From Streptomyces sp. I6 (GTDB lineage Bacteria > Actinomycetota > Actinomycetes > Streptomycetales > Streptomycetaceae): a stretch of DNA of 64,000 nucleotides. Positions 1-64,000 of the stretch are shown here, piece by piece. Location: NCBI GenBank assembly GCA_003725745.1, contig RHDP01000001.1:2015501-2079500 (forward strand), read 5' to 3'. A program made the translations under genes and the position numbers. Each line of letters begins with the position of its first letter. Positions within the stretch are counted from its first letter, which is position 1. A model generated the notes under the pieces. That model saw only the letters and a list, made by a program, of their open reading frames with translations. It was not told the DNA's origin and ran no database searches.

Positions 1-954
1 GGTGGGCAGCGAGGCCATTGCGACGACACGGCCGGTCTTGGCCTCCATCACGACGACGGCGCCCGAGTCGGCCTTGTAGTTGGTGTTGGTGTTGTCGTCG
101 AAGACCTTGCGGGCCTCCTTCATCGCGTTGTCGAGCTCCCACTCGGCGACCGCCTGGACGCGGGCGTCGATGGAGGTGACGACGTTGGCGCCGGGCTCGG
201 CCTTGTCGGCCTGGGCCAGGCCGATGACCCGGCCGAGCTTGTCCACCTCGTAGCGGGTGACACCGGCCTTGCCGCGCAGGTCCTTGTCGTAGGTGCGCTC
301 GAGTCCGGAGCGGCCGACCTGGTCGGAGCGCAGGAACGGCGAGTCGGTGTCCTTGGCCTTCTCGATCTCCTCGTCGGTGACGGGCGAGAGGTAGCCGAGG
401 ACCTGCGCGGTGTTGGCCTTGCCGGGGGCTGCGTAGCGGCGTACCGCCATCGGCTCGGCGGTGATGCCGGGGAAGTCCTCGGCGCGTTCGCGGATCTGGA
501 GGGCCTGCTGGGTGGTGGCCTCGTCGGTGACCGGGATGGGCTGGTACGGGGAGCCGTTCCAGCAGGGCTGGGGGGTCTTGGCGTCGCAGAGCCGGACCTT
601 GTCCATGACGTCCTTCGGCTTCATGCCGAGGACCTCCGCCAGACGGGTGAGCACCCCTTTGCCGTCGTCCTTCATCTTCATCAGGTCGGTGCGGGACGCG
701 GAGACGACGAGCCGGGTCTCGTTGTCCGCCAGGGGCACTCCCCTGGCGTCCAGGATCGAGCCGCGCACGGCGGGCTGGACGACCTGCTGGACGTGGTTGC
801 CCTTGGCCTCGTTCGTGTACTCGTCCCCGTTGCGGATCTGGAGGTACCAGAGGCGCCCGCCGAGCGTGGCGAAGAGGGAGAAGACGAGGACCTGGATGAC
901 GACGAGCCGGATCTGGACGCGCGGGGTCCGTCCCGTCTCGGGAATGTTGCTCAC
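1..954 (-). CDS. mrdA: Penicillin-binding protein 2, N-terminal part (cut by window start)
   Basis: This is the elongation-type class B penicillin-binding protein, a DD-transpeptidase that crosslinks peptidoglycan. The visible 318 codons begin at a GTG 19 bases after the mreD stop. They give a short cytoplasmic N-terminus, one membrane anchor (residues about 14-32) and the non-catalytic pedestal/dimerisation domain; the SxxK transpeptidase motif lies beyond the window. The frame is open to the window edge with no break. It is the last visible gene of the mreB-mreC-mreD-mrdA run, and rodA is expected next. Assignment rests on the anchor followed by a GSILDARG-type pedestal opening and on gene order. 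Confidence 0.93.
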   Translation of the reverse strand, partial: MSNIPETGRTPRVQIRLVVIQVLVFSLFATLGGRLWYLQIRNGDEYTNEAKGNHVQQVVQPAVRGSILDARGVPLADNETRLVVSASRTDLMKMKDDGKGVLTRLAEVLGMKPKDVMDKVRLCDAKTPQPCWNGSPYQPIPVTDEATTQQALQIRERAEDFPGITAEPMAVRRYAAPGKANTAQVLGYLSPVTDEEIEKAKDTDSPFLRSDQVGRSGLERTYDKDLRGKAGVTRYEVDKLGRVIGLAQADKAEPGANVVTSIDARVQAVAEWELDNAMKEARKVFDDNTNTNYKADSGAVVVMEAKTGRVVAMASLPT

Positions 955-973
955 GCTGCCGATACCCCCTCGG

Positions 974-1639
974 TCACAGTCGCTTGACTCCCCTGATGCG
1001 GCCGGCGCGGGAGGCCCGCGTCCTGGCCGCCCTGATCCGCAGCCCGCCGCGCTGGCGGCCGATGCGCAGTCCGGTGCCGGAGGTGGCCCAGCCGCTGGAG
1101 ACATCGGTGGAGCCGGCCTGGGGCTCGGCGAGCGGGTCGTTCTCGGCGCGTCTGGCGAGGGCCATGATCAGCGGCACCGTGAACGGGGCCAGGAGCAGGT
1201 CGTACAGGGCCGCCGTGAACAGCAGCGAGCCGAGGCCGACATGGCGTGCGGCGGTGTCGCCGACGAGCGCGCCGACGAGCGCGTACAGCAGGGTCGAGCC
1301 GACGGCCGCCGCCACGACCACGACCATCGGGCCGGTGGCGGAGGTCAGCCGGCCGTTCTCGGGCCTGGCGAGTCCGACGAGGTAGCCGATGACGCACAGC
1401 ACGAGGGCGTAGCGGCCGGCGGCGTGGTCGGCGGGCGGGGCGAGGTCGGCGAGAAGTCCCGCGCCGAAGCCGATGAGGGCGCCGCTGGTGTGGCCGTAGA
1501 CGAGCGCCAGCGCCACGACGGTGAGCAGCAGCAGGTCCGGCACCGCTCCGGGGAGCTGGAGCCGGGCGAGAACGGTGACCTGGACGACGAGCGCGACCAC
1601 GACGAGCGTCGCGGAGAGGAGCATCCGGTTGAAGCGCAT
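974..1639 (-). CDS. mreD: Rod shape-determining membrane protein MreD
   Basis: A 221-residue integral membrane protein with about five or six hydrophobic helices in its first 165 residues, followed by a basic, Arg-rich cytoplasmic tail that is longer than in rod-shaped Gram-positive bacteria. MreD joins MreC and the elongation peptidoglycan synthases; in Streptomyces the mre genes serve mainly spore-wall assembly (family knowledge). It starts at ATG 18 bases after the mreC stop and ends 19 bases before mrdA, so the three are very likely cotranscribed. The N-terminal MRFNRMLLSA and a YGHTSGALIGFGAGLLADL segment are typical of actinobacterial MreD. Confidence 0.93.
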   Translation of the reverse strand: MRFNRMLLSATLVVVALVVQVTVLARLQLPGAVPDLLLLTVVALALVYGHTSGALIGFGAGLLADLAPPADHAAGRYALVLCVIGYLVGLARPENGRLTSATGPMVVVVAAAVGSTLLYALVGALVGDTAARHVGLGSLLFTAALYDLLLAPFTVPLIMALARRAENDPLAEPQAGSTDVSSGWATSGTGLRIGRQRGGLRIRAARTRASRAGRIRGVKRL

Positions 1640-1657
1640 GGTGTTCAGCTCCTCCTG

Positions 1658-2740
1658 CTACTCGACGTCGCGGCCGGTGGCGGCCGCGGTGCTGTCCGCC
1701 TGCGGGGTCTCCCCGCCCGGGTCCCGGTCCGGGTCCTGTTCCCGGTCCTGTTCCCGCGCCTGGTCCTGTTCCCGGTCCGGCTCCCGGTCCAGCTCCTCCG
1801 GGGCGCCGGTCTGCGCCCGGGCACCGCCCTCCGCGGAGGGCGTGACCGTGACGGTCACCGTCGGCGTGGGTGTCGGCTTGGGCTTGGGGGGCAGCACCGT
1901 GTCGCGCGGGTCGGTGCGGGGCGCCTGGACGACGACCCCGACGATGTCGAGCTTGGTGAAGGCGGCGTACGGCCGTACGAAGACGTTGCGGGTCAGCGCG
2001 CCGCCGGAGGGGTCGACCCGGACGACCTCGCCCACCGGCACACCGGGTACGAACGGCTTGTCGGCCTGCGAGCCGAAGGTGACCAGCCGGTCCCCCTTGC
2101 GCACCTTCGCCTTGCCGTTGAGGAGCTGCACGGAGAGGGGCCGGTCGCCCTGGCCGGTGGCGAAGCCCAGCTCGTCGGTCCGCTCCATCCGGGTGCCGAC
2201 CGTGAAGTCCGGGTCGTTGGCGAGGAGCACGGTCGCGGTGTTCGGGCCGACGGTGGTCACCCGGCCGACGAGACCGTCGCCGTTGAGTACGGTCATGTCG
2301 CGCTGGATGCCGTCGACGGAGCCGGCGTCGATGGTGACCGTCCAGGAGAAGCCCTGGGCGGATCCTATGGCGATGACCTCGGCCCCCTTGATGCCGTACT
2401 GCCCGGTGGCCGCCGTCTTCAGCATGCTGTCGAGCTGCCGGACCCTGCTGCGGTTGCGGTCGTCACTGCCGAGTCTCGCCTTGAGTGCGGCGTTCTCGCG
2501 TTCGAGGACGGAGATCCGGTCGTGCCGCTCGCCCGAGTCGCGGATCGCTCCTATGGCGTTGCCGACCGGGTCGACGGCGGAGGCCACGCCGTTCTCGACC
2601 GGCCCGAAGACGGCGGCCGCGGCCTGCCGGGCGCCGTCGACCGGTGACTCCTCGCCGCCGCGGATGTCCACCGTGATCAGCGCGAACGCGATGGCGATCA
2701 GCAGGACCAGGAGCAGCCGGCTCTCTTTCGTGTCCCTCAC
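1658..2740 (-). CDS. mreC: Rod shape-determining protein MreC
   Basis: A periplasm-facing scaffold of the elongation complex, 360 residues from the GTG at 2740. A longer in-frame reading exists, but this start follows a GGAAGG ribosome site and opens with VRDTKESRLLLVL, which leads straight into the single membrane helix (about 8-25). A coiled-coil follows (about 65-105), then the paired beta-barrel MreC core (about 115-275). The last 80 residues are a low-complexity Pro/Thr, Glu/Gln/Asp/Arg tail containing repeated DREQD-type units, common in Streptomyces MreC. The gene is separated from mreB by 176 bases with short GT-rich repeats and is close to mreD. Confidence 0.93.
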   Translation of the reverse strand: MRDTKESRLLLVLLIAIAFALITVDIRGGEESPVDGARQAAAAVFGPVENGVASAVDPVGNAIGAIRDSGERHDRISVLERENAALKARLGSDDRNRSRVRQLDSMLKTAATGQYGIKGAEVIAIGSAQGFSWTVTIDAGSVDGIQRDMTVLNGDGLVGRVTTVGPNTATVLLANDPDFTVGTRMERTDELGFATGQGDRPLSVQLLNGKAKVRKGDRLVTFGSQADKPFVPGVPVGEVVRVDPSGGALTRNVFVRPYAAFTKLDIVGVVVQAPRTDPRDTVLPPKPKPTPTPTVTVTVTPSAEGGARAQTGAPEELDREPDREQDQAREQDREQDPDRDPGGETPQADSTAAATGRDVE

Positions 2741-2916
2741 GTGCGGCGGCCGTGCCTTCCTCGTCGGAATGTGGATGCCGGGCTCAGTGGTGCGTGTTGA
2801 TGCGTGTTGATGCGTGTGGTGTCTGTCGTGCCGTGTGCCGTGTGCCGTGTGCCGTTGTACGGGCGGTCGGCCGGACGGGGCCGAGGGGAACCCGAACGGC
2901 CGAACGCGGTCCCCCG

Positions 2917-3935
2917 CTAGCGGCGGGGCTGGGCGTCCAGCACCTGCTGGAGCGCCTCGAACTCCTCGACGCACTTGCCCGAGCCGAGTGCCACCGAGTC
3001 CAGCGGGTCCTCGGCGATGTGGATGGGCATGCCCGTCTCGCTGCGGAGCCGCTCGTCGAGCCCGCGCAGCAGCGCGCCGCCGCCGGTGAGGACGATGCCG
3101 CGGTCCATGACGTCGCCGGACAGCTCCGGCGGGCACTTGTCCAGGGTGGTCTTCACCGCGTCGACGATCGCGTTGACCGGCTCCTCGATGGCCTTGCGGA
3201 CCTCGGCGGCGGAGATGACCACGGTCTTCGGCAGCCCGGAGACCAGGTCGCGCCCTCGGATCTCGGTGTGCTCGTCCTTGTCCAGGTCGTACGCCGAGCC
3301 GATGGTGATCTTGATGCTCTCCGCGGTCCGCTCCCCGAGGAGGAGGCTGTACTCCTTCTTGACGTGCTGGATGATCGCGTTGTCCAGCTCGTCACCGGCC
3401 ACCCGGATGGACTGTGCCGTGACGATTCCTCCTAGGGAGATCACGGCGACCTCGGTGGTGCCGCCGCCGATGTCCACCACCATGTTGCCGGTGGCCTCGT
3501 GGACCGGGAGGCCCGCCCCGATGGCGGCCGCCATCGGCTCCTCGATGATGTGCACCTGCCGGGCGCCTGCCTGGGTGGACGCCTCGATGACCGCCCGGCG
3601 CTCGACCCCGGTGATGCCGGAGGGCACGCAGACGACGATGCGGGGCCGGGCCGCCCACCGGCGCTTGTGGATCTTGAGGATGAAGTAGCGGAGCATCCGC
3701 TCGGTGATCTCGAAGTCGGCGATCACACCGTCCTTCAGCGGGCGCACCGCGACGATGTTGCCGGGCGTACGGCCGATCATCTTCTTGGCCTCGGCCCCCA
3801 CCGCGAGGATGCCACCGGTGTTGGTGTTGATGGCGACCACGGACGGCTCGTTGAGGACGATCCCCGACCCCTGACGTACACCAGCGTGTTGGCGGTCCCG
3901 AGGTCGACAGCCATGTCACGGCCGATGAACGACAT
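2917..3935 (-). CDS. mreB: Rod shape-determining protein MreB, frame broken by one base as read
   Basis: An actin-like ATPase that forms membrane-bound filaments. The main frame carries the phosphate-2 motif DIGGGTT, the adenosine motif and the conserved C-terminus. The N-terminus, [17 protein letters not shown] with the phosphate-1 loop, is encoded from ATG 3935 but in another frame. After residues VYVRGRG the reading leaves the conserved sequence. One extra C in the run at 3862-3865 would give [17 protein letters not shown] and a 339-residue protein, the family length. As read, only a truncated protein from an internal GTG at 3840, lacking the phosphate-1 loop, could be made. An assembly error is likelier than real loss, because the rest is perfectly conserved. 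It is the first gene of the mre run. Confidence 0.92.
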
Positions 3936-4237
3936 AGAGTTCCCCTTGTGTCCCATGAGGATGCGTCGGGCCTTCCCAAATCGAGCTTTGACGGCTTTTC
4001 AGGCAGGCGAGGAGGGTGATGCGCGGGTGCTACGGCGTGAAGGCTTCCATCGTAGTGCCGCCTGCGGCGACTCCGCGCGCTGGGCCCCGCCTCAATAAGG
4101 GTGACGGCGAGTCGGAGCGATGCGTTCCCGCTATCGCGCCACGTATGCCGAAGGGCGACCGAAATTCCTTCGGTCGCCCCAGGGGCCGAGCGCCGTACGG
4201 CTGACTGCCGGTCACCGGCCGGCGGTGGACCGGCGGC
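3936..4237. other. Intergenic region upstream of mreB
   Basis: No gene is seen here. It holds the promoter and leader of the leftward mre genes and the ndk terminator at 4153-4179. I could not place a convincing -35/-10 pair. Confidence 0.5.
4153..4179 (-). terminator. Terminator downstream of ndk
   Basis: A perfect 11-bp stem (GGGCGACCGAA and its complement) with a 5-base loop lies about 60 bases after the ndk stop on the minus strand. No long T run follows, as is usual in Streptomyces. Confidence 0.75.
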
Positions 4238-4648
4238 TCAGCGCCCCGGGAAGAAGATCTTCAGCTCACGGGCCGCGGACTCCTCGGAGTCCGAGGCGTG
4301 GATCAGGTTCTCGCGGACGATCGTGCCGTAGTCGCCGCGGATGGAACCCGGCGCGGCCGCGATCGGGTCGGTCGGGCCGGCCAGCGTGCGCACCCCCTCG
4401 ATGACCCGCTCGCCCTCCACCACCAGGGCGACGACGGGACCGGAGGACATGAAGGCGACCAGCGGCTCGTAGAACGGCTTGCCCCGGTGCTCGCCGTAGT
4501 GCTGCTCCAGGGTGTCCTGGTCGAGGTCGCGCAGCTCCAGCGCGGTGATCCGCCAGCCCGCCTTGCGCTCGATACGGCCGATGATCTCGCCGATCAGGCC
4601 GCGTCGTACGGCGTCGGGCTTGAGCAGGACGAGCGTGCGCTGGCTCAC
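4238..4648 (-). CDS. ndk: Nucleoside diphosphate kinase
   Basis: Transfers the gamma phosphate of ATP to nucleoside diphosphates through a phosphohistidine. The 136-residue length is exactly that of the bacterial family. The opening RTLVLLKPDAVRRGLIG and the active-site segment NLIHASDS (His117) are both present, as is the conserved ELKIFFP near the C-terminus. It is flanked by a 100-base gap on the DUF4233 side and by its own terminator on the mreB side, so it is probably transcribed alone or as the tail of the folC operon. Confidence 0.97.
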   Translation of the reverse strand: MSQRTLVLLKPDAVRRGLIGEIIGRIERKAGWRITALELRDLDQDTLEQHYGEHRGKPFYEPLVAFMSSGPVVALVVEGERVIEGVRTLAGPTDPIAAAPGSIRGDYGTIVRENLIHASDSEESAARELKIFFPGR

Positions 4649-4754
4649 AGAAGGCTCCTTCGAGTGCGGGTCCCGGGGTTTCCCGGATGCGGGAGTCCGC
4701 AGGATGAACGGTCTTGCCGGTGCTCAGAGGCTACAGGGCACCCGCAGGCACCCG

Positions 4755-5120
4755 TCACACAGCGTCAGGCTCTGCGGGACCCGCCGCGGACCGCTGCTCC
4801 GCCCAGCGGGCCTTGGCCTCGTCGACCTTGCGGCCGTAGTGCACCGAGGCCCACCACAGGCCCGCGAACACGGCCCCGAGGGCGAACATCGTCGGGATCA
4901 CGAGGCCGCTCGCGACCAGGCCGATCTGGAGCGCCCAGCCGAGCGGCACCCCCCCGGGGCGGGTGACCATCCCGCACAACGCCAGCGTCAGCAGCATCGC
5001 GACCCCGCTCACCGTCCACACGGTGGCCGCGGAGAGGTCGGGGTCCTTCATCGCCACCAGACCGGCGAAACCGATCACGAAGAACTCGCCGATCAGCGTC
5101 GACGCGCAGAGCGTACGCAT
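4755..5120 (-). CDS. DUF4233 small membrane protein
   Basis: A 121-residue protein with four predicted membrane helices (about 8-24, 32-51, 58-75 and 78-97) and a charged C-terminal tail. DUF4233 members sit next to folC throughout actinobacteria but have no established biochemical role. The start lies four bases after the folC stop, so the two are almost certainly translated from one message. The N-terminus MRTLCASTLIGEFFVIGFAGLVAMKDPDL, split here as MRTLCASTLIGEFF then VIGFAGLVAMKDPD, is the recognisable family signature. I infer a link to folate or envelope metabolism only from the fixed neighbourhood. Confidence 0.85.
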   Translation of the reverse strand: MRTLCASTLIGEFFVIGFAGLVAMKDPDLSAATVWTVSGVAMLLTLALCGMVTRPGGVPLGWALQIGLVASGLVIPTMFALGAVFAGLWWASVHYGRKVDEAKARWAEQRSAAGPAEPDAV

Positions 5121-5124
5121 GGAC

Positions 5125-6639
5125 TCAGTCCCTTCCCAGCAGCAGCCGGGCCTCGCCGACCGTGATCACGGAGCCGGTCACCAGGACGCCCGCGCCCGAG
5201 TACTCGGCCTCCTCCTCGGCGAGGGTGATCGCCGCTTCCAGCGCGTCGTCGAGCCGCGGCTCCACGACCACCCGCTCGTCCCCGAACACCTCCACGGCGA
5301 TCGCCGCCAGCTCGTCGGCGTCCATCGCCCGGTGACTGGAGTTCTGCGTGACGACGATCTCGGTGAAGATCGGCTCGAAGGCTTCCAGGACCGCCTTCAC
5401 GTCCTTGTCGGCGCTCGTACCCACGACTCCGACCAGCCGCGAGAAGCCGAACGACTCGGTGACCCCCTCCGCCGCCGCCCGGGCGCCGGCCGGGTTGTGC
5501 GCCGCGTCCAGGACGACGGTCGGGCTGCGCCGCACGACCTCCAGCCGGCCCGGCGACACCACCGAGGCGAACGCGGACCGGACCGTCTCCGCGTCCAGCG
5601 TCCGCGCGTGCTCCGCGCCGATGCCGAAGAACGCCTCGACCGCCGCCAGCGCGACCGCCGCGTTGTGCGCCTGGTGGGCGCCGTGCAGCGGCAGGAAGAC
5701 CTCCCCGTACTCGCCGCCGAGACCCCGCAGCGTCAGCAGCTGCCCGCCGACGGCGACCTCCCGCGAGGCCACACCGAACTCCATGCCCTCGCGGGCCACC
5801 GTCGCGTCCACCTCGACGGCCCGCTTCAGCATCACCTGCGCGGCGTCCACGGGCTGCTGCGCCAGGATCACCGTCGCGCCCTGCTTGATGATCCCGGCCT
5901 TCTCGCCGGCGATCTCGGCCGCGGTGGTGCCCAGCCGGTCGGTGTGGTCCAGGTCGATGGGGGTGACCACCGCGACCGAGCCGTCGATGACGTTCGTGGC
6001 GTCCCAGCTGCCGCCCATGCCGACCTCGACGACGGCCACGTCGACCGGAGCGTCGGCGAAGGCGGCGTAGGCCATCCCGGTGAGCACCTCGAAGAAGGAG
6101 AGCCGGTACTCCTGGGCGGTGTCGACCATGTCCACGTACGGCTTGACGTCCTGGTACGTGGCGATGAACCGCTCGGGGTCGATCGGGGCGCCGTCCAGGC
6201 TGATCCGCTCGGTGACCGACTGGACGTGGGGCGAGGTGTACCGCCCGGTGCGCAGCTCGAAGGCGCCGAGCAGCGCCTCGATCATGCGGGCGGTGGAGGT
6301 CTTGCCGTTGGTCCCCGTGATGTGGATCGACGGGTAGGCGCGCTGGGGCTCCCCCAGCACGTCCATCAGTGCGGTGATCCGGCTGACGGACGGCTCCAGC
6401 TTCGTCTCGCCCCAGCGGCCGGCGAGCTCCTGCTCGATATCCCGGAGTGCCTTGTCCACCTCCGGGTCGGCGGGCCGCCTCGGCACCTGGTCGCCCTGCG
6501 GCGGTCCGGCCTGGGTGCGCAGCGTGCGGCTCCCGGCCTCGATCACCGCCAGATCGGGGTCGCGGTCGGTCTCGGCGTCGACGATCGCGTCGAACTCGTC
6601 GCCGGTTGCGTCGAAGGGCTCTGGCTGCTGGTCACTCAC
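5125..6639 (-). CDS. folC: Folylpolyglutamate synthase / dihydrofolate synthase
   Basis: Adds glutamate to (dihydro)folates using ATP; a Mur ligase family enzyme in the cytosol. The P-loop GTNGKTS is at about residues 109-115. Further on are the TSPHV segment, the VEVGMGGSWDATN metal/ATP motif and the Mur C-terminal domain with DAAHNP. The acidic first 60 residues are a non-conserved extension usual in Streptomyces. I chose GTG 6639 (VSDQQPEPFD) rather than the ATG ten codons upstream because it matches the family N-terminus; no strong ribosome site decides it. The gene follows valS after a strong terminator and overlaps closely with DUF4233 downstream. Confidence 0.95.
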   Translation of the reverse strand: MSDQQPEPFDATGDEFDAIVDAETDRDPDLAVIEAGSRTLRTQAGPPQGDQVPRRPADPEVDKALRDIEQELAGRWGETKLEPSVSRITALMDVLGEPQRAYPSIHITGTNGKTSTARMIEALLGAFELRTGRYTSPHVQSVTERISLDGAPIDPERFIATYQDVKPYVDMVDTAQEYRLSFFEVLTGMAYAAFADAPVDVAVVEVGMGGSWDATNVIDGSVAVVTPIDLDHTDRLGTTAAEIAGEKAGIIKQGATVILAQQPVDAAQVMLKRAVEVDATVAREGMEFGVASREVAVGGQLLTLRGLGGEYGEVFLPLHGAHQAHNAAVALAAVEAFFGIGAEHARTLDAETVRSAFASVVSPGRLEVVRRSPTVVLDAAHNPAGARAAAEGVTESFGFSRLVGVVGTSADKDVKAVLEAFEPIFTEIVVTQNSSHRAMDADELAAIAVEVFGDERVVVEPRLDDALEAAITLAEEEAEYSGAGVLVTGSVITVGEARLLLGRD

Positions 6640-6747
6640 GACTGACAGTCTACGGAGCGCCGCCGGCACCCGGACCGAAGGCCCGGCCCGCGCGCGGAGC
6701 GGGCCCGTCCGCCGCCCGAGGTGGGACGGCGGTGCGCATGCGCGGGG

Positions 6748-6793
6748 CCGGGGTCCCGGAGCCCGCCGTATGCGGCGGGCTCCGGGACCCCGG
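6748..6793 (-). terminator. Strong terminator downstream of valS
   Basis: A perfect 21-bp GC-rich stem with a 4-base loop (TATG) starts 12 bases after the valS stop on the minus strand. It separates valS from the folC-DUF4233 pair. Confidence 0.88.
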
Positions 6794-6804
6794 CTACCTG
6801 CGGA

Positions 6805-9459
6805 TCAGCCCTGGGGCAGGTTCGCCAGCTGGACACCGATGCGCTCGATGTCCTCCTCGGCCTTGGCGAGCCGTCCGCGGATCTTGTCCACGACGTTGTC
6901 GGGCGCCTTGGCGAGGAAAGCCTCGTTGCCGAGCTTCGCCGTGGCCTGGGCCTTCTCCTTCTCGGCTGCCGCGAGGTCCTTGGCGAGGCGCTTGCGCTCC
7001 GCGTCCACGTCGATCGCTCCGGAGAGGTCCAGCTCGACCCGGGCGCCCGCGACCGGGAGCACGGCCGTGGCGTGGAAGGAGTCGCCCTCCGGCTGCAGCC
7101 GGAGCAGCTGCCGGATCGCGCCCTCGTGGGGGGCGACGGCCGTGCCGTCGAGCGTCAGCCGGGCCGGGACCTTCTGGCCGGGCTGCAGGCCCTGGTCGGA
7201 GCGGAACCGGCGGACCTCGGTGACGACGCGCTGGACGAGCTCGATCTCCCGCTCGGCGGCGGCGTCGCGGAAGCCTCCGGGGGCGTCGGCTCCGGGAACG
7301 GCCACCGCCCCGGGCCAGGGGGCGACGACGACCGACTCGCCGCCCGTGAGCGTGGTCCACAGCGTCTCGGTGACGAACGGGACCACCGGGTGCAGCAGCC
7401 GCAGGGTGACGTCGAGGACCTCCCCGAGCACGCGGGCGGAGACCTTCGCGGGCTCGCCGCCGGCCATGAACGTGGTCTTGGAGAGCTCGACGTACCAGTC
7501 GAAGACCTCGTCCCAGGCGAAGTGGAAGAGGGTGTCCGACAGCTTCGCGAACTGGTAGTCCTCGTAGTACGCGTCGACCTCGGCGACCACCGCGTTCAGC
7601 CGCGAGAGGATCCAGCGGTCCGCCGCCGACATCCGCTCGTGCGCCGGCATCGGGCCCTCGACCGTGGCGCCGTTCATCAGCGCGAAGCGGGTCGCGTTCC
7701 AGATCTTGTTGGCGAAGTTGCGCGAGCCCTGGACCCAGTCCTCGCCGATGGGGACGTCGACGCCGGGGTTGGCACCGCGGGCGAGCGTGAAGCGCAGCGC
7801 GTCGGAGCCGTACGTGTCCATCCAGTCCAGCGGGTTGACCGCGTTGCCGAAGGACTTCGACATCTTCTTGCCGAACTGGTCGCGGACCATGCCGTGCAGG
7901 GCGATGGTGTGGAACGGCGGGGTGCCGTCCATCGCGTACAGACCGAACATCATCATCCGGGCGACCCAGAAGAACAGGATGTCGTAGCCGGTGACCAGGA
8001 CGGAGTTCGGATAGAACTTCGCCAGGCTCTCGGTCCGCTCGGGCCAGCCCAGCGTCGAGAAGGGCCACAGCCCGGAGGAGAACCAGGTGTCCAGGACGTC
8101 GGTCTCCTGGTGCCAGCCCTCCCCGGACGGGGGCTCCTCGTCGGGACCGACGCAGACGACCTCGCCGTCCGGGCCGTACCAGACCGGGATGCGGTGCCCC
8201 CACCACAGCTGGCGCGAGATGCACCAGTCGTGGAGGTTGTCGACCCAGTCGAAGTACCGCTTCTCCATCTCCTGCGGGTGGATCCCGACCCTGCCGTCGC
8301 GGACGGCGTCACCGGCCTCCTTCGCCAGCGGGCCGACCTTGACCCACCACTGCATGGACAGCCGCGGCTCGATGGTGGTCTTGCAGCGCGAGCAGTGGCC
8401 GACGGAGTGGACGTACGGGCGCTTCTCGGCGACGATGCGGCCTTCGGCGCGGAGCGCGGCGACGATGGCGGAGCGGGCCTCCAGGCGGTCCAGGCCCTGG
8501 AAGGGGCCGTGCGCGGTGATGACCGCGCGCTCGTCCATGACGGCCAGGTTCGGCAGCCCGTGGCGCCGGCCGATCTCGAAGTCGTTCGGGTCGTGGGCGG
8601 GCGTCACCTTGACGGCGCCGGTGCCGAACTCGGGGTCGACGTGCTCGTCGGCGACGACCGGGATGCGGCGGCCGGTGAGCGGCAGCTCGATCTCGCGACC
8701 GACGAGGTGCCGGTAGCGCTCGTCCTCGGGGTGGACCGCGACGGCGGTGTCGCCCAGCATCGTCTCGGCACGGGTGGTCGCGACGACGATCGCCTCGTCG
8801 CCCTCGCCGTACCGGATCGAGACCAGCTCACCGTCGTCGTCCTGGTACTCGACCTCGATGTCGGAGATGGCGGTCAGACAGCGCGGGCACCAGTTGATGA
8901 TGCGCTCGGCGCGGTAGATCAGCTCGTCGTCGTAGAGCCGCTTGAAGATGGTCTGGACGGCCCTGGACAGGCCCTCGTCCATGGTGAAGCGCTCACGGGA
9001 CCAGGCGACGCCGTCGCCCAGGCGCCTCATCTGGCCGGAGATCTGCCCTCCGGACTCGGCCTTCCACTGCCAGACGCGGTCGATGAACGCCTCGCGGCCG
9101 AGGTCGTGGCGGGACTTGCCCTCCTTGGCGAGCTCGCGCTCGACGACGTTCTGCGTGGCGATGCCCGCGTGGTCCATGCCGGGCTGCCACAGCGTCTCGT
9201 GGCCCTGCATCCGCTTGCGGCGGGTGAGGGCGTCGATCAGCGTGTGCTCGAAGGCGTGGCCCAGGTGGAGGCTGCCGGTGACGTTCGGCGGCGGGATGAC
9301 CACCGTGTACGGAGGCTTTCCGCTGTTCGCGTCCGCCTCGAAGTAACCGCGCTCTACCCAGCGCTCGTACAGCTTCCCCTCCACCTCGGCCGGCGCGTAC
9401 TGGGTCGGCAGTTCGGGGTGCTGGCTGGCTGCTGCTGAGCGTTCTCGGTCACGGGCCAC
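6805..9459 (-). CDS. valS: Valyl-tRNA synthetase
   Basis: Class I synthetase that charges tRNA-Val. As read it has 884 residues with the HIGH-type motif HLGH (about 65-68), the PPPNVTG strand before it, the large CP1 editing insertion, KMSKS at about 532-536 and a C-terminal coiled-coil arm (about 820-880). The GTG at 9459 gives an N-terminus [13 protein letters not shown] that looks unnatural. A GTG at 9452 in another frame encodes [12 protein letters not shown], the kind of start seen in Streptomyces ValS, and would join the main frame if the G run at 9415-9418 had one more base. Only the first 14 or so residues are affected. Divergent from the gene at 9591. Confidence 0.96.
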
Positions 9460-9590
9460 AGTTTAGAGGTGTCCCGGTCCCGTTCTGAAACGGGAATGTT
9501 CGGTAACGGTGTGGGCCCCGGTGGCCACGGGGCCGGGGCGGTTCCGCCAGGATGTCGGGAGCGCACGAGCATCTGGAGGGGAACCCAGGA

Positions 9591-10592
9591 ATGAGCCACA
9601 ACCAGCCGGGCCCGTACGGCGGTCAGCCCCGGCAGCCCGGACCGTACGGCCCTTCCGGTCCCTACGGCCCGCCGCCCCAGGGGGCGGGTGGGGCGCCGCA
9701 GTCCGGATACGGACAGCCGCAGCAGCCTCCGCAGGGTTTCCCTCCGCAGCAGCCCGGTCACGGCTACGGCTACCCGCAGGCCCCGCAGCCCGGACCGTAC
9801 GGCCCGCAACCCGGACCCTACGGCCAGCAGCCCCCGTACGGCGCGGGCCCCGGCGCCTATCCGCCCCCGCCCCCGCCCCCGCCCCCGGCACGGCGCGGCG
9901 GCGGGTGGAAGGCCCTGGTCGCCGGCGGCGCGGTCGTCGCCCTCGCGGCGGTCGCGGGCGGCGCGTGGTGGCTCACGTCGGGCGGGGCCGGCTCCGGTGT
10001 CGCTGCGGACACGAAGGGCTACCGGCTGACGCCGGCGGCGTCGGCCGGTGAGTTCAGGAAGGACAAGGACAGTCCTGACAGGCTCTCCGCGAAGGAGCAG
10101 TCGGAGGCCGAGGCCCTCCTCGGCGTCGAGGACGCCCGGCAGGCGGGCGCCAACTACACATCAGGTGACCCAGAGCAGCCTCTGACCGGCAAGGCTCTGA
10201 GCCTGACCGGCTTCTGGGGCGAGATCGACGACCCGGAGAAGGCACTCGACGGCTGGTTCCGCAAGCTGGAGGAGGGCGGCGGGGACGACTCCGACGATGT
10301 GCGGATCGAGTTCGTCGGGGAGGCCGCCGACGTGGAACCCGCTGGGTTCGAAGGCGCCCTGATGAAGTGCCGGACGGCCAGGCTCACCCCCACCGGCGAC
10401 GCCTCCTCGGCAGGCCTGGGCGCGAAGACGTTCGAGGTGCCCATGTGCGCATGGGCCGATTTCAGCACGATCGCCGGTGTGAACGTGGTCGACCTGTCCC
10501 AGATCCTGGGTGGCGGGGGCAAGGCCGTGCCGCAGAGCGAGGTCGCCGAGCTGACGGCCAAGCTGTACGGCACCTCGCGCACCAAGGTCTGA
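9591..10592 (+). CDS. Pro/Gly-rich single-pass membrane protein of unknown function
   Basis: A 333-residue protein I do not recognise by function. The first 105 residues are rich in Pro, Gly, Gln and Tyr with recurring GPYG and QPGPYG units, ending in a nine-proline run. A basic ARRGGGWK segment leads into one membrane helix (about 108-128), and about 200 extracellular residues follow, with two cysteines (CRTARLTP and MCAWADF regions) that could pair. This layout is common among Streptomyces surface proteins of unknown role. ATG 9591 follows a GGAGGGGA site; an upstream in-frame ATG at 9552 is less likely. It is divergent from valS and convergent with clpX across a shared terminator. Confidence 0.85.
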   Translation: MSHNQPGPYGGQPRQPGPYGPSGPYGPPPQGAGGAPQSGYGQPQQPPQGFPPQQPGHGYGYPQAPQPGPYGPQPGPYGQQPPYGAGPGAYPPPPPPPPPARRGGGWKALVAGGAVVALAAVAGGAWWLTSGGAGSGVAADTKGYRLTPAASAGEFRKDKDSPDRLSAKEQSEAEALLGVEDARQAGANYTSGDPEQPLTGKALSLTGFWGEIDDPEKALDGWFRKLEEGGGDDSDDVRIEFVGEAADVEPAGFEGALMKCRTARLTPTGDASSAGLGAKTFEVPMCAWADFSTIAGVNVVDLSQILGGGGKAVPQSEVAELTAKLYGTSRTKV

Positions 10593-10637
10593 GCACGCCC
10601 CGGCCCCGGCACCCCCAGGGGGCGCAACGACCGCGGG

Positions 10638-10678
10638 GGGGGGCGGGGGCCGGTTCGGTGAACCGGCCCCCGCCCCCC
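10638..10678. terminator. Bidirectional terminator between the 9591 gene and clpX
   Basis: A 19-bp uninterrupted stem with a 3-base loop, almost wholly G/C, sits between two convergent genes and ends 11 bases before the clpX stop codon. Confidence 0.85.
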
Positions 10679-10688
10679 GCGCACCGCG

Positions 10689-11966
10689 CTATGCGCTCTT
10701 CTCGTGACGGCCGTCGTTCTTCACGATCCGCGGCACCAGCGTCGGGTTGACGTTGTTGTGGACGACGTCCGCCGTGATGACGACACGGGCGACGTCCTTG
10801 CGGGACGGCACCTCGTACATCACCGACATCAGGACCTCCTCCATGATGGCGCGCAGCCCGCGCGCGCCCGTGCCGCGGAGGATGGCCTGGTCGGCGATGG
10901 CCTCGAGGGCGGGGCGGTCGAAGTCCAGCTCCACGCCGTCGAGTTCGAAGAGGCGCTGGTACTGCTTCACCAGCGCGTTCCGCGGCTCGACCAGGATCTT
11001 CAGCAGGGCCTCGCGGTCCAGGTTGTGGACCGAGGTGATGACCGGCAGGCGGCCGATGAACTCGGGGATCATCCCGAACTTCACCAGGTCCTCCGGCATG
11101 ACCTCCTGGAACTGGTCGCTCGCGTCGATCTCGCGCTTGGAGCGGATCGTCGCACCGAACCCGATGCCCTTGGCACCGGCGCGGGACTCGATGATCTTCT
11201 CCAGGCCGGCGAACGCACCGCCCACGATGAACAGCACGTTCGTCGTGTCGATCTGGATGAACTCCTGGTGCGGGTGCTTCCGTCCGCCCTGCGGCGGTAC
11301 GGAGGCCGTCGTGCCCTCCAGGATCTTCAGCAGGGCCTGCTGGACGCCCTCGCCCGACACGTCCCGGGTGATCGACGGGTTTTCGCTCTTACGGGCGACC
11401 TTGTCGATCTCGTCGATGTAGATGATCCCGGTCTCGGCCTTCTTGACGTCGTAGTCGGCCGCCTGGATCAGCTTGAGCAGGATGTTCTCGACGTCCTCGC
11501 CCACGTACCCGGCCTCGGTCAGCGCCGTGGCGTCGGCGATGGCGAACGGGACGTTGAGCATCCGCGCCAGGGTCTGGGCGAGCAGCGTCTTGCCGGAACC
11601 CGTGGGGCCCAGCAGCAGGATGTTGGACTTCGCGAGTTCGATGGCGTCGTCCCGGCCCTGGCCGTTCTCGCCGGCCTGGACGCGCTTGTAGTGGTTGTAC
11701 ACCGCGACCGAGAGGGCCTTCTTCGCGGGCTCCTGCCCGACGACGTACCCCTCGAGGAACTCGTAGATCTCGCGCGGCTTGGGGAGTTCCTCCCACCGCA
11801 CCTCGGAGGTCTCGGCGAGTTCCTCCTCGATGATCTCGTTGCAGAGGTCGATGCACTCGTCGCAGATGTACACCCCGGGGCCTGCGATGAGCTTCTTCAC
11901 CTGCTTCTGGCTCTTTCCGCAGAACGAGCACTTGAGCAGGTCGCCGCCATCACCGATGCGTGCCAC
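10689..11966 (-). CDS. clpX: ATP-dependent Clp protease ATP-binding subunit ClpX
   Basis: AAA+ unfoldase that feeds substrates to the ClpP peptidase. The 425 residues show the N-terminal zinc-binding domain (Cys13, Cys16, Cys35, Cys38), Walker A GPTGSGKT (120-127), Walker B IIYIDEID (181-188), the GGRKH pore loop (about 227-231), the IGF loop that docks ClpP (268-270) and sensor 2 GARGLR. It starts at a GTG. A stem-loop between clpP2 and clpX suggests clpX has its own promoter in the roughly 90 bases upstream, although the three genes are a conserved neighbourhood. Confidence 0.98.
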
Positions 11967-12059
11967 GAGGTGCTTCCCCTTCGCCTGGGAGCGCTTGGTT
12001 CAGCGGCTCCTGGTGCCTCATATCCGACGGTACCTTGCCGGGCCCCCGGTTCGGGCCCC

Positions 12060-12097
12060 CCTTGGCGCGGTTCACATTGACGTGTACCGCGCCAAGG
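12060..12097 (-). terminator. Terminator after clpP2
   Basis: A 12-bp perfect stem (CCTTGGCGCGGT and complement) with a 14-base loop lies just after the clpP2 stop on the minus strand and separates clpP1-clpP2 from clpX. Confidence 0.7.
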
Positions 12098-12109
12098 CCA
12101 GGCCGAACG

Positions 12110-12793
12110 TCAGGCGGCCGCTGCGGCCGCGCTCTTGCGAGTCGACACGATCTGGTCGACCAGGCCGTACGCGAGCGCGTCCTCGGCGGTGAGGATCTTG
12201 TCGCGCTCGATGTCCTCGCGGACCTTCTCGATCGGCGTGGAGGAGTGCTTGGCCAGCATCTCCTCGAGCTGCTCGCGCATCCGCAGGATCTCGTTGGCCG
12301 CGATCTCCAGGTCCGAGAGCTGCTCCCGGCCCGTCTGCGAGGACGGCTGGTGGATCAGCACCCGGGCGTGCGGGAGGGCCATCCGCTTGCCGGGGGTGCC
12401 GGCGGCGAGCAGCACCGCGGCGGCGGACGCCGCCTGGCCCATGCAGACCGTCTGGATGTCCGGCTTCACGAACTGCATCGTGTCGTAGATGGCGGTCAGC
12501 GCGGTGAAGGAGCCACCGGGGCTGTTGATGTAGATGGAGATGTCGCGGTCCGGGTCCATCGACTCCAGGCACAGCAGCTGCGCCATGACGTCGTTGGCGG
12601 ACGCGTCGTCGATCTGGACCCCGAGGAAGATCACGCGCTCCTCGAAGAGCTTCGCGTACGGGTCGTACTCGCGCACGCCCTGGGAGGTGCGCTCGACGAA
12701 GCGGGGGACGACGTACCGGTTGTCCACCTGCGGGCCGGTGTAGAGGCCGCTCGCGGAGGCTGCGGGGAACTGGTTCATGGTCGTGTTCACCAT
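12110..12793 (-). CDS. clpP2: ATP-dependent Clp protease proteolytic subunit ClpP2
   Basis: Serine peptidase subunit of the Clp complex. Catalytic residues are Ser123 (GQAASAAAV), His148 (LIHQP) and Asp198 (IERDKIL). The N-terminus with [15 protein letters not shown] marks the ClpP2 class of actinobacterial paired ClpPs. Length from ATG 12793 is 227; a second ATG five codons later (MNQFPAAS) matches the usual Streptomyces start and may be the real one. It follows clpP1 after 85 bases and should share its transcript. The C-terminus is a run of alanines. Confidence 0.97.
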
Positions 12794-12878
12794 CCTGGTG
12801 GCGTTCGGTGGGCTGGGGCTTCGGGGGGCGGCGGGGCGCGGGCCCGGTGCCGGGGCGGCGGCGCCCCGGCGGCCGGGC

Positions 12879-13496
12879 TCAGGCGCCGGTGCCGCCGCCG
12901 CCCGGAACGCCCGAAGCGGCGGAGATGATCTCGTCGATGAGCCCGTAGTCCTTGGCCTCCTCGGCCGTGAACCAGCGGTCGCGGTCGCCGTCGCGGATGA
13001 TCGTCTCGACGGTCTGGCCGGAGTGGCGGGCGGTGATCTCGGCCATGCGCTGCTTGGTGCGCAGCAGGTACTCGGCCTGGATCTTGATGTCCGAGGCGGT
13101 GCCGCCGATGCCGGCCGAGCCCTGGTGCATCAGGATGTCGGTGTGCGGCAGGGCGAAGCGCTTGCCCGCGGTGCCGCCGGTGAGCAGGAACTGGCCCATC
13201 GAGGCGGCCATGCCCATGCCGATGGTGACGACGTCGTTCGGGATGTACTGCATGGTGTCGTAGATCGCCATGCCGGCCGTCACCGAGCCGCCGGGGCTGT
13301 TGATGTAGAGGTAGACGTCCTTCTCCGGGTCGGCGGCCAGGAGAAGGAGCTGTGCCGTGATCTTGTTGGCGATGTCGTCGTCCACCTGCTGGCCCAGGAA
13401 GATGATGCGCTCGCCGAGCAGCCGGCTGTAGACCTGGTCGCCGAGGCCTCCACCGATGGACGGCTCACCGGCGGCGTTAGGCATCAGAATCGTCAC
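12879..13496 (-). CDS. clpP1: ATP-dependent Clp protease proteolytic subunit ClpP1
   Basis: First gene of the clpP1-clpP2 pair; the two proteins assemble into a mixed tetradecamer in actinobacteria (family knowledge). Catalytic Ser99 (GMAASMGQ), His124 (ILMHQ) and Asp173 (DRDRWF) are visible. I chose GTG 13496 ([10 protein letters not shown]), which has AGGTGG five bases upstream; a GTG three codons earlier is possible. About 205 residues, usual for ClpP1, ending in a Gly-rich tail. The upstream region carries a ClgR-like operator at 13646-13659, which fits known control of this operon. Confidence 0.97.
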
Positions 13497-13645
13497 GTAA
13501 TCCACCTGCTCGTCTCTGACGGCTGCGGCCGTCTCAGCGTCTGGGAACCTGGGGGCGGGGGATCCCCGCGGGCGGGTAGTCCCCTGCCCTCGTATTCATG
13601 GACCCTAACGCGCTGGTGGGCGGGCGCCATCCCGGTTCAGGAACT

Positions 13646-13659
13646 GTTCGCTGGCAGCG
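13646..13659 (+). promoter_or_regulatory. ClgR-like operator upstream of clpP1-clpP2
   Basis: GTTCGC, five bases, then GCG, followed by CAAGC. This matches the GTTCGC-N5-GCG core I recall for ClgR, the activator of clp and lon genes in Streptomyces. It lies about 150 bases upstream of the clpP1 start, in a region with no gene. The match is exact in the core but no other site was compared, so the assignment is by motif and position. Confidence 0.6.
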
Positions 13660-13786
13660 CAAGCTAGGGGGCGCGCGCCGCACCGAACACGCCCCGTGGA
13701 GGTGCGCGCCCCATGGAGCCGCGCGGTGCCCTCCCGGGGCCTGCGGTGCGCTCCCGAAGCGGGTGGGCCCCGCCCTGGACGCCGAC

Positions 13787-13822
13787 GGGCCCGGGAACCG
13801 CGCCGGCGCGGTTCCCGGGCCC
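13787..13822 (-). terminator. Terminator downstream of tig
   Basis: A perfect 36-base palindrome centred between 13804 and 13805 (left arm GGGCCCGGGAACCGCGCC), 72 bases after the tig stop on the minus strand. Confidence 0.8.
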
Positions 13823-13894
13823 GTCGTACGGGTCGCTACCGGGCGTGGCCGGCGCGCGTCGGCGCCGGCCCGCGCCCTGGCGGAGTCGGGGGGC

Positions 13895-15276
13895 TCAGCC
13901 CTCGGACTTCCGCTCGTCACCGGTGGCCGCGGCGGCGGTCTCGGCGGTCTCCTCGGCCTCGTCCTCGTCGTCGCTCATGTCGACGAGCTCGCCCTTGGTG
14001 TCCTTGACCGTGGCCGCCTCGACCACCGTGGCGAGGGCCTTGCCGCGGGCGACCTCGCCGACGAGCATCGGCACCTGGCCGCCCTCGACGACCGCCTGCG
14101 CGAACTGGTCGGGGGACATGCCGGAGGAGGCGGCGCGCCGCATCAGGTGCTCGGTGAGCTCCTCCTGGCTGACGTTGAGCTTCTCCTTGGAGACCAGCTC
14201 GTCGAGGACGAACTGGGTCTTGATGCCCTTGACCGCCTGCTCCCTGGTCTCGGCGTCGAACTCCTCCTCGGTCTTGCCCTGGAGCTCCAGGTACTTCGCG
14301 AGGTCGATGCCCATCTGGCCGAGCTGGTGGTGCTCCAGGTTGTGCTTGCGGGTGCGGATCTCGTCCTCGAGGAGCTTCTCGGGATCGGGACCTCGACCAG
14401 CTCCAGGAGCTTCTCGAGCACGCGCTCCTGGGCCTGGGTGGCCTGGTCGTACTGCTTCATGTTCTCGAGGCGCTTGCGGCTGTCGGCCTTCAGATCCTCG
14501 AGGGTGTCGAACTCGCTGGCCATCTGGGCGAACTCGTCGTCCGGCTCGGGCAGCTCCCGCGCGGCGACCTGGGTCACCTTGACGGTGACCTCGGCGTCCT
14601 TGCCCTCGGCGGAGCCGCCCTTCAGCTGCGAGGTGAAGGTGGCCTCGCCGCCGGCCTCCAGGCCGGTGACCGCCTCGTCGATGCCGTCGAGGAGCTCACC
14701 GGAGCCGATCGTGTACTGCACTCCGTCCGCAACGCCGTCCGCGAGGACCTCGCCGTCGACCTTGGCCTCCAGGTCGATCGTCACCACGTCGCCCTCGGCG
14801 GCGGGACGCTCGACCGGGGAGGTGGAGGCGAAACGGGTGCGCAGCTGCTCGACGGACTTCTCGACGTCCTCGTCGGAGACCTCGACGGCGTCGACCTCGA
14901 CCTCGATGCCGGAGTAGTCCGGGATCTCGATGGCCGGGCGGACGTCGACCTCGGCGGTGAAGTTCAGCGTCTCGCCGTCCTTCAGCTCGGTGATGTCGAC
15001 CTCGGGCTGGCCGAGCGGGTTGATCTCCGCCTCGTTGACCGCGTCGGTGTAGAACTTCGGGAGCGCGTCGTTGACGGCCTCCTCCAGCACCGCGCCGCGG
15101 CCGAACCGCTGGTCGATGACGCGCGCCGGCACCTTGCCCTTGCGGAAGCCCTTGACCGTGACCTGCTGGTTGATCTTCTTGTACGCCGCGTCGAGGCTGG
15201 CCTTGAGCTCCTCGAAGGGCACCTCGACAGTGAGCCGAACCCGGGTCGGGTTCAGGGTCTCCACGGCGCTCTTCAC
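13895..15276 (-). CDS. tig: Trigger factor (ribosome-associated chaperone), frame broken by one base as read
   Basis: Peptidyl-prolyl isomerase and chaperone at the ribosome exit tunnel. From GTG 15276 (AAGGAG nine bases upstream) the N-terminal ribosome-binding domain has the signature GFRKGKVP (about 44-51). The FKBP-like domain is at about 150-240 and the C-terminal helical domain follows. After [10 protein letters not shown] the frame changes: an extra base in the G run at 14381-14383 (C on the coding strand) would continue EKLLEDEIR and join the open frame [19 protein letters not shown] through to the acidic C-terminus, giving 460 residues, the family length. As a conserved housekeeping gene with a single-base gap this is most likely an assembly error. 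Confidence 0.95.
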
Positions 15277-15471
15277 GGTTCGGTCTCCTTGGTGGCTGAA
15301 TTCTGGGGCTCTGCTGGGTCCACCACGGAGCATCGTCCTGCGGCGGAGCAGCGGATCGGGCCCGGCGCCTCGGACACTCGGTCGGACACACGGGCACACG
15401 GATTGCATAGTAACCGCAAGCGGGATCGGCCCCACAATGCGATCTTGGCCCAGGCCTGATCGCGATGTTGG

Positions 15472-15545
15472 TCGGGGTGGCGGGATTTGAACCCACGGCC
15501 TTCCGCTCCCAAAGCGGACGCGCTACCAAGCTGCGCCACACCCCG
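15472..15545 (-). tRNA. tRNA-Pro (anticodon TGG)
   Basis: A 74-base cloverleaf on the minus strand. The acceptor arms CGGGGTG/CACCCCG pair fully, the anticodon stem TCCGC/GCGGA encloses the loop TTTGGGA giving anticodon TGG, and the T arm carries GGTTCAAATCC. No CCA is encoded. Confidence 0.95.
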
Positions 15546-15734
15546 TCGGTGCGACACGTAGGGTACATGGCCCAAGGCAGCGGCCAGGCCCCTTTCCCCG
15601 GGGGATCCGGGGGACGGACGGCGCTCGCCGTGGGTGGCGGGGGCGCCGCCGGGGCAATGGGTGTGCGGCGCACGCCGAGGACCCGCTACGATGCTCTTCG
15701 TGCCGCGGCCACCACGACCTGCGGCGCGGTGCTT

Positions 15735-15808
15735 GCGGGCGTAGCTCAATGGTAGAGCCCTAGTCTTCCAAACTAGCTACGCGGGTTCGATTCCCGTCGC
15801 CCGCTCCA
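15735..15808 (+). tRNA. tRNA-Gly (anticodon TCC)
   Basis: A cloverleaf with acceptor arms GCGGGCG/CGCCCGC, D arm GCTCAATGGTAGAGC, anticodon stem CTAGT/ACTAG around loop CTTCCAA (anticodon TCC), and T arm GGTTCGATTCC. The 3' CCA is encoded (15806-15808). Confidence 0.95.
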
Positions 15809-15815
15809 GATGGCT

Positions 15816-15854
15816 CAGGGCCAGGTCGGAGGTTGATTCCTCGACCTGGCCCTG
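15816..15854 (+). terminator. Terminator after tRNA-Gly
   Basis: A 13-bp perfect stem (CAGGGCCAGGTCG and complement) with a 13-base loop begins 7 bases after the tRNA-Gly 3' end. Confidence 0.8.
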
Positions 15855-15957
15855 ATGCGTTCCCCATGTGTTCCCGCGACGTGTTCCCGCGGTCTCCGAT
15901 CCCCGCCGGGCCGTTCACGCGCTACCCGCCCTCCGGCTCCGCTCCGCATCGGTCCCG

Positions 15958-15996
15958 CCGGCCCCGTGCGGGCCCGGCGGGCCCGCACGGGGCCGG
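15958..15996. terminator. Large hairpin between tRNA-Gly and the 64-residue gene
   Basis: A 17-bp perfect G/C stem with a 5-base loop (CGGCG). It could end leftward transcription of the small gene at 16091-16285 or back up the tRNA terminator. No gene lies between 15855 and 16090. Confidence 0.6.
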
Positions 15997-16090
15997 CCGC
16001 CCGGGGCCGCGCGACGGGCGGACCGGGGGTGGGGCTGGATGATCGACAAGACGTGAGGAACACAGAAGGAAGAAAGAAGAACGAAGCCGT

Positions 16091-16285
16091 TCAGAATCTG
16101 ATCGCATTGATCGAATCGGCGAGCGAGTTCAGGAAGTTGTCGATCGACGGCGCCATGCCGCTCGAGGCGAGGAAGAAGCCGAACAGCGCCGCGACTATCG
16201 CGGGACCGGCCTTGATCGAGCCGCCGCGGATCATCACCACGAGGATGATCGCCAACAGCAGCACCACAGACAGTGAAATGGCCAC
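16091..16285 (-). CDS. Conserved 64-residue membrane protein
   Basis: A short protein with two hydrophobic segments (about 3-21 and 28-44) separated by the basic turn RGGSIKAG, then a short C-terminal stretch. Small proteins of this shape (hydrophobic start, RGG/KAGPA turn, AALFGFFLASS helix) recur in Streptomyces genomes as hypotheticals; I cannot name a function. The GTG at 16285 has AGGGTG about nine bases upstream. Strong codon bias and a downstream hairpin support a real gene. The minus-strand sequence directly after the stop is pyrimidine-rich, unusual for this window. Confidence 0.75.
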   Translation of the reverse strand: MAISLSVVLLLAIILVVMIRGGSIKAGPAIVAALFGFFLASSGMAPSIDNFLNSLADSINAIRF

Positions 16286-16677
16286 AACTGATCACACCCT
16301 CGCTCGGTCCGCCTTGCCCGCCCGGGGGCGTGCGGCCCGGCACACCCCCGTCCCCACCATGGTGCCACCAAGACCCGGGTGCGAGTGACGGCCTGACGGA
16401 TCGTCAGCAAATGGACCGGATCACACCACGCCGCACCGGCGGGTGGGCGGGCGGCGCGCCCCCACTTACCGCCACCGGCGGGTACGAAATGCACACATGC
16501 AGGTCACAGGGAATTCATAAAATGCCGGTAAGGAAATTCACCGACGCTTCGGCGTTCACCGTTTCGCACCGTTTAAGCAGGATTAATCTGGGCATACCGG
16601 GCGTTTCACGGCGTCAGTGGCGCTGAATGCAGTAGATCTTCCGGTGGGTTTTACGAATTCCCGGGCATCCGGTTAGG
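16286..16677. other. Intergenic region between two divergent genes
   Basis: No gene is supported. The right half (about 16490-16670) is markedly richer in A/T than its surroundings and probably holds promoters for the acyltransferase and the small gene; I could not assign -35/-10 elements with confidence. Confidence 0.45.
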
Positions 16678-17919
16678 GTGCCTCAAATGTTCCACGCTCC
16701 GAATGGATTGCAGAAGGATCGCGCCACCGGCGCCTCCCGCGAGCCGGAGCCCCTCCCCGGGAGGACAGCGACGGCCGAACCCGCACCGCCCGCGCCACCG
16801 GTACCGGCGCCGGTGCCGCAGGAGGCGCCCGCAACCGTGGCGCAGGAGGCGCCTCAGGCACCGCCGGCCAAGAGACGCGACGCCTACTTCGACAACGCCA
16901 AGTACCTCGCCATCGTGCTGGTGGCGGTGGCCCACGCGTGGGAGCCGGTGATGGAGGGCAGCCGCGCCACCAGGGCGGCGTACATGCTCGTCTACGCCTT
17001 CCACATGCCGGCGTTCATCATCATCTCCGGCTACTTCTCGCGCAGTTTCCAGGCCCGGCCCGACCAGCTGAAGCGACTGGTCAGCGGGGTCGTCGTGCCG
17101 TACATCGTCTTCGAGATCGCGTACACGCTGTTCAAGCGGTGGGCCGACGACGACCCCGACTACCCGTTCAGCATGAACGACCCGATCTATCTGACCTGGT
17201 TCCTGATCGCGCTGTTCGTGTGGCGGCTCTCGACACCCCTGTGGCGATCGGTGAAGTGGCCGCTGGCCGTCGCCCTCGCCATCGCGGCGCTCGCCACCCT
17301 CACCCCGGGCATGGGCCAGAGCCTCGACCTCCAGCGCATCCTGCAGTTCCTGCCGTTCTTCGTGCTGGGCCTGTCGATGCGGCCGGAGCACTTCCAGATG
17401 CTGCGGCGCCGGGAGGTCCGGCTGCTGGCGCTGCCGGTGCTCGCGGGAGCCGCCGTGTTCACCTACTGGGTGGCTCCGGACGTGCGCATGGGCTGGTTCT
17501 ACCGCTCCACCAGCGCCGTGGAGCTGGACGCTCCGTGGTGGGCGGGCCCGCTGATGACCCTCGCCCTGTTCGGCTGCGCGCTGCTGCTGACGGCCGCCTT
17601 CCTCGCCTGGGTACCGCGTCGCAGAACGTGGTTCACCGTGCTCGGCGCGGGCACCATCTGCGGCTACCTGCTGCACGGCTTCCTCGTGAAGTCCCTCGAC
17701 TACCTGGGCGTGGTGGCGCGGTACCCGTGGCTGGCGGAGCCTGCCGGGGTGGTCGCGGTCACCCTCGCCACCGCCGCGTCCGTGACGCTGCTCTGCACGC
17801 CGCCGGTGCGGCGCGTACTGCGGTTCGTGACCGAGCCGGAGCTTTCGTGGGCGTTCCGGCGGGACGTCACCCGGCTGTCAGGCCGAGCAGCCGCCGCATC
17901 GTCGCGTACTTCGCGCTGA
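16678..17919 (+). CDS. Acyltransferase family 3 membrane protein
   Basis: A 413-residue membrane protein of the acyltransferase 3 type, which move acyl groups onto sugars or other envelope molecules. A Pro/Ala-rich cytoplasmic stretch (1-65) precedes YFDNAKYLAIVLVAVAHAWE (about 70-89), the family opening with the conserved histidine. Eight to ten membrane helices follow, including SGYFSRSF after the second. GTG 16678 is taken as start; ATG 16687 (MFHAPNG) is an alternative. The substrate is not evident. Its last 53 bases overlap the convergent HD gene, and the C-terminal residues RLSGRAAAASSRTSR are an unconserved run-on. Confidence 0.85.
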   Translation: MPQMFHAPNGLQKDRATGASREPEPLPGRTATAEPAPPAPPVPAPVPQEAPATVAQEAPQAPPAKRRDAYFDNAKYLAIVLVAVAHAWEPVMEGSRATRAAYMLVYAFHMPAFIIISGYFSRSFQARPDQLKRLVSGVVVPYIVFEIAYTLFKRWADDDPDYPFSMNDPIYLTWFLIALFVWRLSTPLWRSVKWPLAVALAIAALATLTPGMGQSLDLQRILQFLPFFVLGLSMRPEHFQMLRRREVRLLALPVLAGAAVFTYWVAPDVRMGWFYRSTSAVELDAPWWAGPLMTLALFGCALLLTAAFLAWVPRRRTWFTVLGAGTICGYLLHGFLVKSLDYLGVVARYPWLAEPAGVVAVTLATAASVTLLCTPPVRRVLRFVTEPELSWAFRRDVTRLSGRAAAASSRTSR

Positions 17920-18316
17920 GCCGGGTCCGGGTCGGCTCGTCGAGCAGGGCGAGCCGGTCCGGATCCGCGTTGTGGGCGAGGTCCGCCTCCTTCACGAGAC
18001 GGGCGCCCGGGGTGGCGAGGATCCGCCCGGCGTACGACTCGGCGTCCTCCCCGGGCCGCTTGGTCATCGCGTCCACCAGGTCCTTGACCCGCCGGGGGAG
18101 TTCGGCGGCCGCGAGCCACTCCCGCGACAGCACGCCGTCCTCGACCGCGTCGTGCAGCCAGGCGGCGGCGATCTGCTCACCGGTGCCGCCCCGGTCCCTC
18201 ACCCCGTCGGCCACCGCCTGGAGGTGCTCGGCGTAGGGCCGGCCCGCCTTGTCCGTCTGGTGCGCGTGGGCCTTCCGGGCGATCGCCTCGACCTGGTCGA
18301 CCGTGAGGTTCGGCAT
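17867..18316 (-). CDS. HD-domain hydrolase, RelA/SpoT-hydrolase-like
   Basis: A 149-residue single-domain protein. ARKAHAHQ near the start, YAEHLQAVA and the WLHDAVEDG motif (about 52-60) follow the pattern of the small (p)ppGpp-hydrolase-like HD family, with the HD pair in WLHDA and a downstream HNAD (about 115-118). Such proteins hydrolyse phosphate esters; the natural substrate here is not known, and (p)ppGpp is only a guess from the fold. It reads towards the acyltransferase and overlaps its 3' end by 53 bases. Upstream lies the SpoIIE-type phosphatase after 39 bases, so the two may share a transcript. Confidence 0.83.
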   Translation of the reverse strand: MPNLTVDQVEAIARKAHAHQTDKAGRPYAEHLQAVADGVRDRGGTGEQIAAAWLHDAVEDGVLSREWLAAAELPRRVKDLVDAMTKRPGEDAESYAGRILATPGARLVKEADLAHNADPDRLALLDEPTRTRLSAKYATMRRLLGLTAG

Positions 18317-18355
18317 GCGTACGACTCTACGGGGGCCGGGCCGCCCGCGCGGCCG

Positions 18356-19498
18356 TCACGGCTGCCTGCGGATCAGCAGCAGCGCCCGGTCGTCGTTGAC
18401 GTCCTTCGCCACGGCCTCGATGAGGTGCCAGGCGGCCCCCTCGAAGCCCGTCCCCACATAGCGGTCCGCCTCACCGGTGAGCCGGTCCATGCCCTCGGCG
18501 ATGTCCCGGTCGTTCGCCTCGACAAGGCCGTCGGTGAAGAGCATCAGGACGTCCCCGGGGCGCAGCGTGCCCTTGACCGGGTCGAACTGGGCGCCCTCGT
18601 ACACCCCGAGCAGCGGGCCCTCCGCGGCCTTCTCCTCCCAGCGGCCGGTGCCCGCCTGGAGCTGGAGCGCGGGCAGGTGCCCGGCGGAGAGCATCTCGTA
18701 GTCGCCGGAGTCCAGGTCGAGCACGAGATGGACGGAGGTGGCGAAGCCCTCGTCCCAGTCCTGGCGCAGCAGATAGCCGTTGGCGGCGGGAAGGAAGCCG
18801 TGCGGGGGAAGGGACCCGAGGAGACCGCCGAAGGCGCCGGAGAGCAGCAGGGCGCGGGACGCGGCGTCCATGCCCTTGCCGGAGACGTCGGTGAGGACGA
18901 CTTCGAGGGTGCGACCGCCGTTGGTGCGGGCCGCGACGACGAAGTCCCCGGAGAACGACTGGCCGCCGGCCGGGCGCAGCGCCATCTCGCGGTGCCAGCC
19001 CTGCGGCAGCCGCGGCAGGGCGCTCTGCACCCGGATCCGTTCGCGCAGGTCGAAGAGCATGGTGCCGCCGCGCCGCCAGGGCACCCCGACCCGGGCCCGG
19101 AACTGGGCGATGAGCAGCCCGAACAGTCCGCAGGCCGCCACCACCAGCACGGTCCCCGGGGTGACCCGGGCCGGGCCCTCGGTGTACGGGCCGAGCACCA
19201 GCGACTCGACGATCAGCGCGAGGGCCGCGGCCGCGTAGAGGCAGAGGAGGCTCGCGGGGCGCAGCAGCAGCCCGCCCGCGACGATCGGCAGCACGAGGGC
19301 GGCCGGCGCGCACCACACCGGCATCAGGATGGTGCCCCAGGCGATCGCCGGGACGGTCAGCAGCAGTCCGGCCAGCGCGATCCAGTCCGAGCCGTCGCCG
19401 CGGAAGTAGTCGACCCCGGACTTGCGCAGCGCCGTGCGGGCCCGGTGCGTCGCTTTCCGCATCCGGGCCGTGTACGAGTCCGCTGCGCCACGTGCCAT
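18356..19498 (-). CDS. Membrane-bound SpoIIE-type PP2C serine phosphatase
   Basis: A 380-residue protein. An Arg-rich N-terminus leads to four to five membrane helices (about 35-130), then a short linker and a SpoIIE/RsbU PPM phosphatase domain (about 160-378). Metal-site motifs are visible: SGDFVV, VLTDVSGKGMDA, SAGHLPAL, LMLFTDGLVE and NDDRALLLI. Such proteins typically dephosphorylate anti-anti-sigma factors. No STAS or anti-sigma gene adjoins it, so the partner is unknown. I chose ATG 19498 (MARGAADSYTARMRK); longer in-frame readings upstream have no conserved sequence. Confidence 0.9.
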   Translation of the reverse strand: MARGAADSYTARMRKATHRARTALRKSGVDYFRGDGSDWIALAGLLLTVPAIAWGTILMPVWCAPAALVLPIVAGGLLLRPASLLCLYAAAALALIVESLVLGPYTEGPARVTPGTVLVVAACGLFGLLIAQFRARVGVPWRRGGTMLFDLRERIRVQSALPRLPQGWHREMALRPAGGQSFSGDFVVAARTNGGRTLEVVLTDVSGKGMDAASRALLLSGAFGGLLGSLPPHGFLPAANGYLLRQDWDEGFATSVHLVLDLDSGDYEMLSAGHLPALQLQAGTGRWEEKAAEGPLLGVYEGAQFDPVKGTLRPGDVLMLFTDGLVEANDRDIAEGMDRLTGEADRYVGTGFEGAAWHLIEAVAKDVNDDRALLLIRRQP

Positions 19499-19603
19499 CG
19501 TCGGCGACCCTATCCACACCCTCGTCCGCCGTGGAGGGGGACCCCATGACATTGCGTTCGAAATCGGGTCGCGACGGGACGCGGGCGCTGGTACGCATGG
19601 CGC

Positions 19604-20833
19604 ATGACGACTGAACTGCGAGTACTCCGTCGCGAGGAGTGGGACCAGTGGTACGGGAGACTGGAGCTCGCCTTCGGCGGCGTCCCGGAGTCCCCCGAGG
19701 AACGCTCGCTCTGGAGCGAACTCACCGAACACGGACGCTCGATCGGCGCCTGGGAGGGGGGCCAGTGCGTCGGCACGGCCGGGGCCTTCTCCTTCAAGGT
19801 GTCGGTCCCGGGCGGTTCGTTGGTGCCCGCGGCCGGGGTCACCATGGTGAGCGTGGCCGCGACCCACCGGCGGCGCGGCGTGCTCACGTCGATGATGCGG
19901 CGCCAGCTGGACGACGTCCGTGCGCTGGGTGAGCCGCTGGCCCTGCTGACGGCCTCGGAGCCGGAGATCTACGGCCGGTTCGGGTACGGCGTCGCGACCT
20001 ACCAGCTGGGGATGGACGTCGACACCGTCCGTGCGGGGATCACCGCGCCGCCCGGGACGGACGGCGTGCGGCTGCGGTTCGCTCCGCTCGGGGAGTCGGC
20101 CGGGGCGTGCGAGGCGGTGTACCGGAGCGGGCTCGGCTCACGGCCCGGGATGCTCGCGCGCGCACCCGGCTGGGATCGGCTGCCGCTCCTCGACCCGCCC
20201 GCGGACCGCGAGGGCGCCTCGGCGGCGCAGTGTGTGCTCGCCGAGCGGGACGGCGAGGTGGTGGGCTACGTCCGCTTCCACAACAAGCCGGAGTGGGGGG
20301 CGTCCGGACCCGACGGCTCGATCCTGCTGCGGGACGTGGAGGCACTGGACCCGGCGGCGTACGCGGCGCTGTGGCGGTTCCTCTTCGGCATCGACCTGAC
20401 GTCGCGGATCCGGGTCCGCAACCGGCCGGTGGACGACCCGCTGCTGCATCTCGTCACGGACGTCCGGCGCTGCGGTGTGCGGGTGCGGGATTCGCTGCAC
20501 GTGCGGCTGGTCGATGTGGGCGCGGCGCTGGTGGCGAGGACGTACCGGACGCCCGTTGACGTCGTGTTCGACGTGGAGGACCCGTTCTGCCCGTGGAACG
20601 AGGGCCGTTGGCGGCTCTCGGGGGATGCCAAGGGCGCGTCGTGCGAGCGCACGTCCGGTCCGGCCGATCTGGCCCTGAACGTGAGGGACCTGGGTGCCGC
20701 GTTCCTCGGCGGGGTGACGCTGTCGTCCCTGGCGGGTGCGGGCCGGGTGCGCGAACTGCGCGGTGGTGCGCTGGCGGAGGCGTCGACGGCCTTCGCCTCG
20801 GACGTGGCGCCCTGGCTCCCGCACAGCTTCTGA
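19604..20833 (+). CDS. GNAT N-acetyltransferase of the Eis family
   Basis: A 409-residue protein matching the length and layout of mycobacterial Eis: an N-terminal GNAT fold with the acetyl-CoA loop VSVAATHRRRGVLTSMM (about 84-100), a second GNAT-like domain, and a C-terminal sterol-carrier-like domain that ends exactly at a C-terminal Phe, whose carboxylate is catalytic in Eis. Eis enzymes acetylate several amines of aminoglycosides and other polyamines; the physiological substrate in Streptomyces is unknown. EIYGRFGYGVAT (about 123-134) is a further signature. It is divergent from the phosphatase gene and followed by a terminator. Confidence 0.9.
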   Translation: MTTELRVLRREEWDQWYGRLELAFGGVPESPEERSLWSELTEHGRSIGAWEGGQCVGTAGAFSFKVSVPGGSLVPAAGVTMVSVAATHRRRGVLTSMMRRQLDDVRALGEPLALLTASEPEIYGRFGYGVATYQLGMDVDTVRAGITAPPGTDGVRLRFAPLGESAGACEAVYRSGLGSRPGMLARAPGWDRLPLLDPPADREGASAAQCVLAERDGEVVGYVRFHNKPEWGASGPDGSILLRDVEALDPAAYAALWRFLFGIDLTSRIRVRNRPVDDPLLHLVTDVRRCGVRVRDSLHVRLVDVGAALVARTYRTPVDVVFDVEDPFCPWNEGRWRLSGDAKGASCERTSGPADLALNVRDLGAAFLGGVTLSSLAGAGRVRELRGGALAEASTAFASDVAPWLPHSF

Positions 20834-20950
20834 GCCTTCCGATGCCGAGGGGGCCGACGACTCCCGCACCGCCGGCGGCCGGTGGCCGCGGCCCCGGTGG
20901 TGGCGGAGTCCGCGGCCGCGCGGTCCCGGGCCGGGTGGCAGTGGTGCTGG

Positions 20951-20985
20951 GGCCTCTCGGCCCCGCCCTGACGGGCCGAGAGGCC
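20951..20985. terminator. Bidirectional terminator between the Eis-type gene and nei
   Basis: A 13-bp perfect stem (GGCCTCTCGGCCC and complement) with a 9-base loop between two convergent genes. Confidence 0.8.
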
Positions 20986-21040
20986 GCGTGGGGTCGTCCG
21001 GCTGACGTCGTGCCGCCTCGGCGCGTTCGGAGCCCGGGTG

Positions 21041-21859
21041 TCAGGCGGGCTGGCAGCCCGCGCACCAGAAGAGGTTGCGGGCGGCGAGAGCGGCGGTGCG
21101 GATCTCGCCGCCGCAGATGTGGCAGGGCAGCCGCGCCCGGCGGTAGACGTAGACCTCGCCGCCGTGGTCGTCGACGCGGGGCGCCCGGCCCATCGCGTCC
21201 GGTGTGTGCTCGGGCCGGACGGTGTCGATGCGGTTGTTCCGTACGCCTTCGCGCATGAGGGCGGCCAGGTCGGCCCAGAGGGCCCGCCACTCGCGCTCGG
21301 TGAGGTCCCTGCCCGCACGGTACGGGTCGATGCCGTGCCGGAAGAGGACTTCCGCGCGGTAGACGTTCCCGACGCCCGCGACGACCTTCTGGTCCATCAG
21401 CAGGGCGGCGATCGCCGTCCGGGAGCGGGAGATCCTGGCCCAGGCCCGGTCGGGGCCGTCGTCCGGGCGGAGCGGATCGGGACCGAGGCGCGCGTGTATC
21501 GCGACCTTCTCGCCGTCCGTGATCAGGGCGCAGGCCGTGGGGCCGCGCAGGTCGACGTAAGCCCCGGAGTTCGCGAGCCGGAGCCGCACGGTGCCGGCGG
21601 GCGGCGGGGCCGGCGCCTCGCCGAAGTCCACCATGCCGAACAGGCCGAGGTGGATGTGGATCCACTCACCTCCGTCACGGCCGCCGAAGCCGAGGAAGAG
21701 GTGCTTGCCGTGGGCCTCGGTACGCTCCAGCACCGTGCCGTCCAGCAGCGCCGCGGAGTCGGCGAACCTGCCCTGCGGACTGGTGACCCGCACGGACCGG
21801 CCGCCGAACCGTTCCCGGTAGTCGGCGGCCAGCCGGTGGATGGTGTGCCCTTCGGGCAT
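21041..21859 (-). CDS. nei: Endonuclease VIII-like (Fpg/Nei family) DNA glycosylase
   Basis: Removes oxidised bases and nicks the abasic site. The start at ATG 21859 is fixed by chemistry: the mature N-terminus must be Pro-Glu (MPEGHTIHR), as seen. The H2TH domain contains QKVVAGVGNVYRAE (about 155-168) and the C-terminal zinc finger CHIC-X16-CAGC ends the protein. The 272 residues and the MPEGHT opening fit the actinobacterial Nei2 type. The ATG overlaps the probable rpiB stop codon (TGATG), so translation is coupled. Confidence 0.93.
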   Translation of the reverse strand: MPEGHTIHRLAADYRERFGGRSVRVTSPQGRFADSAALLDGTVLERTEAHGKHLFLGFGGRDGGEWIHIHLGLFGMVDFGEAPAPPPAGTVRLRLANSGAYVDLRGPTACALITDGEKVAIHARLGPDPLRPDDGPDRAWARISRSRTAIAALLMDQKVVAGVGNVYRAEVLFRHGIDPYRAGRDLTEREWRALWADLAALMREGVRNNRIDTVRPEHTPDAMGRAPRVDDHGGEVYVYRRARLPCHICGGEIRTAALAARNLFWCAGCQPA

Positions 21860-22352
21860 CAGGCGGTCGGCTCCTGCGGGTGGTGCGCCGGGACGGGGGC
21901 AGCTCACCGGTGGTCTCGTACCGCTCGAGCATCTCGATGCGGCGGGTGTGGCGCTCCTCGCCGGAGTACGGGGTCTTGAGGAAGACCTCGACGAAGGTGG
22001 TGGCCTCGTCGGTCGTGTGCATCCGGGCGCCGACGGCGACGACGTTGGCGTTGTTGTGCTCCCGGCCGAGGGCCGCGGTCTGAACGCTCCAGGCCAGCGC
22101 GGCGCGGACGCCCCTGACCTTGTTGGCGGCGATCTGCTCGCCGTTGCCGGAGCCGCCGATCACGATGCCGAGGCTGTCCGGGTCCGCGGCCGTCCGCTCG
22201 GCGGCGCGCAGGCAGAACGGCGGGTAGTCGTCCTGGGCGTCGTAGATGTGGGGACCGCAGTCGACGGGCTCGTGGCCGTGGGCCCTGAGCCACTCGACGA
22301 GGTGGTTCTTGAGTTCGAAGCCGGCATGGTCGGAGCCGAGGTAGACGCGCAT
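21859..22352 (-). CDS. rpiB: Ribose-5-phosphate isomerase B, C-terminus shifted by one base as read
   Basis: Interconverts ribose 5-phosphate and ribulose 5-phosphate. MRVYLGSDHAGFELK, GGSGNGEQIAANK (phosphate loop) and the REHNNANVVAVGARM segment identify the RpiB/LacAB fold. As read, the frame runs on to 21675 through the nei coding region with unconserved Arg-rich sequence. If the G run at 21895-21899 had one more base, the protein would end ELPPVPAHHPQEPTA with TGA at 21861-21859, about 164 residues and the usual length, overlapping the nei ATG. I therefore set the end there. Likely an assembly error. Confidence 0.93.
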
Positions 22353-22417
22353 GGTCCGAGTGTGGCACGCGGGGAGCCGGGAAGACGGCAGCGGGGTACG
22401 GCGGCGTCCGCCGCCCG

Positions 22418-22490
22418 GCAGCCCCCCGGGCGCCTCCGTACGGCAGTCCCGCGGGCGCCTCCGTACAGCAGCCCCGGGCGCCTCCGTCCG
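22418..22490. repeat. Three tandem copies of a 23-25 base unit
   Basis: Units at 22418-22442, 22443-22467 and 22468-22490 share GCAG, a C-rich stretch and GGGCGCCTCCGT. They sit between rpiB and bioY with no gene; role unknown. Confidence 0.75.
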
Positions 22491-22504
22491 CCAGGCGCGC
22501 CCCG

Positions 22505-22543
22505 GGGGAGGTCCGCCGGACCGCGCGCCCGGCGGACCTCCCC
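22505..22543 (-). terminator. Terminator downstream of bioY
   Basis: A 15-bp perfect stem (GGGGAGGTCCGCCGG and complement) with a 9-base loop, about 60 bases after the bioY stop. Confidence 0.8.
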
Positions 22544-22602
22544 AGCGGTGAGGGCGGCTCCCGGGAGGAGCCGCGGCCGCTCGGGCCCGGGCCGCTGAGC
22601 GC

Positions 22603-23199
22603 TCAGCCGCGGCGGCCGGCGAGCTTCCAGGCGGCGGGCAGCACCCCCATGGCGAGCGCGGCCTTGAGCGCGTCGCCGATCAGGAAGGGGACGAGGCCGG
22701 CCGCCACGGCCTGCGGCAGCGTCATGCCGGTGGCGAGCGCCAGGTACGGCACGCCGATCGCGTAGATGATCGCGGAACCGAGGACCATCGCACCCGCGGT
22801 GCGCAGGACGGAGCGGTCCGCGCCGCGCCGGGCGAGCGCGCCGACGACGGTGGCGGCGACCAGCATGCCGAGGATGTAGCCGAGGGACGGCATGGCCCAG
22901 CCGGAGGAGGCCTCGGCGAACCACGGCATGCCGGCCATTCCGGCGAGGGTGTACAGCGCGAGGGAGAGGAAGCCGCGCCGCGCGCCGAGTGCGGTGCCGA
23001 CGAGGAGGGCGGCGAAGGTCTGGCCGGTGACCGGGACCGGGGAGCCCGGCACGACCACGGAGATCTGCGCGGCGACGCCGGTGAGCACGGCACCTCCCAC
23101 GACCAGGGCCGCGTCCACCGCGGACGTGGCGCGCGAGGCGGGCAGCAGATCGGCGAGGACCAGCCCCTGACGAGGGGCGGAAGCGGCAGCAGTGCTCAT
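22603..23199 (-). CDS. bioY: Biotin transporter BioY
   Basis: The substrate-binding membrane component (S component) of an ECF-type biotin importer. It has 198 residues and about six helices, with family motifs VTGQTFAALLVGTALG (about 57-72), YTLAGMAGMPWFAEASSG and the C-terminal FLIGDALKAALA. No ECF ATPase or BioN gene adjoins, so it either uses energising proteins encoded elsewhere or works alone, as reported for some BioY. It starts at ATG 23199 and reads leftwards from a long regulatory region. Confidence 0.93.
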   Translation of the reverse strand: MSTAAASAPRQGLVLADLLPASRATSAVDAALVVGGAVLTGVAAQISVVVPGSPVPVTGQTFAALLVGTALGARRGFLSLALYTLAGMAGMPWFAEASSGWAMPSLGYILGMLVAATVVGALARRGADRSVLRTAGAMVLGSAIIYAIGVPYLALATGMTLPQAVAAGLVPFLIGDALKAALAMGVLPAAWKLAGRRG

Positions 23200-23896
23200 C
23201 GGGACTCCGGGTGCGAGGGCGGTGATGACGTCGTTGTGGACATGGCGACGCTAGCCCAGATGTGAACGACCGATCACCGTCAGTCGATGACAAAGCGCCG
23301 CTCGGCCCCATGGTTGGGTTCGCACAAATCAGTTCGGGCAAGCATCGAAGGCGCGTGATGCTCGTCACTGAGGTGGTGGCCGAACAACCCCGTCCCGAGG
23401 GATGGGACGAGCCCTGGGGAGACTGTAGGTTCCCACCAAATCCCGGTATCGCCAGGGACGCCGAGCGCACGGCCGGCGCACCGCTCGGCAGCGGGTGCGG
23501 TGGCGGGCCGCGGCGACGCCTCGGCCGCCGGTGCCGGTGCCGGTACCGGTGGCGGCGGTGACGGCGGTGACGGCGGTGGCGGTGGCGGCGGTATGCCGGT
23601 GGCGGTGGGGACGAGGGCCGTGGCGGTGGCAGTGCCGGGCGGTGGTGCCGCCGACGGTGGCGGATCTCAGGGGGTCGCGCGGCGCACGCACGAGTCACCT
23701 CCGGCGCACGGACGGATCGCCTCCGGAGCGCGGACGGATCGGCTCCGGAGCGCGCGACCGGCCGGGGCACGCCGGGAGAGGCACCGGTTCTTCACCTTGT
23801 GTAAGCATTCTGTCCGTATAGCGGGCACCGGTGCTCGGTGAGCGGTTGGGCCCTTCAGACTGTCGATCGCCCCATCCGCTCATGAACAGGCACCCC
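23200..23896. other. Long intergenic region between bioY and the permease
   Basis: About 700 bases without a supported gene between two divergent genes. It contains an imperfect palindrome at 23262-23277, a low-complexity GGT/GGC stretch at about 23525-23600, and a two-copy direct repeat (CGGATCG then CTCCGGAGCGCG) at about 23705-23752. The AT-richer stretch at about 23795-23825 may be the permease promoter. Open frames here are compositional artefacts. Confidence 0.5.
23262..23277. promoter_or_regulatory. Imperfect palindrome upstream of bioY, possible operator
   Basis: GTGAACGACCGATCAC is symmetric at 12 of 16 positions and lies about 60 bases upstream of the bioY start. A biotin-responsive repressor site is plausible by position, but I know no matching consensus, so this is only a candidate. 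Confidence 0.3.
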
Positions 23897-25360
23897 ATGT
23901 CCCGGACCCCGGCACCCGAGCCCGTCGGCACCCGAACCGGCTCGCCGCTCGCCCACGGCCTCAAGCAGCGCCATCTGTCGATGATCGCCCTCGGCGGTGT
24001 GATCGGCGCCGGCCTCTTCGTCGGCTCCGGCGCCGGCATCGCCGCCGCCGGCCCGTCCATCGTCATCGCCTACGCGGTATCCGGCCTGCTCGTCATGCTC
24101 GTGATGCGCATGCTCGGCGAGATGTCCGCGGCGAACCCGGCCTCCGGTTCCTTCTCCGTGCACGCCGAGCGGGCGCTCGGCCCGTGGGCGGGCTTCACCG
24201 CGGGCTGGTCCTTCTGGGTGCTGCTGTCCGTCGCCGTCGGCCTGGAGGGCATCGGCGCCGCGAAGATCGTCAGCGGCTGGCTGCCCGGCACCCCGGAATG
24301 GGCCTGGGTCGCGCTGTTCATGCTGGCGTTCTGCGTCACCAACCTGGCCGCGGTGCGCAACTTCGGTGAGTTCGAATTCTGGTTCGCCGCGCTCAAGGTC
24401 GGCGCGATCTCCCTCTTCCTCATCCTCGGCGGCCTGGCCATCCTCGGAGTGCTGCCGGGGACGGAGGCGCCCGGCACCGCCAACCTCACCGGCGACGGAG
24501 GGTTCCTGCCGAACGGGGCGGAGGGGCTGGTCATCGGCCTGCTCGCGTCGATCTTCGCGTACGGCGGCCTGGAGACCGTCACCATCGCGGCGGCCGAGTC
24601 CGAGCACCCGGTCCAGGGCGTCGCCAAGGCCGTGCGCACCGCGATGTGGCGCATCGCGCTGTTCTACATCGGCTCGATGGCGGTCATCGTCACGCTGGTG
24701 CCGTGGGACAACCCGGACGTCGCCGACCCCGACAAGGGCCCCTACGTCACAGCGCTGAGCCACCTGGGTATCCCGGGTGCCGGCCTGGTGATGCAGATCG
24801 TCGTGCTGGTGGCGCTGCTGTCCGCGATGAACGCCAACATCTACGGCGCCTCCCGGATGGCCTACTCCCTGGTCGCCCGGGGCCAGGGCCCGAAGGCGAT
24901 CGGCAGGGTCTCGGGCGGGGTGCCCCGGATCGCGGTGCTGGCCTCCTCCGCCTTCGGCTTCCTGTGCGTGCTGCTCAGTTACTGGCGGCCGGACGACGTC
25001 TTCCCGTGGCTGCTGAAGATGATCGGCGCGGTCATCCTGGTCGTCTGGCTCTTCATCGCGGTCTCGCAGCTGGTGCTGCGGCGCCGCACGGAGCGGGAGG
25101 CCCCGCAGAAGCTCGTGGTGCGGATGTGGCTGTTCCCGGCGCTGACCCGGGTCGCCATCGCGGGCATGCTCGCCGTCTTCGTCCTGATGCTGCGCGAGCC
25201 CGGCACCCGTGACCAGCTGATGGCGACGGGGGCGATGACGCTGGTGCTGGCCGCGTCGGGCGCCGTGCTGCAGCACAGGCGCAAGGCCGGGCGCGCGGGT
25301 GGGGAAGCGGACGGAGGCGCCGAGCGGGAGTCGGCACCGGCGGGGGCCGCCGGGGACTGA
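23897..25360 (+). CDS. Amino-acid permease of the APC superfamily
   Basis: A 487-residue secondary transporter with twelve predicted membrane helices. LKQRHLSMIALGGVIGAGLFVGSG, written here as LKQRHLSMIALGG then VIGAGLFVGSG (about 18-42), is the APC substrate-binding signature. PSIVIAYAVSGLLVMLVMRMLGEM follows, and the FEFWFA and NANIYGASRM segments are typical of the GabP/AnsP/CycA group. The exact amino acid cannot be read from sequence. ATG 23897 is preferred over ATG 23882 because of an AGG at a workable distance. The C-terminal 40 residues are a charged, Gly/Ala-rich tail. It is followed by a terminator. Confidence 0.9.
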   Translation: MSRTPAPEPVGTRTGSPLAHGLKQRHLSMIALGGVIGAGLFVGSGAGIAAAGPSIVIAYAVSGLLVMLVMRMLGEMSAANPASGSFSVHAERALGPWAGFTAGWSFWVLLSVAVGLEGIGAAKIVSGWLPGTPEWAWVALFMLAFCVTNLAAVRNFGEFEFWFAALKVGAISLFLILGGLAILGVLPGTEAPGTANLTGDGGFLPNGAEGLVIGLLASIFAYGGLETVTIAAAESEHPVQGVAKAVRTAMWRIALFYIGSMAVIVTLVPWDNPDVADPDKGPYVTALSHLGIPGAGLVMQIVVLVALLSAMNANIYGASRMAYSLVARGQGPKAIGRVSGGVPRIAVLASSAFGFLCVLLSYWRPDDVFPWLLKMIGAVILVVWLFIAVSQLVLRRRTEREAPQKLVVRMWLFPALTRVAIAGMLAVFVLMLREPGTRDQLMATGAMTLVLAASGAVLQHRRKAGRAGGEADGGAERESAPAGAAGD

Positions 25361-25381
25361 GCGGGGCACCCCCGCGGCACA

Positions 25382-25433
25382 GGCCCCCGGGCCGCGGGAG
25401 GCCCGCAGGAGGCCGGCAGGAGGCCCGGGGGCC
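25382..25433 (+). terminator. Terminator downstream of the permease
   Basis: A 12-bp perfect outer stem (GGCCCCCGGGCC and complement) encloses a 28-base G/C-rich loop, 22 bases after the permease stop. Confidence 0.65.
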
Positions 25434-25659
25434 CCGGCGTGCCCCGAGCGCACGGACGCACGGAGGCGGGGTACGACGCGGGGTACGGGGCGTCCGCCGC
25501 CCGTCGCACCGCGAGAACGCCCGCCGAACACCCACGGCCCGATCCGTCCGCGACGACCGCCGGCCGGCTGCCCGACGCCTCGGTGCCGTGTCGTGGTGCG
25601 GAAGCGGCGGCCGCCGGTACCCGGCGCGGCCGCCCGGGGCAAGGTGACGGGAGGGCCGG

Positions 25660-26249
25660 ATCTCCGCGTCCTTCAAACGTCGTTCGGTACTCCTCGCGGC
25701 GGGTGCCACCGCCGCTGCGGCCACCGCCGGCGCGACCGGCACCCCGGCCGCAGCCGCCCGGCCGCAGCGCCGGCCGGTGGTCGTCGGTCATCGAGCCGGA
25801 CAGCCTGCGCCGGCTCGCCGCCGGGGGACTGGGCATGCCGCTGCGGCAGGCGCTCGGCACCACCGGCGGACCGTACGGGCATCCGTCACCTACGCGCAGA
25901 TGGCGACGCCCGCCGGGCTGCGCGAGATCGCCGCGTGCACACGGTGGATCGGTCCGGACACGTCCTGGGTGGTTCCGCCGTCGACGCTCCTCGCCGACGC
26001 CCGTGCGACGGGGCTCCCGGGCTCCCGGGCTCCCGGGCTCCCGGGCGGCGCGTACACCTTCCGCGCCGAGAACCGGTACCTGCCCCGGAACTGCGCCGGG
26101 GTTCCGATCCGATCGCCCTCGGCGACGCCTCCGCGGCGTACCACCGGCACTTCGGCCCCGGTGCCGACGCCGTCGTCACCGACTTCCCCGCCCCGGCCCC
26201 GATCGCCCGCGACGCACGGGCGCAGCGCCACGTCGGCCGGAAGGGCTGA
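25660..26249 (+). pseudogene. Decayed glycerophosphodiester phosphodiesterase
   Basis: Fragments of a secreted GDPD-family enzyme are spread over three frames. A signal-peptide-like start ([19 protein letters not shown]) runs into VVVGHRAG, the GHRG catalytic opening of the family. It then jumps to [22 protein letters not shown], then [14 protein letters not shown] ... IGPDTSWVV ... [16 protein letters not shown], and ends [29 protein letters not shown], quoted in pieces: [29 protein letters not shown]. The middle of the barrel with the metal-binding Glu residues is missing, at least two frame changes are present, and the expected start codon reads ATC behind a good GGGAGG site. About 195 codons remain of a family usually near 350. 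This is real decay, unlike the single-base breaks elsewhere. Confidence 0.8.
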
Positions 26250-26283
26250 TCACGTTCCACACCCTCCTGCTGGTAGCCTGCAC

Positions 26284-26300
26284 TTGCGAATAGTTTGCAA
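26284..26300. promoter_or_regulatory. Nur-box-like palindrome in the sodF promoter
   Basis: TTGCGAATAGTTTGCAA has the symmetric form TTGC-N-AA-N3-TT-N-GCAA and lies 23 bases upstream of the sodF start. It overlaps a TAGTTT that could serve as a -10 element. In Streptomyces the Fur-family regulator Nur represses sodF when nickel is present (established knowledge). Position and symmetry fit, but I did not compare it with a curated consensus. Confidence 0.62.
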
Positions 26301-26322
26301 TAAGCAGCCGGAGGGCTCGGAC

Positions 26323-26967
26323 ATGGCCACTTACACGCTCCCTGAACTTCCGTACGACTACGCGGCGCTGGAGCCGGTGATCAACCCGTTGATCATCGAG
26401 CTGCACCACGACAAGCACCACGCCGCGTACGTCAAGGGCGCCAACGACACCCTCGAGCAGCTCGCCGAGGCTCGGGACAGGGATGCCTGGGGCTCGATCA
26501 ACGGCCTGGAGAAGAGCCTCGCGTTCCATCTCTCCGGCCACATCCTGCACAGCATCTACTGGCACAACATGACCGCCCCCAAGGAGGGCGGCGGCGGCGA
26601 GCCGCTCGCGGCGGACGGCGTGGGCGAACTGGCGGACGCGATCACCGACTCCTTCGGCTCCTTCGCGAAGTTCCGCACCCAGCTGTCGAAGGCCGCCGCC
26701 ACCACCCAGGGCTCGGGCTGGGGCGTGCTCGCCTACGAGCCGGTCAGCGGCCGGCTGATCGTCGAGCAGGTCTACGACCACCAGGGCAACGTCGGCCAGG
26801 GCTCGGTGCCGATCCTGGTCTTCGACGCCTGGGAGCACGCCTTCTACCTGCAGTACAAGAACCAGAAGGTGGACTTCATCGACGCCATGTGGGGCGTCGT
26901 CAACTGGCAGGACGTGGCGCGGCGCTACGCCGAGGCCAAGGACCGCACCCCGCTGATCACCCCGTGA
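26323..26967 (+). CDS. sodF: Iron superoxide dismutase SodF
   Basis: Converts superoxide to oxygen and hydrogen peroxide in the cytosol. It has 214 residues. Metal ligands are His28 (LHHDKHH), His76 (GHILHSIYW), Asp168 and His172 ([12 protein letters not shown]). The [16 protein letters not shown] opening and length are those of Fe/Mn SODs; naming it the iron form follows the Streptomyces sodF gene and its Nur-like operator. A clear GGAGG precedes the ATG by eight bases. In Streptomyces it is inversely regulated with the nickel enzyme sodN, which is not in this window. A convergent terminator lies downstream. Confidence 0.96.
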
Positions 26968-27041
26968 CCCGGGCCCCGTCCCGGCCCTAGGCCGCCCTGC
27001 CCGTGATCGTCTTCTCACCCTTCACCGGCAGGCGGAAAGAA

Positions 27042-27107
27042 GAGGACCCCCGCGAGTACGGCACCTCCCGGACATGACTGCCGGGAGCGTGACACGCGGG
27101 GGTCCTC
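27042..27107. terminator. Long bidirectional terminator between sodF and the DsbA-like gene
   Basis: A 13-bp perfect outer stem (GAGGACCCCCGCG and complement) encloses a second 7-bp stem (CTCCCGG/CCGGGAG). It lies between convergent genes. Confidence 0.85.
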
Positions 27108-27143
27108 CGCCTCTCCCGACCCGGCCGGGCCCGAAGCAGGGCG

Positions 27144-27779
27144 TCAGGAGAAGTCGGGGCCCTTCGTCCGGGTGCGCTTGATCTCGTAGAAGCCGGGAAT
27201 CGACGCCACCATCAGCGTGCCGTCCCAGAGCCTGGCGGCGTCCTCGCCCTTGGGCGCCGGGGTGACGACCGGGCCGAAGAACGCGATCTGCTCCCCGTCC
27301 GCGCCGGGCACCGCGATGACCGGCGTGCCGACGTCCTGGCCGACCTTGGCGATGCCCTCGCCGTGGGAGGCCCGCAGCTCGGCGTCGTAGGTGTCCGAGT
27401 CGGCGTAGTCCGCGAGCGCGGCCGGCAGGCCCACCGCGTCGAGAGCCTCCAGGATCACCTCGGGCGTGATGCCGCGGCCCTCGTTGTGGATGCGGGTGCC
27501 GAGAGCGGTGTAGAGGGGGCCGACGACCTCGTCGCCGTACTTCTGCTGGGCGGCGATCACCACCCGTACCGGGCCCCAGGCGCCCTCCATGGCCCGGCGG
27601 TACTCCTCGGGGAGCTCGTCCAGCCTGTCCTCGTTCAGCACCGCCAGGCTCATGACGTGCCAGCGCACCTCCACCGGCCGCACCTTCTCCACCTCGAGCA
27701 TCCAGCGGGAGGTCATCCAGGCCCAGGGGCACAGCGGGTCGAACCAGAAGTCGGCGGGGGTCCTGCTGCTGTCGGACAT
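27144..27779 (-). CDS. DsbA-family thioredoxin-fold protein, mycothiol-dependent reductase type
   Basis: A 211-residue cytosolic DsbA-like protein closely resembling Mycobacterium tuberculosis Rv2466c, a mycothiol-dependent reductase. DFWFDPLCPWAWMTSRWMLEV (about 11-31; DFWFDPLCPWAW is the key part) holds the active site. Here it reads CPWA, with a single cysteine, where Rv2466c has CPWC. The cis-Pro loop DVGTPVIAV and the C-terminal FYEIKRTRTKGPDF are conserved. ATG 27779 has GGAGTGAC directly upstream. Such proteins reduce nitro compounds and disulfides with mycothiol; the missing second cysteine implies a monothiol mechanism. Divergent from pepN. Confidence 0.9.
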   Translation of the reverse strand: MSDSSRTPADFWFDPLCPWAWMTSRWMLEVEKVRPVEVRWHVMSLAVLNEDRLDELPEEYRRAMEGAWGPVRVVIAAQQKYGDEVVGPLYTALGTRIHNEGRGITPEVILEALDAVGLPAALADYADSDTYDAELRASHGEGIAKVGQDVGTPVIAVPGADGEQIAFFGPVVTPAPKGEDAARLWDGTLMVASIPGFYEIKRTRTKGPDFS

Positions 27780-27914
27780 GTCACTCCTCGTGCTCGTGGC
27801 GGGGTCGCTCCCCCTGGCGGCAACACCGGAGCTCACCGGCCGCATTCCCCGATCCCCCGGCCACGGGCGCGTGCGAGGATCGGTCCTGCCCGAACGAGAC
27901 ACGGAGGAGTGGAC

Positions 27915-30506
27915 GTGCCCGGAGAGAATCTGTCCCGCGACGAGGCCCGCGCCCGGGCCGAGCTGCTGTCGGTCGACGGGTACGAGGTCTTCCTCGACCT
28001 GCGGTCCGCGACCGCGGAGAGCGAGGAGGCGCGGCCGCGGACGTTCCGTTCGGTCACCACGATCAGGTTCCGCCGCACCGGCGAGGGCGACAGCACCTTC
28101 GCCGACCTCGTCGCCCCTTCGGTGAACGCGGTGACGCTCAACGGCCGTGCGCTCGACCCGGCCGAGGTCTTCGACGGCTCCCGGATCGCGCTGAGCGGCC
28201 TGCGGGAGGAGAACGTCCTGGTGGTGGACGCGCAGTGTGCGTACAGCAGGACCGGGGAGGGCATGCACCGCTTCGTCGACCCCGAGGACGGCGAGGTCTA
28301 CCTGTACACGCAGTACGAACCCGCCGACGCCCGGCGGGTCTTCGCCGACTTCGAGCAGCCGGACCTGAAGGCCCCGTTCCGCTTCGAGGTGGCCGCGCCC
28401 GAGGAGTGGACGGTCTGGAGCAACGCCGCGGTGGAGTCGCGCGAGGGCGGGACCTGGCGCTTCGCCGAGACCAAGCCGATCTCCACGTACATCACGGCCG
28501 TCGTGGCCGGCCCGTACCACCACGAGAGCGACCTCTACACCCGCGACCTCGGCGACGGGCGGACGCTGGAGATCCCGCTCGGCGCCATGTGCCGCAAGGG
28601 GCTGGCCAAGCACTTCGACGCGGACGACATCTTCCTCGTCACCAAGCAGGGCCTGGACTTCTTCCACGACAACTTCGACTACCCGTACCCCTTCGGGAAG
28701 TACGACCAGGCGTTCGTGCCCGAGTACAACCTCGGCGCGATGGAGAACCCGGGCTGCGTGACCTTCCGGGAGGAGTTCGTCTTCCGGGGCAAGGTGACGC
28801 AGGCGTCGTTCGAGCGCCGGGCGAACGTCATCCTGCACGAGATGGCGCACATGTGGTTCGGCGACCTGGTCACCATGCAGTGGTGGGACGACCTGTGGCT
28901 GAAGGAGTCCTTCGCCGACTTCATGGGTGCACTCGCCCTGGTCGAGGCGACCCGCTTCCGGGGCGGCTGGGTGACGTTCGCCAACAACCGCAAGGCGTGG
29001 GCGTACCGGGCCGACCAGCTGCCGTCCACGCACCCCGTCACCGCGGACATCCACGACCTGGAGGACGCCAAGCTCAACTTCGACGGGATCACCTACGCCA
29101 AGGGCGCCTCGGTCCTGAAGCAGCTCGTGGCGTACGCGGGGCCCGAGGCGTTCATGGAGGGCGCACGGCGCTACTTCAAGCGCCACGCCTACGGCAGCAC
29201 CCGCCTCGACGACCTGCTGGCGGTGCTGGAGGAGACCTCCGGGCGGGACATGAGGGCCTGGTCGCGGTCGTGGCTGGAGACCTCCGGCGTCAACACGCTG
29301 ACGCCCCAGCTCACCTGTGACGCGGGTGACCGGATCACCGAGCTGGCGGTCGTGCAGGACGGCGGCGCCGGGCCCGGTGCCGCGGTCCCGTCGGCCCCGC
29401 GGCCCCACCGGGTGGCCGTCGGCCTGTACCGGCACGAGGGCGCCGACCTGGTGCGCTACGCACGGGCCGAGGTGGACGTCACCGGGTCCCGGACGGTCGT
29501 GGCGGAGCTGGCGGGCCGGGAGCGCCCGGCGATGGTGCTGGTCAACGACGACGACCTCACCTACTGCAAGGTCCGCTTCGACGAAGGGTCGCTGGACACA
29601 CTGCGCGGCCACCTCGGATCGGTCGTGGACCCGCTGGCTCGGGCGGTGTGCTGGTCGGCGCTGTGGAACCTGACGCGCGACGCCCTGATGCCGGCCCGGG
29701 ACTTCGCCGGGCTCGTCCTGGACTTCGCCGGACGGGAGTCGGACATCGGCGTACTGCAGACGGTGCACGCGTGGGCGCGCACCGCCCTCGTCCACTACGC
29801 GGCGCCCGAGTGGCGCGCGGAAGGCGGCCGGCGGCTGTCGGAGGGGGCGCTGCGGGAGCTGCGGCTCGCGGAGCCCGGCAGCCAGCACCAGCTGACGTGG
29901 GCGCGGTTCTTCGCGTCCGTGGCGGCCACGGAGGCGGATCTCCAGCTGCTCCAGGGGCTGCTGGACGGCACGGCCAAGATCGACGGGCTGGAGGTGGACC
30001 AGGAACTGCGGTGGGCGTTCCTGGAGCCGCTCGCCTCGCACGGGGTGGCCGGCGAGCCGGCGATCGGCGCGGAGCTGGCGCGCGACGACACCGCGTCCGG
30101 CAGGCGCCACCAGGTGCGCTGCCTGGCCGCCCGGCCCTCCGCAGCGGTCAAGGACCAGGCATGGGCGCAGGTCGTCGAGTCGGACGCGCTGTCGAACGCG
30201 CTGGTGGAGGCCACGATTTCGGGCTTCACCCAGGCGTCGCAGCGGCAGCTCCTCGCACCGTACGCCGAGAAGTACTTCGCGGCGATCGAACGGGTCTGGA
30301 CGGAGCGGTCGATCCAGATCGGCATGGACGTGGTCCGCGGCATGTTCCCCGCGCTCCAGGACGACGCGGGCACCCTGCGGGCGACGGACGCGTGGCTCGG
30401 CTCCCACCCGGACGCGCCCGGGGCGCTGCGCCGGCTGGTGCTCGAGTCCCGGGACGACCTCGCCCGCGCCCTGCGGGCCCAGTCCTGCGACGCGGCGGCC
30501 GGCTGA
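27915..30506 (+). CDS. pepN: Aminopeptidase N (M1 family), copy 1
   Basis: Zinc aminopeptidase that removes N-terminal residues from peptides in the cytosol. It has 863 residues from a GTG with GGAGGAGTGGAC upstream. The GAMEN substrate motif is at 274-278, and the HEMAH zinc site at 308-312 has the third ligand Glu in WLKES (about 331). The ERAP1-like helical C-terminal domain is complete. A paralogue with the same layout lies at 36952-39522. Compared with that copy it carries small insertions and a somewhat less conserved active-site surround (ENPGCVTFRE against ENAGAVTIRD), so it is probably the accessory one. No signal peptide. Confidence 0.95.
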   Translation: MPGENLSRDEARARAELLSVDGYEVFLDLRSATAESEEARPRTFRSVTTIRFRRTGEGDSTFADLVAPSVNAVTLNGRALDPAEVFDGSRIALSGLREENVLVVDAQCAYSRTGEGMHRFVDPEDGEVYLYTQYEPADARRVFADFEQPDLKAPFRFEVAAPEEWTVWSNAAVESREGGTWRFAETKPISTYITAVVAGPYHHESDLYTRDLGDGRTLEIPLGAMCRKGLAKHFDADDIFLVTKQGLDFFHDNFDYPYPFGKYDQAFVPEYNLGAMENPGCVTFREEFVFRGKVTQASFERRANVILHEMAHMWFGDLVTMQWWDDLWLKESFADFMGALALVEATRFRGGWVTFANNRKAWAYRADQLPSTHPVTADIHDLEDAKLNFDGITYAKGASVLKQLVAYAGPEAFMEGARRYFKRHAYGSTRLDDLLAVLEETSGRDMRAWSRSWLETSGVNTLTPQLTCDAGDRITELAVVQDGGAGPGAAVPSAPRPHRVAVGLYRHEGADLVRYARAEVDVTGSRTVVAELAGRERPAMVLVNDDDLTYCKVRFDEGSLDTLRGHLGSVVDPLARAVCWSALWNLTRDALMPARDFAGLVLDFAGRESDIGVLQTVHAWARTALVHYAAPEWRAEGGRRLSEGALRELRLAEPGSQHQLTWARFFASVAATEADLQLLQGLLDGTAKIDGLEVDQELRWAFLEPLASHGVAGEPAIGAELARDDTASGRRHQVRCLAARPSAAVKDQAWAQVVESDALSNALVEATISGFTQASQRQLLAPYAEKYFAAIERVWTERSIQIGMDVVRGMFPALQDDAGTLRATDAWLGSHPDAPGALRRLVLESRDDLARALRAQSCDAAAG

Positions 30507-30547
30507 CGGCCGCTCCGCGTCGGTGGTGCGCCCCGCCCGGCTCCGCT

Positions 30548-30581
30548 CCCCGCCGGTGGCGAGCCCCGGGCCCCGGCGGGG
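30548..30581 (+). terminator. Possible terminator after pepN copy 1
   Basis: A 9-bp perfect stem (CCCCGCCGG and complement) with a 16-base loop, 41 bases after the stop. Confidence 0.4.
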
Positions 30582-30707
30582 GCGCTCCGTGCGCGGCAGA
30601 ACTGATCGGCCATCGAACTCCCGTACTTTAGGACGGTGATGTCCTGAATTGTCGACGACCGTGTAACAGCGGTTAGGAGCCTGCCGCCGCGCGGGAATCG
30701 GCGGGGC

Positions 30708-31715
30708 ATGAACCACAACACCCCTCTCTCCCCCCGCCCGTTGAGCGACCTCTCCGACGTACGGCGGCGCGTACTGTCGGCCGCGCAGCTGCGCGCCCGG
30801 GGCGTGACCGCCGGGCACGCGGCCGAGCGGTGCGGCCCCGGCGGTCCCTGGCAGCAGATCCTGCCCGGTGTGTTCCTGCTGCACCCGGGAACACCCACCA
30901 GTGAGGAGCGGCTGCACGCCGCGGTGACGTACGCCGGCCGCCCCGGCAGGGGCGAGGCCATGGTGACGGGGCTGGCGGCGCTCGCGCTCCACCGGTTCGC
31001 CTCCGCGCCGTCCCTGACGGCGCTGGACCGGATCGACGTGCTGGTGCCGCACACCCGGCGGCTGCGGTCGGTGGGCTGCGCCCGGCTGATCCGCACTCAG
31101 GCGCTGCCGGGGCCGGACGTGGTGACGGGGCTGCCCGTCGCCCCCGTGGCGCGCGCACTGGCCGACGCCGTCGCCCGGCTGAGCGACCCGGCGGCGGTGC
31201 GCCGGCTGCTGACCGAGGCCGTGCGCGCCGGCCACTGCGAACCGGGCCCCGTGGTCGCGGAGTTGACGCGCGCCCGGCTGCTGTCCCGCCCTCATGTGGT
31301 GGACGCCGTCGACGGCCTGCTCGCCGAGGGCCGCGCGGTCGCCGAGGGGCGCCTCTACGACCTGGTGCGGATGTACGGGGTTCCCGAGCCGGTGTGGAAC
31401 GTCGATCTGCGCCTGCCCGGCGGGCCGCATCTGGGCGGTGTGGACGCCTACTGGCCCGACGAGGCCGTCGCCGTCGAACTCGGTACCCGCGCGCCGCGCG
31501 CCGCGGCCGCCCACGACGGGCCGGACGCTGACCCGGAGTGGCCGGCGTCCAGCCGCCGGCGCGAGCAGCTGGAGCGCCTCGGGATCACGGTCGTCCAGAT
31601 CGCGCCGGAGAATCTGCGGGACGCCCCGGTGCAGCAGGCCATGGTGCTGCGCACGGCCCTGCTGGCCTCCCCGGACCGGGAGCCGGCGCCGTATGTCGTC
31701 GTCCTCCCCCGCTGA
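30708..31715 (+). CDS. AbiEi-antitoxin-like protein with a C-terminal endonuclease-like fold
   Basis: A 335-residue protein. The first 70 residues (VRRRVLSAAQLRARGVT ... GPWQQILPGVFLLHPG) match the winged-helix domain of AbiEi-type antitoxins and their many orphan relatives. The last 100 residues (GGVDAYWPDEAVAVELG ... REQLERLGITVVQIAPENL) resemble the small nuclease-like domain, with a VDAYWP acidic strand and a hydrophobic VVQI strand, that often follows it. No AbiEii-like nucleotidyltransferase toxin is adjacent, so a toxin-antitoxin role is not supported. This combination is common and often multi-copy in Streptomyces, with unknown function. It ends before a hairpin. Confidence 0.72.
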   Translation: MNHNTPLSPRPLSDLSDVRRRVLSAAQLRARGVTAGHAAERCGPGGPWQQILPGVFLLHPGTPTSEERLHAAVTYAGRPGRGEAMVTGLAALALHRFASAPSLTALDRIDVLVPHTRRLRSVGCARLIRTQALPGPDVVTGLPVAPVARALADAVARLSDPAAVRRLLTEAVRAGHCEPGPVVAELTRARLLSRPHVVDAVDGLLAEGRAVAEGRLYDLVRMYGVPEPVWNVDLRLPGGPHLGGVDAYWPDEAVAVELGTRAPRAAAAHDGPDADPEWPASSRRREQLERLGITVVQIAPENLRDAPVQQAMVLRTALLASPDREPAPYVVVLPR

Positions 31716-31767
31716 GGGCCTGCCCCTCTTCCCCCGGAGGGCGGCCCTCCCCCGGCCCGCCGGCCCG

Positions 31768-31805
31768 CGCGAGTGCTCTGGGGGACCGAGCCGGAGGCAC
31801 TCGCG
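31768..31805 (+). terminator. Terminator after the AbiEi-like gene
   Basis: A 9-bp perfect stem (CGCGAGTGC and complement) with a 20-base loop, about 50 bases after the stop. Confidence 0.6.
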
Positions 31806-31860
31806 GGCTGCAGCGTCGCCGGCGCCCCGGCGTGCGGAAGTGCGGAGTACAGAGGAGTGG

Positions 31861-31892
31861 GCGTACGGGCGTACGGGCGTACGGGCGTACGG
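31861..31892. repeat. Four perfect copies of GCGTACGG
   Basis: A 32-base microsatellite of 8-base units in noncoding sequence, upstream of the secreted subtilisin. Confidence 0.9.
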
Positions 31893-32053
31893 CGGGAGTC
31901 GACCGCCGGCCCCGGAGCGCACCGCTCGCCCGTGACCGCCTTCCGGGGCGAATCCGCCGGCCGACGCGGAAAGTCGTCCATTACTGAACGGCCTGGCGCG
32001 CAGGAACGACCGGAAATCCGCCCGTTTGCTTCTCATGGCGCGTGTTCCGCCAC

Positions 32054-32069
32054 TGGCGGATGTCCGCCA
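32054..32069. promoter_or_regulatory. Palindrome upstream of the subtilisin gene, possible operator
   Basis: TGGCGGA, two bases, TCCGCCA: a perfect 7-bp inverted repeat 112 bases upstream of the start. Function not known. Confidence 0.3.
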
Positions 32070-32180
32070 GGACCGCATCCCGCCTCCGTCAACTCTCCAC
32101 AAACCTGTGTCACTTGCGAAAGGCTGAGCGGTCATCCGGTACCGAATACCGGACCCCTCTTTCACCAAACAGGGATGCTG

Positions 32181-36732
<4,552 letters not shown>

Positions 36733-36750
36733 TCCGCCACGGGTCGGCCG

Positions 36751-36791
36751 CGGGGCGGGGTCGCGTGCCGAGCGCACGGGGCCCCGCCCCG
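36751..36791 (+). terminator. Terminator after asd
   Basis: A 10-bp perfect stem (CGGGGCGGGG and complement) 18 bases after the stop. A 19-base unit ending CGTCGTACG is repeated twice just beyond (36783-36822). Confidence 0.65.
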
Positions 36792-36951
36792 CCGTCGTAC
36801 GGGCCCGCCCCGCCGTCGTACGCCACCCGTCTCCCGCCCGGCAAGTCCGCCCCGGGGAGAGTCCCCGGGGGACGGGCGGGCCGCGGGGGGCCCGTGGAAG
36901 GATGAGCCGGAACGTCGCATACCGAGGACGCAGAAACGAGGAGATGACCGG

Positions 36952-39522
36952 GTGCCTGGCACAAACCTGACCCGCGAAGAGGCACAGGCGCGGGCGCGCC
37001 TGATCACCGTTGACTCGTACGAGATCGACCTCGATCTCACCGGGGCGCAGGAGGGCGGCACCTACCGGTCCGCGACCACCGTGCGCTTCGACTCCGCCGA
37101 ACACGGCGCGGAGACCTTCATCGACCTGGTGGCCCCCGCGGTGCACGAGGTCGTGCTGAACGGCCGGCCCCAGGACGTGGCCGCGGTCTTCCGGGACTCG
37201 CGGATCGCCCTGCGGCATCTGCACGAGGGCCCGAACGAGCTGACCGTCGTCGCGGACTGCGCGTACACCAACACGGGCGAGGGCCTGCACCGGTTCGTCG
37301 ACCCGGTGGACCAGCAGACCTACCTCTACACCCAGTTCGAGGTGCCGGACGCCCGCCGGGTGTTCGCCAACTTCGAGCAGCCCGACCTGAAGGCCACCTT
37401 CCGGTTCACCGTGAAGGCGCCGGAGGGCTGGAGCGTGGTCTCCAACTCGCCGACTCCGGAGCCCAAGGACAACGTCTGGCACTTCGAGCCGACCCCGCGG
37501 ATCTCCACGTACATCACCGCCCTGATCGTCGGCCCGTACCACTCCGTCCACAGCTCCTACGAGAAGGACGGGCAGAGCGTCCCGCTCGGCATCTACTGCC
37601 GCCCGTCGCTGGCCGAGTTCCTGGACGCCGACGCGATCTTCGAGGTCACCCGGCAGGGCTTCGACTGGTTCCAGGAGAAGTTCGACTACGCCTACCCGTT
37701 CGCCAAGTACGACCAGCTCTTCGTGCCGGAGTTCAACGCGGGCGCGATGGAGAACGCGGGCGCGGTGACCATCCGCGACCAGTACGTGTTCCGCTCGAAG
37801 GTGACGGACGCGGCGTACGAGACGCGCGCCGAGACCATCCTGCACGAGCTGGCGCACATGTGGTTCGGCGACCTGGTCACCATGGAGTGGTGGAACGACC
37901 TGTGGCTGAACGAGTCGTTCGCCACGTACACGTCGGTCGCCTGCCAGGCGCACGCGCCCGGTTCGAAGTGGCCGCACGCGTGGACGACGTTCGCCAACTC
38001 GATGAAGACCTGGGCGTACCGGCAGGACCAGCTCCCGTCCACGCACCCGATCATGGCCGAGATCGGCGACCTGGACGACGTGCTCGTCAACTTCGACGGG
38101 ATCACGTACGCCAAGGGCGCCTCGGTGCTGAAGCAGCTCGTCGCCTACGTCGGCACCGAGGAGTTCTTCCGCGGCGTACAGGCGTACTTCAAGCGGCACG
38201 CCTTCGGGAACACCCGGCTGACCGATCTGCTGACCGCGCTGGAGGAGACCAGCGGACGCGATCTGAAGACCTGGTCCCGGGCCTGGCTGGAGACCGCCGG
38301 CATCAACGTCCTGCGGCCGGTGGTGGACACCGACGCGGCCGGGACGATCACCTCCTTCGCGGTGAAGCAGGAGGCGCCGGCGCTGCCGCCGGGCGCGAAG
38401 GGCGAGCCGGTGCTGCGCCCGCACCGCATCGCGATCGGCGCCTACGACCTGGACGGGGCCGGGCGGCTGGTGCGCACCGACCGCGTCGAGCTGGACGTCG
38501 ACGGCGAGTTCACCGCGGTGCCGGAGCTCGTGGGCAAGCCCCGTCCGGCGGTCGTGCTGCTCAACGACGACGACCTGACGTACACCAAGGTCCGTCTCGA
38601 CGAGGAGTCGCTCAGGACCGTCACCGAGCACCTGGGCGACTTCACCGACTCGCTGCCGCGGGCCCTGTGCTGGGCCTCGGCCTGGGACATGACCCGCGAC
38701 GGCGAGCTGCCGGCCCGCGACTACCTGGCGCTGGTGCTGTCGGGCATCGGCAAGGAGTCGGACATCGGCGTGGTGCAGTCGCTGCACCGGCAGGTGAAGC
38801 TCGCCCTCGACCTGTACGCGGCGCCGGAGTGGCGCGAGACGGGGCTGACCCGGTGGACGGACGCGACGCTGGCGCATCTGCGCGCGGCGGAGCCGGGCAG
38901 CGACCACCAGCTGGCGTGGGCGCGGGCGTTCGCGGCGACCGCGCGCACCCCCCAGCAGCTGGACCTGCTGCAGGCGCTGCTGGAGGGCCGGGACTCGGTC
39001 GAGGGCCTGGCCGTGGACACGGAGCTGCGCTGGGCGTTCGTGGAGCGGCTGGCGGCCACCGGGGTCTACGACGAGGAGGAGATCGCCGCCGAGCTGGAGC
39101 GGGACCGCACGGCCGCCGGTGAGCGGCACGCGGCGACGGCCCGGGCGGCCCGTCCGACGCCGGAGGCCAAGGCCGAGGCCTGGGAGTCGGTCGTCGAGTC
39201 CGGTGAGCTGCCGAACGCGGTGCAGGAGGCGGTCATCGGCGGGTTCGTCCAGACCGACCAGCGCGAACTGCTCGCCCCGTACACGGAGAAGTACTTCGCG
39301 GCGGTCAAGGGCGTGTGGGCATCGCGTTCCCATGAGATCGCCCAGCAGATCGCGGTGGGTCTGTACCCGGCGCTCCAGGTGTCGGGCAGGACGCTGGACG
39401 CGACGGACGCATGGCTGGAGGGGGCCGGCCCGAACGCGGCGCTGCGGCGGCTCGTCCTCGAGTCCCGCGCCGGTGTCGAGCGGGCCCTGAAGGCCCGCGC
39501 GGCGGACGCGGCGGCGTCCTGA
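36952..39522 (+). CDS. pepN: Aminopeptidase N (M1 family), copy 2
   Basis: The second M1 aminopeptidase of the window, 856 residues from GTG 36952. GAMEN is at 264-268, the HELAH zinc site at 298-302 and the third ligand in WLNES, matching the canonical motifs more closely than copy 1. The C-terminal helical domain is complete, and the protein ends ALKARAADAAAS, parallel to copy 1. The two share start style (VPGxNLxREEAxARA), length and most motifs, so they are ancient paralogues separated by about 6.4 kb holding three other genes. This copy is likely the core PepN of Streptomyces. Cytosolic; followed by a terminator. Confidence 0.96.
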   Translation: MPGTNLTREEAQARARLITVDSYEIDLDLTGAQEGGTYRSATTVRFDSAEHGAETFIDLVAPAVHEVVLNGRPQDVAAVFRDSRIALRHLHEGPNELTVVADCAYTNTGEGLHRFVDPVDQQTYLYTQFEVPDARRVFANFEQPDLKATFRFTVKAPEGWSVVSNSPTPEPKDNVWHFEPTPRISTYITALIVGPYHSVHSSYEKDGQSVPLGIYCRPSLAEFLDADAIFEVTRQGFDWFQEKFDYAYPFAKYDQLFVPEFNAGAMENAGAVTIRDQYVFRSKVTDAAYETRAETILHELAHMWFGDLVTMEWWNDLWLNESFATYTSVACQAHAPGSKWPHAWTTFANSMKTWAYRQDQLPSTHPIMAEIGDLDDVLVNFDGITYAKGASVLKQLVAYVGTEEFFRGVQAYFKRHAFGNTRLTDLLTALEETSGRDLKTWSRAWLETAGINVLRPVVDTDAAGTITSFAVKQEAPALPPGAKGEPVLRPHRIAIGAYDLDGAGRLVRTDRVELDVDGEFTAVPELVGKPRPAVVLLNDDDLTYTKVRLDEESLRTVTEHLGDFTDSLPRALCWASAWDMTRDGELPARDYLALVLSGIGKESDIGVVQSLHRQVKLALDLYAAPEWRETGLTRWTDATLAHLRAAEPGSDHQLAWARAFAATARTPQQLDLLQALLEGRDSVEGLAVDTELRWAFVERLAATGVYDEEEIAAELERDRTAAGERHAATARAARPTPEAKAEAWESVVESGELPNAVQEAVIGGFVQTDQRELLAPYTEKYFAAVKGVWASRSHEIAQQIAVGLYPALQVSGRTLDATDAWLEGAGPNAALRRLVLESRAGVERALKARAADAAAS

Positions 39523-39558
39523 CCCACGGGGCCGCGAGCCCCGTACGGCGCATCGGAT

Positions 39559-39588
39559 GGCGCCCCGGAACAACGTGTCCGGGGCGCC
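39559..39588 (+). terminator. Terminator after pepN copy 2
   Basis: An 11-bp perfect stem (GGCGCCCCGGA and complement) with an 8-base loop, 37 bases after the stop. Confidence 0.82.
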
Positions 39589-39802
39589 CTCTCGCATGCC
39601 CGCCGAGCTGAGCAAGCGGTCCGCCTGGCGCATGACCGTGCGTCGGCACCCGTGCGGGACCCGGGCCTGTCCGGCGCCGCGGCCCCGGCAGTCGGGGGAG
39701 ATCCGTGCCCGGGACGGGCGATCGGCTGACAAGGGCTCAAGCGGCGGCGCGGCCGGGTCGAGAAACGGTGATGTGATCATCGTCGACCGGATGGGAGTGT
39801 CC

Positions 39803-41032
39803 ATGCGACTGTTCGCGCGCCGCGCGGTCGCCGCTCTGCTGCTCGCCGTGGCCGCGGCGGCCCCCGGAGCGGCAGCGGAGGCCGATACGGAGGGGCCGAC
39901 CCCCGCCCCGCTGTACCGGTCGTCCGAGCCGGTGAAGGGCAGCTACATCGTCTCCCTCCGGGAGGGCGCCGACCCGGCCGACGTCGCCCGGGACGCGGGT
40001 GTGAAGCCCAGGTACACCTACAACCGGGCCATGCGCGGGTTCTCCGCGACGCTGAACGCGGGCCAGCTCGACACCTTGCGGCTGGCACCGGGCGTGGCGG
40101 CCGTCGAGGAGGACGCGCGGGTCTCCGCGCGCCGGCTCCCCCGGGGGCCGCGTGTCCCGTCCGTGGACCTGCTCCCGGACCAGGGCGGTGCCGCGGTGCT
40201 CCGCCGGCAGGCCGCGAGCTGGGGGCTGGACCGCGCGGACCAGCGGGCCCTGCCGCTGGACGGGCAGTTCACCGCGGCGTCGACGGGCTGGGGCGTCACC
40301 GTCTACATCGTCGACACCGGGATCGACTACGGTCACAGCGAGTTCGGCGGGCGCGCCGTGTCCGGGTTCGACGCCATCGGCGACGGCCGCCGCGGCCAGG
40401 ACTGCGAGGGCCACGGCACCCATGTCGCGGGGACGGTGGCGGGGGCGGTGTACGGGGTGGCTCCGGAGGCCCATGTGGTCAGCGTCCGGGTGCTCGACTG
40501 CGAGGGTGAGGGTGCCTGGTCCGGGATCATCGCGGGCCTCGACTGGGTGGCGAAGAACGCCCGGCACCCCGCGGTGCTGAACGCCTCCCTCGGAGGCCCC
40601 CCGTCCCCCTCCGCCAACGCCGCCGCCCGGGCCGTCTTCGACAGCGGGGTGCTGCCGGTCGTCGCGGCGGGCAACTCCGCGGAGGACGCGTGCGGGGTCT
40701 CGCCCGCGAGTGCCCCCGACGTCATGACGGTCGGTGCGACCGACACGGCGGACACCGAGACCGACTACAGCAACTACGGCCGGTGCCTCCGGCTGTACGC
40801 CCCGGGCAGCGACATCACCTCCGCACGGATGGGCGGCGGCACCACGTCGATGAACGGCACCTCGATGGCCGCGCCGCACGTGGCCGGGGTCGCCGCACTC
40901 TACAAGGCGGCCCATCCCGCGGCCGGTCCCCAGGAGGTCGCCGACTGGATCGTCGCCCAGTCCACGAGGAACGTCGTGCGGAGCATCTCCCGGGGATCGC
41001 CGAACCGGCTCCTCTTCACCGGCGGGCTGTGA
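39803..41032 (+). CDS. Secreted proteinase K-like (S8A) peptidase
   Basis: A 409-residue exported serine protease. A signal peptide (RLFARRAVAALLLAVAAAAPGAAA, about 2-25, shown as RLFARRAVAALLLAV plus AAAAPGAAA) is followed by an I9 inhibitor propeptide containing GSYIVSLREGA and RGFSATLNAGQL. The mature domain has Asp171 (YIVDTGID), His204 (GHGTHVAG) and Ser354 (NGTSMAAP), with normal spacing. It is a short, single-domain enzyme, unlike the long subtilisin 4 kb upstream. The start ATG 39803 has GGGAG five bases before it; an in-frame ATG 39791 is less well placed. Four cysteines in the mature part suggest disulfides. Confidence 0.94.
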   Translation: MRLFARRAVAALLLAVAAAAPGAAAEADTEGPTPAPLYRSSEPVKGSYIVSLREGADPADVARDAGVKPRYTYNRAMRGFSATLNAGQLDTLRLAPGVAAVEEDARVSARRLPRGPRVPSVDLLPDQGGAAVLRRQAASWGLDRADQRALPLDGQFTAASTGWGVTVYIVDTGIDYGHSEFGGRAVSGFDAIGDGRRGQDCEGHGTHVAGTVAGAVYGVAPEAHVVSVRVLDCEGEGAWSGIIAGLDWVAKNARHPAVLNASLGGPPSPSANAAARAVFDSGVLPVVAAGNSAEDACGVSPASAPDVMTVGATDTADTETDYSNYGRCLRLYAPGSDITSARMGGGTTSMNGTSMAAPHVAGVAALYKAAHPAAGPQEVADWIVAQSTRNVVRSISRGSPNRLLFTGGL

Positions 41033-41396
41033 CCCCTGCGCCCGTCGCCCACTGCCGCGGGAGCGCCGCGCGCCGCGGCGTGAGCCGGTGGCGGGGTACC
41101 GCCGGCTCACGGCGCGGGGCGATGCCCGGCGGCGGCCTCGGGCGACCGGCACGGGGGGGCGGGGCGGAGTGGGACGGGACGGGGTGAGGCGGAGCGGGGT
41201 GAGGCGGGTGGTCGCCGGGGCGGTCACGGGGCCGTGCCGACCGGTCCCACGGCGAGCCCCGAACGCGGAGGTCCGGCCGCCTCCGGAGGAACGCGCGAGG
41301 GCGCCGCACGATACGTACACCGTGCGGCGCCCTCGCGGCACACCACGGTGCGGCGCCGCTAACGCAGGCCCGCTGTCCCGGGCCCCGCGCCGGGGG
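41033..41396. other. Intergenic region between the short subtilisin and the small membrane gene
   Basis: No gene is supported. It holds G/C-rich imperfect repeats (GCGGGGTGAGGCGG units near 41160-41215) and the bidirectional terminator at 41294-41337. Confidence 0.5.
41294..41337. terminator. Bidirectional terminator
   Basis: A 17-bp perfect stem (CGCGAGGGCGCCGCACG and complement) with a 10-base loop, between convergent genes. Confidence 0.88.
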
Positions 41397-41639
41397 TCAG
41401 GCCTGCTTCCTGCCGGGCCGGTCGGACTTGTCGAGGACCATCACCAGGCCCGCGATCAGCACGAACAGCGCGATCGGCGCCACGACGAACAGGCCGAGCG
41501 TCTCGGCCACGCTCAGGCCGGTCCCCGGGTGGTCGCCGTCGTCGCGGGTCAGCGCGAGCGCGGGGGACGACATGAGCAGCATCATCAGCGTCGTACCGGC
41601 CGCGACGGCGCCGGTGCGCAGGGCGTTCTTCTTGTCCAC
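41397..41639 (-). CDS. Small two-segment membrane protein, 80 residues
   Basis: I do not recognise this family by function. GTG 41639 opens VDKKNALRTGAVAAG, then a hydrophobic signal-like helix ending SSPALALT, a short polar stretch DDGDHPG, a second membrane helix (about 46-68) and a basic tail ending PGRKQA. That is a secreted-face loop between two helices, or a cleaved signal peptide plus one anchor. It starts 20 bases after the malQ stop on the same strand and is probably the last gene of the malQ transcript. Codon usage fits a real gene. Confidence 0.72.
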   Translation of the reverse strand: MDKKNALRTGAVAAGTTLMMLLMSSPALALTRDDGDHPGTGLSVAETLGLFVVAPIALFVLIAGLVMVLDKSDRPGRKQA

Positions 41640-41659
41640 GGTGCCAACGTAGCGAACGG

Positions 41660-43833
41660 CTAGGACGGCCGCGCGCCCGGGGTGCCCGTACGGGGAGCGG
41701 GCTCGGGCCGGAACACGTCCATGAGCGCGTGCAGCCTCGGCGAGGCGGCCAGGTCGTCCAGCGTCATCGGGCGGCCCGCGGCGTCCGCGACGGGCAGCCG
41801 CCAGTTCGGGTACTGGTCCCAGGTGCCGGGCAGGTTCTGCGGACGGCGGTCCCCCACGGCGTCCGGCAGCCAGACGCCGACCATGCGGGCCGGGGTCCGG
41901 AGCAGGAACCGGTACACCGCGCGGATCCCGCCCTCCTCGTCGTGCGTGCCCTCCGGCAGCAGACCGAGCCGGGCCAGACAGGCGCGCCATTCGGCCACCT
42001 CGGCGGAGTCCTCCCAGCGCTCCCTGTCCAGCGGCCGGGTGAGCAGGCCCAGCCGGTGGCGCAGCGCCACGTGCTCGCCCGTGAGGCGGGCGGCGGTGGA
42101 CGGCAGGTCGTGGGTGGTGGCGGTGGCCACGCAGCCCTCGCGCCAGTCCTCGGGCGGCAGCGGCCGGCCGCCGCCGGCCCAGTCGCGCTCGAACCAGAGG
42201 ACGGACGTGCCGAGCACTCCCCGGCGCGACAGCGCCTCGCGCACCCCGGGCTCGACGGTGCCGAGGTCCTCCCCTATGACGACCGCCCCGGCGCGGCGGG
42301 CCTCCAGCACCAGGACGGCGAGCATCGCCTCGGCGTCGTAGCGGACGTACGTGCCTTCGGTGGGCTGGGCCCCGACGGGGACCCACCAGAGCCGGAACAG
42401 GCCCATGACGTGGTCGAGGCGCAGCGCGCCCGCGTGCCGCAGGAGTCCGCGCAGCAGCCCCCGGAAGGGGGCGTAGCCGGAGGCGGCGAGCACGTCGGGC
42501 CGCCAGGGCGGCAGACCCCAGTCCTGGCCGCGGGCGTTGAACGCGTCGGGCGGGGCGCCCACCGACATCCCGGCGGCGAAGGCGTCCTGCTGGGCCCAGG
42601 CGTCCGCGCCGTCCGGGTGCACGCCGACCGCGAGGTCGTGCACGATCCCGACGGCCATCCGGGCGTCGCGGGCGGCCGCCGCGGCCGCCGCCAGCTGCTC
42701 GTCGGTCAGCCAGGCGAGCCGGCAGTGGAAGTCGACGCGGTCCATGAGGTCGCCGCGGGCACGGGCGGTCTCCGGGGAGCGCGGGTCGCGCAGGCCCTCG
42801 GGCCAGGTGTGCCAGTCGGAGCCGTGGACCTCGGCGAAGGCGCACCAGGTGGCGTGGTCGTCCAGCGCCCGGCCCCGCTCGGCCAGATAGGCGCAGTACG
42901 CGGCCCGGCGGCCGGGACCGAGGGGGACCCGCACCACCAGTTCCAGCGCCCGGGCCTTGAGCCGCCACACGGCGTCGCGGTCGATCAGCGCGGCCTTCTC
43001 CAGGACCGAGGCGCGCAGTTCGGCGGCCTGTTCCAGGATGGCGTCCAGCCGGTACCGGTCCTGGCCGGTGACGTACGCGTACTCGGGGATGTCCTCGATC
43101 CGCAGATGCACGGGGTCGGGGAACCGGCGCGAGGAGGGGCGGTAGGGGGACGGGTCGGTCGGCTCGCCGGGCACGGCCGCGTGCAGCGGGTTGACCTGCA
43201 CGAATCCCGATCCGAGGGCGCGTCCGGCCCAGGACGCCAGCTCGGCGAGGTCCCCGAGGTCGCCCATGCCCCAGGAGCGGCCGGACAGCAGCGAGTACAG
43301 CTGCACCAGGAAGCCGTGGACCCGCCCGGCGGGCTGGTCCACGGCCTCGGGGGCGACGACCAGCGCGGCGCTGCCGGTGCGCCCGCCGCTCGTCCGCACG
43401 GTCAGCCGGTGCACCCCGGCGGGCAGTTCCGCCCAGTGGTGCGCGGCGGGTGGGCAGCCCCCGGCGGGGGCGGGGCGCCCCGCGGCCGGTGGGCCGCCGG
43501 ACTCCGCCGCGGGCGCGTGGGGGACGTGTTCGCGCCATTCCAGCCGGCCGCCGTCCTCCAGGTCCACCCGCACCCGGGAGCCCGGTGGGACGGCGACGGG
43601 GGCGGCCCGGTGGCGGGGAGCCACGCGACCACGGTCGGCGGGAGCAGCCGCTCCTCGACGGCGGATTCGGCTGCCGCGAGGGCGGCGCGGACCGCTTCCG
43701 GTGTGGCGGCGTCCACGCCGAGGGCGGCGAGCACCGCGACGACCGTGGGGTCGGGGACGGGTACGGTGACGCCCGCCGAGGGCGAGTACGTGGTGGCGAC
43801 ACCGTGCAGCGCGGCGAGCCGGGCCAGGCCCAT
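41660..43833 (-). CDS. malQ: 4-alpha-glucanotransferase (amylomaltase), frame broken by one base as read
   Basis: Transfers alpha-1,4-glucan segments; GH77. The main frame holds the barrel, with ERDW, the LRLDHVMGLFRLWWVP region carrying the catalytic Asp, the GEDLGT motif with the acid/base Glu, and TTHDLPS. The N-terminal domain starting MGLARLAALHGVATTYSP lies in a second frame from ATG 43833. It connects at VVAWLP/RHRAAPVAVP if the G run at 43615-43618 had one more base, giving 724 residues, the normal length. The actinobacterial form has this extra N-terminal domain. The ATG directly follows the stop of the upstream repeat peptide, so the two are translationally coupled. Confidence 0.93.
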
Positions 43834-44094
43834 TCAGACTCCTGGGGACTCCGAGCCTCCGGCGTCGCCGGTGGCGGTGGGTTCGCTGGTGAGGGGGGCG
43901 GCGTCCACGAGAGGGGGCTCGCTGGTGAGCGGCAGTGCGGCGGCGAGCGGCGGCTCGCTCGTGAGCGGGCCGGCGTAGGGGAACGGGGCCTCGCCGGTCA
44001 GGGGCGGTACGGAGGTCAGCGGCGGCTCGCTGGTCAGCGGGCCGAGAACCTGTTTGGACAGGGCGGGGAGCAGAAGCTGTGCGGGTGCGGCCAC
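43834..44094 (-). CDS. Proline-rich repeat peptide, 86 residues, coupled to malQ
   Basis: I cannot assign a function. GTG 44094 has a perfect AGGAGG six bases upstream. After VAAPAQLLLPALSKQVLG the sequence consists of imperfect repeats built on PLTSEPPL: PLTSEPPLTSVPPLTGEAP, then PLTSEPPLAAAL, PLTSEPPLVDAA and PLTSEPTATG. Repeats are 12-14 residues apart with small residues between. The TGA stop abuts the malQ ATG with no gap. There is no membrane helix or obvious export signal. The gene could be a leader peptide tuning malQ translation or a structural peptide. A GTG further upstream would add an unlikely Arg/Cys-rich extension. Confidence 0.68.
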   Translation of the reverse strand: MAAPAQLLLPALSKQVLGPLTSEPPLTSVPPLTGEAPFPYAGPLTSEPPLAAALPLTSEPPLVDAAPLTSEPTATGDAGGSESPGV

Positions 44095-44349
44095 GGAGGG
44101 CCTCCTCACGATGGGCAACAGGACATTCGCAGCCCTACCCACTGGGCACGGCCGCAGACGTACACCTCTCGTCAACGTGTTCCGTGTCACATTCTGCTGT
44201 ACACAGGGGAGTTGGTCGGGGCGGTCGCGACTCGCGCGCGTCGATGGGCAAATACGACACAACCGTCAGCCGCATTGACACCTTCACCACAGCGGTGGTG
44301 GGCTCGGTTCCGATTCACGGGGGCACGGGGAGTCGAGGGGAGACCGGAC

Positions 44350-47274
44350 GTGCGGTTCGGGCGCAGGAAGCAGACGGCGACCGCCGTCGCCGTCGCCGTG
44401 ATCGGTGGGCTGCTCGGGACGGCTCCCGGGGCCCTCGCCGCCCCGGAGGTACCGGGCTCCACCAGTACGGCCGCCCCCGACCGGGAGGCCGCGGGAGCGC
44501 CGCCGCAGGTCTGGCCCCGCCCCCAGACGCTCAAGGCCACCGGTCCCGCCGTGCCGCTGGGTGAGGACGTGACGCTGCTGGCGGCCCCGGACGCCGACCC
44601 GTACGCCGTCGAGACCGTGCGCGCGTCCCTGCGCGCCGCCGGGGTGCGGAACGTCCACACGGAGCTGCCGGGCCGCGGCACGCTGCTCCATCTGGGCGGA
44701 ACCGGAGCACTCGAGGCGCTGCGCGCCCTGCGGGTACCCGAACGCGCCGATCTGCCCCGGGGCGGCTACCGGATCGGCACCGGCCGGGTCGCCGGACGCG
44801 ACACCGTCGCCGTGGACGGAATCGGCGCGGACGGGCTCTTCCACGGGGCCCAGACGCTGCGGCAGCTCGTCGTGAACCGCACCGTGCCCGGTGTGGCCCT
44901 ACGGGACTGGCCGGGCACGGCCGTACGCGGAGTGACGGAGGGCTTCTACGGCCGCCCGTGGAGCCATCAGCAGCGGCTGGCGCAGCTCGACTTCATGGGA
45001 CGCACCAAGCAGAACCGCTACCTCTACGCACCGGGCGACGACGCGTTCCGGCAGGCCCGCTGGCGCGAACCGTACCCCGCCGCCCAGCGCGCCGAGTTCC
45101 GCGAGCTGGCCGAGCGGGCCCGGCGCAACCATGTGACGCTCGCCTGGGCCGTCGCTCCCGCCCAGTCCATGTGCCTGGCCTCCGACGACGACGTGAAGGC
45201 GCTCAAGCGCAAGATCGACGCGATGTGGGCGCTCGGTGTGCGCGCCTTCCAGCTGCAGTTCCAGGACGTCAGCTACAGCGAGTGGCACTGCGACCGGGAC
45301 CCCGACGCCTTCGGTTCCGGCCCGGGCGCCGCGGCCAGGGCGCACGCGCGGCTCACCGGGGAGATCGCCGGGCACCTCGCCGAACGCCACCCCGGCGCGG
45401 AGCCGCTGACGGTGATGCCCACGGAGTTCTACCAGGACGGCGCGACCGAGTACCGCACGGCGCTCGCCACACTGCTGGACCCCGGCGTACAGGTCGCCTG
45501 GACGGGGGTGGGGGTCGTTCCGCGCACCATCACCGGACGGGAACTCGCCGGGGCCCGCCAGGTGTTCGGCCGCCCGATGGTCACCATGGACAACTACCCC
45601 GTCAACGACTACGCGCAGGGCCGTATCTTCCTCGGGCCCTACATCGGACGGGAGCCGGCCGTCGCGTCCGGTTCCGCCGCGCTGCTCGCCAACGCCATGG
45701 AGCAGCCGACGGTGTCCCGCATCCCGCTGTTCACGGCGGCCGACTACGCCTGGAACCCGAAGGGCTACCGGCCCCAGGAGTCCTGGCGCGCGGCGGTGGA
45801 CGACCTCGCGGGCGGCGACCCGCGGACCCGGGAGGCGCTCGGCGCGCTCGCCGGGAACCACTCCTCGTCCATCCTCGGCTCCACCGAGTCCGCGTACCTC
45901 CAGCCCCTGATGGCCGAGTTCTGGCGCTCGCGCACCACCGACGACGCCAAGGCCAGGGACGAGGCGGCGCGGCGGCTGCGGGCGGCCTTCACCGTGATGC
46001 GGGAGGCCCCGGAGCGGCTGTCCCCGCTCGGCGCCGAGGTCGGCCCCTGGCTGGACCAGCTGGCGCGCTACGGCACCGCCGGCGAACTCGCCGTCGACAT
46101 GCTGCAGGCCCAGGCGCGCGGCGACGGCGAGACGGCCTGGCGGACGTCGCTGGCGCTCACCCCCGTGCGCACCGGGATCGGCCGGGGGAAGGTGACCGTC
46201 GGCAAGGGCGTGCTCGACCCCTTCCTCACCCGGGTGGCGAAGGAGTCCGCCGCGTGGACGGGCGCCGACCGAAGGCCGGGCCCGGTGACCCGTACCGGCG
46301 ACACCTACACGGTCCGGCTGGACCGCGCCCGGCCCGTGGAGGCCGTGACCGCGATGACCGATCCCGGTCCGGACGGCGCCGCAGGCACGCTGGAGGCCCA
46401 TGTCCCGGGCCAGGGCTGGCAGACGCTCGGCGGGCTCGCGGCATCCGGCTGGACCCAGAGCCGCCTGAAGGGGCTGCGCGCGGACGCCCTCCGCATCACC
46501 GGCGCACCGGCGGCACCCTCGGTGCACGCCCTCGTGCCGTGGTTCGCCGACGAGCCCCGAGCCCGGCTCGCCCTCGGCCGGGGCGAGCTGGACGCGCCGA
46601 TCGGCGGCGGCCCGCAGCGCACCGAGGCGTACGTCGACGCCCAGCGGCCCGACGAGGTGCGCGGCGCGCTCACCGCCAAGGCACCCGAGGGCATCACGGT
46701 GGCCGTGCCGAAGGAGGTGCGGGCGCCCCGCGGCCGGCGCACGGCCGTGCCCGTCGAGGTGACGGTGCCGCCGGGGACTCCGGCGGGCGAGTACGAGGTG
46801 CCGTTCGCCTTCGGAGGGGAGGAGAGCACGCTGACCGTACGGGCCTACCCCGCGACCGGCGGCCCCGATCTGCTCCGCACGGCGGTGGCGTCGTCCTCCG
46901 GTGACGAGACCCCCGACTTCCCGGCGGCCGCCGCGACGGACGGCCACCCCGGCACCCGCTGGTCCTCCCCCGCCGAGGACGGCGCCTGGTGGCAGGCGGA
47001 GCTTCCCCGGCAGGTCCGGCTGGGCCAGGTCGTCCTGCACTGGCAGGACGCGCACGCGTCGAGGTACCGCATCCAGGTCTCGGCCGACGGGCGCACCTGG
47101 CGCACGGCCGCGACCGTCCGCGACGGCCGGGGCGGCCGCGAGTCGGTCCGCCTGGACGCACCGGGAACGCGTTTCGTCCGGGTGCAGGGGGACGCGCGGG
47201 CGACGCGCTTCGGCTACTCACTGTGGTCGGTCGAGGCCTACGCGGTGTCGGAGCGGGGCGCCGGCGAGCCCTGA
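44350..47274 (+). CDS. Secreted GH84-like beta-N-acetylglucosaminidase with CBM32 (F5/8 C) domain
   Basis: A 974-residue exported glycosidase. A signal peptide (TATAVAVAVIGGLLGTAPGALAA region, residues about 8-30) is followed by an N-terminal alpha/beta domain. The catalytic barrel opens with GVTEGFYGRPWSHQQRL (about 196-212), the GH84 signature, with NRYLYAPGDD, MPTEFYQDG and WTGVGVVP. The position of the GH84 catalytic Asp-Asp pair reads Gln305-Asp306 (LQFQDVS). A helical bundle follows, then a NEW3-like beta domain (about 780-830) and a C-terminal discoidin/CBM32 domain (about 840-965). GTG 44350 has GGGGAG upstream. A role in chitin or peptidoglycan-derived GlcNAc release is plausible. 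Confidence 0.88.
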   Translation: MRFGRRKQTATAVAVAVIGGLLGTAPGALAAPEVPGSTSTAAPDREAAGAPPQVWPRPQTLKATGPAVPLGEDVTLLAAPDADPYAVETVRASLRAAGVRNVHTELPGRGTLLHLGGTGALEALRALRVPERADLPRGGYRIGTGRVAGRDTVAVDGIGADGLFHGAQTLRQLVVNRTVPGVALRDWPGTAVRGVTEGFYGRPWSHQQRLAQLDFMGRTKQNRYLYAPGDDAFRQARWREPYPAAQRAEFRELAERARRNHVTLAWAVAPAQSMCLASDDDVKALKRKIDAMWALGVRAFQLQFQDVSYSEWHCDRDPDAFGSGPGAAARAHARLTGEIAGHLAERHPGAEPLTVMPTEFYQDGATEYRTALATLLDPGVQVAWTGVGVVPRTITGRELAGARQVFGRPMVTMDNYPVNDYAQGRIFLGPYIGREPAVASGSAALLANAMEQPTVSRIPLFTAADYAWNPKGYRPQESWRAAVDDLAGGDPRTREALGALAGNHSSSILGSTESAYLQPLMAEFWRSRTTDDAKARDEAARRLRAAFTVMREAPERLSPLGAEVGPWLDQLARYGTAGELAVDMLQAQARGDGETAWRTSLALTPVRTGIGRGKVTVGKGVLDPFLTRVAKESAAWTGADRRPGPVTRTGDTYTVRLDRARPVEAVTAMTDPGPDGAAGTLEAHVPGQGWQTLGGLAASGWTQSRLKGLRADALRITGAPAAPSVHALVPWFADEPRARLALGRGELDAPIGGGPQRTEAYVDAQRPDEVRGALTAKAPEGITVAVPKEVRAPRGRRTAVPVEVTVPPGTPAGEYEVPFAFGGEESTLTVRAYPATGGPDLLRTAVASSSGDETPDFPAAAATDGHPGTRWSSPAEDGAWWQAELPRQVRLGQVVLHWQDAHASRYRIQVSADGRTWRTAATVRDGRGGRESVRLDAPGTRFVRVQGDARATRFGYSLWSVEAYAVSERGAGEP

Positions 47275-47394
47275 GCACCCCCGGCCGTCCGGAGCTTCCC
47301 GGCGGCGGCCCGAGCATCCGGCGGGGCCCGGAGCCGGGCACGGCGGCGCGCGCCCGGCGGCCGGAGCGCGCGCACACGACAGTGGCCCGGATCC

Positions 47395-47931
47395 TCAGGC
47401 GGAAATGCCGTCGATCCGGGCCATCGCGTCGTCCGCGCCGTACGGCTGCAGGTATGGCAGCCAGCGCGGGTCCCTATGCCCGGTGCCGATGATGCGCCAG
47501 GCGAGGCCGCTCGGCGGGGCGGGTTGGTGCCGCAGCCGCCAGCCCAGCTCACGCAGGTGCCGGTCGGCCTTGACGTGGTTGCAGCGGCGGCACGCCGCCA
47601 CCACGTTGTCCCAGACGTGCTGACCGCCGCGACTGCGCGGAACGACGTGGTCGACGCTGGTTGCGACGCCACCGCAGTACATGCAGCGGCCCCCGTCGCG
47701 GGCGAACAGCGCACGACGGGTCAGAGGAACGGGCCCCCGGTAGGGGACCCGGACGAAACGCTTGAGCCGGACCACGCTGGGCGCGGGGATCACCCGGGTC
47801 GCGCTGTGCATGAAGGCGCCGGACTCCTCGAGGCAGACGGCCTTGTTCTCGAGGACGAGGACGAGCGCGCGGCGGAGCGGTACGACGCCGAGCGGCTCGT
47901 ACGACGCGTTGAGGACCAGGACATGCGGCAC
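47395..47931 (-). CDS. HNH endonuclease family protein
   Basis: A 178-residue protein. VPHVLVLNASYEPLGVVPLRRALVL, in parts VPHVLVLNASYEPLG and VVPLRRALVL, is the highly conserved N-terminus of a widespread actinobacterial HNH family. The nuclease motif follows: RCMYCG, SVDHVVPRSRGG, NVVAACRRCNHVKADR (Cys pairs and His of the beta-beta-alpha metal finger). GTG 47931 has AAGGAGG at ideal spacing, so the longer upstream reading is rejected. The biological role is unknown; the family is not tied to a mobile element here. It is convergent with the glycosidase gene. Confidence 0.92.
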   Translation of the reverse strand: MPHVLVLNASYEPLGVVPLRRALVLVLENKAVCLEESGAFMHSATRVIPAPSVVRLKRFVRVPYRGPVPLTRRALFARDGGRCMYCGGVATSVDHVVPRSRGGQHVWDNVVAACRRCNHVKADRHLRELGWRLRHQPAPPSGLAWRIIGTGHRDPRWLPYLQPYGADDAMARIDGISA

Positions 47932-48336
47932 GGATGCCTCCTTGTACGCCGGCGGCGCGTGGCTCGCGCCGGGACGATCTGTACTCAGTCTCTCCTCATG
48001 GCTGGTCGAAGCGCCACTACGTACCCGTAACGGGCCGGAGGGATTTTGTGTGCGCTCGGCCACACCGGAGCGATCGCCGCGCCGAGGCTCGTCCCTCCCC
48101 TGTGATGCGGCTCGTCCCGTCCCTGTGGAGCCCGGTCCCTCCCTTGTGGTGAGGCTCGCCTCTCCCCCGTCATCCGGGACGTCCCGTCCCTGTGGTGAGC
48201 CTCGCCTCTCCCCCGTGACGCGGGACGTCCCCTCCCAGTGGTGAGCCTCGTCTCTCCCTTGTGGAGAACGCCGGAGGCACGTCGTATGCCCCGATAGTGT
48301 GGATGGTCCGCCGATCGCACACCCGGAGGTTCCCCC
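47932..48336. other. Intergenic region between the HNH gene and mscS
   Basis: No gene is supported. About half is the 46-base minisatellite at 48084-48265. Promoters for both divergent genes must lie on either side of it. Confidence 0.55.
48084..48265. repeat. Minisatellite with a 46-base unit
   Basis: Full units at 48084-48129, 48151-48196 and 48197-48242, with partial units at 48130-48150 and 48243-48265. Each unit is two related halves, one starting GAGGCTCG or GAGCCTCG and the other GGGACGTCCC or GGCTCGTCCC, and ends TGTGG or AGTGG. The second and third units differ at only a handful of positions. Confidence 0.88.
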
Positions 48337-49518
48337 GTGTTCCTGGCCGCCGATCCGTCCGATCCGCCCGTCAGTCTCGACGAGGCCGCAGAGCGGGCCA
48401 ACGAGGCCGCCGGATGGGTGGAGCAGAACTGGGCCACCTGGCTGAACGTGGGTCTGCGGATCCTGCTGATCGTGGTGATCGCGGTCATGCTGCGGATCGC
48501 CGTCCGCCGGGCGCTCACCAAACTCATAGAGCGGATGAACCGCAGCGCCCAGGCCGTGGAAGGCACCGCACTCGGCGGTCTGCTGGTCAACGCCGAGCGG
48601 CGCAGGCAGCGCTCCGAGGCGATCGGCTCGGTGCTGAGGTCGGTCGCGTCGTTCGTGATCCTGGCCACGGCGGGTCTCATGGTGCTCGGCGCCCTCAACA
48701 TCAATCTGGCCCCGCTCCTCGCCTCCGCCGGCGTGGCGGGCGTGGCCCTCGGGTTCGGCGCGCGGAACCTGGTCACCGACTTCCTCTCCGGTGTCTTCAT
48801 GATCCTCGAGGACCAGTACGGAGTCGGCGACACGATCGACGCGGGGGTCGCCTCGGGCGAGGTGATCGAGGTGGGACTGCGGGTGACGAAACTGCGCGGT
48901 GACGACGGCGAGATCTGGTACGTCCGCAACGGCGAGATCAAGCGGATCGGCAACCGGAGCCAGGGCTGGGCGACGGCATCCGTGGAGGTGAACGTGCCAC
49001 CGTCAGAGGACCTGGGCCGGGTGCGCGAACTCATCGAGGAGGCCGCCGCGGCGATGGCCAAGGAGGAGCCGTGGAACGAACGGCTGTGGGGTCCGGTCGA
49101 GGTGCTGGGCCTGACCGAGGTGCTGATCGACCGGATGACGATCTCCGTGTCCGCGAAGACCATGCCGGGCAAGGCACTGGGCGTGGAGCGCGAGCTGCGC
49201 TGGCGCATCAAGCGCGCCTTCGACGAGGCGGGGGTGCGCATCGTCGGTGGAGTGCCGCAGCAGGCCGGGGACCAGGCGGCGCACGACCCGACGGCCGGCA
49301 TGGCGGCCCCGTCCGCCTACGCCTCCGCCACGTCGCCGCAGTCGGTGGCGGCGTCCCCGATCTCCCCTCCGGCCCCCTGTCGAAGTAGGGCCGCGGCCGG
49401 GCCGACCAGGTGCCCGGGACTCCGCGAGATTCCGGGGCATCACCTCCCGATACCGCCCGGCGCAGGGAATTTACCGACGGAAACACCTCCCTCGGCGCGT
49501 CCGCCCGCCGCGCCCTGA
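48337..49518 (+). CDS. MscS-family mechanosensitive ion channel
   Basis: A small-conductance channel that opens on membrane tension. There are three N-terminal helices, the third being the pore-lining GVAGVALGFGARNLVTDFLSG (about 130-150, key part LGFGARNLVTDF). The beta domain VGDTIDAG follows, then the C-terminal alpha/beta vestibule. As read the protein is 393 residues and its last 45 are an unconserved Pro/Arg-rich tail after ISPPAP. If the C run at 49373-49377 had one more base, it would end ISPPAPLSK with TAG at 49386-49388 (350 residues), which fits better. The true end is therefore uncertain. Start GTG 48337 follows GGAGG. Confidence 0.92.
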   Translation: MFLAADPSDPPVSLDEAAERANEAAGWVEQNWATWLNVGLRILLIVVIAVMLRIAVRRALTKLIERMNRSAQAVEGTALGGLLVNAERRRQRSEAIGSVLRSVASFVILATAGLMVLGALNINLAPLLASAGVAGVALGFGARNLVTDFLSGVFMILEDQYGVGDTIDAGVASGEVIEVGLRVTKLRGDDGEIWYVRNGEIKRIGNRSQGWATASVEVNVPPSEDLGRVRELIEEAAAAMAKEEPWNERLWGPVEVLGLTEVLIDRMTISVSAKTMPGKALGVERELRWRIKRAFDEAGVRIVGGVPQQAGDQAAHDPTAGMAAPSAYASATSPQSVAASPISPPAPCRSRAAAGPTRCPGLREIPGHHLPIPPGAGNLPTETPPSARPPAAP

Positions 49519-49648
49519 CGGCTTCCCAACCGCAATACGAGGTGGAGGAGTTGAGCGGGGGGCGCCGTTCCCCCGTAATCCCCTGTAACCAACGCCTCCG
49601 CGGCGCGCGAAGCACCAGGGGCGCGGAGCGCAGCAAGTGAGGGGTCCG

Positions 49649-51271
49649 ATGCCTGAGCTGCAGAAGGTCGTTTCGACGACTGCGTCCTGGGAGAGTGGCT
49701 ACTCGCAGGCCGCGGACTCGGAACTCGCCGAGCGCATCCGCTCCCGAGGCCCGGTCGACCACCGGGCCGAGAGCGAGCTGAAGCAGCGCCATGTCGCCTA
49801 CGCCCTGGTCTGCGCACAGCTGTGCACCCGGGGCCGGGTGGCCGCCGACCGGCTGGCGCGTGAGGCGCTGGAGCGGGCAGCCGAAGCCGCACGCTCGGGC
49901 TTCGACCCCAACGGCACGTGGCGCGACTTCGTCCTGACGTGTGTGCACCGCACGGCCCTGAGCTGGGCCCGAGGCGGCAGACGGGCCCTGCTCGAACCCG
50001 CGTTCCTCGGCTGGGCGGACAGCCAGGGCGAGAGCCGGGCGGACGGCCATGGCCGAGACGGCGGCGGAGGGTCCGCCGGGCCGACGGCGTCGGAGCAGCA
50101 GCAGGCGCTCCGCGAGGGCTTCTTCGCCCTCCCCGAGGCCGCCAGGGGTGTCCTGTGGTACTCGCTGGTGGACCAGGAGCCGGACGAGAGGGTCGCGACC
50201 TACACCGGGGTGGCACCGGACGCCGTTCCGGCCCTGCTGGCCAAGGCCCGGCAGTCCCTGCACGGCTCCCTGCTGCAGGCACATGCCGAGCGCGCCGGCG
50301 ACACCCGCTGCAACGGCTTCCGGCGCCTCGTCGAGGCCGCGGCGGTCGCCGGCACCAACCCCCGCTGCGGCGACCTCGCCGTCCACCTCGACACCTGCCT
50401 CGCCTGCGAGGGGCTGCTGACGCAGCTGATCCTGCTCTCCGACGATCTGCGCACGGCACTGGCCGACGGGCTGCTCGTCCGTGACGGAGCGGCGTACGCG
50501 TCCGCCGTCACGCAGCGGCCCCGCACCCCGTACCCCGGTCCCCCGCCGAACAGAGGGCCGGAAGACGAGGACAGCACGGTGTGGAACCCCGGACCGGTAG
50601 ACCGCCCCGCCCGGCGCCGGCCGGGGCGCGGTGCGCGCGTAGCCGGTGCGGTGGCCGCGGTGGCCGTCGTATCGGTCCCCCTGCTGCTCATCGCCGAGCG
50701 TCAGTCCGGGGAGCAGGCGCCCGGCCGCGGCCGGGCGGAGGCGCGCCCGGCCGCCCCGGCATCCCCCAGCGGGGCCGCCACCGGTCCCGCGCGGCCCGAG
50801 GCCGGGAGCACGCCTCCGCCCGGCGATCTCGTCTACGGGCGGATCATGCACGCGGGCAGCGGGCTGTGCCTGGACATCGAGGACGGATTGGTCATCAAGC
50901 GCGGCGGCACCGTGGCGGCCCGATGCACCCAGGCCCCCACGCAGCGGTGGGCACTGGACGCGCAGGGACGGCTCCGCAACCTCCACGACTCCACGTTCTG
51001 CCTGAAGGCGGACGGGGACGGAGCGGGCGTCGGAGTCCGCCCGTGCGACTCGGACAATCCGGAGAAGCTGGAGAAGATGACCTTCCTCGTCGAGCCGGTG
51101 GGCCCCATCCGGCCGAAGACCGGCCCTGAGGCCGCGCTCGTCCCGGACCCGGACTGGGTGGAGAACCCTCGGCCTCTGGAGCTTCGTGCCGTGACCGGCG
51201 GCAGCGATCAGAGCTGGACCGTGGAGTCTCTCGTGTCGCCCACGCGGGGCGGGGCGACGGCCGCGCCGTGA
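49649..51271 (+). CDS. Sigma-factor-like / zinc anti-sigma-like / membrane / ricin-lectin fusion protein
   Basis: A 540-residue multi-domain protein. Residues about 20-100 and 150-215 look like sigma-70 regions 2 and 4: helical, with LPEAARGVLWYSLVDQEPDERVAT (key LPEAARGVLWY) before a helix-turn-helix-like segment. Next comes Cys240-X5-His246-X3-Cys250-X2-Cys253, the zinc pattern of ZAS anti-sigma factors. A Pro-rich linker and one membrane helix (about 328-350) follow. The outside part (about 388-540) is a ricin-type beta-trefoil: LVYGRIMHAGSGLCLDIE, QRWALD, FCLKADG and SDQSWTVE. ATG 49649 has GAGGGG upstream. This suggests a membrane-tethered transcription regulator or relic thereof, with a carbohydrate-sensing outer domain. 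Relatives are annotated in Streptomyces only as ricin-domain proteins. Confidence 0.83.
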   Translation: MPELQKVVSTTASWESGYSQAADSELAERIRSRGPVDHRAESELKQRHVAYALVCAQLCTRGRVAADRLAREALERAAEAARSGFDPNGTWRDFVLTCVHRTALSWARGGRRALLEPAFLGWADSQGESRADGHGRDGGGGSAGPTASEQQQALREGFFALPEAARGVLWYSLVDQEPDERVATYTGVAPDAVPALLAKARQSLHGSLLQAHAERAGDTRCNGFRRLVEAAAVAGTNPRCGDLAVHLDTCLACEGLLTQLILLSDDLRTALADGLLVRDGAAYASAVTQRPRTPYPGPPPNRGPEDEDSTVWNPGPVDRPARRRPGRGARVAGAVAAVAVVSVPLLLIAERQSGEQAPGRGRAEARPAAPASPSGAATGPARPEAGSTPPPGDLVYGRIMHAGSGLCLDIEDGLVIKRGGTVAARCTQAPTQRWALDAQGRLRNLHDSTFCLKADGDGAGVGVRPCDSDNPEKLEKMTFLVEPVGPIRPKTGPEAALVPDPDWVENPRPLELRAVTGGSDQSWTVESLVSPTRGGATAAP

Positions 51272-51305
51272 CCTCCGGCGAACACGAACCCGGCGGCGGG
51301 GCGGC

Positions 51306-51420
51306 CGTGACGGTGATGGCGCCCGATGTCGGTGATGGTGCCCGATGATGACGCCCGATGTCGGCGATGACGCCGATGACGGTGATTCGGTGATTTGGTG
51401 ATTCGGTGATGCCGTCGGTG
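51306..51420. repeat. Low-complexity GATG/GGTGAT repeat tract
   Basis: A degenerate tract of GATGTCGGTGATG, GCCCGATG and GTGATTCG units between the lectin fusion and the GH4 gene; no coding sequence. Confidence 0.75.
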
Positions 51421-51494
51421 GTCGCCGGGTACCTCCCACACAGAGGCCTTCGTCGAGGGCGTCGCACCGACCGGAGTGAAGGGCTGGGACGCAC

Positions 51495-52802
51495 ATGCCG
51501 CAATCCACCGCGGGCCACCCACCGCCTCCCCGGCTGGCGAAGATCGCCGTCGTGGGCGGCGGGTCCACATACACACCCGAACTTGTCGACGGATTCGCCC
51601 GGTTGAGGGAGACCCTGCCGCTCGGCGAGCTGGTGCTGATCGACCCGGCGGCCGGCCGGCTGGACCTGGTCGGCGGGCTCGCCCGGCGGATCTTCGCCCG
51701 CCAGGGCCACCCCGGGACCGTTTCGACCACCGTCGACCTGGACGCAGCAGTGGCCGGCGCCGACGCCGTGCTGCTGCAGCTGCGCGTCGGCGGTCAGGCC
51801 GCGCGGGAGCAGGACGAGACCTGGCCGCTGGAGTGCGGCTGCGTCGGGCAGGAGACGACCGGGGCCGGCGGGCTGGCCAAGGCACTGCGCACCGTGCCCG
51901 TGGTGCTGGACATCGCCGAACGGGTGCGGCGCGCGGCCCCGGACGCCTGGATCGTCGACTTCACCAACCCGGTCGGCATCGTGACCCGTGCGCTGCTCCG
52001 CGCCGGGCACCGGGCGGTCGGGCTGTGCAACGTCGCGATCGGCCTGCAGCGGAAGTTCGCCGCGCTGCTGGACACCGCCCCGGGCGACGTGCACCTGGAC
52101 CATGTGGGCCTCAACCACCTGACCTGGGAGACGGGTGTCCGGGTGGGTGGCCCGGAGGGCGAGAACGTCCTGCCGCGGCTGCTCGCCGTGCACGCCGACA
52201 CCCTCGCCGGGGACCTGCGGCTACCGCGGGAGGTCCTGGACCGCCTCGGCGCGGTGCCGTCGTACTACCTGCGCTACTTCTACGCGCACGACACGGTCGT
52301 ACGGGAGATGAGGACCGCGCCGCCCCGGGCCGCGGAGGTCGCGGCCCTGGAGGAACGGCTCCTGGCCATGTACGGCGACCCGTCGCTGGACCAAAAGCCC
52401 GCACTGCTCGCCCAGCGGGGCGGCGCCTACTACTCGGAGGCCGCCGTCGACCTCGTCGCGTCACTCCTCGGGGGAACGGGCAGCCCCTACCAGGTGGTCA
52501 ACACCTACAACGAGGGCACACTGCCGTTCCTCCCCGACGACGCCGTCGTCGAGACGCAGGCGGCCGTCGGCACCAAGGGTGCCGTGCCGCTGCCACCGCC
52601 CGACGTCGATCCGCTGTACCGCGGGCTGATCGCGAACGTCACGGCCTACGAGGAGCTGGCACTGGAGGCGGCACTCCGCGGCGGCCGGGACCGGGTCCTC
52701 AGGGCGCTGCTGGCGCACCCGCTGGTCGGCCAGTACGCGCACGCCGAAGCCCTCACGGAGCGGCTGATCGCCCACAACCGGGAGTATCTTCCGTGGGCGT
52801 GA
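51495..52802 (+). CDS. 6-phospho-beta-glucosidase, GH4 family
   Basis: NAD- and metal-dependent hydrolase of phosphorylated disaccharides, cytosolic. It has 435 residues. The Rossmann motif AVVGGGSTYTPEL (about 18-30), the FTNPVG strand, GLCNVAIG (metal-binding Cys) and the LNHLTW motif (His) are all present, as is GAYYSEAA. The subgroup with TYNEGTLPFLP resembles 6-phospho-beta-glucosidases or diacetylchitobiose-phosphate hydrolases. The stop overlaps the downstream kinase start, indicating an operon for sugar-phosphate breakdown. ATG 51495 is taken as start; no transport genes are adjacent. Confidence 0.93.
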   Translation: MPQSTAGHPPPPRLAKIAVVGGGSTYTPELVDGFARLRETLPLGELVLIDPAAGRLDLVGGLARRIFARQGHPGTVSTTVDLDAAVAGADAVLLQLRVGGQAAREQDETWPLECGCVGQETTGAGGLAKALRTVPVVLDIAERVRRAAPDAWIVDFTNPVGIVTRALLRAGHRAVGLCNVAIGLQRKFAALLDTAPGDVHLDHVGLNHLTWETGVRVGGPEGENVLPRLLAVHADTLAGDLRLPREVLDRLGAVPSYYLRYFYAHDTVVREMRTAPPRAAEVAALEERLLAMYGDPSLDQKPALLAQRGGAYYSEAAVDLVASLLGGTGSPYQVVNTYNEGTLPFLPDDAVVETQAAVGTKGAVPLPPPDVDPLYRGLIANVTAYEELALEAALRGGRDRVLRALLAHPLVGQYAHAEALTERLIAHNREYLPWA

Positions 52803-53968
52803 GCGATCCGGCAGCGCGCGCGCCGGCCGTCACCGGCTCCGCGCCGGGCCGCTCTCCTGCCACGGTCCTGGCCATCGACGCGGGCAACAGCAAGACGGAC
52901 GTGGCGGTGGTCGACGCGGAGGGCGCGGTGCTGGGCTCGGCCCGCGGCGGCGGATTCCAGCCGCCGAAGGCGAGCCAGGCGAAGGCGAGTGCCGCAAAGG
53001 CGTGCGACGGACCCGGCGAACCCGCCGGACCCAGCAGACCCGACGGACCCGACGGACCCGACGGACCCGACGGACCCGACGGACTCGACGGACTCGACGG
53101 ACTCGACGGCACGGTGCGCCAGGCCCTCGGCAGCGCGGGGCTGAGGTCCGTCACGCATGTCGCCGCCTGTCTCGCCCATGCCGATCTCCCGTTCGAGGAA
53201 GCGGAGTTGGCGACGGCCGTGCGGGCCCGCGGCTGGGGTGCCACGAGCGAGGTCCGCAACGACACCTTCGCGGTCCTGCGGGCCGGGATCGACGAACCCA
53301 GGGGTGTCGCCGTCGTCTGCGGCGCGGGCATCAACTGCGTGGGCATGGCGCCGGACGGCCGTACCGCGCGCTTCCCGGCCGTCGGCAGGATCTCCGGGGA
53401 CTGGGGAGGGGGCGCGGCGCTCGCGGAGGAGGCGCTGTGGTTCGCCGCCCGGGCCGAGGACGGGCGCGGTGAACCGACCGAGCTGGCCCGGACGCTGCCC
53501 GCGCACTTCGGCCTGCCGTCGATGTACGCGCTCATCGAGGCGCTGCATCTGGGGCGTCTCGGCGCGGGACGCAGGCACGAGCTCGCCCCGGTCCTGTTCT
53601 CGACCGCCGCCGCGGGCGATGCCGTGGCGGGCGCGATCGTCGACCGGCTCGCGGAGGAGGTCGTACTGATGTCCACGGTGGCGCTCGGCCGGCTCGGGCT
53701 GCTGGGCGAGGAGGTCCCCGTCGTGCTCGGAGGCAGCGTGCTGGCGGCGCGGCACCCCCGGCTGCACGGCGGGATCGAGGAGTCACTCGCCGTCCGGGCG
53801 CCGAAGGCGGTCGTCTCCGTGGTGACCGCCCCGCCCGTCCTGGGCGCGGCGCTGCTGGGCCTGGACCACCTCGGGGCGCCGGCCGCGGCACGGGGCCGGC
53901 TGCGGTCGCGGTACGGGGGACGGGCTTCCGCGGTCAGGGGATCGGGCGCCCCGCCGCCGGTCCGCTGA
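52793..53968 (+). CDS. BadF/BadG/BcrA/BcrD-type sugar kinase, N-acetylglucosamine kinase-like
   Basis: An ASKHA-fold kinase of 391 residues. The phosphate-1 loop AIDAGNSKTDVAVVD (about 24-38), VCGAGINCVG (phosphate-2) and RISGDWGGG are the marks of GlcNAc kinase-like members. GTG 52793 has GGGAG eight bases upstream and overlaps the GH4 stop by ten bases; GTG 52799 is an alternative. A low-complexity insertion of PDG and LDG triplets (about residues 84-104) interrupts the first domain. Together with GH4 it would phosphorylate and process amino-sugars or glucosides released outside, for example by the glycosidase at 44350, but this link is inference. Confidence 0.88.
   Translation: MGVSDPAARAPAVTGSAPGRSPATVLAIDAGNSKTDVAVVDAEGAVLGSARGGGFQPPKASQAKASAAKACDGPGEPAGPSRPDGPDGPDGPDGPDGLDGLDGLDGTVRQALGSAGLRSVTHVAACLAHADLPFEEAELATAVRARGWGATSEVRNDTFAVLRAGIDEPRGVAVVCGAGINCVGMAPDGRTARFPAVGRISGDWGGGAALAEEALWFAARAEDGRGEPTELARTLPAHFGLPSMYALIEALHLGRLGAGRRHELAPVLFSTAAAGDAVAGAIVDRLAEEVVLMSTVALGRLGLLGEEVPVVLGGSVLAARHPRLHGGIEESLAVRAPKAVVSVVTAPPVLGAALLGLDHLGAPAAARGRLRSRYGGRASAVRGSGAPPPVR
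53042..53104 (+). repeat. Seven 9-base tandem repeats inside the sugar-kinase gene
   Basis: Four GACGGACCC units followed by three GACGGACTC units, coding Asp-Gly-Pro then Asp-Gly-Leu. All are in frame, giving a collagen-like Gly-X-Y stretch in the kinase. Confidence 0.95.
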
Positions 53969-54081
53969 AGCCTGGCCAACGGGCCCGCCGGCGCCGCCGG
54001 TCCGCCGGAACCGGTGCAACCGGTGCAACCGGACGCGCCCTCGCGCACGGTGGCGGGTCGGGCGCGCCGCGATACCCCCGC

Positions 54082-54121
54082 GTCCGGCCGTGTGTCCGGC
54101 GCGCCGGACGCACGGCCGGAC
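54082..54121 (+). terminator. Terminator after the GH4-kinase pair
   Basis: A roughly 18-bp stem with one mismatch (left arm GTCCGGCCGTG...) and a 4-base loop, 113 bases after the kinase stop. Confidence 0.65.
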
Positions 54122-54179
54122 GGAACCGAACAACCGCCGGCGGCGTATTCAGGACCGGGGGTACCGGGACGGGGCGGCA

Positions 54180-54208
54180 TTGACGCGACACGCCGGATGA
54201 CACAAGAT
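54180..54208 (+). promoter_or_regulatory. Sigma-70-type promoter for the GlnX-GlnH-PknG locus
   Basis: TTGACG at 54180-54185 and CAAGAT at 54203-54208 are separated by exactly 17 bases. They lie about 110 bases upstream of the first gene of the locus, with an AT-richer surround. The best promoter match in the window. Confidence 0.6.
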
Positions 54209-54319
54209 CCTGTGAACCCTAGGTGTGGAATGTCCGCTCCCGCGGCCATACTTCTGGCCGGAAGCCGTTCCCCACCCGCGGGATGTGGGACGCCGTCAGA
54301 TGACCGAGGGGGAGGTCAA

Positions 54320-55756
54320 TTGACACACATGCCGAGCGCGGCGGGCCCGCCCGCGCCGCCGGTGCCGCACGTCCCGGCGCAGCACGGTGCGGCACCCGGC
54401 CCGGGGTCACGCCTCTCCGGGTCGGCGCCGCCTCCGGGGCCGCCCGCGCGGCGCAGCGCCTGGGCGGAGACCTCGTCGCGGCTGCGCGCCGCCGCGACGA
54501 CGGAGCCCGGGCGGCTGCGGATCATCGGCGCCGTACTGGCGGTGCTGGTGCTGGCGTTCGGCGCGGTGACGGCGGTCGAGATCACCGGCCGTTCCGCCTC
54601 CGCCGACGCCGTGGTCGACCGCAGCCAGCCCCTCAGCGCCGACGCGGCGAGCATCTACCGCTCGCTCGCCGACGCCGACACGGCCGCCGCGAGCGGCTTC
54701 CTGGCCGGGGCACAGGAGCCCGCCGTGGTGCGCGAGCGCTATCGCGAGGACATCGCCGGCGCCTCGCGGCTGCTGGTGAAGGCCGCCGCGAACACGGACG
54801 GTTCGACGGACTCGCGGCGCTCGATCACCGCGCTCAACGAACAGCTCCCCCGCTACACGGGCCTCGTCGAGCGGGCACGGGCCGGCAACCGCCAGGGCCT
54901 CCCCCTCGGTGGGGCCTATCTGCGGTACGCGAACGAACTGATGACCACCGAACTGCTGCCCGCGGCGCAGAAGCTGTACGACGAGGAGACGGCCCGGCTC
55001 GACGAGGACCACGGCGGCGCCCGGGCGTGGCCCCTGATATCGCTGGGGCTGGGAGTGCTGGCGCTCGGCGCTCTGGTCTGGGCGCAGCGCCGCGACTACC
55101 GTCGTACGAACCGGGTGTTCAACCCCGGGCTGCTCGCCGCCACCGCGGCGTGCACGGTGACGCTGCTCTGGCTCGGCGCCGGGCACGCGCTCGCGAGGGC
55201 GGGGCTCGACGAGGCCCGGGCCGAGGGACAGCAGTCGCTGACGGTCCTCAACGACGCCAGGATCAGCAGCCTGAAGGCCCGGGCCAACGAGAATCTGACC
55301 CTGGTCGCGCGGGGCGCGGTGCTCACCGAGGACGGCAAGGGCGACAAGTACGAGGCGGACTACGCCTCGGGAATGAGTCGGCTCACCGCCTCGCTCGGCC
55401 GTGCCGGGCAGCTCGCCGGCGACGGCGCGGGCCGCACACCGGTCGCGCAGGCCGTCTCCGCGGCGTCGGAGTGGAGGAGCCGGCACCAGCAGGCAGGTGA
55501 GAGCGACCGGGCGGGCGACTACGACGGCGCGCTCGCCAAGGTGATCGGCGGCGAGGGTTCAACGGGCCAGTGCTTCGACCGGGTGGACGCCGCGCTGGAG
55601 AGGGCGCTGGCACATGAGCAGGCCGAGTTCACCGAGGCCGCCGAGGGCGGCCGGGGCGCGCTGGCGGGCCTGCCGGCCGGCGCCGCCGTGCTGGCGGTCG
55701 TCGGCGCGGCCGGCGCCGTCCTCGGCATCGGCCGCCGGCTGTCGGAGTACCGGTGA
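54320..55756 (+). CDS. glnX: GlnX-like four-helix membrane signalling protein
   Basis: About 478 residues. A Pro/Ala-rich cytoplasmic N-terminus precedes helix 1 (IIGAVLAVLVLAFGAVTAVEI). An extracellular helical domain of about 135 residues follows, then helices 2 and 3 (ISLGLGVLALGALVW; LLAATAACTVTLLWLG), a second extracellular domain of about 135 residues and helix 4 near the C-terminus. This topology and its place before a binding protein and PknG match mycobacterial and corynebacterial GlnX, which relays amino-acid sensing from GlnH to PknG. TTG 54320 sits four bases after GGAGG; ATG 54329 is an alternative. The stop overlaps a GTG of the next frame, so translation is coupled. Confidence 0.82.
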   Translation: MTHMPSAAGPPAPPVPHVPAQHGAAPGPGSRLSGSAPPPGPPARRSAWAETSSRLRAAATTEPGRLRIIGAVLAVLVLAFGAVTAVEITGRSASADAVVDRSQPLSADAASIYRSLADADTAAASGFLAGAQEPAVVRERYREDIAGASRLLVKAAANTDGSTDSRRSITALNEQLPRYTGLVERARAGNRQGLPLGGAYLRYANELMTTELLPAAQKLYDEETARLDEDHGGARAWPLISLGLGVLALGALVWAQRRDYRRTNRVFNPGLLAATAACTVTLLWLGAGHALARAGLDEARAEGQQSLTVLNDARISSLKARANENLTLVARGAVLTEDGKGDKYEADYASGMSRLTASLGRAGQLAGDGAGRTPVAQAVSAASEWRSRHQQAGESDRAGDYDGALAKVIGGEGSTGQCFDRVDAALERALAHEQAEFTEAAEGGRGALAGLPAGAAVLAVVGAAGAVLGIGRRLSEYR

Positions 55757-55767
55757 GAGGGGGAGAA

Positions 55768-56907
55768 GTGGCTGACCCGACGCCGGACGCGACCCAGGGC
55801 GGGACACCGGACGCGACTTTGGACGGGACACCGGACACGACCCAGGGCGGGACACCGGGGAACGGAACCGCGGCGGCGGCGGCCCGGCCGCGCCTTCCGC
55901 GCCAGAAGGGGCCCGTCGCGCTGCGGCTGCGCGGCTGGGGCGGTGTCACCGGAACGGCGGCGGCCTGTGCGCTCACGGCCGCCTTCACCCTGCTCCCGCT
56001 CTCGCGCGGAGGTCCGCCGGCCGGCGCGCTCCGGACTGCCGAGCCGGCGGCCGCGCCACCCGCGAAGGCCGACGACTGCACCAGCCCGGAGGCGTCGCTG
56101 CGGCCCTCGTCGGCGGACGGCCCGGCGATCGAGGAGATCAAGCAGCGCGGCCGCCTCATCGTCGGCATCGACCAGAACAGCTACCGCTGGGGCTACCGCA
56201 GGGCGGACGGCGAACTGGAGGGCTTCGACATCGATCTGGCCCGGGCGATCGCCCGGGACATTCTGGGAGACCCCGAAAAGATCATCTTCCGGGCGGTCCC
56301 GACCAACCAGCGGATCGCCGCGCTCGACAACGGCACCGTGGACCTCGTCGTACGGACGATGACCATCAACTGCGCCCGGATCAAGCAGGTCGCCTTCTCC
56401 ACGGCGTACTTCCGCACCGGCCAGCAGGTGCTGGCGCCCCGGGGGTCCACGATCACCGGCTTCGACGAGTCCCTCAAAGGCCGGCGGGTCTGCTCCGCCG
56501 AGGGCTCGACGGCCTACGACGCGCTGGAGAAGGACCCGCACGGGGCGTTGTTCAGGGACGAGGACGACGACGGACCCGGCGACCGGAACCGGCTGACGGT
56601 CCCCAACCAGCTGGACTGCCTGGTCCGGCTGCAACTCGGCGAGGTGGACGCGGTCGTGACGGACGCGGCCCTCGCCGCGGGCCAGGCCGCGCAGGACCCG
56701 TCCGTCGAGCTCAAGGGCGACGCACCGTTCACCACGGAGTACTACGGCGTGGCCGCCAGACTGGGCAGGGACGACCTTGTCCGCAGGGTCAACAAGGTGC
56801 TGGAGCAGTACCGGGCGGGCCCCTGGACGCAGGCGTACGTCAAGTGGCTGAAGGAGGACCTGCCCGGCATACCCGGCCCCCCGGCGCCGAAGTACCGGGA
56901 GGATTGA
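55768..56907 (+). CDS. glnH: GlnH-like membrane-anchored amino-acid binding protein
   Basis: A solute-binding protein family 3 domain (about 120-370) shows RLIVGIDQNSYRWGYR, LEGFDIDLARAIA, IAALDNGTVDLVVRTMTIN and FSTAYFRTGQQVL, the glutamate/glutamine/aspartate-type binding signature. It is preceded by one hydrophobic segment (about 58-78, GVTGTAAACALTAAFTLLPL in part). I see no convincing lipobox, so it may be a signal-anchored protein rather than the lipoprotein seen in mycobacteria. The first 30 residues are TPDATQGG-type repeats encoded by three 24-base units (55780-55851). GTG 55768 is 11 bases after the glnX stop. No ABC permease is present, consistent with a sensor role. Confidence 0.85.
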   Translation: MADPTPDATQGGTPDATLDGTPDTTQGGTPGNGTAAAAARPRLPRQKGPVALRLRGWGGVTGTAAACALTAAFTLLPLSRGGPPAGALRTAEPAAAPPAKADDCTSPEASLRPSSADGPAIEEIKQRGRLIVGIDQNSYRWGYRRADGELEGFDIDLARAIARDILGDPEKIIFRAVPTNQRIAALDNGTVDLVVRTMTINCARIKQVAFSTAYFRTGQQVLAPRGSTITGFDESLKGRRVCSAEGSTAYDALEKDPHGALFRDEDDDGPGDRNRLTVPNQLDCLVRLQLGEVDAVVTDAALAAGQAAQDPSVELKGDAPFTTEYYGVAARLGRDDLVRRVNKVLEQYRAGPWTQAYVKWLKEDLPGIPGPPAPKYRED

Positions 56908-57047
56908 CGCCGCCCGGCGGGCGGTCGACGGCGGCCGACGGAAGCAGGCAGTCGACGGCGGTCGACGGAAGCGGGCGGTCGGCGGGAAGGCCGCACCGGC
57001 GGGGACGCCGGGCGGCGGTGGCGAGTACACGAGCGGAGAGGTGATCG

Positions 57048-58364
57048 ATGGGCGTCGCGGGACTCCCCGGGCCGGTAATGGACCGGGACGAGGTGGACCG
57101 TGCGCTGGCGCGGCTCGGGGAGGAGCACGAGGCGATCGAGACCTCGCTCCTCGCCCTCCAGGACCATGCGGGCCGCAGACTCCTGGAGGGAGCGGAGCTG
57201 ACGGGCGTCACCAGGGACCGCTGGGCCTCCACGGAGCAGGCGATCGCGCTGCTGTGGGGCTACTTCGACGCCTACGCGGGGGCGCTGCGCTCGGCACGTG
57301 AGCTGCGGGCCCGGCGCCGCTGGCCGAGCCGGGACGACCTGGTGGCACTGACGGACCGGCTGCGCGGCCCGAGCGTCGCCGTGGCGGGTGCCGCCGCCCA
57401 GCCCGCGCCTTCCGCGGGCGGCCCCGCAAAGCTCTCGGAGCGTTTCACCCTGGAGGGCCTGGTCGGCCGGATGAACACGCTGTACGCCCGCTCGCTGGAC
57501 GTGGTGGTGGCCGCCGACACGGTGTGGTCGGCGCTGCCCGCGCGCATCGACCTGCTGGCCGCGGAGTTGCACCGGACCCGTTCCCTGGCCCACTCGGTGG
57601 GCGTGCGACCGGGCGAGCACCCCGCAGGCGACGAGCTGGACTCGATCACCCGGGAACTGTCCGCGCTGAGGGCGCAGGTCGTGTCGGACCCGCTGGCGTT
57701 CTGGTCGCCGGCGACGGCGAGTTCGGCACCCGGCGGCGGCCGGCCCGACACGGGACGCTACGACCGGGCGGCGCGTTCGCTGGAGGACGTCCGCCGGGAG
57801 ATCGAGGCGGTCCTCGCGGTGCGGCAGGACTCGGAGACGAGGCTTTTGCGGTTGCGGGACGTGCTTTCCCGGGCGGACCGCACGCTCACCGAGGCGCGCG
57901 CCGCGCGGGGCGAGGTGCTGGCGAAGATCGCCGCGTCCGAGGTCCCCGCGGTCAGCGGCCCGCCGACCGTGCTCCAGGAGCGGCTGGCCACCGCGGCGGA
58001 GTACCGCAGGCACGCCCGGTGGCACCGGCTGTCGCCGCTGCTGGAGTCACTGGAGCGGGAGGCCGAGGACGAACTGATGCGGGCGCGGGAGTCGTTGACG
58101 GCGGTGACGGCACCGCTGGCGGTCCGTGCGGAGCTGCGCGGCCGGCTCGACGCGTACAAGGCGAAGGTCGCCCGGCACGGCATGGCCGAGGACCCGCTGC
58201 TGATCGAGCGGTACGACGTGGCACGCCGGATGCTGTGGAGCGCGCCGTGCGATCTGCGCGCCGCGGAGCAGGCGGTGCTGCGCTACCAGCGTGCCGCGGC
58301 GGAGGTCCTGGTACCGCGGCAGCCGGGACCCGCGGACGGCGGCGGCCACCGGGGGGAGTCGTGA
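57048..58364 (+). CDS. Helical coiled-coil protein of the PknG locus
   Basis: A 438-residue cytosolic protein with no enzyme motif that I recognise. It is almost wholly alpha-helical, with predicted coiled-coil stretches at about 5-45, 130-205 and 235-300 and a C-terminal helical region (about 310-420), separated by two short Ala/Pro/Gly linkers. Conserved placement between glnH and pknG in Streptomyces (from memory) suggests a scaffold or adaptor for the kinase. ATG 57048 follows GAGAGGTGA at good spacing. The 140 bases before it contain two copies of a GTCGACGGCGG-type repeat and no gene. Confidence 0.75.
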   Translation: MGVAGLPGPVMDRDEVDRALARLGEEHEAIETSLLALQDHAGRRLLEGAELTGVTRDRWASTEQAIALLWGYFDAYAGALRSARELRARRRWPSRDDLVALTDRLRGPSVAVAGAAAQPAPSAGGPAKLSERFTLEGLVGRMNTLYARSLDVVVAADTVWSALPARIDLLAAELHRTRSLAHSVGVRPGEHPAGDELDSITRELSALRAQVVSDPLAFWSPATASSAPGGGRPDTGRYDRAARSLEDVRREIEAVLAVRQDSETRLLRLRDVLSRADRTLTEARAARGEVLAKIAASEVPAVSGPPTVLQERLATAAEYRRHARWHRLSPLLESLEREAEDELMRARESLTAVTAPLAVRAELRGRLDAYKAKVARHGMAEDPLLIERYDVARRMLWSAPCDLRAAEQAVLRYQRAAAEVLVPRQPGPADGGGHRGES

Positions 58365-58443
58365 TCCGCGCCCGGGCCGGCACGGCCGCCCGGCTCCCGT
58401 CCGCGGCATCGGCGACCGGGCCGGCTGACAGGCAGGGGGAACC

Positions 58444-61375
58444 GTGAGTGACCTGACGACGTGCGACCGTCCGGGCTGCGACGGAGCGTACGAGGACGTC
58501 GGCGGCGGCGAACTCTACTGCGGCACCTGCGGACTCGCCCCCGAGAGCGGGCGGGGCGCCGGCCCCGCGGCCGCGAACGCCACAGCGGCCCACTCCCCCT
58601 CGCTCGCACCCGCACCCGCACCCGCACCCGCACCCGCACCCGCACGAGCCTGCCAGCGCCCGGGCTGCGACGGAGCCTACGAGGACGTCGGCGGCGGCGA
58701 ACTCTACTGCGGCACCTGCGGACTCGCCCCGGTCGTCGCGAGGAGCGGAGCGCTGCCGCCACCCCCACCGGTGCCACGGGAGGCGGCCGGAGCGGGAGCA
58801 GCGGCTCGGCACGAATCAGCTCACCGTCGGGCTCCCGCTCGGCCCGCTCGTCCGGCTCGTCCCGTTCAGCCCCTTCCTCACGCTCGTCGACGTCCCGGCG
58901 GTCGGTCTCGGGCCGGCTGTCCCGTTCGCAGTCCGGCCGCGGCTCGGGCCGCTCGGTGTCGGTCCGCAGCTCGGGCTCCTCGACGTCCTCGTCGGGTCGG
59001 CACCGTCTGGGAGCCGGGCTGGTCTCCGTTCCGGACGTACCGCGCCCCGACCCGCGTTCGGCGGTGATGGCGGAGCCGGAAGTCCCGGAGCGGAAGCGAT
59101 TCTGCAGCCGCGGCGACTGCGGAGCGCCGGTGGGACGTGCGCGCGGCAACCGCCCGGGGCGCACGGAGGGCTTCTGCACCAAGTGCGGACATCCGTACTC
59201 CTTCGTCCCCAAACTGCGCGAGGGGACATCGTCCACGGGCAGTACGAGGTGATGGGCTGTCTGGCCCACGGCGGTCTCGGCTGGATCTACCTCGCCGTGG
59301 ACCGGGCGGTGTCCGACCGCTGGGTCGTCCTCAAGGGCCTGCTGGACACGGGCGACCAGGACGCGATGGCGGCGGCCATCTCCGAGCGCCGGTTCCTCGC
59401 GGAGATCGAGCACTCCAACATCGTCCGGATCTACAACTTCGTCGAGCACCTGGACCAGCGGACGGGCTCCATGGACGGCTACATCGTCATGGAGTACGTG
59501 GGGGGAAAGTCCCTCAAGGAGATCGCCAACGAGCGGCGCGCCCCCGACGGCAGACGCGCACCGCTGCCGGTCGAGCAGGCGTGCGCCTACGGCATCGAGG
59601 CACTGGAGGCGCTCGGGCATCTGCACAGCCGGAACCTCCTGTACTGCGACTTCAAGGTCGACAACGCCATCCAGACCGAGGACCAGCTCAAGCTCATCGA
59701 CATGGGCGCCGTGCGGCGGATGGACGACGAGGAGTCGGCGATCTACGGCACCGTCGGCTACCAGGCACCGGAGGTGGCCGAGGCCGGCCCGTCGGTCGCG
59801 TCGGACCTCTACACGGTGGCCCGCACCCTGGCGGTGCTGACGTTCGACTTCCAGGGTTTCACCAACGTGTTCGCGGACTCCCTCCCGGACCCGGCCAACA
59901 TCGAGGTCTTCCGGACGTACGAGTCGTTCTACCGGCTCCTCGTCCGCGCGACCGACCCCGACCCGGCGCGCCGGTTCGCCTCCGCGCAGGAGATGGCGGA
60001 CCAGCTGACGGGCGTGCTCAGGGAGGTCGTCGCGGTGCAGACGGGCCGGCCGCGCCCTTCGCTGTCGACCCTGTTCGGCCCGGAGCTGCGCGTCACGGAC
60101 ACGGAGCTGTTCGCCGAACTCCACGGCGAGGTCTCGGTGCTGGGCGCCGGTCGGCCCCCGCGACGGAGCCGCGGCACGCCCACGGCGGCCCGCGCCCGGC
60201 GGGTGCCGGAGGCCCCCGGTATTCCGGCGGCACCCGCGCGGCCGGCAGCACCCGCCCGGCAGGTGCCGGCGCAGGGGCCCGGGAGCCGGCCGTACACGGC
60301 CCGACCGGGTGGCGCCGGGACGGAAGCGGCGGAGACCGGTCCCGGTGCCCCCGGCGACCCGTATCCGTACGCCTCCGGCCCGGCCGGCGTCCCGCCGCAG
60401 GCGGCGCCTCCGGCACCGCGCGGGTATCGGGCGGCGGCCGGGCGGCCGCATCTCGCGGACCTGGACGTCCGCGCGACCGCACTGGCGCTGCCGGTCCCCC
60501 TCGTCGACCCGGGCGACCCCAACGCGGGCTTCCTCGCAGGTCTCCTGGCCTCCGCACCCGCCGAACTGATCGCCGCGCTGGGCGGCGCGCCCGTGAACTC
60601 CCCGGAACTGCGGCTGCGCGAGCTGCGGGCACGGCTGGAGACGGGCGAACTCACCGCCGCGGCGGCTCTCCTGGCCGATCTCGAGGCCGGGCACCCCGAC
60701 GACTGGCGGGTCGTCTGGTACCGCGGCGTCGCCTCGCTCATCACCGGCGACGACGAGACGGCCGCGCTGTCCTTCGACGCGGTCTACGACGCGTTCCCGG
60801 GCGAAGCCGCGCCCAAGCTGGCGCTCGCCCTCTGCGCCGAGGTACTGGGCCAGCCGGACAACGCCGCGGAGTACTACCGCCTGGTGTGGGCCACGGACCC
60901 GGGCTATGTGAGCGCCGCGTTCGGGCTGGCCCGGGTGCAGCTTGCGGCCGGCGACCGGGCCACGGCCGTCCGCACGCTCGACTCCGTCCCCGAGTCGTCG
61001 ATCCACTACACGGCCGCCCGGGTCGCCGCGGTGCGGGCACGGCTGCGCCGGCGCGCCGCGGAGGATCCGCTCATCGGCGACCTCTCGGCGGCCGCCGACC
61101 AGGTCACGGCGCTGGAGGGGCTCGGACTGGACGCGGTGCGGCGTGAACGGCTGTCCACGGAGGTTCTGGGTACGGCGCTGGACTGGGTACTCTCCGGCAG
61201 TACCGGCGCCCGGCCGGCGAGGACCGTCCTGCTCGGCAGCGAACTCGACGAACGCGGACTGCGATTCGGCCTCGAACGCTCGTTCAGGGTGCTTGCCCGG
61301 CTCGCGCCGGACGGCGCGGAGCGCATCGAACTGGTGGAGCGGGCCAACCGCTACCGCCCCCGGACGTGGGTGTGA
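58444..61375 (+). CDS. pknG: PknG-type serine/threonine kinase with zinc ribbons and TPRs, two single-base breaks as read
   Basis: A soluble kinase of about 977 residues once two breaks are repaired. The N-terminus has two near-identical zinc ribbons (RPGCDGAYEDVGGGELYCGTCG), a long Ser/Arg-rich linker, then the PknG rubredoxin-like unit (FCSRGDCGAPVG ... FCTKCGHPYSF). The kinase domain shows GCLAHGGLGWIYLAVD, catalytic Lys in VVLKGLL, YCDFKVDN (Asp, no HRD Arg, as in PknG) and IDMGAVRR. C-terminal TPR-like helices end it. Breaks: the C run at 58762-58766 and the G run at 59222-59225 each lack one base; repair gives LPPPPTGATGGG and KLREGDIVHGQYE. In relatives PknG controls 2-oxoglutarate metabolism through an FHA protein. 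Confidence 0.92.
58471..58729 (+). repeat. Duplicated zinc-ribbon module in pknG
   Basis: 58471-58540 and 58660-58729 are 70-base copies differing at one base (189-base spacing). They are separated by Ala-rich sequence with six GCACCC units (58606-58641) coding Ala-Pro. Confidence 0.93.
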
Positions 61376-61459
61376 TGCCGCGCCGTCGGGGGACACGACC
61401 CCGGACGTCCGGCGGAAGGACCTGGGCGTGCCCGGCACATCAAGGCGAGGTGGAAGCGA

Positions 61460-63052
61460 ATGACGCCGCAGATGCCCCAGCAGGCGGCCTGGTCGAAGTG
61501 CCCCGGCTGCGAGGAACCGCTCGAATCCGGCGACCGGTTCTGCGGAGCGTGCGGGTACGACCTCTCCGTCGTGCGCCGACCGCCCCGGGAGCGCCCCGCC
61601 GCCGCCTCGGGTACCCGGGTGGACTGGCCCGAGGCGCCCCAGGCCCCCGAACCGGGCGGCTCCGGCCTGCCGGGGACGCTGCAGCGGCCCGGAGAGCTTC
61701 CGGGTACCGACTCGGGCGGCCGTGAACTGCCCGCGCCCCTTCCCCACTTCGACGGCCCGGATGCGGTACCGGCCTCCGCCACGGCGCCTCCGGCGGTCCG
61801 GCAGACCGGTGCTGAAGCGCGGTTCGGGCCGGCCGCGCCGACCGCGCCGGGCGAACCCGCGCCCGGCGTACCCGGTCCGTCCCCGGCCTCCGGACCGGGG
61901 GCCGCTCCGGGCGCCGTACCCGCCTCCGGACAGGGACCGGGGTCAGGGCAGGGACCGGGACCGGGACCGGGACCGGAGTCAGGACAGGGACCGGGGTCAG
62001 GACAGGTTCCAGGGTACGGCGGCCGCCACCCGGCCGCGTCCGGCCCCCTCGCCGCCGTACACCACGGTGGGCACCCCGGCGGGCACCCCGGCGGGGGCTC
62101 CGGCGGGGGCTCCGTCGCGCCCCCGCCCGCCGCGAAGCTCTGCGTCGCGTGCCGCGCCGGCCGGGTGGATCCCGACGGCTACTGCGAGCACTGCGGGCAC
62201 GCCCAGCCGCGCGAGCGCGATCACATGGAGCAGGAGCTAGCGGGCGTGGCCGCGGTCAGCGACCGGGGCCTGCGGCACCACCGCAACGAGGACTCGTTCG
62301 CGGTGTCGTCCACGGCCCTGCCCGACGGCTCACCGGCCGTGATCGCGATCGTCTGCGACGGCGTGTCCTCGGCCACCCGGCCCGACGAGGCGTCCTCGGC
62401 CGCGGCGAGCTGTGCCAGCGAGCACCTGCTTGCGTCGCTGCCCCGGGGCACGCATCCGCAGCAGGCCATGCACGAGGCGATCCTCGCCGCCGCCTCCGCG
62501 GTCAACTCCCTGGCGGTGGAGCCCGGCGCGGCTATGGAGCACGACCCGCACCGCCACCGCAACGCTCCCGCGTGCACGCTGGTGGGCGCCGTCACCGCCG
62601 GTGAGCTGCTGGTGGTGGGCTGGGTCGGCGACAGCCGGGCGTACTGGATCCCGGACGACGGCGACGGCCCGCCCGCCCGGCTCACCGAGGACGACTCCTG
62701 GGCGGCCCAGATGGTCTCCGCCGGCCTGATGAGCGAGGCCGAGGCGTACGCGGACGAGCGCGCGCACGCGATCACCGGCTGGCTCGGCGCGGACGCGTGG
62801 GAGCTGGAACCCCACACGGCCGCGTTCAAGCCGGACCGCCCCGGTGTGGTGGTGGTCTGCACGGACGGTCTGTGGAACTACGCGGAGGCGCCGGAGGAGA
62901 TGGCGCAGGTCCTGCCGCCCGACGCGGCGGGCCGTCCACTGCACGGGGCGCGGGTCCTGGTCGGCCATGCGCTCGACGGCGGGGGCCACGACAACGTAAC
63001 AGTGGCCGTGCTCCCGTTCGCGATGCGGCGGCAGGGGGCAGGATCGGCCTGA
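61460..63052 (+). CDS. PP2C-family serine/threonine phosphatase with zinc ribbons
   Basis: A 530-residue PPM phosphatase. Two zinc ribbons, KCPGCEEPL ... FCGACGYDL (about 13-35) and LCVACRAG ... YCEHCGHAQ (about 228-250), flank a 190-residue Pro/Gly-rich linker with GQGPGSG repeats. The catalytic domain has VSDRGLRHHRNEDSF, the CDGVSS metal motif, VGWVGDSRAYW, VVCTDGLWN and GGHDNVTVAV. It lies 85 bases after pknG with GAGGTGG before the ATG. The shared zinc-ribbon design and adjacency make it the likely opposing phosphatase for PknG or its substrates. Cytosolic. Confidence 0.92.
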   Translation: MTPQMPQQAAWSKCPGCEEPLESGDRFCGACGYDLSVVRRPPRERPAAASGTRVDWPEAPQAPEPGGSGLPGTLQRPGELPGTDSGGRELPAPLPHFDGPDAVPASATAPPAVRQTGAEARFGPAAPTAPGEPAPGVPGPSPASGPGAAPGAVPASGQGPGSGQGPGPGPGPESGQGPGSGQVPGYGGRHPAASGPLAAVHHGGHPGGHPGGGSGGGSVAPPPAAKLCVACRAGRVDPDGYCEHCGHAQPRERDHMEQELAGVAAVSDRGLRHHRNEDSFAVSSTALPDGSPAVIAIVCDGVSSATRPDEASSAAASCASEHLLASLPRGTHPQQAMHEAILAAASAVNSLAVEPGAAMEHDPHRHRNAPACTLVGAVTAGELLVVGWVGDSRAYWIPDDGDGPPARLTEDDSWAAQMVSAGLMSEAEAYADERAHAITGWLGADAWELEPHTAAFKPDRPGVVVVCTDGLWNYAEAPEEMAQVLPPDAAGRPLHGARVLVGHALDGGGHDNVTVAVLPFAMRRQGAGSA

Positions 63053-63146
63053 CCCTGAACACGGTCACGCCCCCGCGCCCCCGCGTCCGTTCGGCACCCC
63101 CACGCCACGTCTGTCTGCCCAGCTGAGCATCGAGGAGCCCGTCCGG

Positions 63147-64000
63147 ATGGCCGATTTCTCCAAGACGAACGCGCCGTGGTTCTCCGTCGAGGTGTACCAG
63201 AACGAGTTCCTGCCCGAAGGCGGACGCGAGGTGAACGCGATCGTGACGGTCACCTCCGCAGGCGGCGGCACGAGCGGCGGCGCTCCCCTCATCGGGGCCT
63301 CCGCTTCGGCCGCCTCCCTGCCGGGACGGCGGACGGACGCCGCCGTGGTCGTGATGGTCGACTGCTCGGGCTCCATGGACTATCCGCCCACGAAGATGCG
63401 CAACGCGCGCGACGCCACGGCCGCGGCCGTCGACACCCTGCGCGACGGCACCGCGTTCGCCGTGGTCTCGGGAACCCACGTGGCCGCGGAGGTGTATCCG
63501 GGCGGCGGCCGGCTGGCGACGGCCGACGCGACGACCCGGGCCCGGGCCAAGGAGGCGCTGCGCGGGCTGAGCACCGGCGGCGGCACCGCGATCGGCACCT
63601 GGCTGCGGCTGGCGGGCCGGTTGCTGGGCGGCGCAGACGTGCCGATCCGGCACGGCATCCTGCTCACCGACGGCCGCAACGAGCACGAGACGCCTGAGGA
63701 CCTGCGTGCCGCCCTGGACGCCTGCACGGGGCGCTTCACCTGCGACGCGCGGGGCGTGGGGACCGACTGGGAGGTCAAGGAGGTCACCGGCATCGCCTCC
63801 GCGCTGCTCGGCACGGCCGACATCGTCGCGGATCCGTCCGGGCTCGCCGCCGACTTCACAAGGATGATGGAGAACGCGATGGGCAAGGAGGTCGCGGACG
63901 TGACCCTGCGGCTCTGGACCCCGGTCGGCGCGGAGCTCGCGTTCGTGAAGCAGGTGGCGCCTGCGGTGGAGGATCTGACCGGCAGACGCACGGAGGCGGG
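63147..64000 (+). CDS. von Willebrand factor A domain protein, N-terminal part (cut by window end)
   Basis: 284 codons are visible. MADFSKTNAPWFSVEVYQNEFLPEGG (quoted as MADFSKTNAPWF and VEVYQNEFLPEG) leads into a VWA domain with the metal-ion-dependent adhesion motif DCSGSMD (about 73-79), a GGGTAIGTWL Thr-containing loop and LLTDGRNEHE. It has no signal peptide, so it is intracellular. ATG 63147 has GAGGAG nine bases upstream. Such proteins follow the phosphatase in the Streptomyces pknG neighbourhood and may bind metal-dependent partners of the pathway; that role is inferred only from position. Confidence 0.88.
   Translation, partial: MADFSKTNAPWFSVEVYQNEFLPEGGREVNAIVTVTSAGGGTSGGAPLIGASASAASLPGRRTDAAVVVMVDCSGSMDYPPTKMRNARDATAAAVDTLRDGTAFAVVSGTHVAAEVYPGGGRLATADATTRARAKEALRGLSTGGGTAIGTWLRLAGRLLGGADVPIRHGILLTDGRNEHETPEDLRAALDACTGRFTCDARGVGTDWEVKEVTGIASALLGTADIVADPSGLAADFTRMMENAMGKEVADVTLRLWTPVGAELAFVKQVAPAVEDLTGRRTEA

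Follow-up and report, generated by a model that had tools for sequence, protein, structure and literature searches.

A conserved, enlarged form of the GlnX-GlnH-PknG locus in Streptomyces with linked phosphatase, VWA and FHA genes

In mycobacteria and Corynebacterium glutamicum, GlnX, GlnH, PknG and GarA/OdhI form an amino-acid relay (PMC6069109, PMC9769921, PMC8546545). The phosphate on OdhI is removed in C. glutamicum by Ppp (PMC9769921), whereas for mycobacteria PstP is reported to act on GarA in vitro, the reversal of GarA phosphorylation in the cell being left open (PMC5448819). Here, we analysed a window of 64,000 nucleotides from Streptomyces sp. I6 (Table 1), in which an earlier note had described six same-strand genes as an extension of this relay. 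Streptomyces shares with this relay the sensor, transducer and kinase families, the glnX-glnH-pknG order and a GarA/OdhI-type protein with an ETTS motif. The Streptomyces locus adds cc, pp2c, vwa and fha and has an ECF-type promoter, and zinc-ribbon motifs occur on both PknG and GarA. GlnH of C. glutamicum is a lipoprotein, whereas GlnH here has a helix and no lipobox; the PknG rubredoxin domain is present here as in mycobacteria, in contrast to corynebacteria, where it is missing. Our results support the view that this locus is a conserved enlarged form of the GlnX-GlnH-PknG relay. The open-access literature searched contained no account of a pknG locus with its PP2C-VWA-FHA portion.

Table 1. 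Features of the Streptomyces sp. I6 locus, in window positions.
Feature	Position	Strand	Basis or remarks
ECF-type promoter GGAACC-N16-CGTATTC, 5' of glnX	54122..54150	+	conservation
Inverted repeat GGCCA-N6-TGGCC, leader	54244..54259	.	alignment; part of genus
glnX, four-helix membrane sensor-transducer	54320..55756	+	NF058618; start codon uncertain
glnH, membrane-tethered solute-binding protein	55753..56907	+	SBP_bac_3; 4-bp overlap with glnX
cc, candidate coiled-coil protein	57048..58364	+	438 aa; block ELRGRLDAY...LWSAPCDL conserved near the C-terminal side; no match to a known family
pknG	58444..61375	+	frame broken at least twice in this assembly; one open frame in relatives
PknG zinc-ribbon motif 1	58462..58533	+	cysteine pattern
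PknG zinc-ribbon motif 2	58651..58722	+	cysteine pattern; tandem, near-identical to motif 1
PknG rubredoxin domain	58995..59216	+	PF16919, 113 bits
PknG kinase domain	59243..59863	+	PF00069, 89 bits
PknG TPR domain	60434..61366	+	PknG_TPR PF16918, 314 bits
pp2c, PP2C phosphatase	61460..63052	+	PF13672; zinc-ribbon motifs 61499-61564, 62141-62206
vwa, VWA protein with VWA_3_C	63147..64000, on to 64505 window-equivalent	+	PF18571, 85 bits; PF13519/PF13768

The six genes glnX, glnH, cc, pknG, pp2c and vwa are indeed present on one strand, as family and domain matches confirm, with cc encoding a protein of no known family. The extent first given to the locus was nevertheless too short, as vwa is not the last gene: a seventh member, fha, comes next at about 64608-65804 in window-equivalent positions, beyond the window edge, and its FHA protein is the obvious candidate phospho-reader. 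GlnX matches NF058618 at 491.8 bits (cut-off 250) and has four predicted hydrophobic helices, in line with the four-helix membrane protein originally proposed. It is a member of this family, though not an equivalog of the kinase G-activating GlnX defined by NF041460 (196 bits, below the cut-off of 780). Its C-terminal tail reads RRLSEYR, and the pattern R-[LIRV]-x-[ED]-[YF]-x forms the C-terminus of 155 of the 157 GlnX proteins read. GlnH, encoded by the adjoining gene, matches SBP_bac_3 at 93 bits (cut-off 26.4) and carries a single, N-terminal hydrophobic helix, in keeping with an anchored binding protein, putatively for amino acids; no lipobox pattern occurs in its first 115 residues, so that the type of anchor differs from that of a lipoprotein. 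A GlnX-GlnH fusion, suggested by long frames, was rejected, all 86 adjacent pairs (86/86) being separate.

The cc protein matched no known family at E 0.001. Among PDB sequences its best match reached E 0.003; the hits, for the most part to designed coiled-coil, flagellin and viral chains, were attributed to chance or composition, and a weak similarity to PknG was set aside because the cc profile had included a fused cc-pknG frame (L072). PHROGs gave no match for cc, vwa or fha. A defence system was also rejected, PADLOC matches being generic kinase ones to P0004 only (25 of 29 listed). The proposed PP2C phosphatase and VWA genes both hold, the former by a PP2C_2 domain at 49.4 bits (cut-off 24), the latter by the VWA and VWA_3_C matches in Table 1. 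Genes for PP2C phosphatases of the Stp1/PstP type lie beside genes for Hanks Ser/Thr kinases. A PP2C gene beside a Ser/Thr kinase gene is likewise found here, although this PP2C differs by its two zinc-ribbon motifs, its linkage to PknG and its score against the Stp1-type model NF033484 (99.7 bits, below the cut-off of 230).

The PknG-type kinase of the earlier note is recognizable by its domains, but not as one open frame. The rubredoxin, kinase and PknG_TPR domains all score above cut-off, the last being the sole PknG_TPR match in this genome, but they are spread over two frames, with the rubredoxin in frame 3 (ORF 58461-59252) and the kinase and TPR domains in frame 2 (ORF 59183-61375); the ribbons lie in frame 1 (ORF 58444-59067). 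Since the fha frame is broken as well, one might suppose that the system is dead in this strain and that pknG and fha are pseudogenes. We consider this improbable. The assembly is 87.4% complete in two contigs, further FHA genes of this genome also look frame-broken, a pattern that fits indel errors, and the kinase and TPR parts match those of the two closest relatives at 82-84% with no further breaks. Assembly error is likelier than decay, because relatives carry both genes whole; for pknG these are L046 (one 914-aa frame with all three domains), L185 and L186.

The linkage reaches far beyond this strain. Of the 55 named Streptomyces loci that are uncut, 54 contain all seven genes in order; the full set is also present, in the same order and on one strand, in 40 of the 42 main same-genus loci (the exceptions being L077 for vwa and L080 for pp2c) and in the six loci of family f97 (6/6). 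The genes are together but rearranged in most loci of families f68, f69 and f77 and in single loci of f62, f91 and f38, the last belonging to another class. This recurrence of gene order in other genera and families is far above chance. Within the bacterial order, 105 of the 115 places with VWA_3_C share the strand of the main pknG and follow it downstream at a distance of 2.4-5.1 kb; class-wide, 66 of 68 VWA_3_C genomes have PknG, as do 98 of the 296 genomes overall. The 32 PknG genomes of the class (32/98) without a VWA_3_C match comprise 23 from f3, which we take to be the mycobacterial family, and 9 from other families. Because five f3 loci hold glnX-glnH-pknG alone, or less, and it is the form with seven genes that is widespread, the direction implied by the word 'extended' in the earlier note is probably reversed: our comparison suggests that the seven-gene form is ancestral and the three-gene mycobacterial/corynebacterial version a cut-down one.

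A promoter near 54180 had also been claimed, but among 12 aligned relatives none except the closest two have its TTGACG box. The conserved site is instead the ECF-type promoter, from which the Streptomyces operon would be expressed. Of 114 Streptomyces upstream regions, 107 contain the pattern GGAACN-N16-CGTN, for which the density in the flanks predicts 0.02 per region, and the stricter GGAAC[CT]-N14..18-CGTA matches the 64-kb window once, at this site. Sigma-E sites combine a GGAAC-like -35 with a mostly CGTC-type -10 (PMC6767563). The site here ends in CGTA or CGTG, with CGTC in one of the 107, and either sigma-E or another ECF sigma factor may use it. A loose form of the inverted repeat in the leader is present in 30 of 114 upstream regions as a raw count.

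The zinc ribbons assigned earlier to both kinase and phosphatase are borne out by cysteine pattern: PknG has two tandem motifs in addition to its rubredoxin, and PP2C has two. Pfam ribbon models gave no match on the N-terminal ribbons of PknG and stayed below cut-off on PP2C (DZR 24.5 against 27.3). Besides PknG and PP2C, the FHA protein carries such a motif, and so does the GarA/OdhI orthologue (L139), which is encoded elsewhere in the genome; in this orthologue an ETTS motif precedes the FHA domain and Zn_Ribbon_1 scores 33.9 (cut-off 25). The GarA ribbon is present in 25 of the 30 orthologues read and missing in those of f3 (4/4) and f95 (1/1), families in whose main loci PknG also has no ribbon and no extra genes beside it. 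Ribbon and module may have been lost there in one or two events, judging from a PknG tree applied to f3 and f95 only, which included 6 of the 42 main same-genus rows, dropped 14 rows by motif and carries a long-branch warning. Two loci depart from this pattern: L119 has pp2c and no PknG ribbon, and L111 has the PknG ribbon while the module is missing from its 20 kb. Second pknG copies in f95 and in one f3 genome, which come with vwa or the whole set, also run against it. The four PknG-less genomes read keep the GarA ribbon, which implies that the ribbons do not serve only for targeting PknG. Shared targeting and redox or zinc control, raised in the earlier note, are candidate roles.

Six same-genus genomes without PknG are informative about how the locus is built. 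In all six, glnX, glnH and pknG are gone together while cc, pp2c and fha are retained, with open cc and pp2c frames; vwa is broken or absent in four. Among the seven PknG-less genomes of the order, GlnX gave no match or, in G334, a weak one only. The joint loss of the trio suggests a division that we somewhat favour, into two joined modules: the relay of sensor and kinase, and a cc-PP2C-VWA-FHA unit able to function in genomes that lack PknG. The phosphatase and the coiled-coil candidate are built into the locus by conserved linkage, as had been claimed, but they are not mere accessories of PknG: the second module would have a job of its own and need not oppose the kinase.

It is less likely, though by no means negligible, that the two are independent systems sharing an operon for co-expression only, the relay acting through GarA on metabolism and the cc-PP2C-VWA-FHA unit serving another Ser/Thr kinase and other substrates. 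The block loss just described would fit this; the five of the six kinase-less genomes that a cc tree includes fall in at least three of its clades. Also fitting are the gene order in f68, where glnX-glnH lie beyond fha, the three second sets inspected in f69, which are PP2C-VWA-FHA with partial or no PknG, and the second PknG_TPR loci of the genus, six of seven of which lie beside vwa without the usual glnX-glnH. However, rearrangement has not parted the two modules, which lie side by side in different families and in one other class, and PknG itself bears the ribbon motif that travels with the second module. In one f3 genome (L268) an extra copy of the locus is a complete seven-gene one, which again argues against independence. 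TerY-phosphatase-kinase triads of tellurium-resistance-linked systems bring together VWA, PP2C, kinase and zinc ribbons, the same kinds of genes, and at the second loci L083-L088 each of the six VWA proteins carries a C-terminal zinc-ribbon motif. That the locus is a stress triad of this type which captured a nutrient sensor is nevertheless very unlikely: its kinase bears PknG domains, its VWA protein matches only VWA and VWA_3_C models, with no TerY model at E 0.001, and GlnX-GlnH, FHA and cc are present in addition.

Our preferred reading, to which we give somewhat better than even chances, is a seven-gene Ser/Thr phosphorylation operon of two joined modules, with a GlnX-PknG switch and with PP2C and FHA acting on GarA-type substrates. 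GlnH, tethered outside the membrane, would bind an acidic amino acid and act on GlnX. The tail of GlnX in the cytoplasm, with its conserved R-L-x-E-Y-R, would dock the TPR domain of PknG and switch the kinase on; for Streptomyces we infer this from orthology and the GlnX tail, the relay itself having been established in earlier work on mycobacteria and C. glutamicum. The PP2C, FHA, VWA and cc proteins would form a phosphate-removing and phospho-reading unit, with FHA-type substrates as predicted targets, foremost the GarA/OdhI of these lineages, with its own putative N-terminal zinc ribbon and a TST or ETTS motif. Against this, the action of Ppp on OdhI and of PstP on GarA in vitro suggests that GarA may be handled by a housekeeping phosphatase, with the PP2C of the locus serving something else. 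As the weakest step, the ribbons of PknG, PP2C, the FHA protein and GarA might bind a common scaffold, cc or vwa. A further and rather doubtful step is to suppose that in many PknG-bearing actinobacteria the ribbons assemble kinase, phosphatase and reader into one complex on a cc/VWA scaffold, the mycobacterial/corynebacterial pathway being a remnant after loss of the scaffold module and ribbons. If so, the ribbons would draw GarA together with PknG, PP2C and the FHA protein, and its phosphorylation and dephosphorylation would take place at a single site.

The reversal of PknG output is only partly known, and in an antibiotic-producing genus the locus supplies, as linked genes, candidates for a phosphatase and for a phospho-reader. 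Natural kinase-less strains separate the two modules, and the locus further provides a genus-wide promoter and, in the conserved tail of GlnX, a candidate docking site for PknG.

Reading of the open frames confirmed the six genes placed here by the earlier note, namely glnX, glnH, a gene for a 438-aa protein of no known family (cc), pknG, pp2c and vwa, but its account needed correction on three points: a seventh gene, split pknG frames and the promoter site. Gaps among the six are about 140 bp or less, with a 4-bp overlap between glnX and glnH. GlnX has four hydrophobic helices and matches the GlnX family model at 492 bits; GlnH combines a family-3 binding domain with one N-terminal helix, and no lipobox was found in it. 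The cc protein matched no family model at E 0.001, and its nearest named relatives among the matches listed are from S. pacificus and S. wuyuanensis (95–96% identity), on which ground the genus is treated as Streptomyces. Parts of PknG match rubredoxin, kinase and PknG_TPR models; PP2C and then VWA, the latter with a VWA_3_C domain, are encoded downstream. The gene after vwa has a counterpart, in the related locus L046, whose product of 415 aa bears zinc-ribbon motifs (19.1 bits for DZR, short of the 27.3 cut-off) and, at its C-terminal end, an FHA domain, so the locus comprises seven genes, fha being the last.

Features of the locus (window coordinates)
Feature	Position	Strand	Remark
ECF-type promoter site	54122–54150		upstream of glnX
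ACAAGATC box	54198–54215		conserved; between promoter and glnX
Six genes, glnX to vwa	54320 to window end	+	
PknG ribbon motif, duplicated	58462–58722		near-identical DNA
End of vwa	64505		window-equivalent; beyond window

In this assembly, pknG is spread across three frames and fha across at least two. Since further FHA genes of the same genome (L140/L144 and L141/L146) likewise look frame-broken and assembly completeness is 87.4%, we read these breaks as probable assembly indels, intact copies existing in relatives. Among the named relatives listed, the nearest two each read pknG through in a single frame (1047 and 932 aa). A frame bearing the kinase motif was obtained from 114 of 122 Streptomyces loci, and under a strict pattern test 95 of these 114 united ribbon, rubredoxin, kinase and length; among the remaining 19, the rubredoxin pattern was missed in 16 (including L058, whose frame of 676 aa is short as well) and the frame is short in three (L073, L238 and L241).

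The linkage is widely conserved. Searches of the order sample, whose counts are lower bounds because only some first-look candidates were scored in many genomes, placed PknG_TPR and GlnX each in 112 of 119 genomes and VWA_3_C in 113. At 105 of 115 places, VWA_3_C follows the main pknG on the same strand at a distance of 2.4–5.1 kb; of the other ten, five fall on a different contig from pknG, PknG-less genomes account for three, and the last two are an extra copy and a place beside a second PknG. The fragmented genome G538 has PknG without GlnX or VWA_3_C, and genome G553 has PknG and GlnX without VWA_3_C. We fetched 98 neighbourhoods. By tblastn, all seven genes occur in 40 of 42 main Streptomyces loci, the exceptions having no match to vwa (L077) or pp2c (L080). 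An independent search from cc gave 80 named loci of 568 confirmed matches, all 80 from Streptomyces; among the matches listed, 54 of 55 loci longer than 21 kb carry all seven genes in order, and L188 has no visible glnX.

Beyond the genus, all six loci of family f97 have the seven genes, and the usual order in f68 is cc-pknG-pp2c-vwa-fha-glnX-glnH. Families f69, f77, f62 and f91 mostly have glnX and glnH ahead of pknG-pp2c-vwa-fha, gene detection being uneven there and some loci cut by contig ends. Family f38, of another class, retains cc-pknG-pp2c-vwa-fha with glnX-glnH on the opposite strand. VWA_3_C is directly downstream of PknG_TPR at 32 of 54 places outside the genus; among the other 22, three f69 places were inspected (L265–L267) and are second PP2C-VWA-FHA sets, that of L267 adjoining a PknG-like protein without TPR match, while loci of the G353 and G272 type were viewed only as pknG neighbourhoods. 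PknG occurs in 98 of 296 genomes of the class sample and accompanies VWA_3_C in 66 of 68; 32 of the 98 have no VWA_3_C match, 23 of them from f3, taken here as the mycobacterial family. Four of five f3 loci, none from genus g3, have glnX, glnH and pknG, and one has pknG alone; mycobacteria and C. glutamicum carry a three-gene operon, according to PMC6069109. The locus had been described as an extended form of that relay, which is partly right, but the direction is probably to be turned round, the seven-gene form being the common one.

Additional copies also exist. An f3 genome has a complete extra seven-gene copy (L268, contig 144) whose PknG bears an N-terminal ribbon motif, along with other PknG_TPR genes, and an f95 genome has a second pknG-like copy (L269, contig 260) preceded by a cc-like piece and followed by a vwa gene. 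Within Streptomyces, the second PknG_TPR loci L083–L088 hold a paralogous pair of pknG and vwa but lack the usual glnX-glnH as well as pp2c and fha, L083 alone showing weak cc-like and glnX-like matches. The VWA proteins of L269 and L083–L088 have C-terminal ribbon motifs; L089 has no vwa.

All zinc ribbons were called by cysteine pattern, and among those scanned against Pfam only the ribbon of L139, the GarA/OdhI-type protein of this genome, passes a cut-off. PP2C has two ribbons in 39 and one in three of the 42 main Streptomyces loci, and FHA at least one in 41 of 42 (strict pattern). The PknG motif, C-x4-C...C-x2-C, occurs in one to three tandem copies among relatives (three in L062) and is duplicated here in near-identical form; ribbon number therefore varies by tandem duplication. 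A strict pattern flagged it in 71 of the 86 loci that carry one or more of pp2c, vwa and fha. Of the 15 unflagged, ten show it by eye (L048, L062, L067, L077, L085, L088, L104, L105, L113 and L125), L101 has a three-cysteine form, L135 runs into a contig end, and L059 and L114 were unreadable by script; L119 has no PknG ribbon, though its locus has at least one of the three genes. The ribbon is absent from 10 of 12 loci with no such module in view, the exceptions being L111 and L122, the latter cut at a contig end. Ten FHA matches, partly resolved into frames, were found in this genome, one of GarA type with ETTS and a ribbon; this protein, L139 (C1:661810 region), has a long N-terminal extension. 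GarA matched in 31 of 31 genomes searched, with a ribbon in 25 of 30 loci read; the five lacking it belong to f3 (four) and f95 (one). From these two surveys, the losses of PknG ribbon, GarA ribbon and module coincide at main loci, but the tree allows only one or two loss events.

Among the 157 GlnX proteins with tblastn scores of at least 60, 155 end in R-[LIRV]-x-[ED]-[YF]-x. This tail fits a putative docking on the PknG TPR domain, which could bind GlnX termini, as suggested in PMC6069109. The pattern GGAACN-N16-CGTN precedes glnX in 107 of 114 Streptomyces regions, against 0.02 expected per region; a stricter form has a single match in the 64-kb window, and a search of 39 loci from other families gave no match to it. 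The ACAAGATC box is a possible operator or second promoter element.

Alongside the conservation, linkage, co-loss, ribbon motifs, tail and promoter observed here, the most likely working of the locus is as follows. GlnH and GlnX would sense an external amino acid and activate PknG, upon which GarA, and possibly the FHA protein of the locus, would be phosphorylated or bind; PP2C would remove phosphate from presumed substrates, the FHA protein would read phosphothreonine, and cc and VWA may hold the parts together as scaffolds. The GlnH-GlnX-PknG-GarA steps have been demonstrated by others in relatives.

PknG is absent from six of 104 Streptomyces genomes sampled, with no GlnX match in five and a weak one in the sixth. 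In all six, cc, pp2c and fha are still present in their usual order, with open cc and pp2c frames; vwa is kept in two, broken in one and gone in three. A C-terminal scrap of pknG persists between cc and pp2c in five, and only chance-level matches to such a remnant were found there in L151. Five of these loci fall into three separate supported clades of a 49-row cc tree (L278 not included), in which the program flagged L279 and L280 as long rows of unsure placement. For cc, dN/dS is 0.13 between PknG-less L150 and L151, and 0.28 (L149) and 0.24 (L280) against PknG-bearing relatives, as compared with 0.14 and 0.20 in two PknG-bearing pairs; the corresponding pp2c values are 0.28, 0.35 and 0.40, as compared with 0.25 and 0.33. 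These ratios indicate that selection on both genes persists without PknG, perhaps somewhat relaxed. In the six genomes, glnX-glnH-pknG was lost as one block and the rest of the locus kept. Two modules can thus be told apart, one of sensor and kinase and another that has some further function as well. That cc, pp2c and fha outlast PknG suggests an additional input to this second unit, from a kinase other than PknG.
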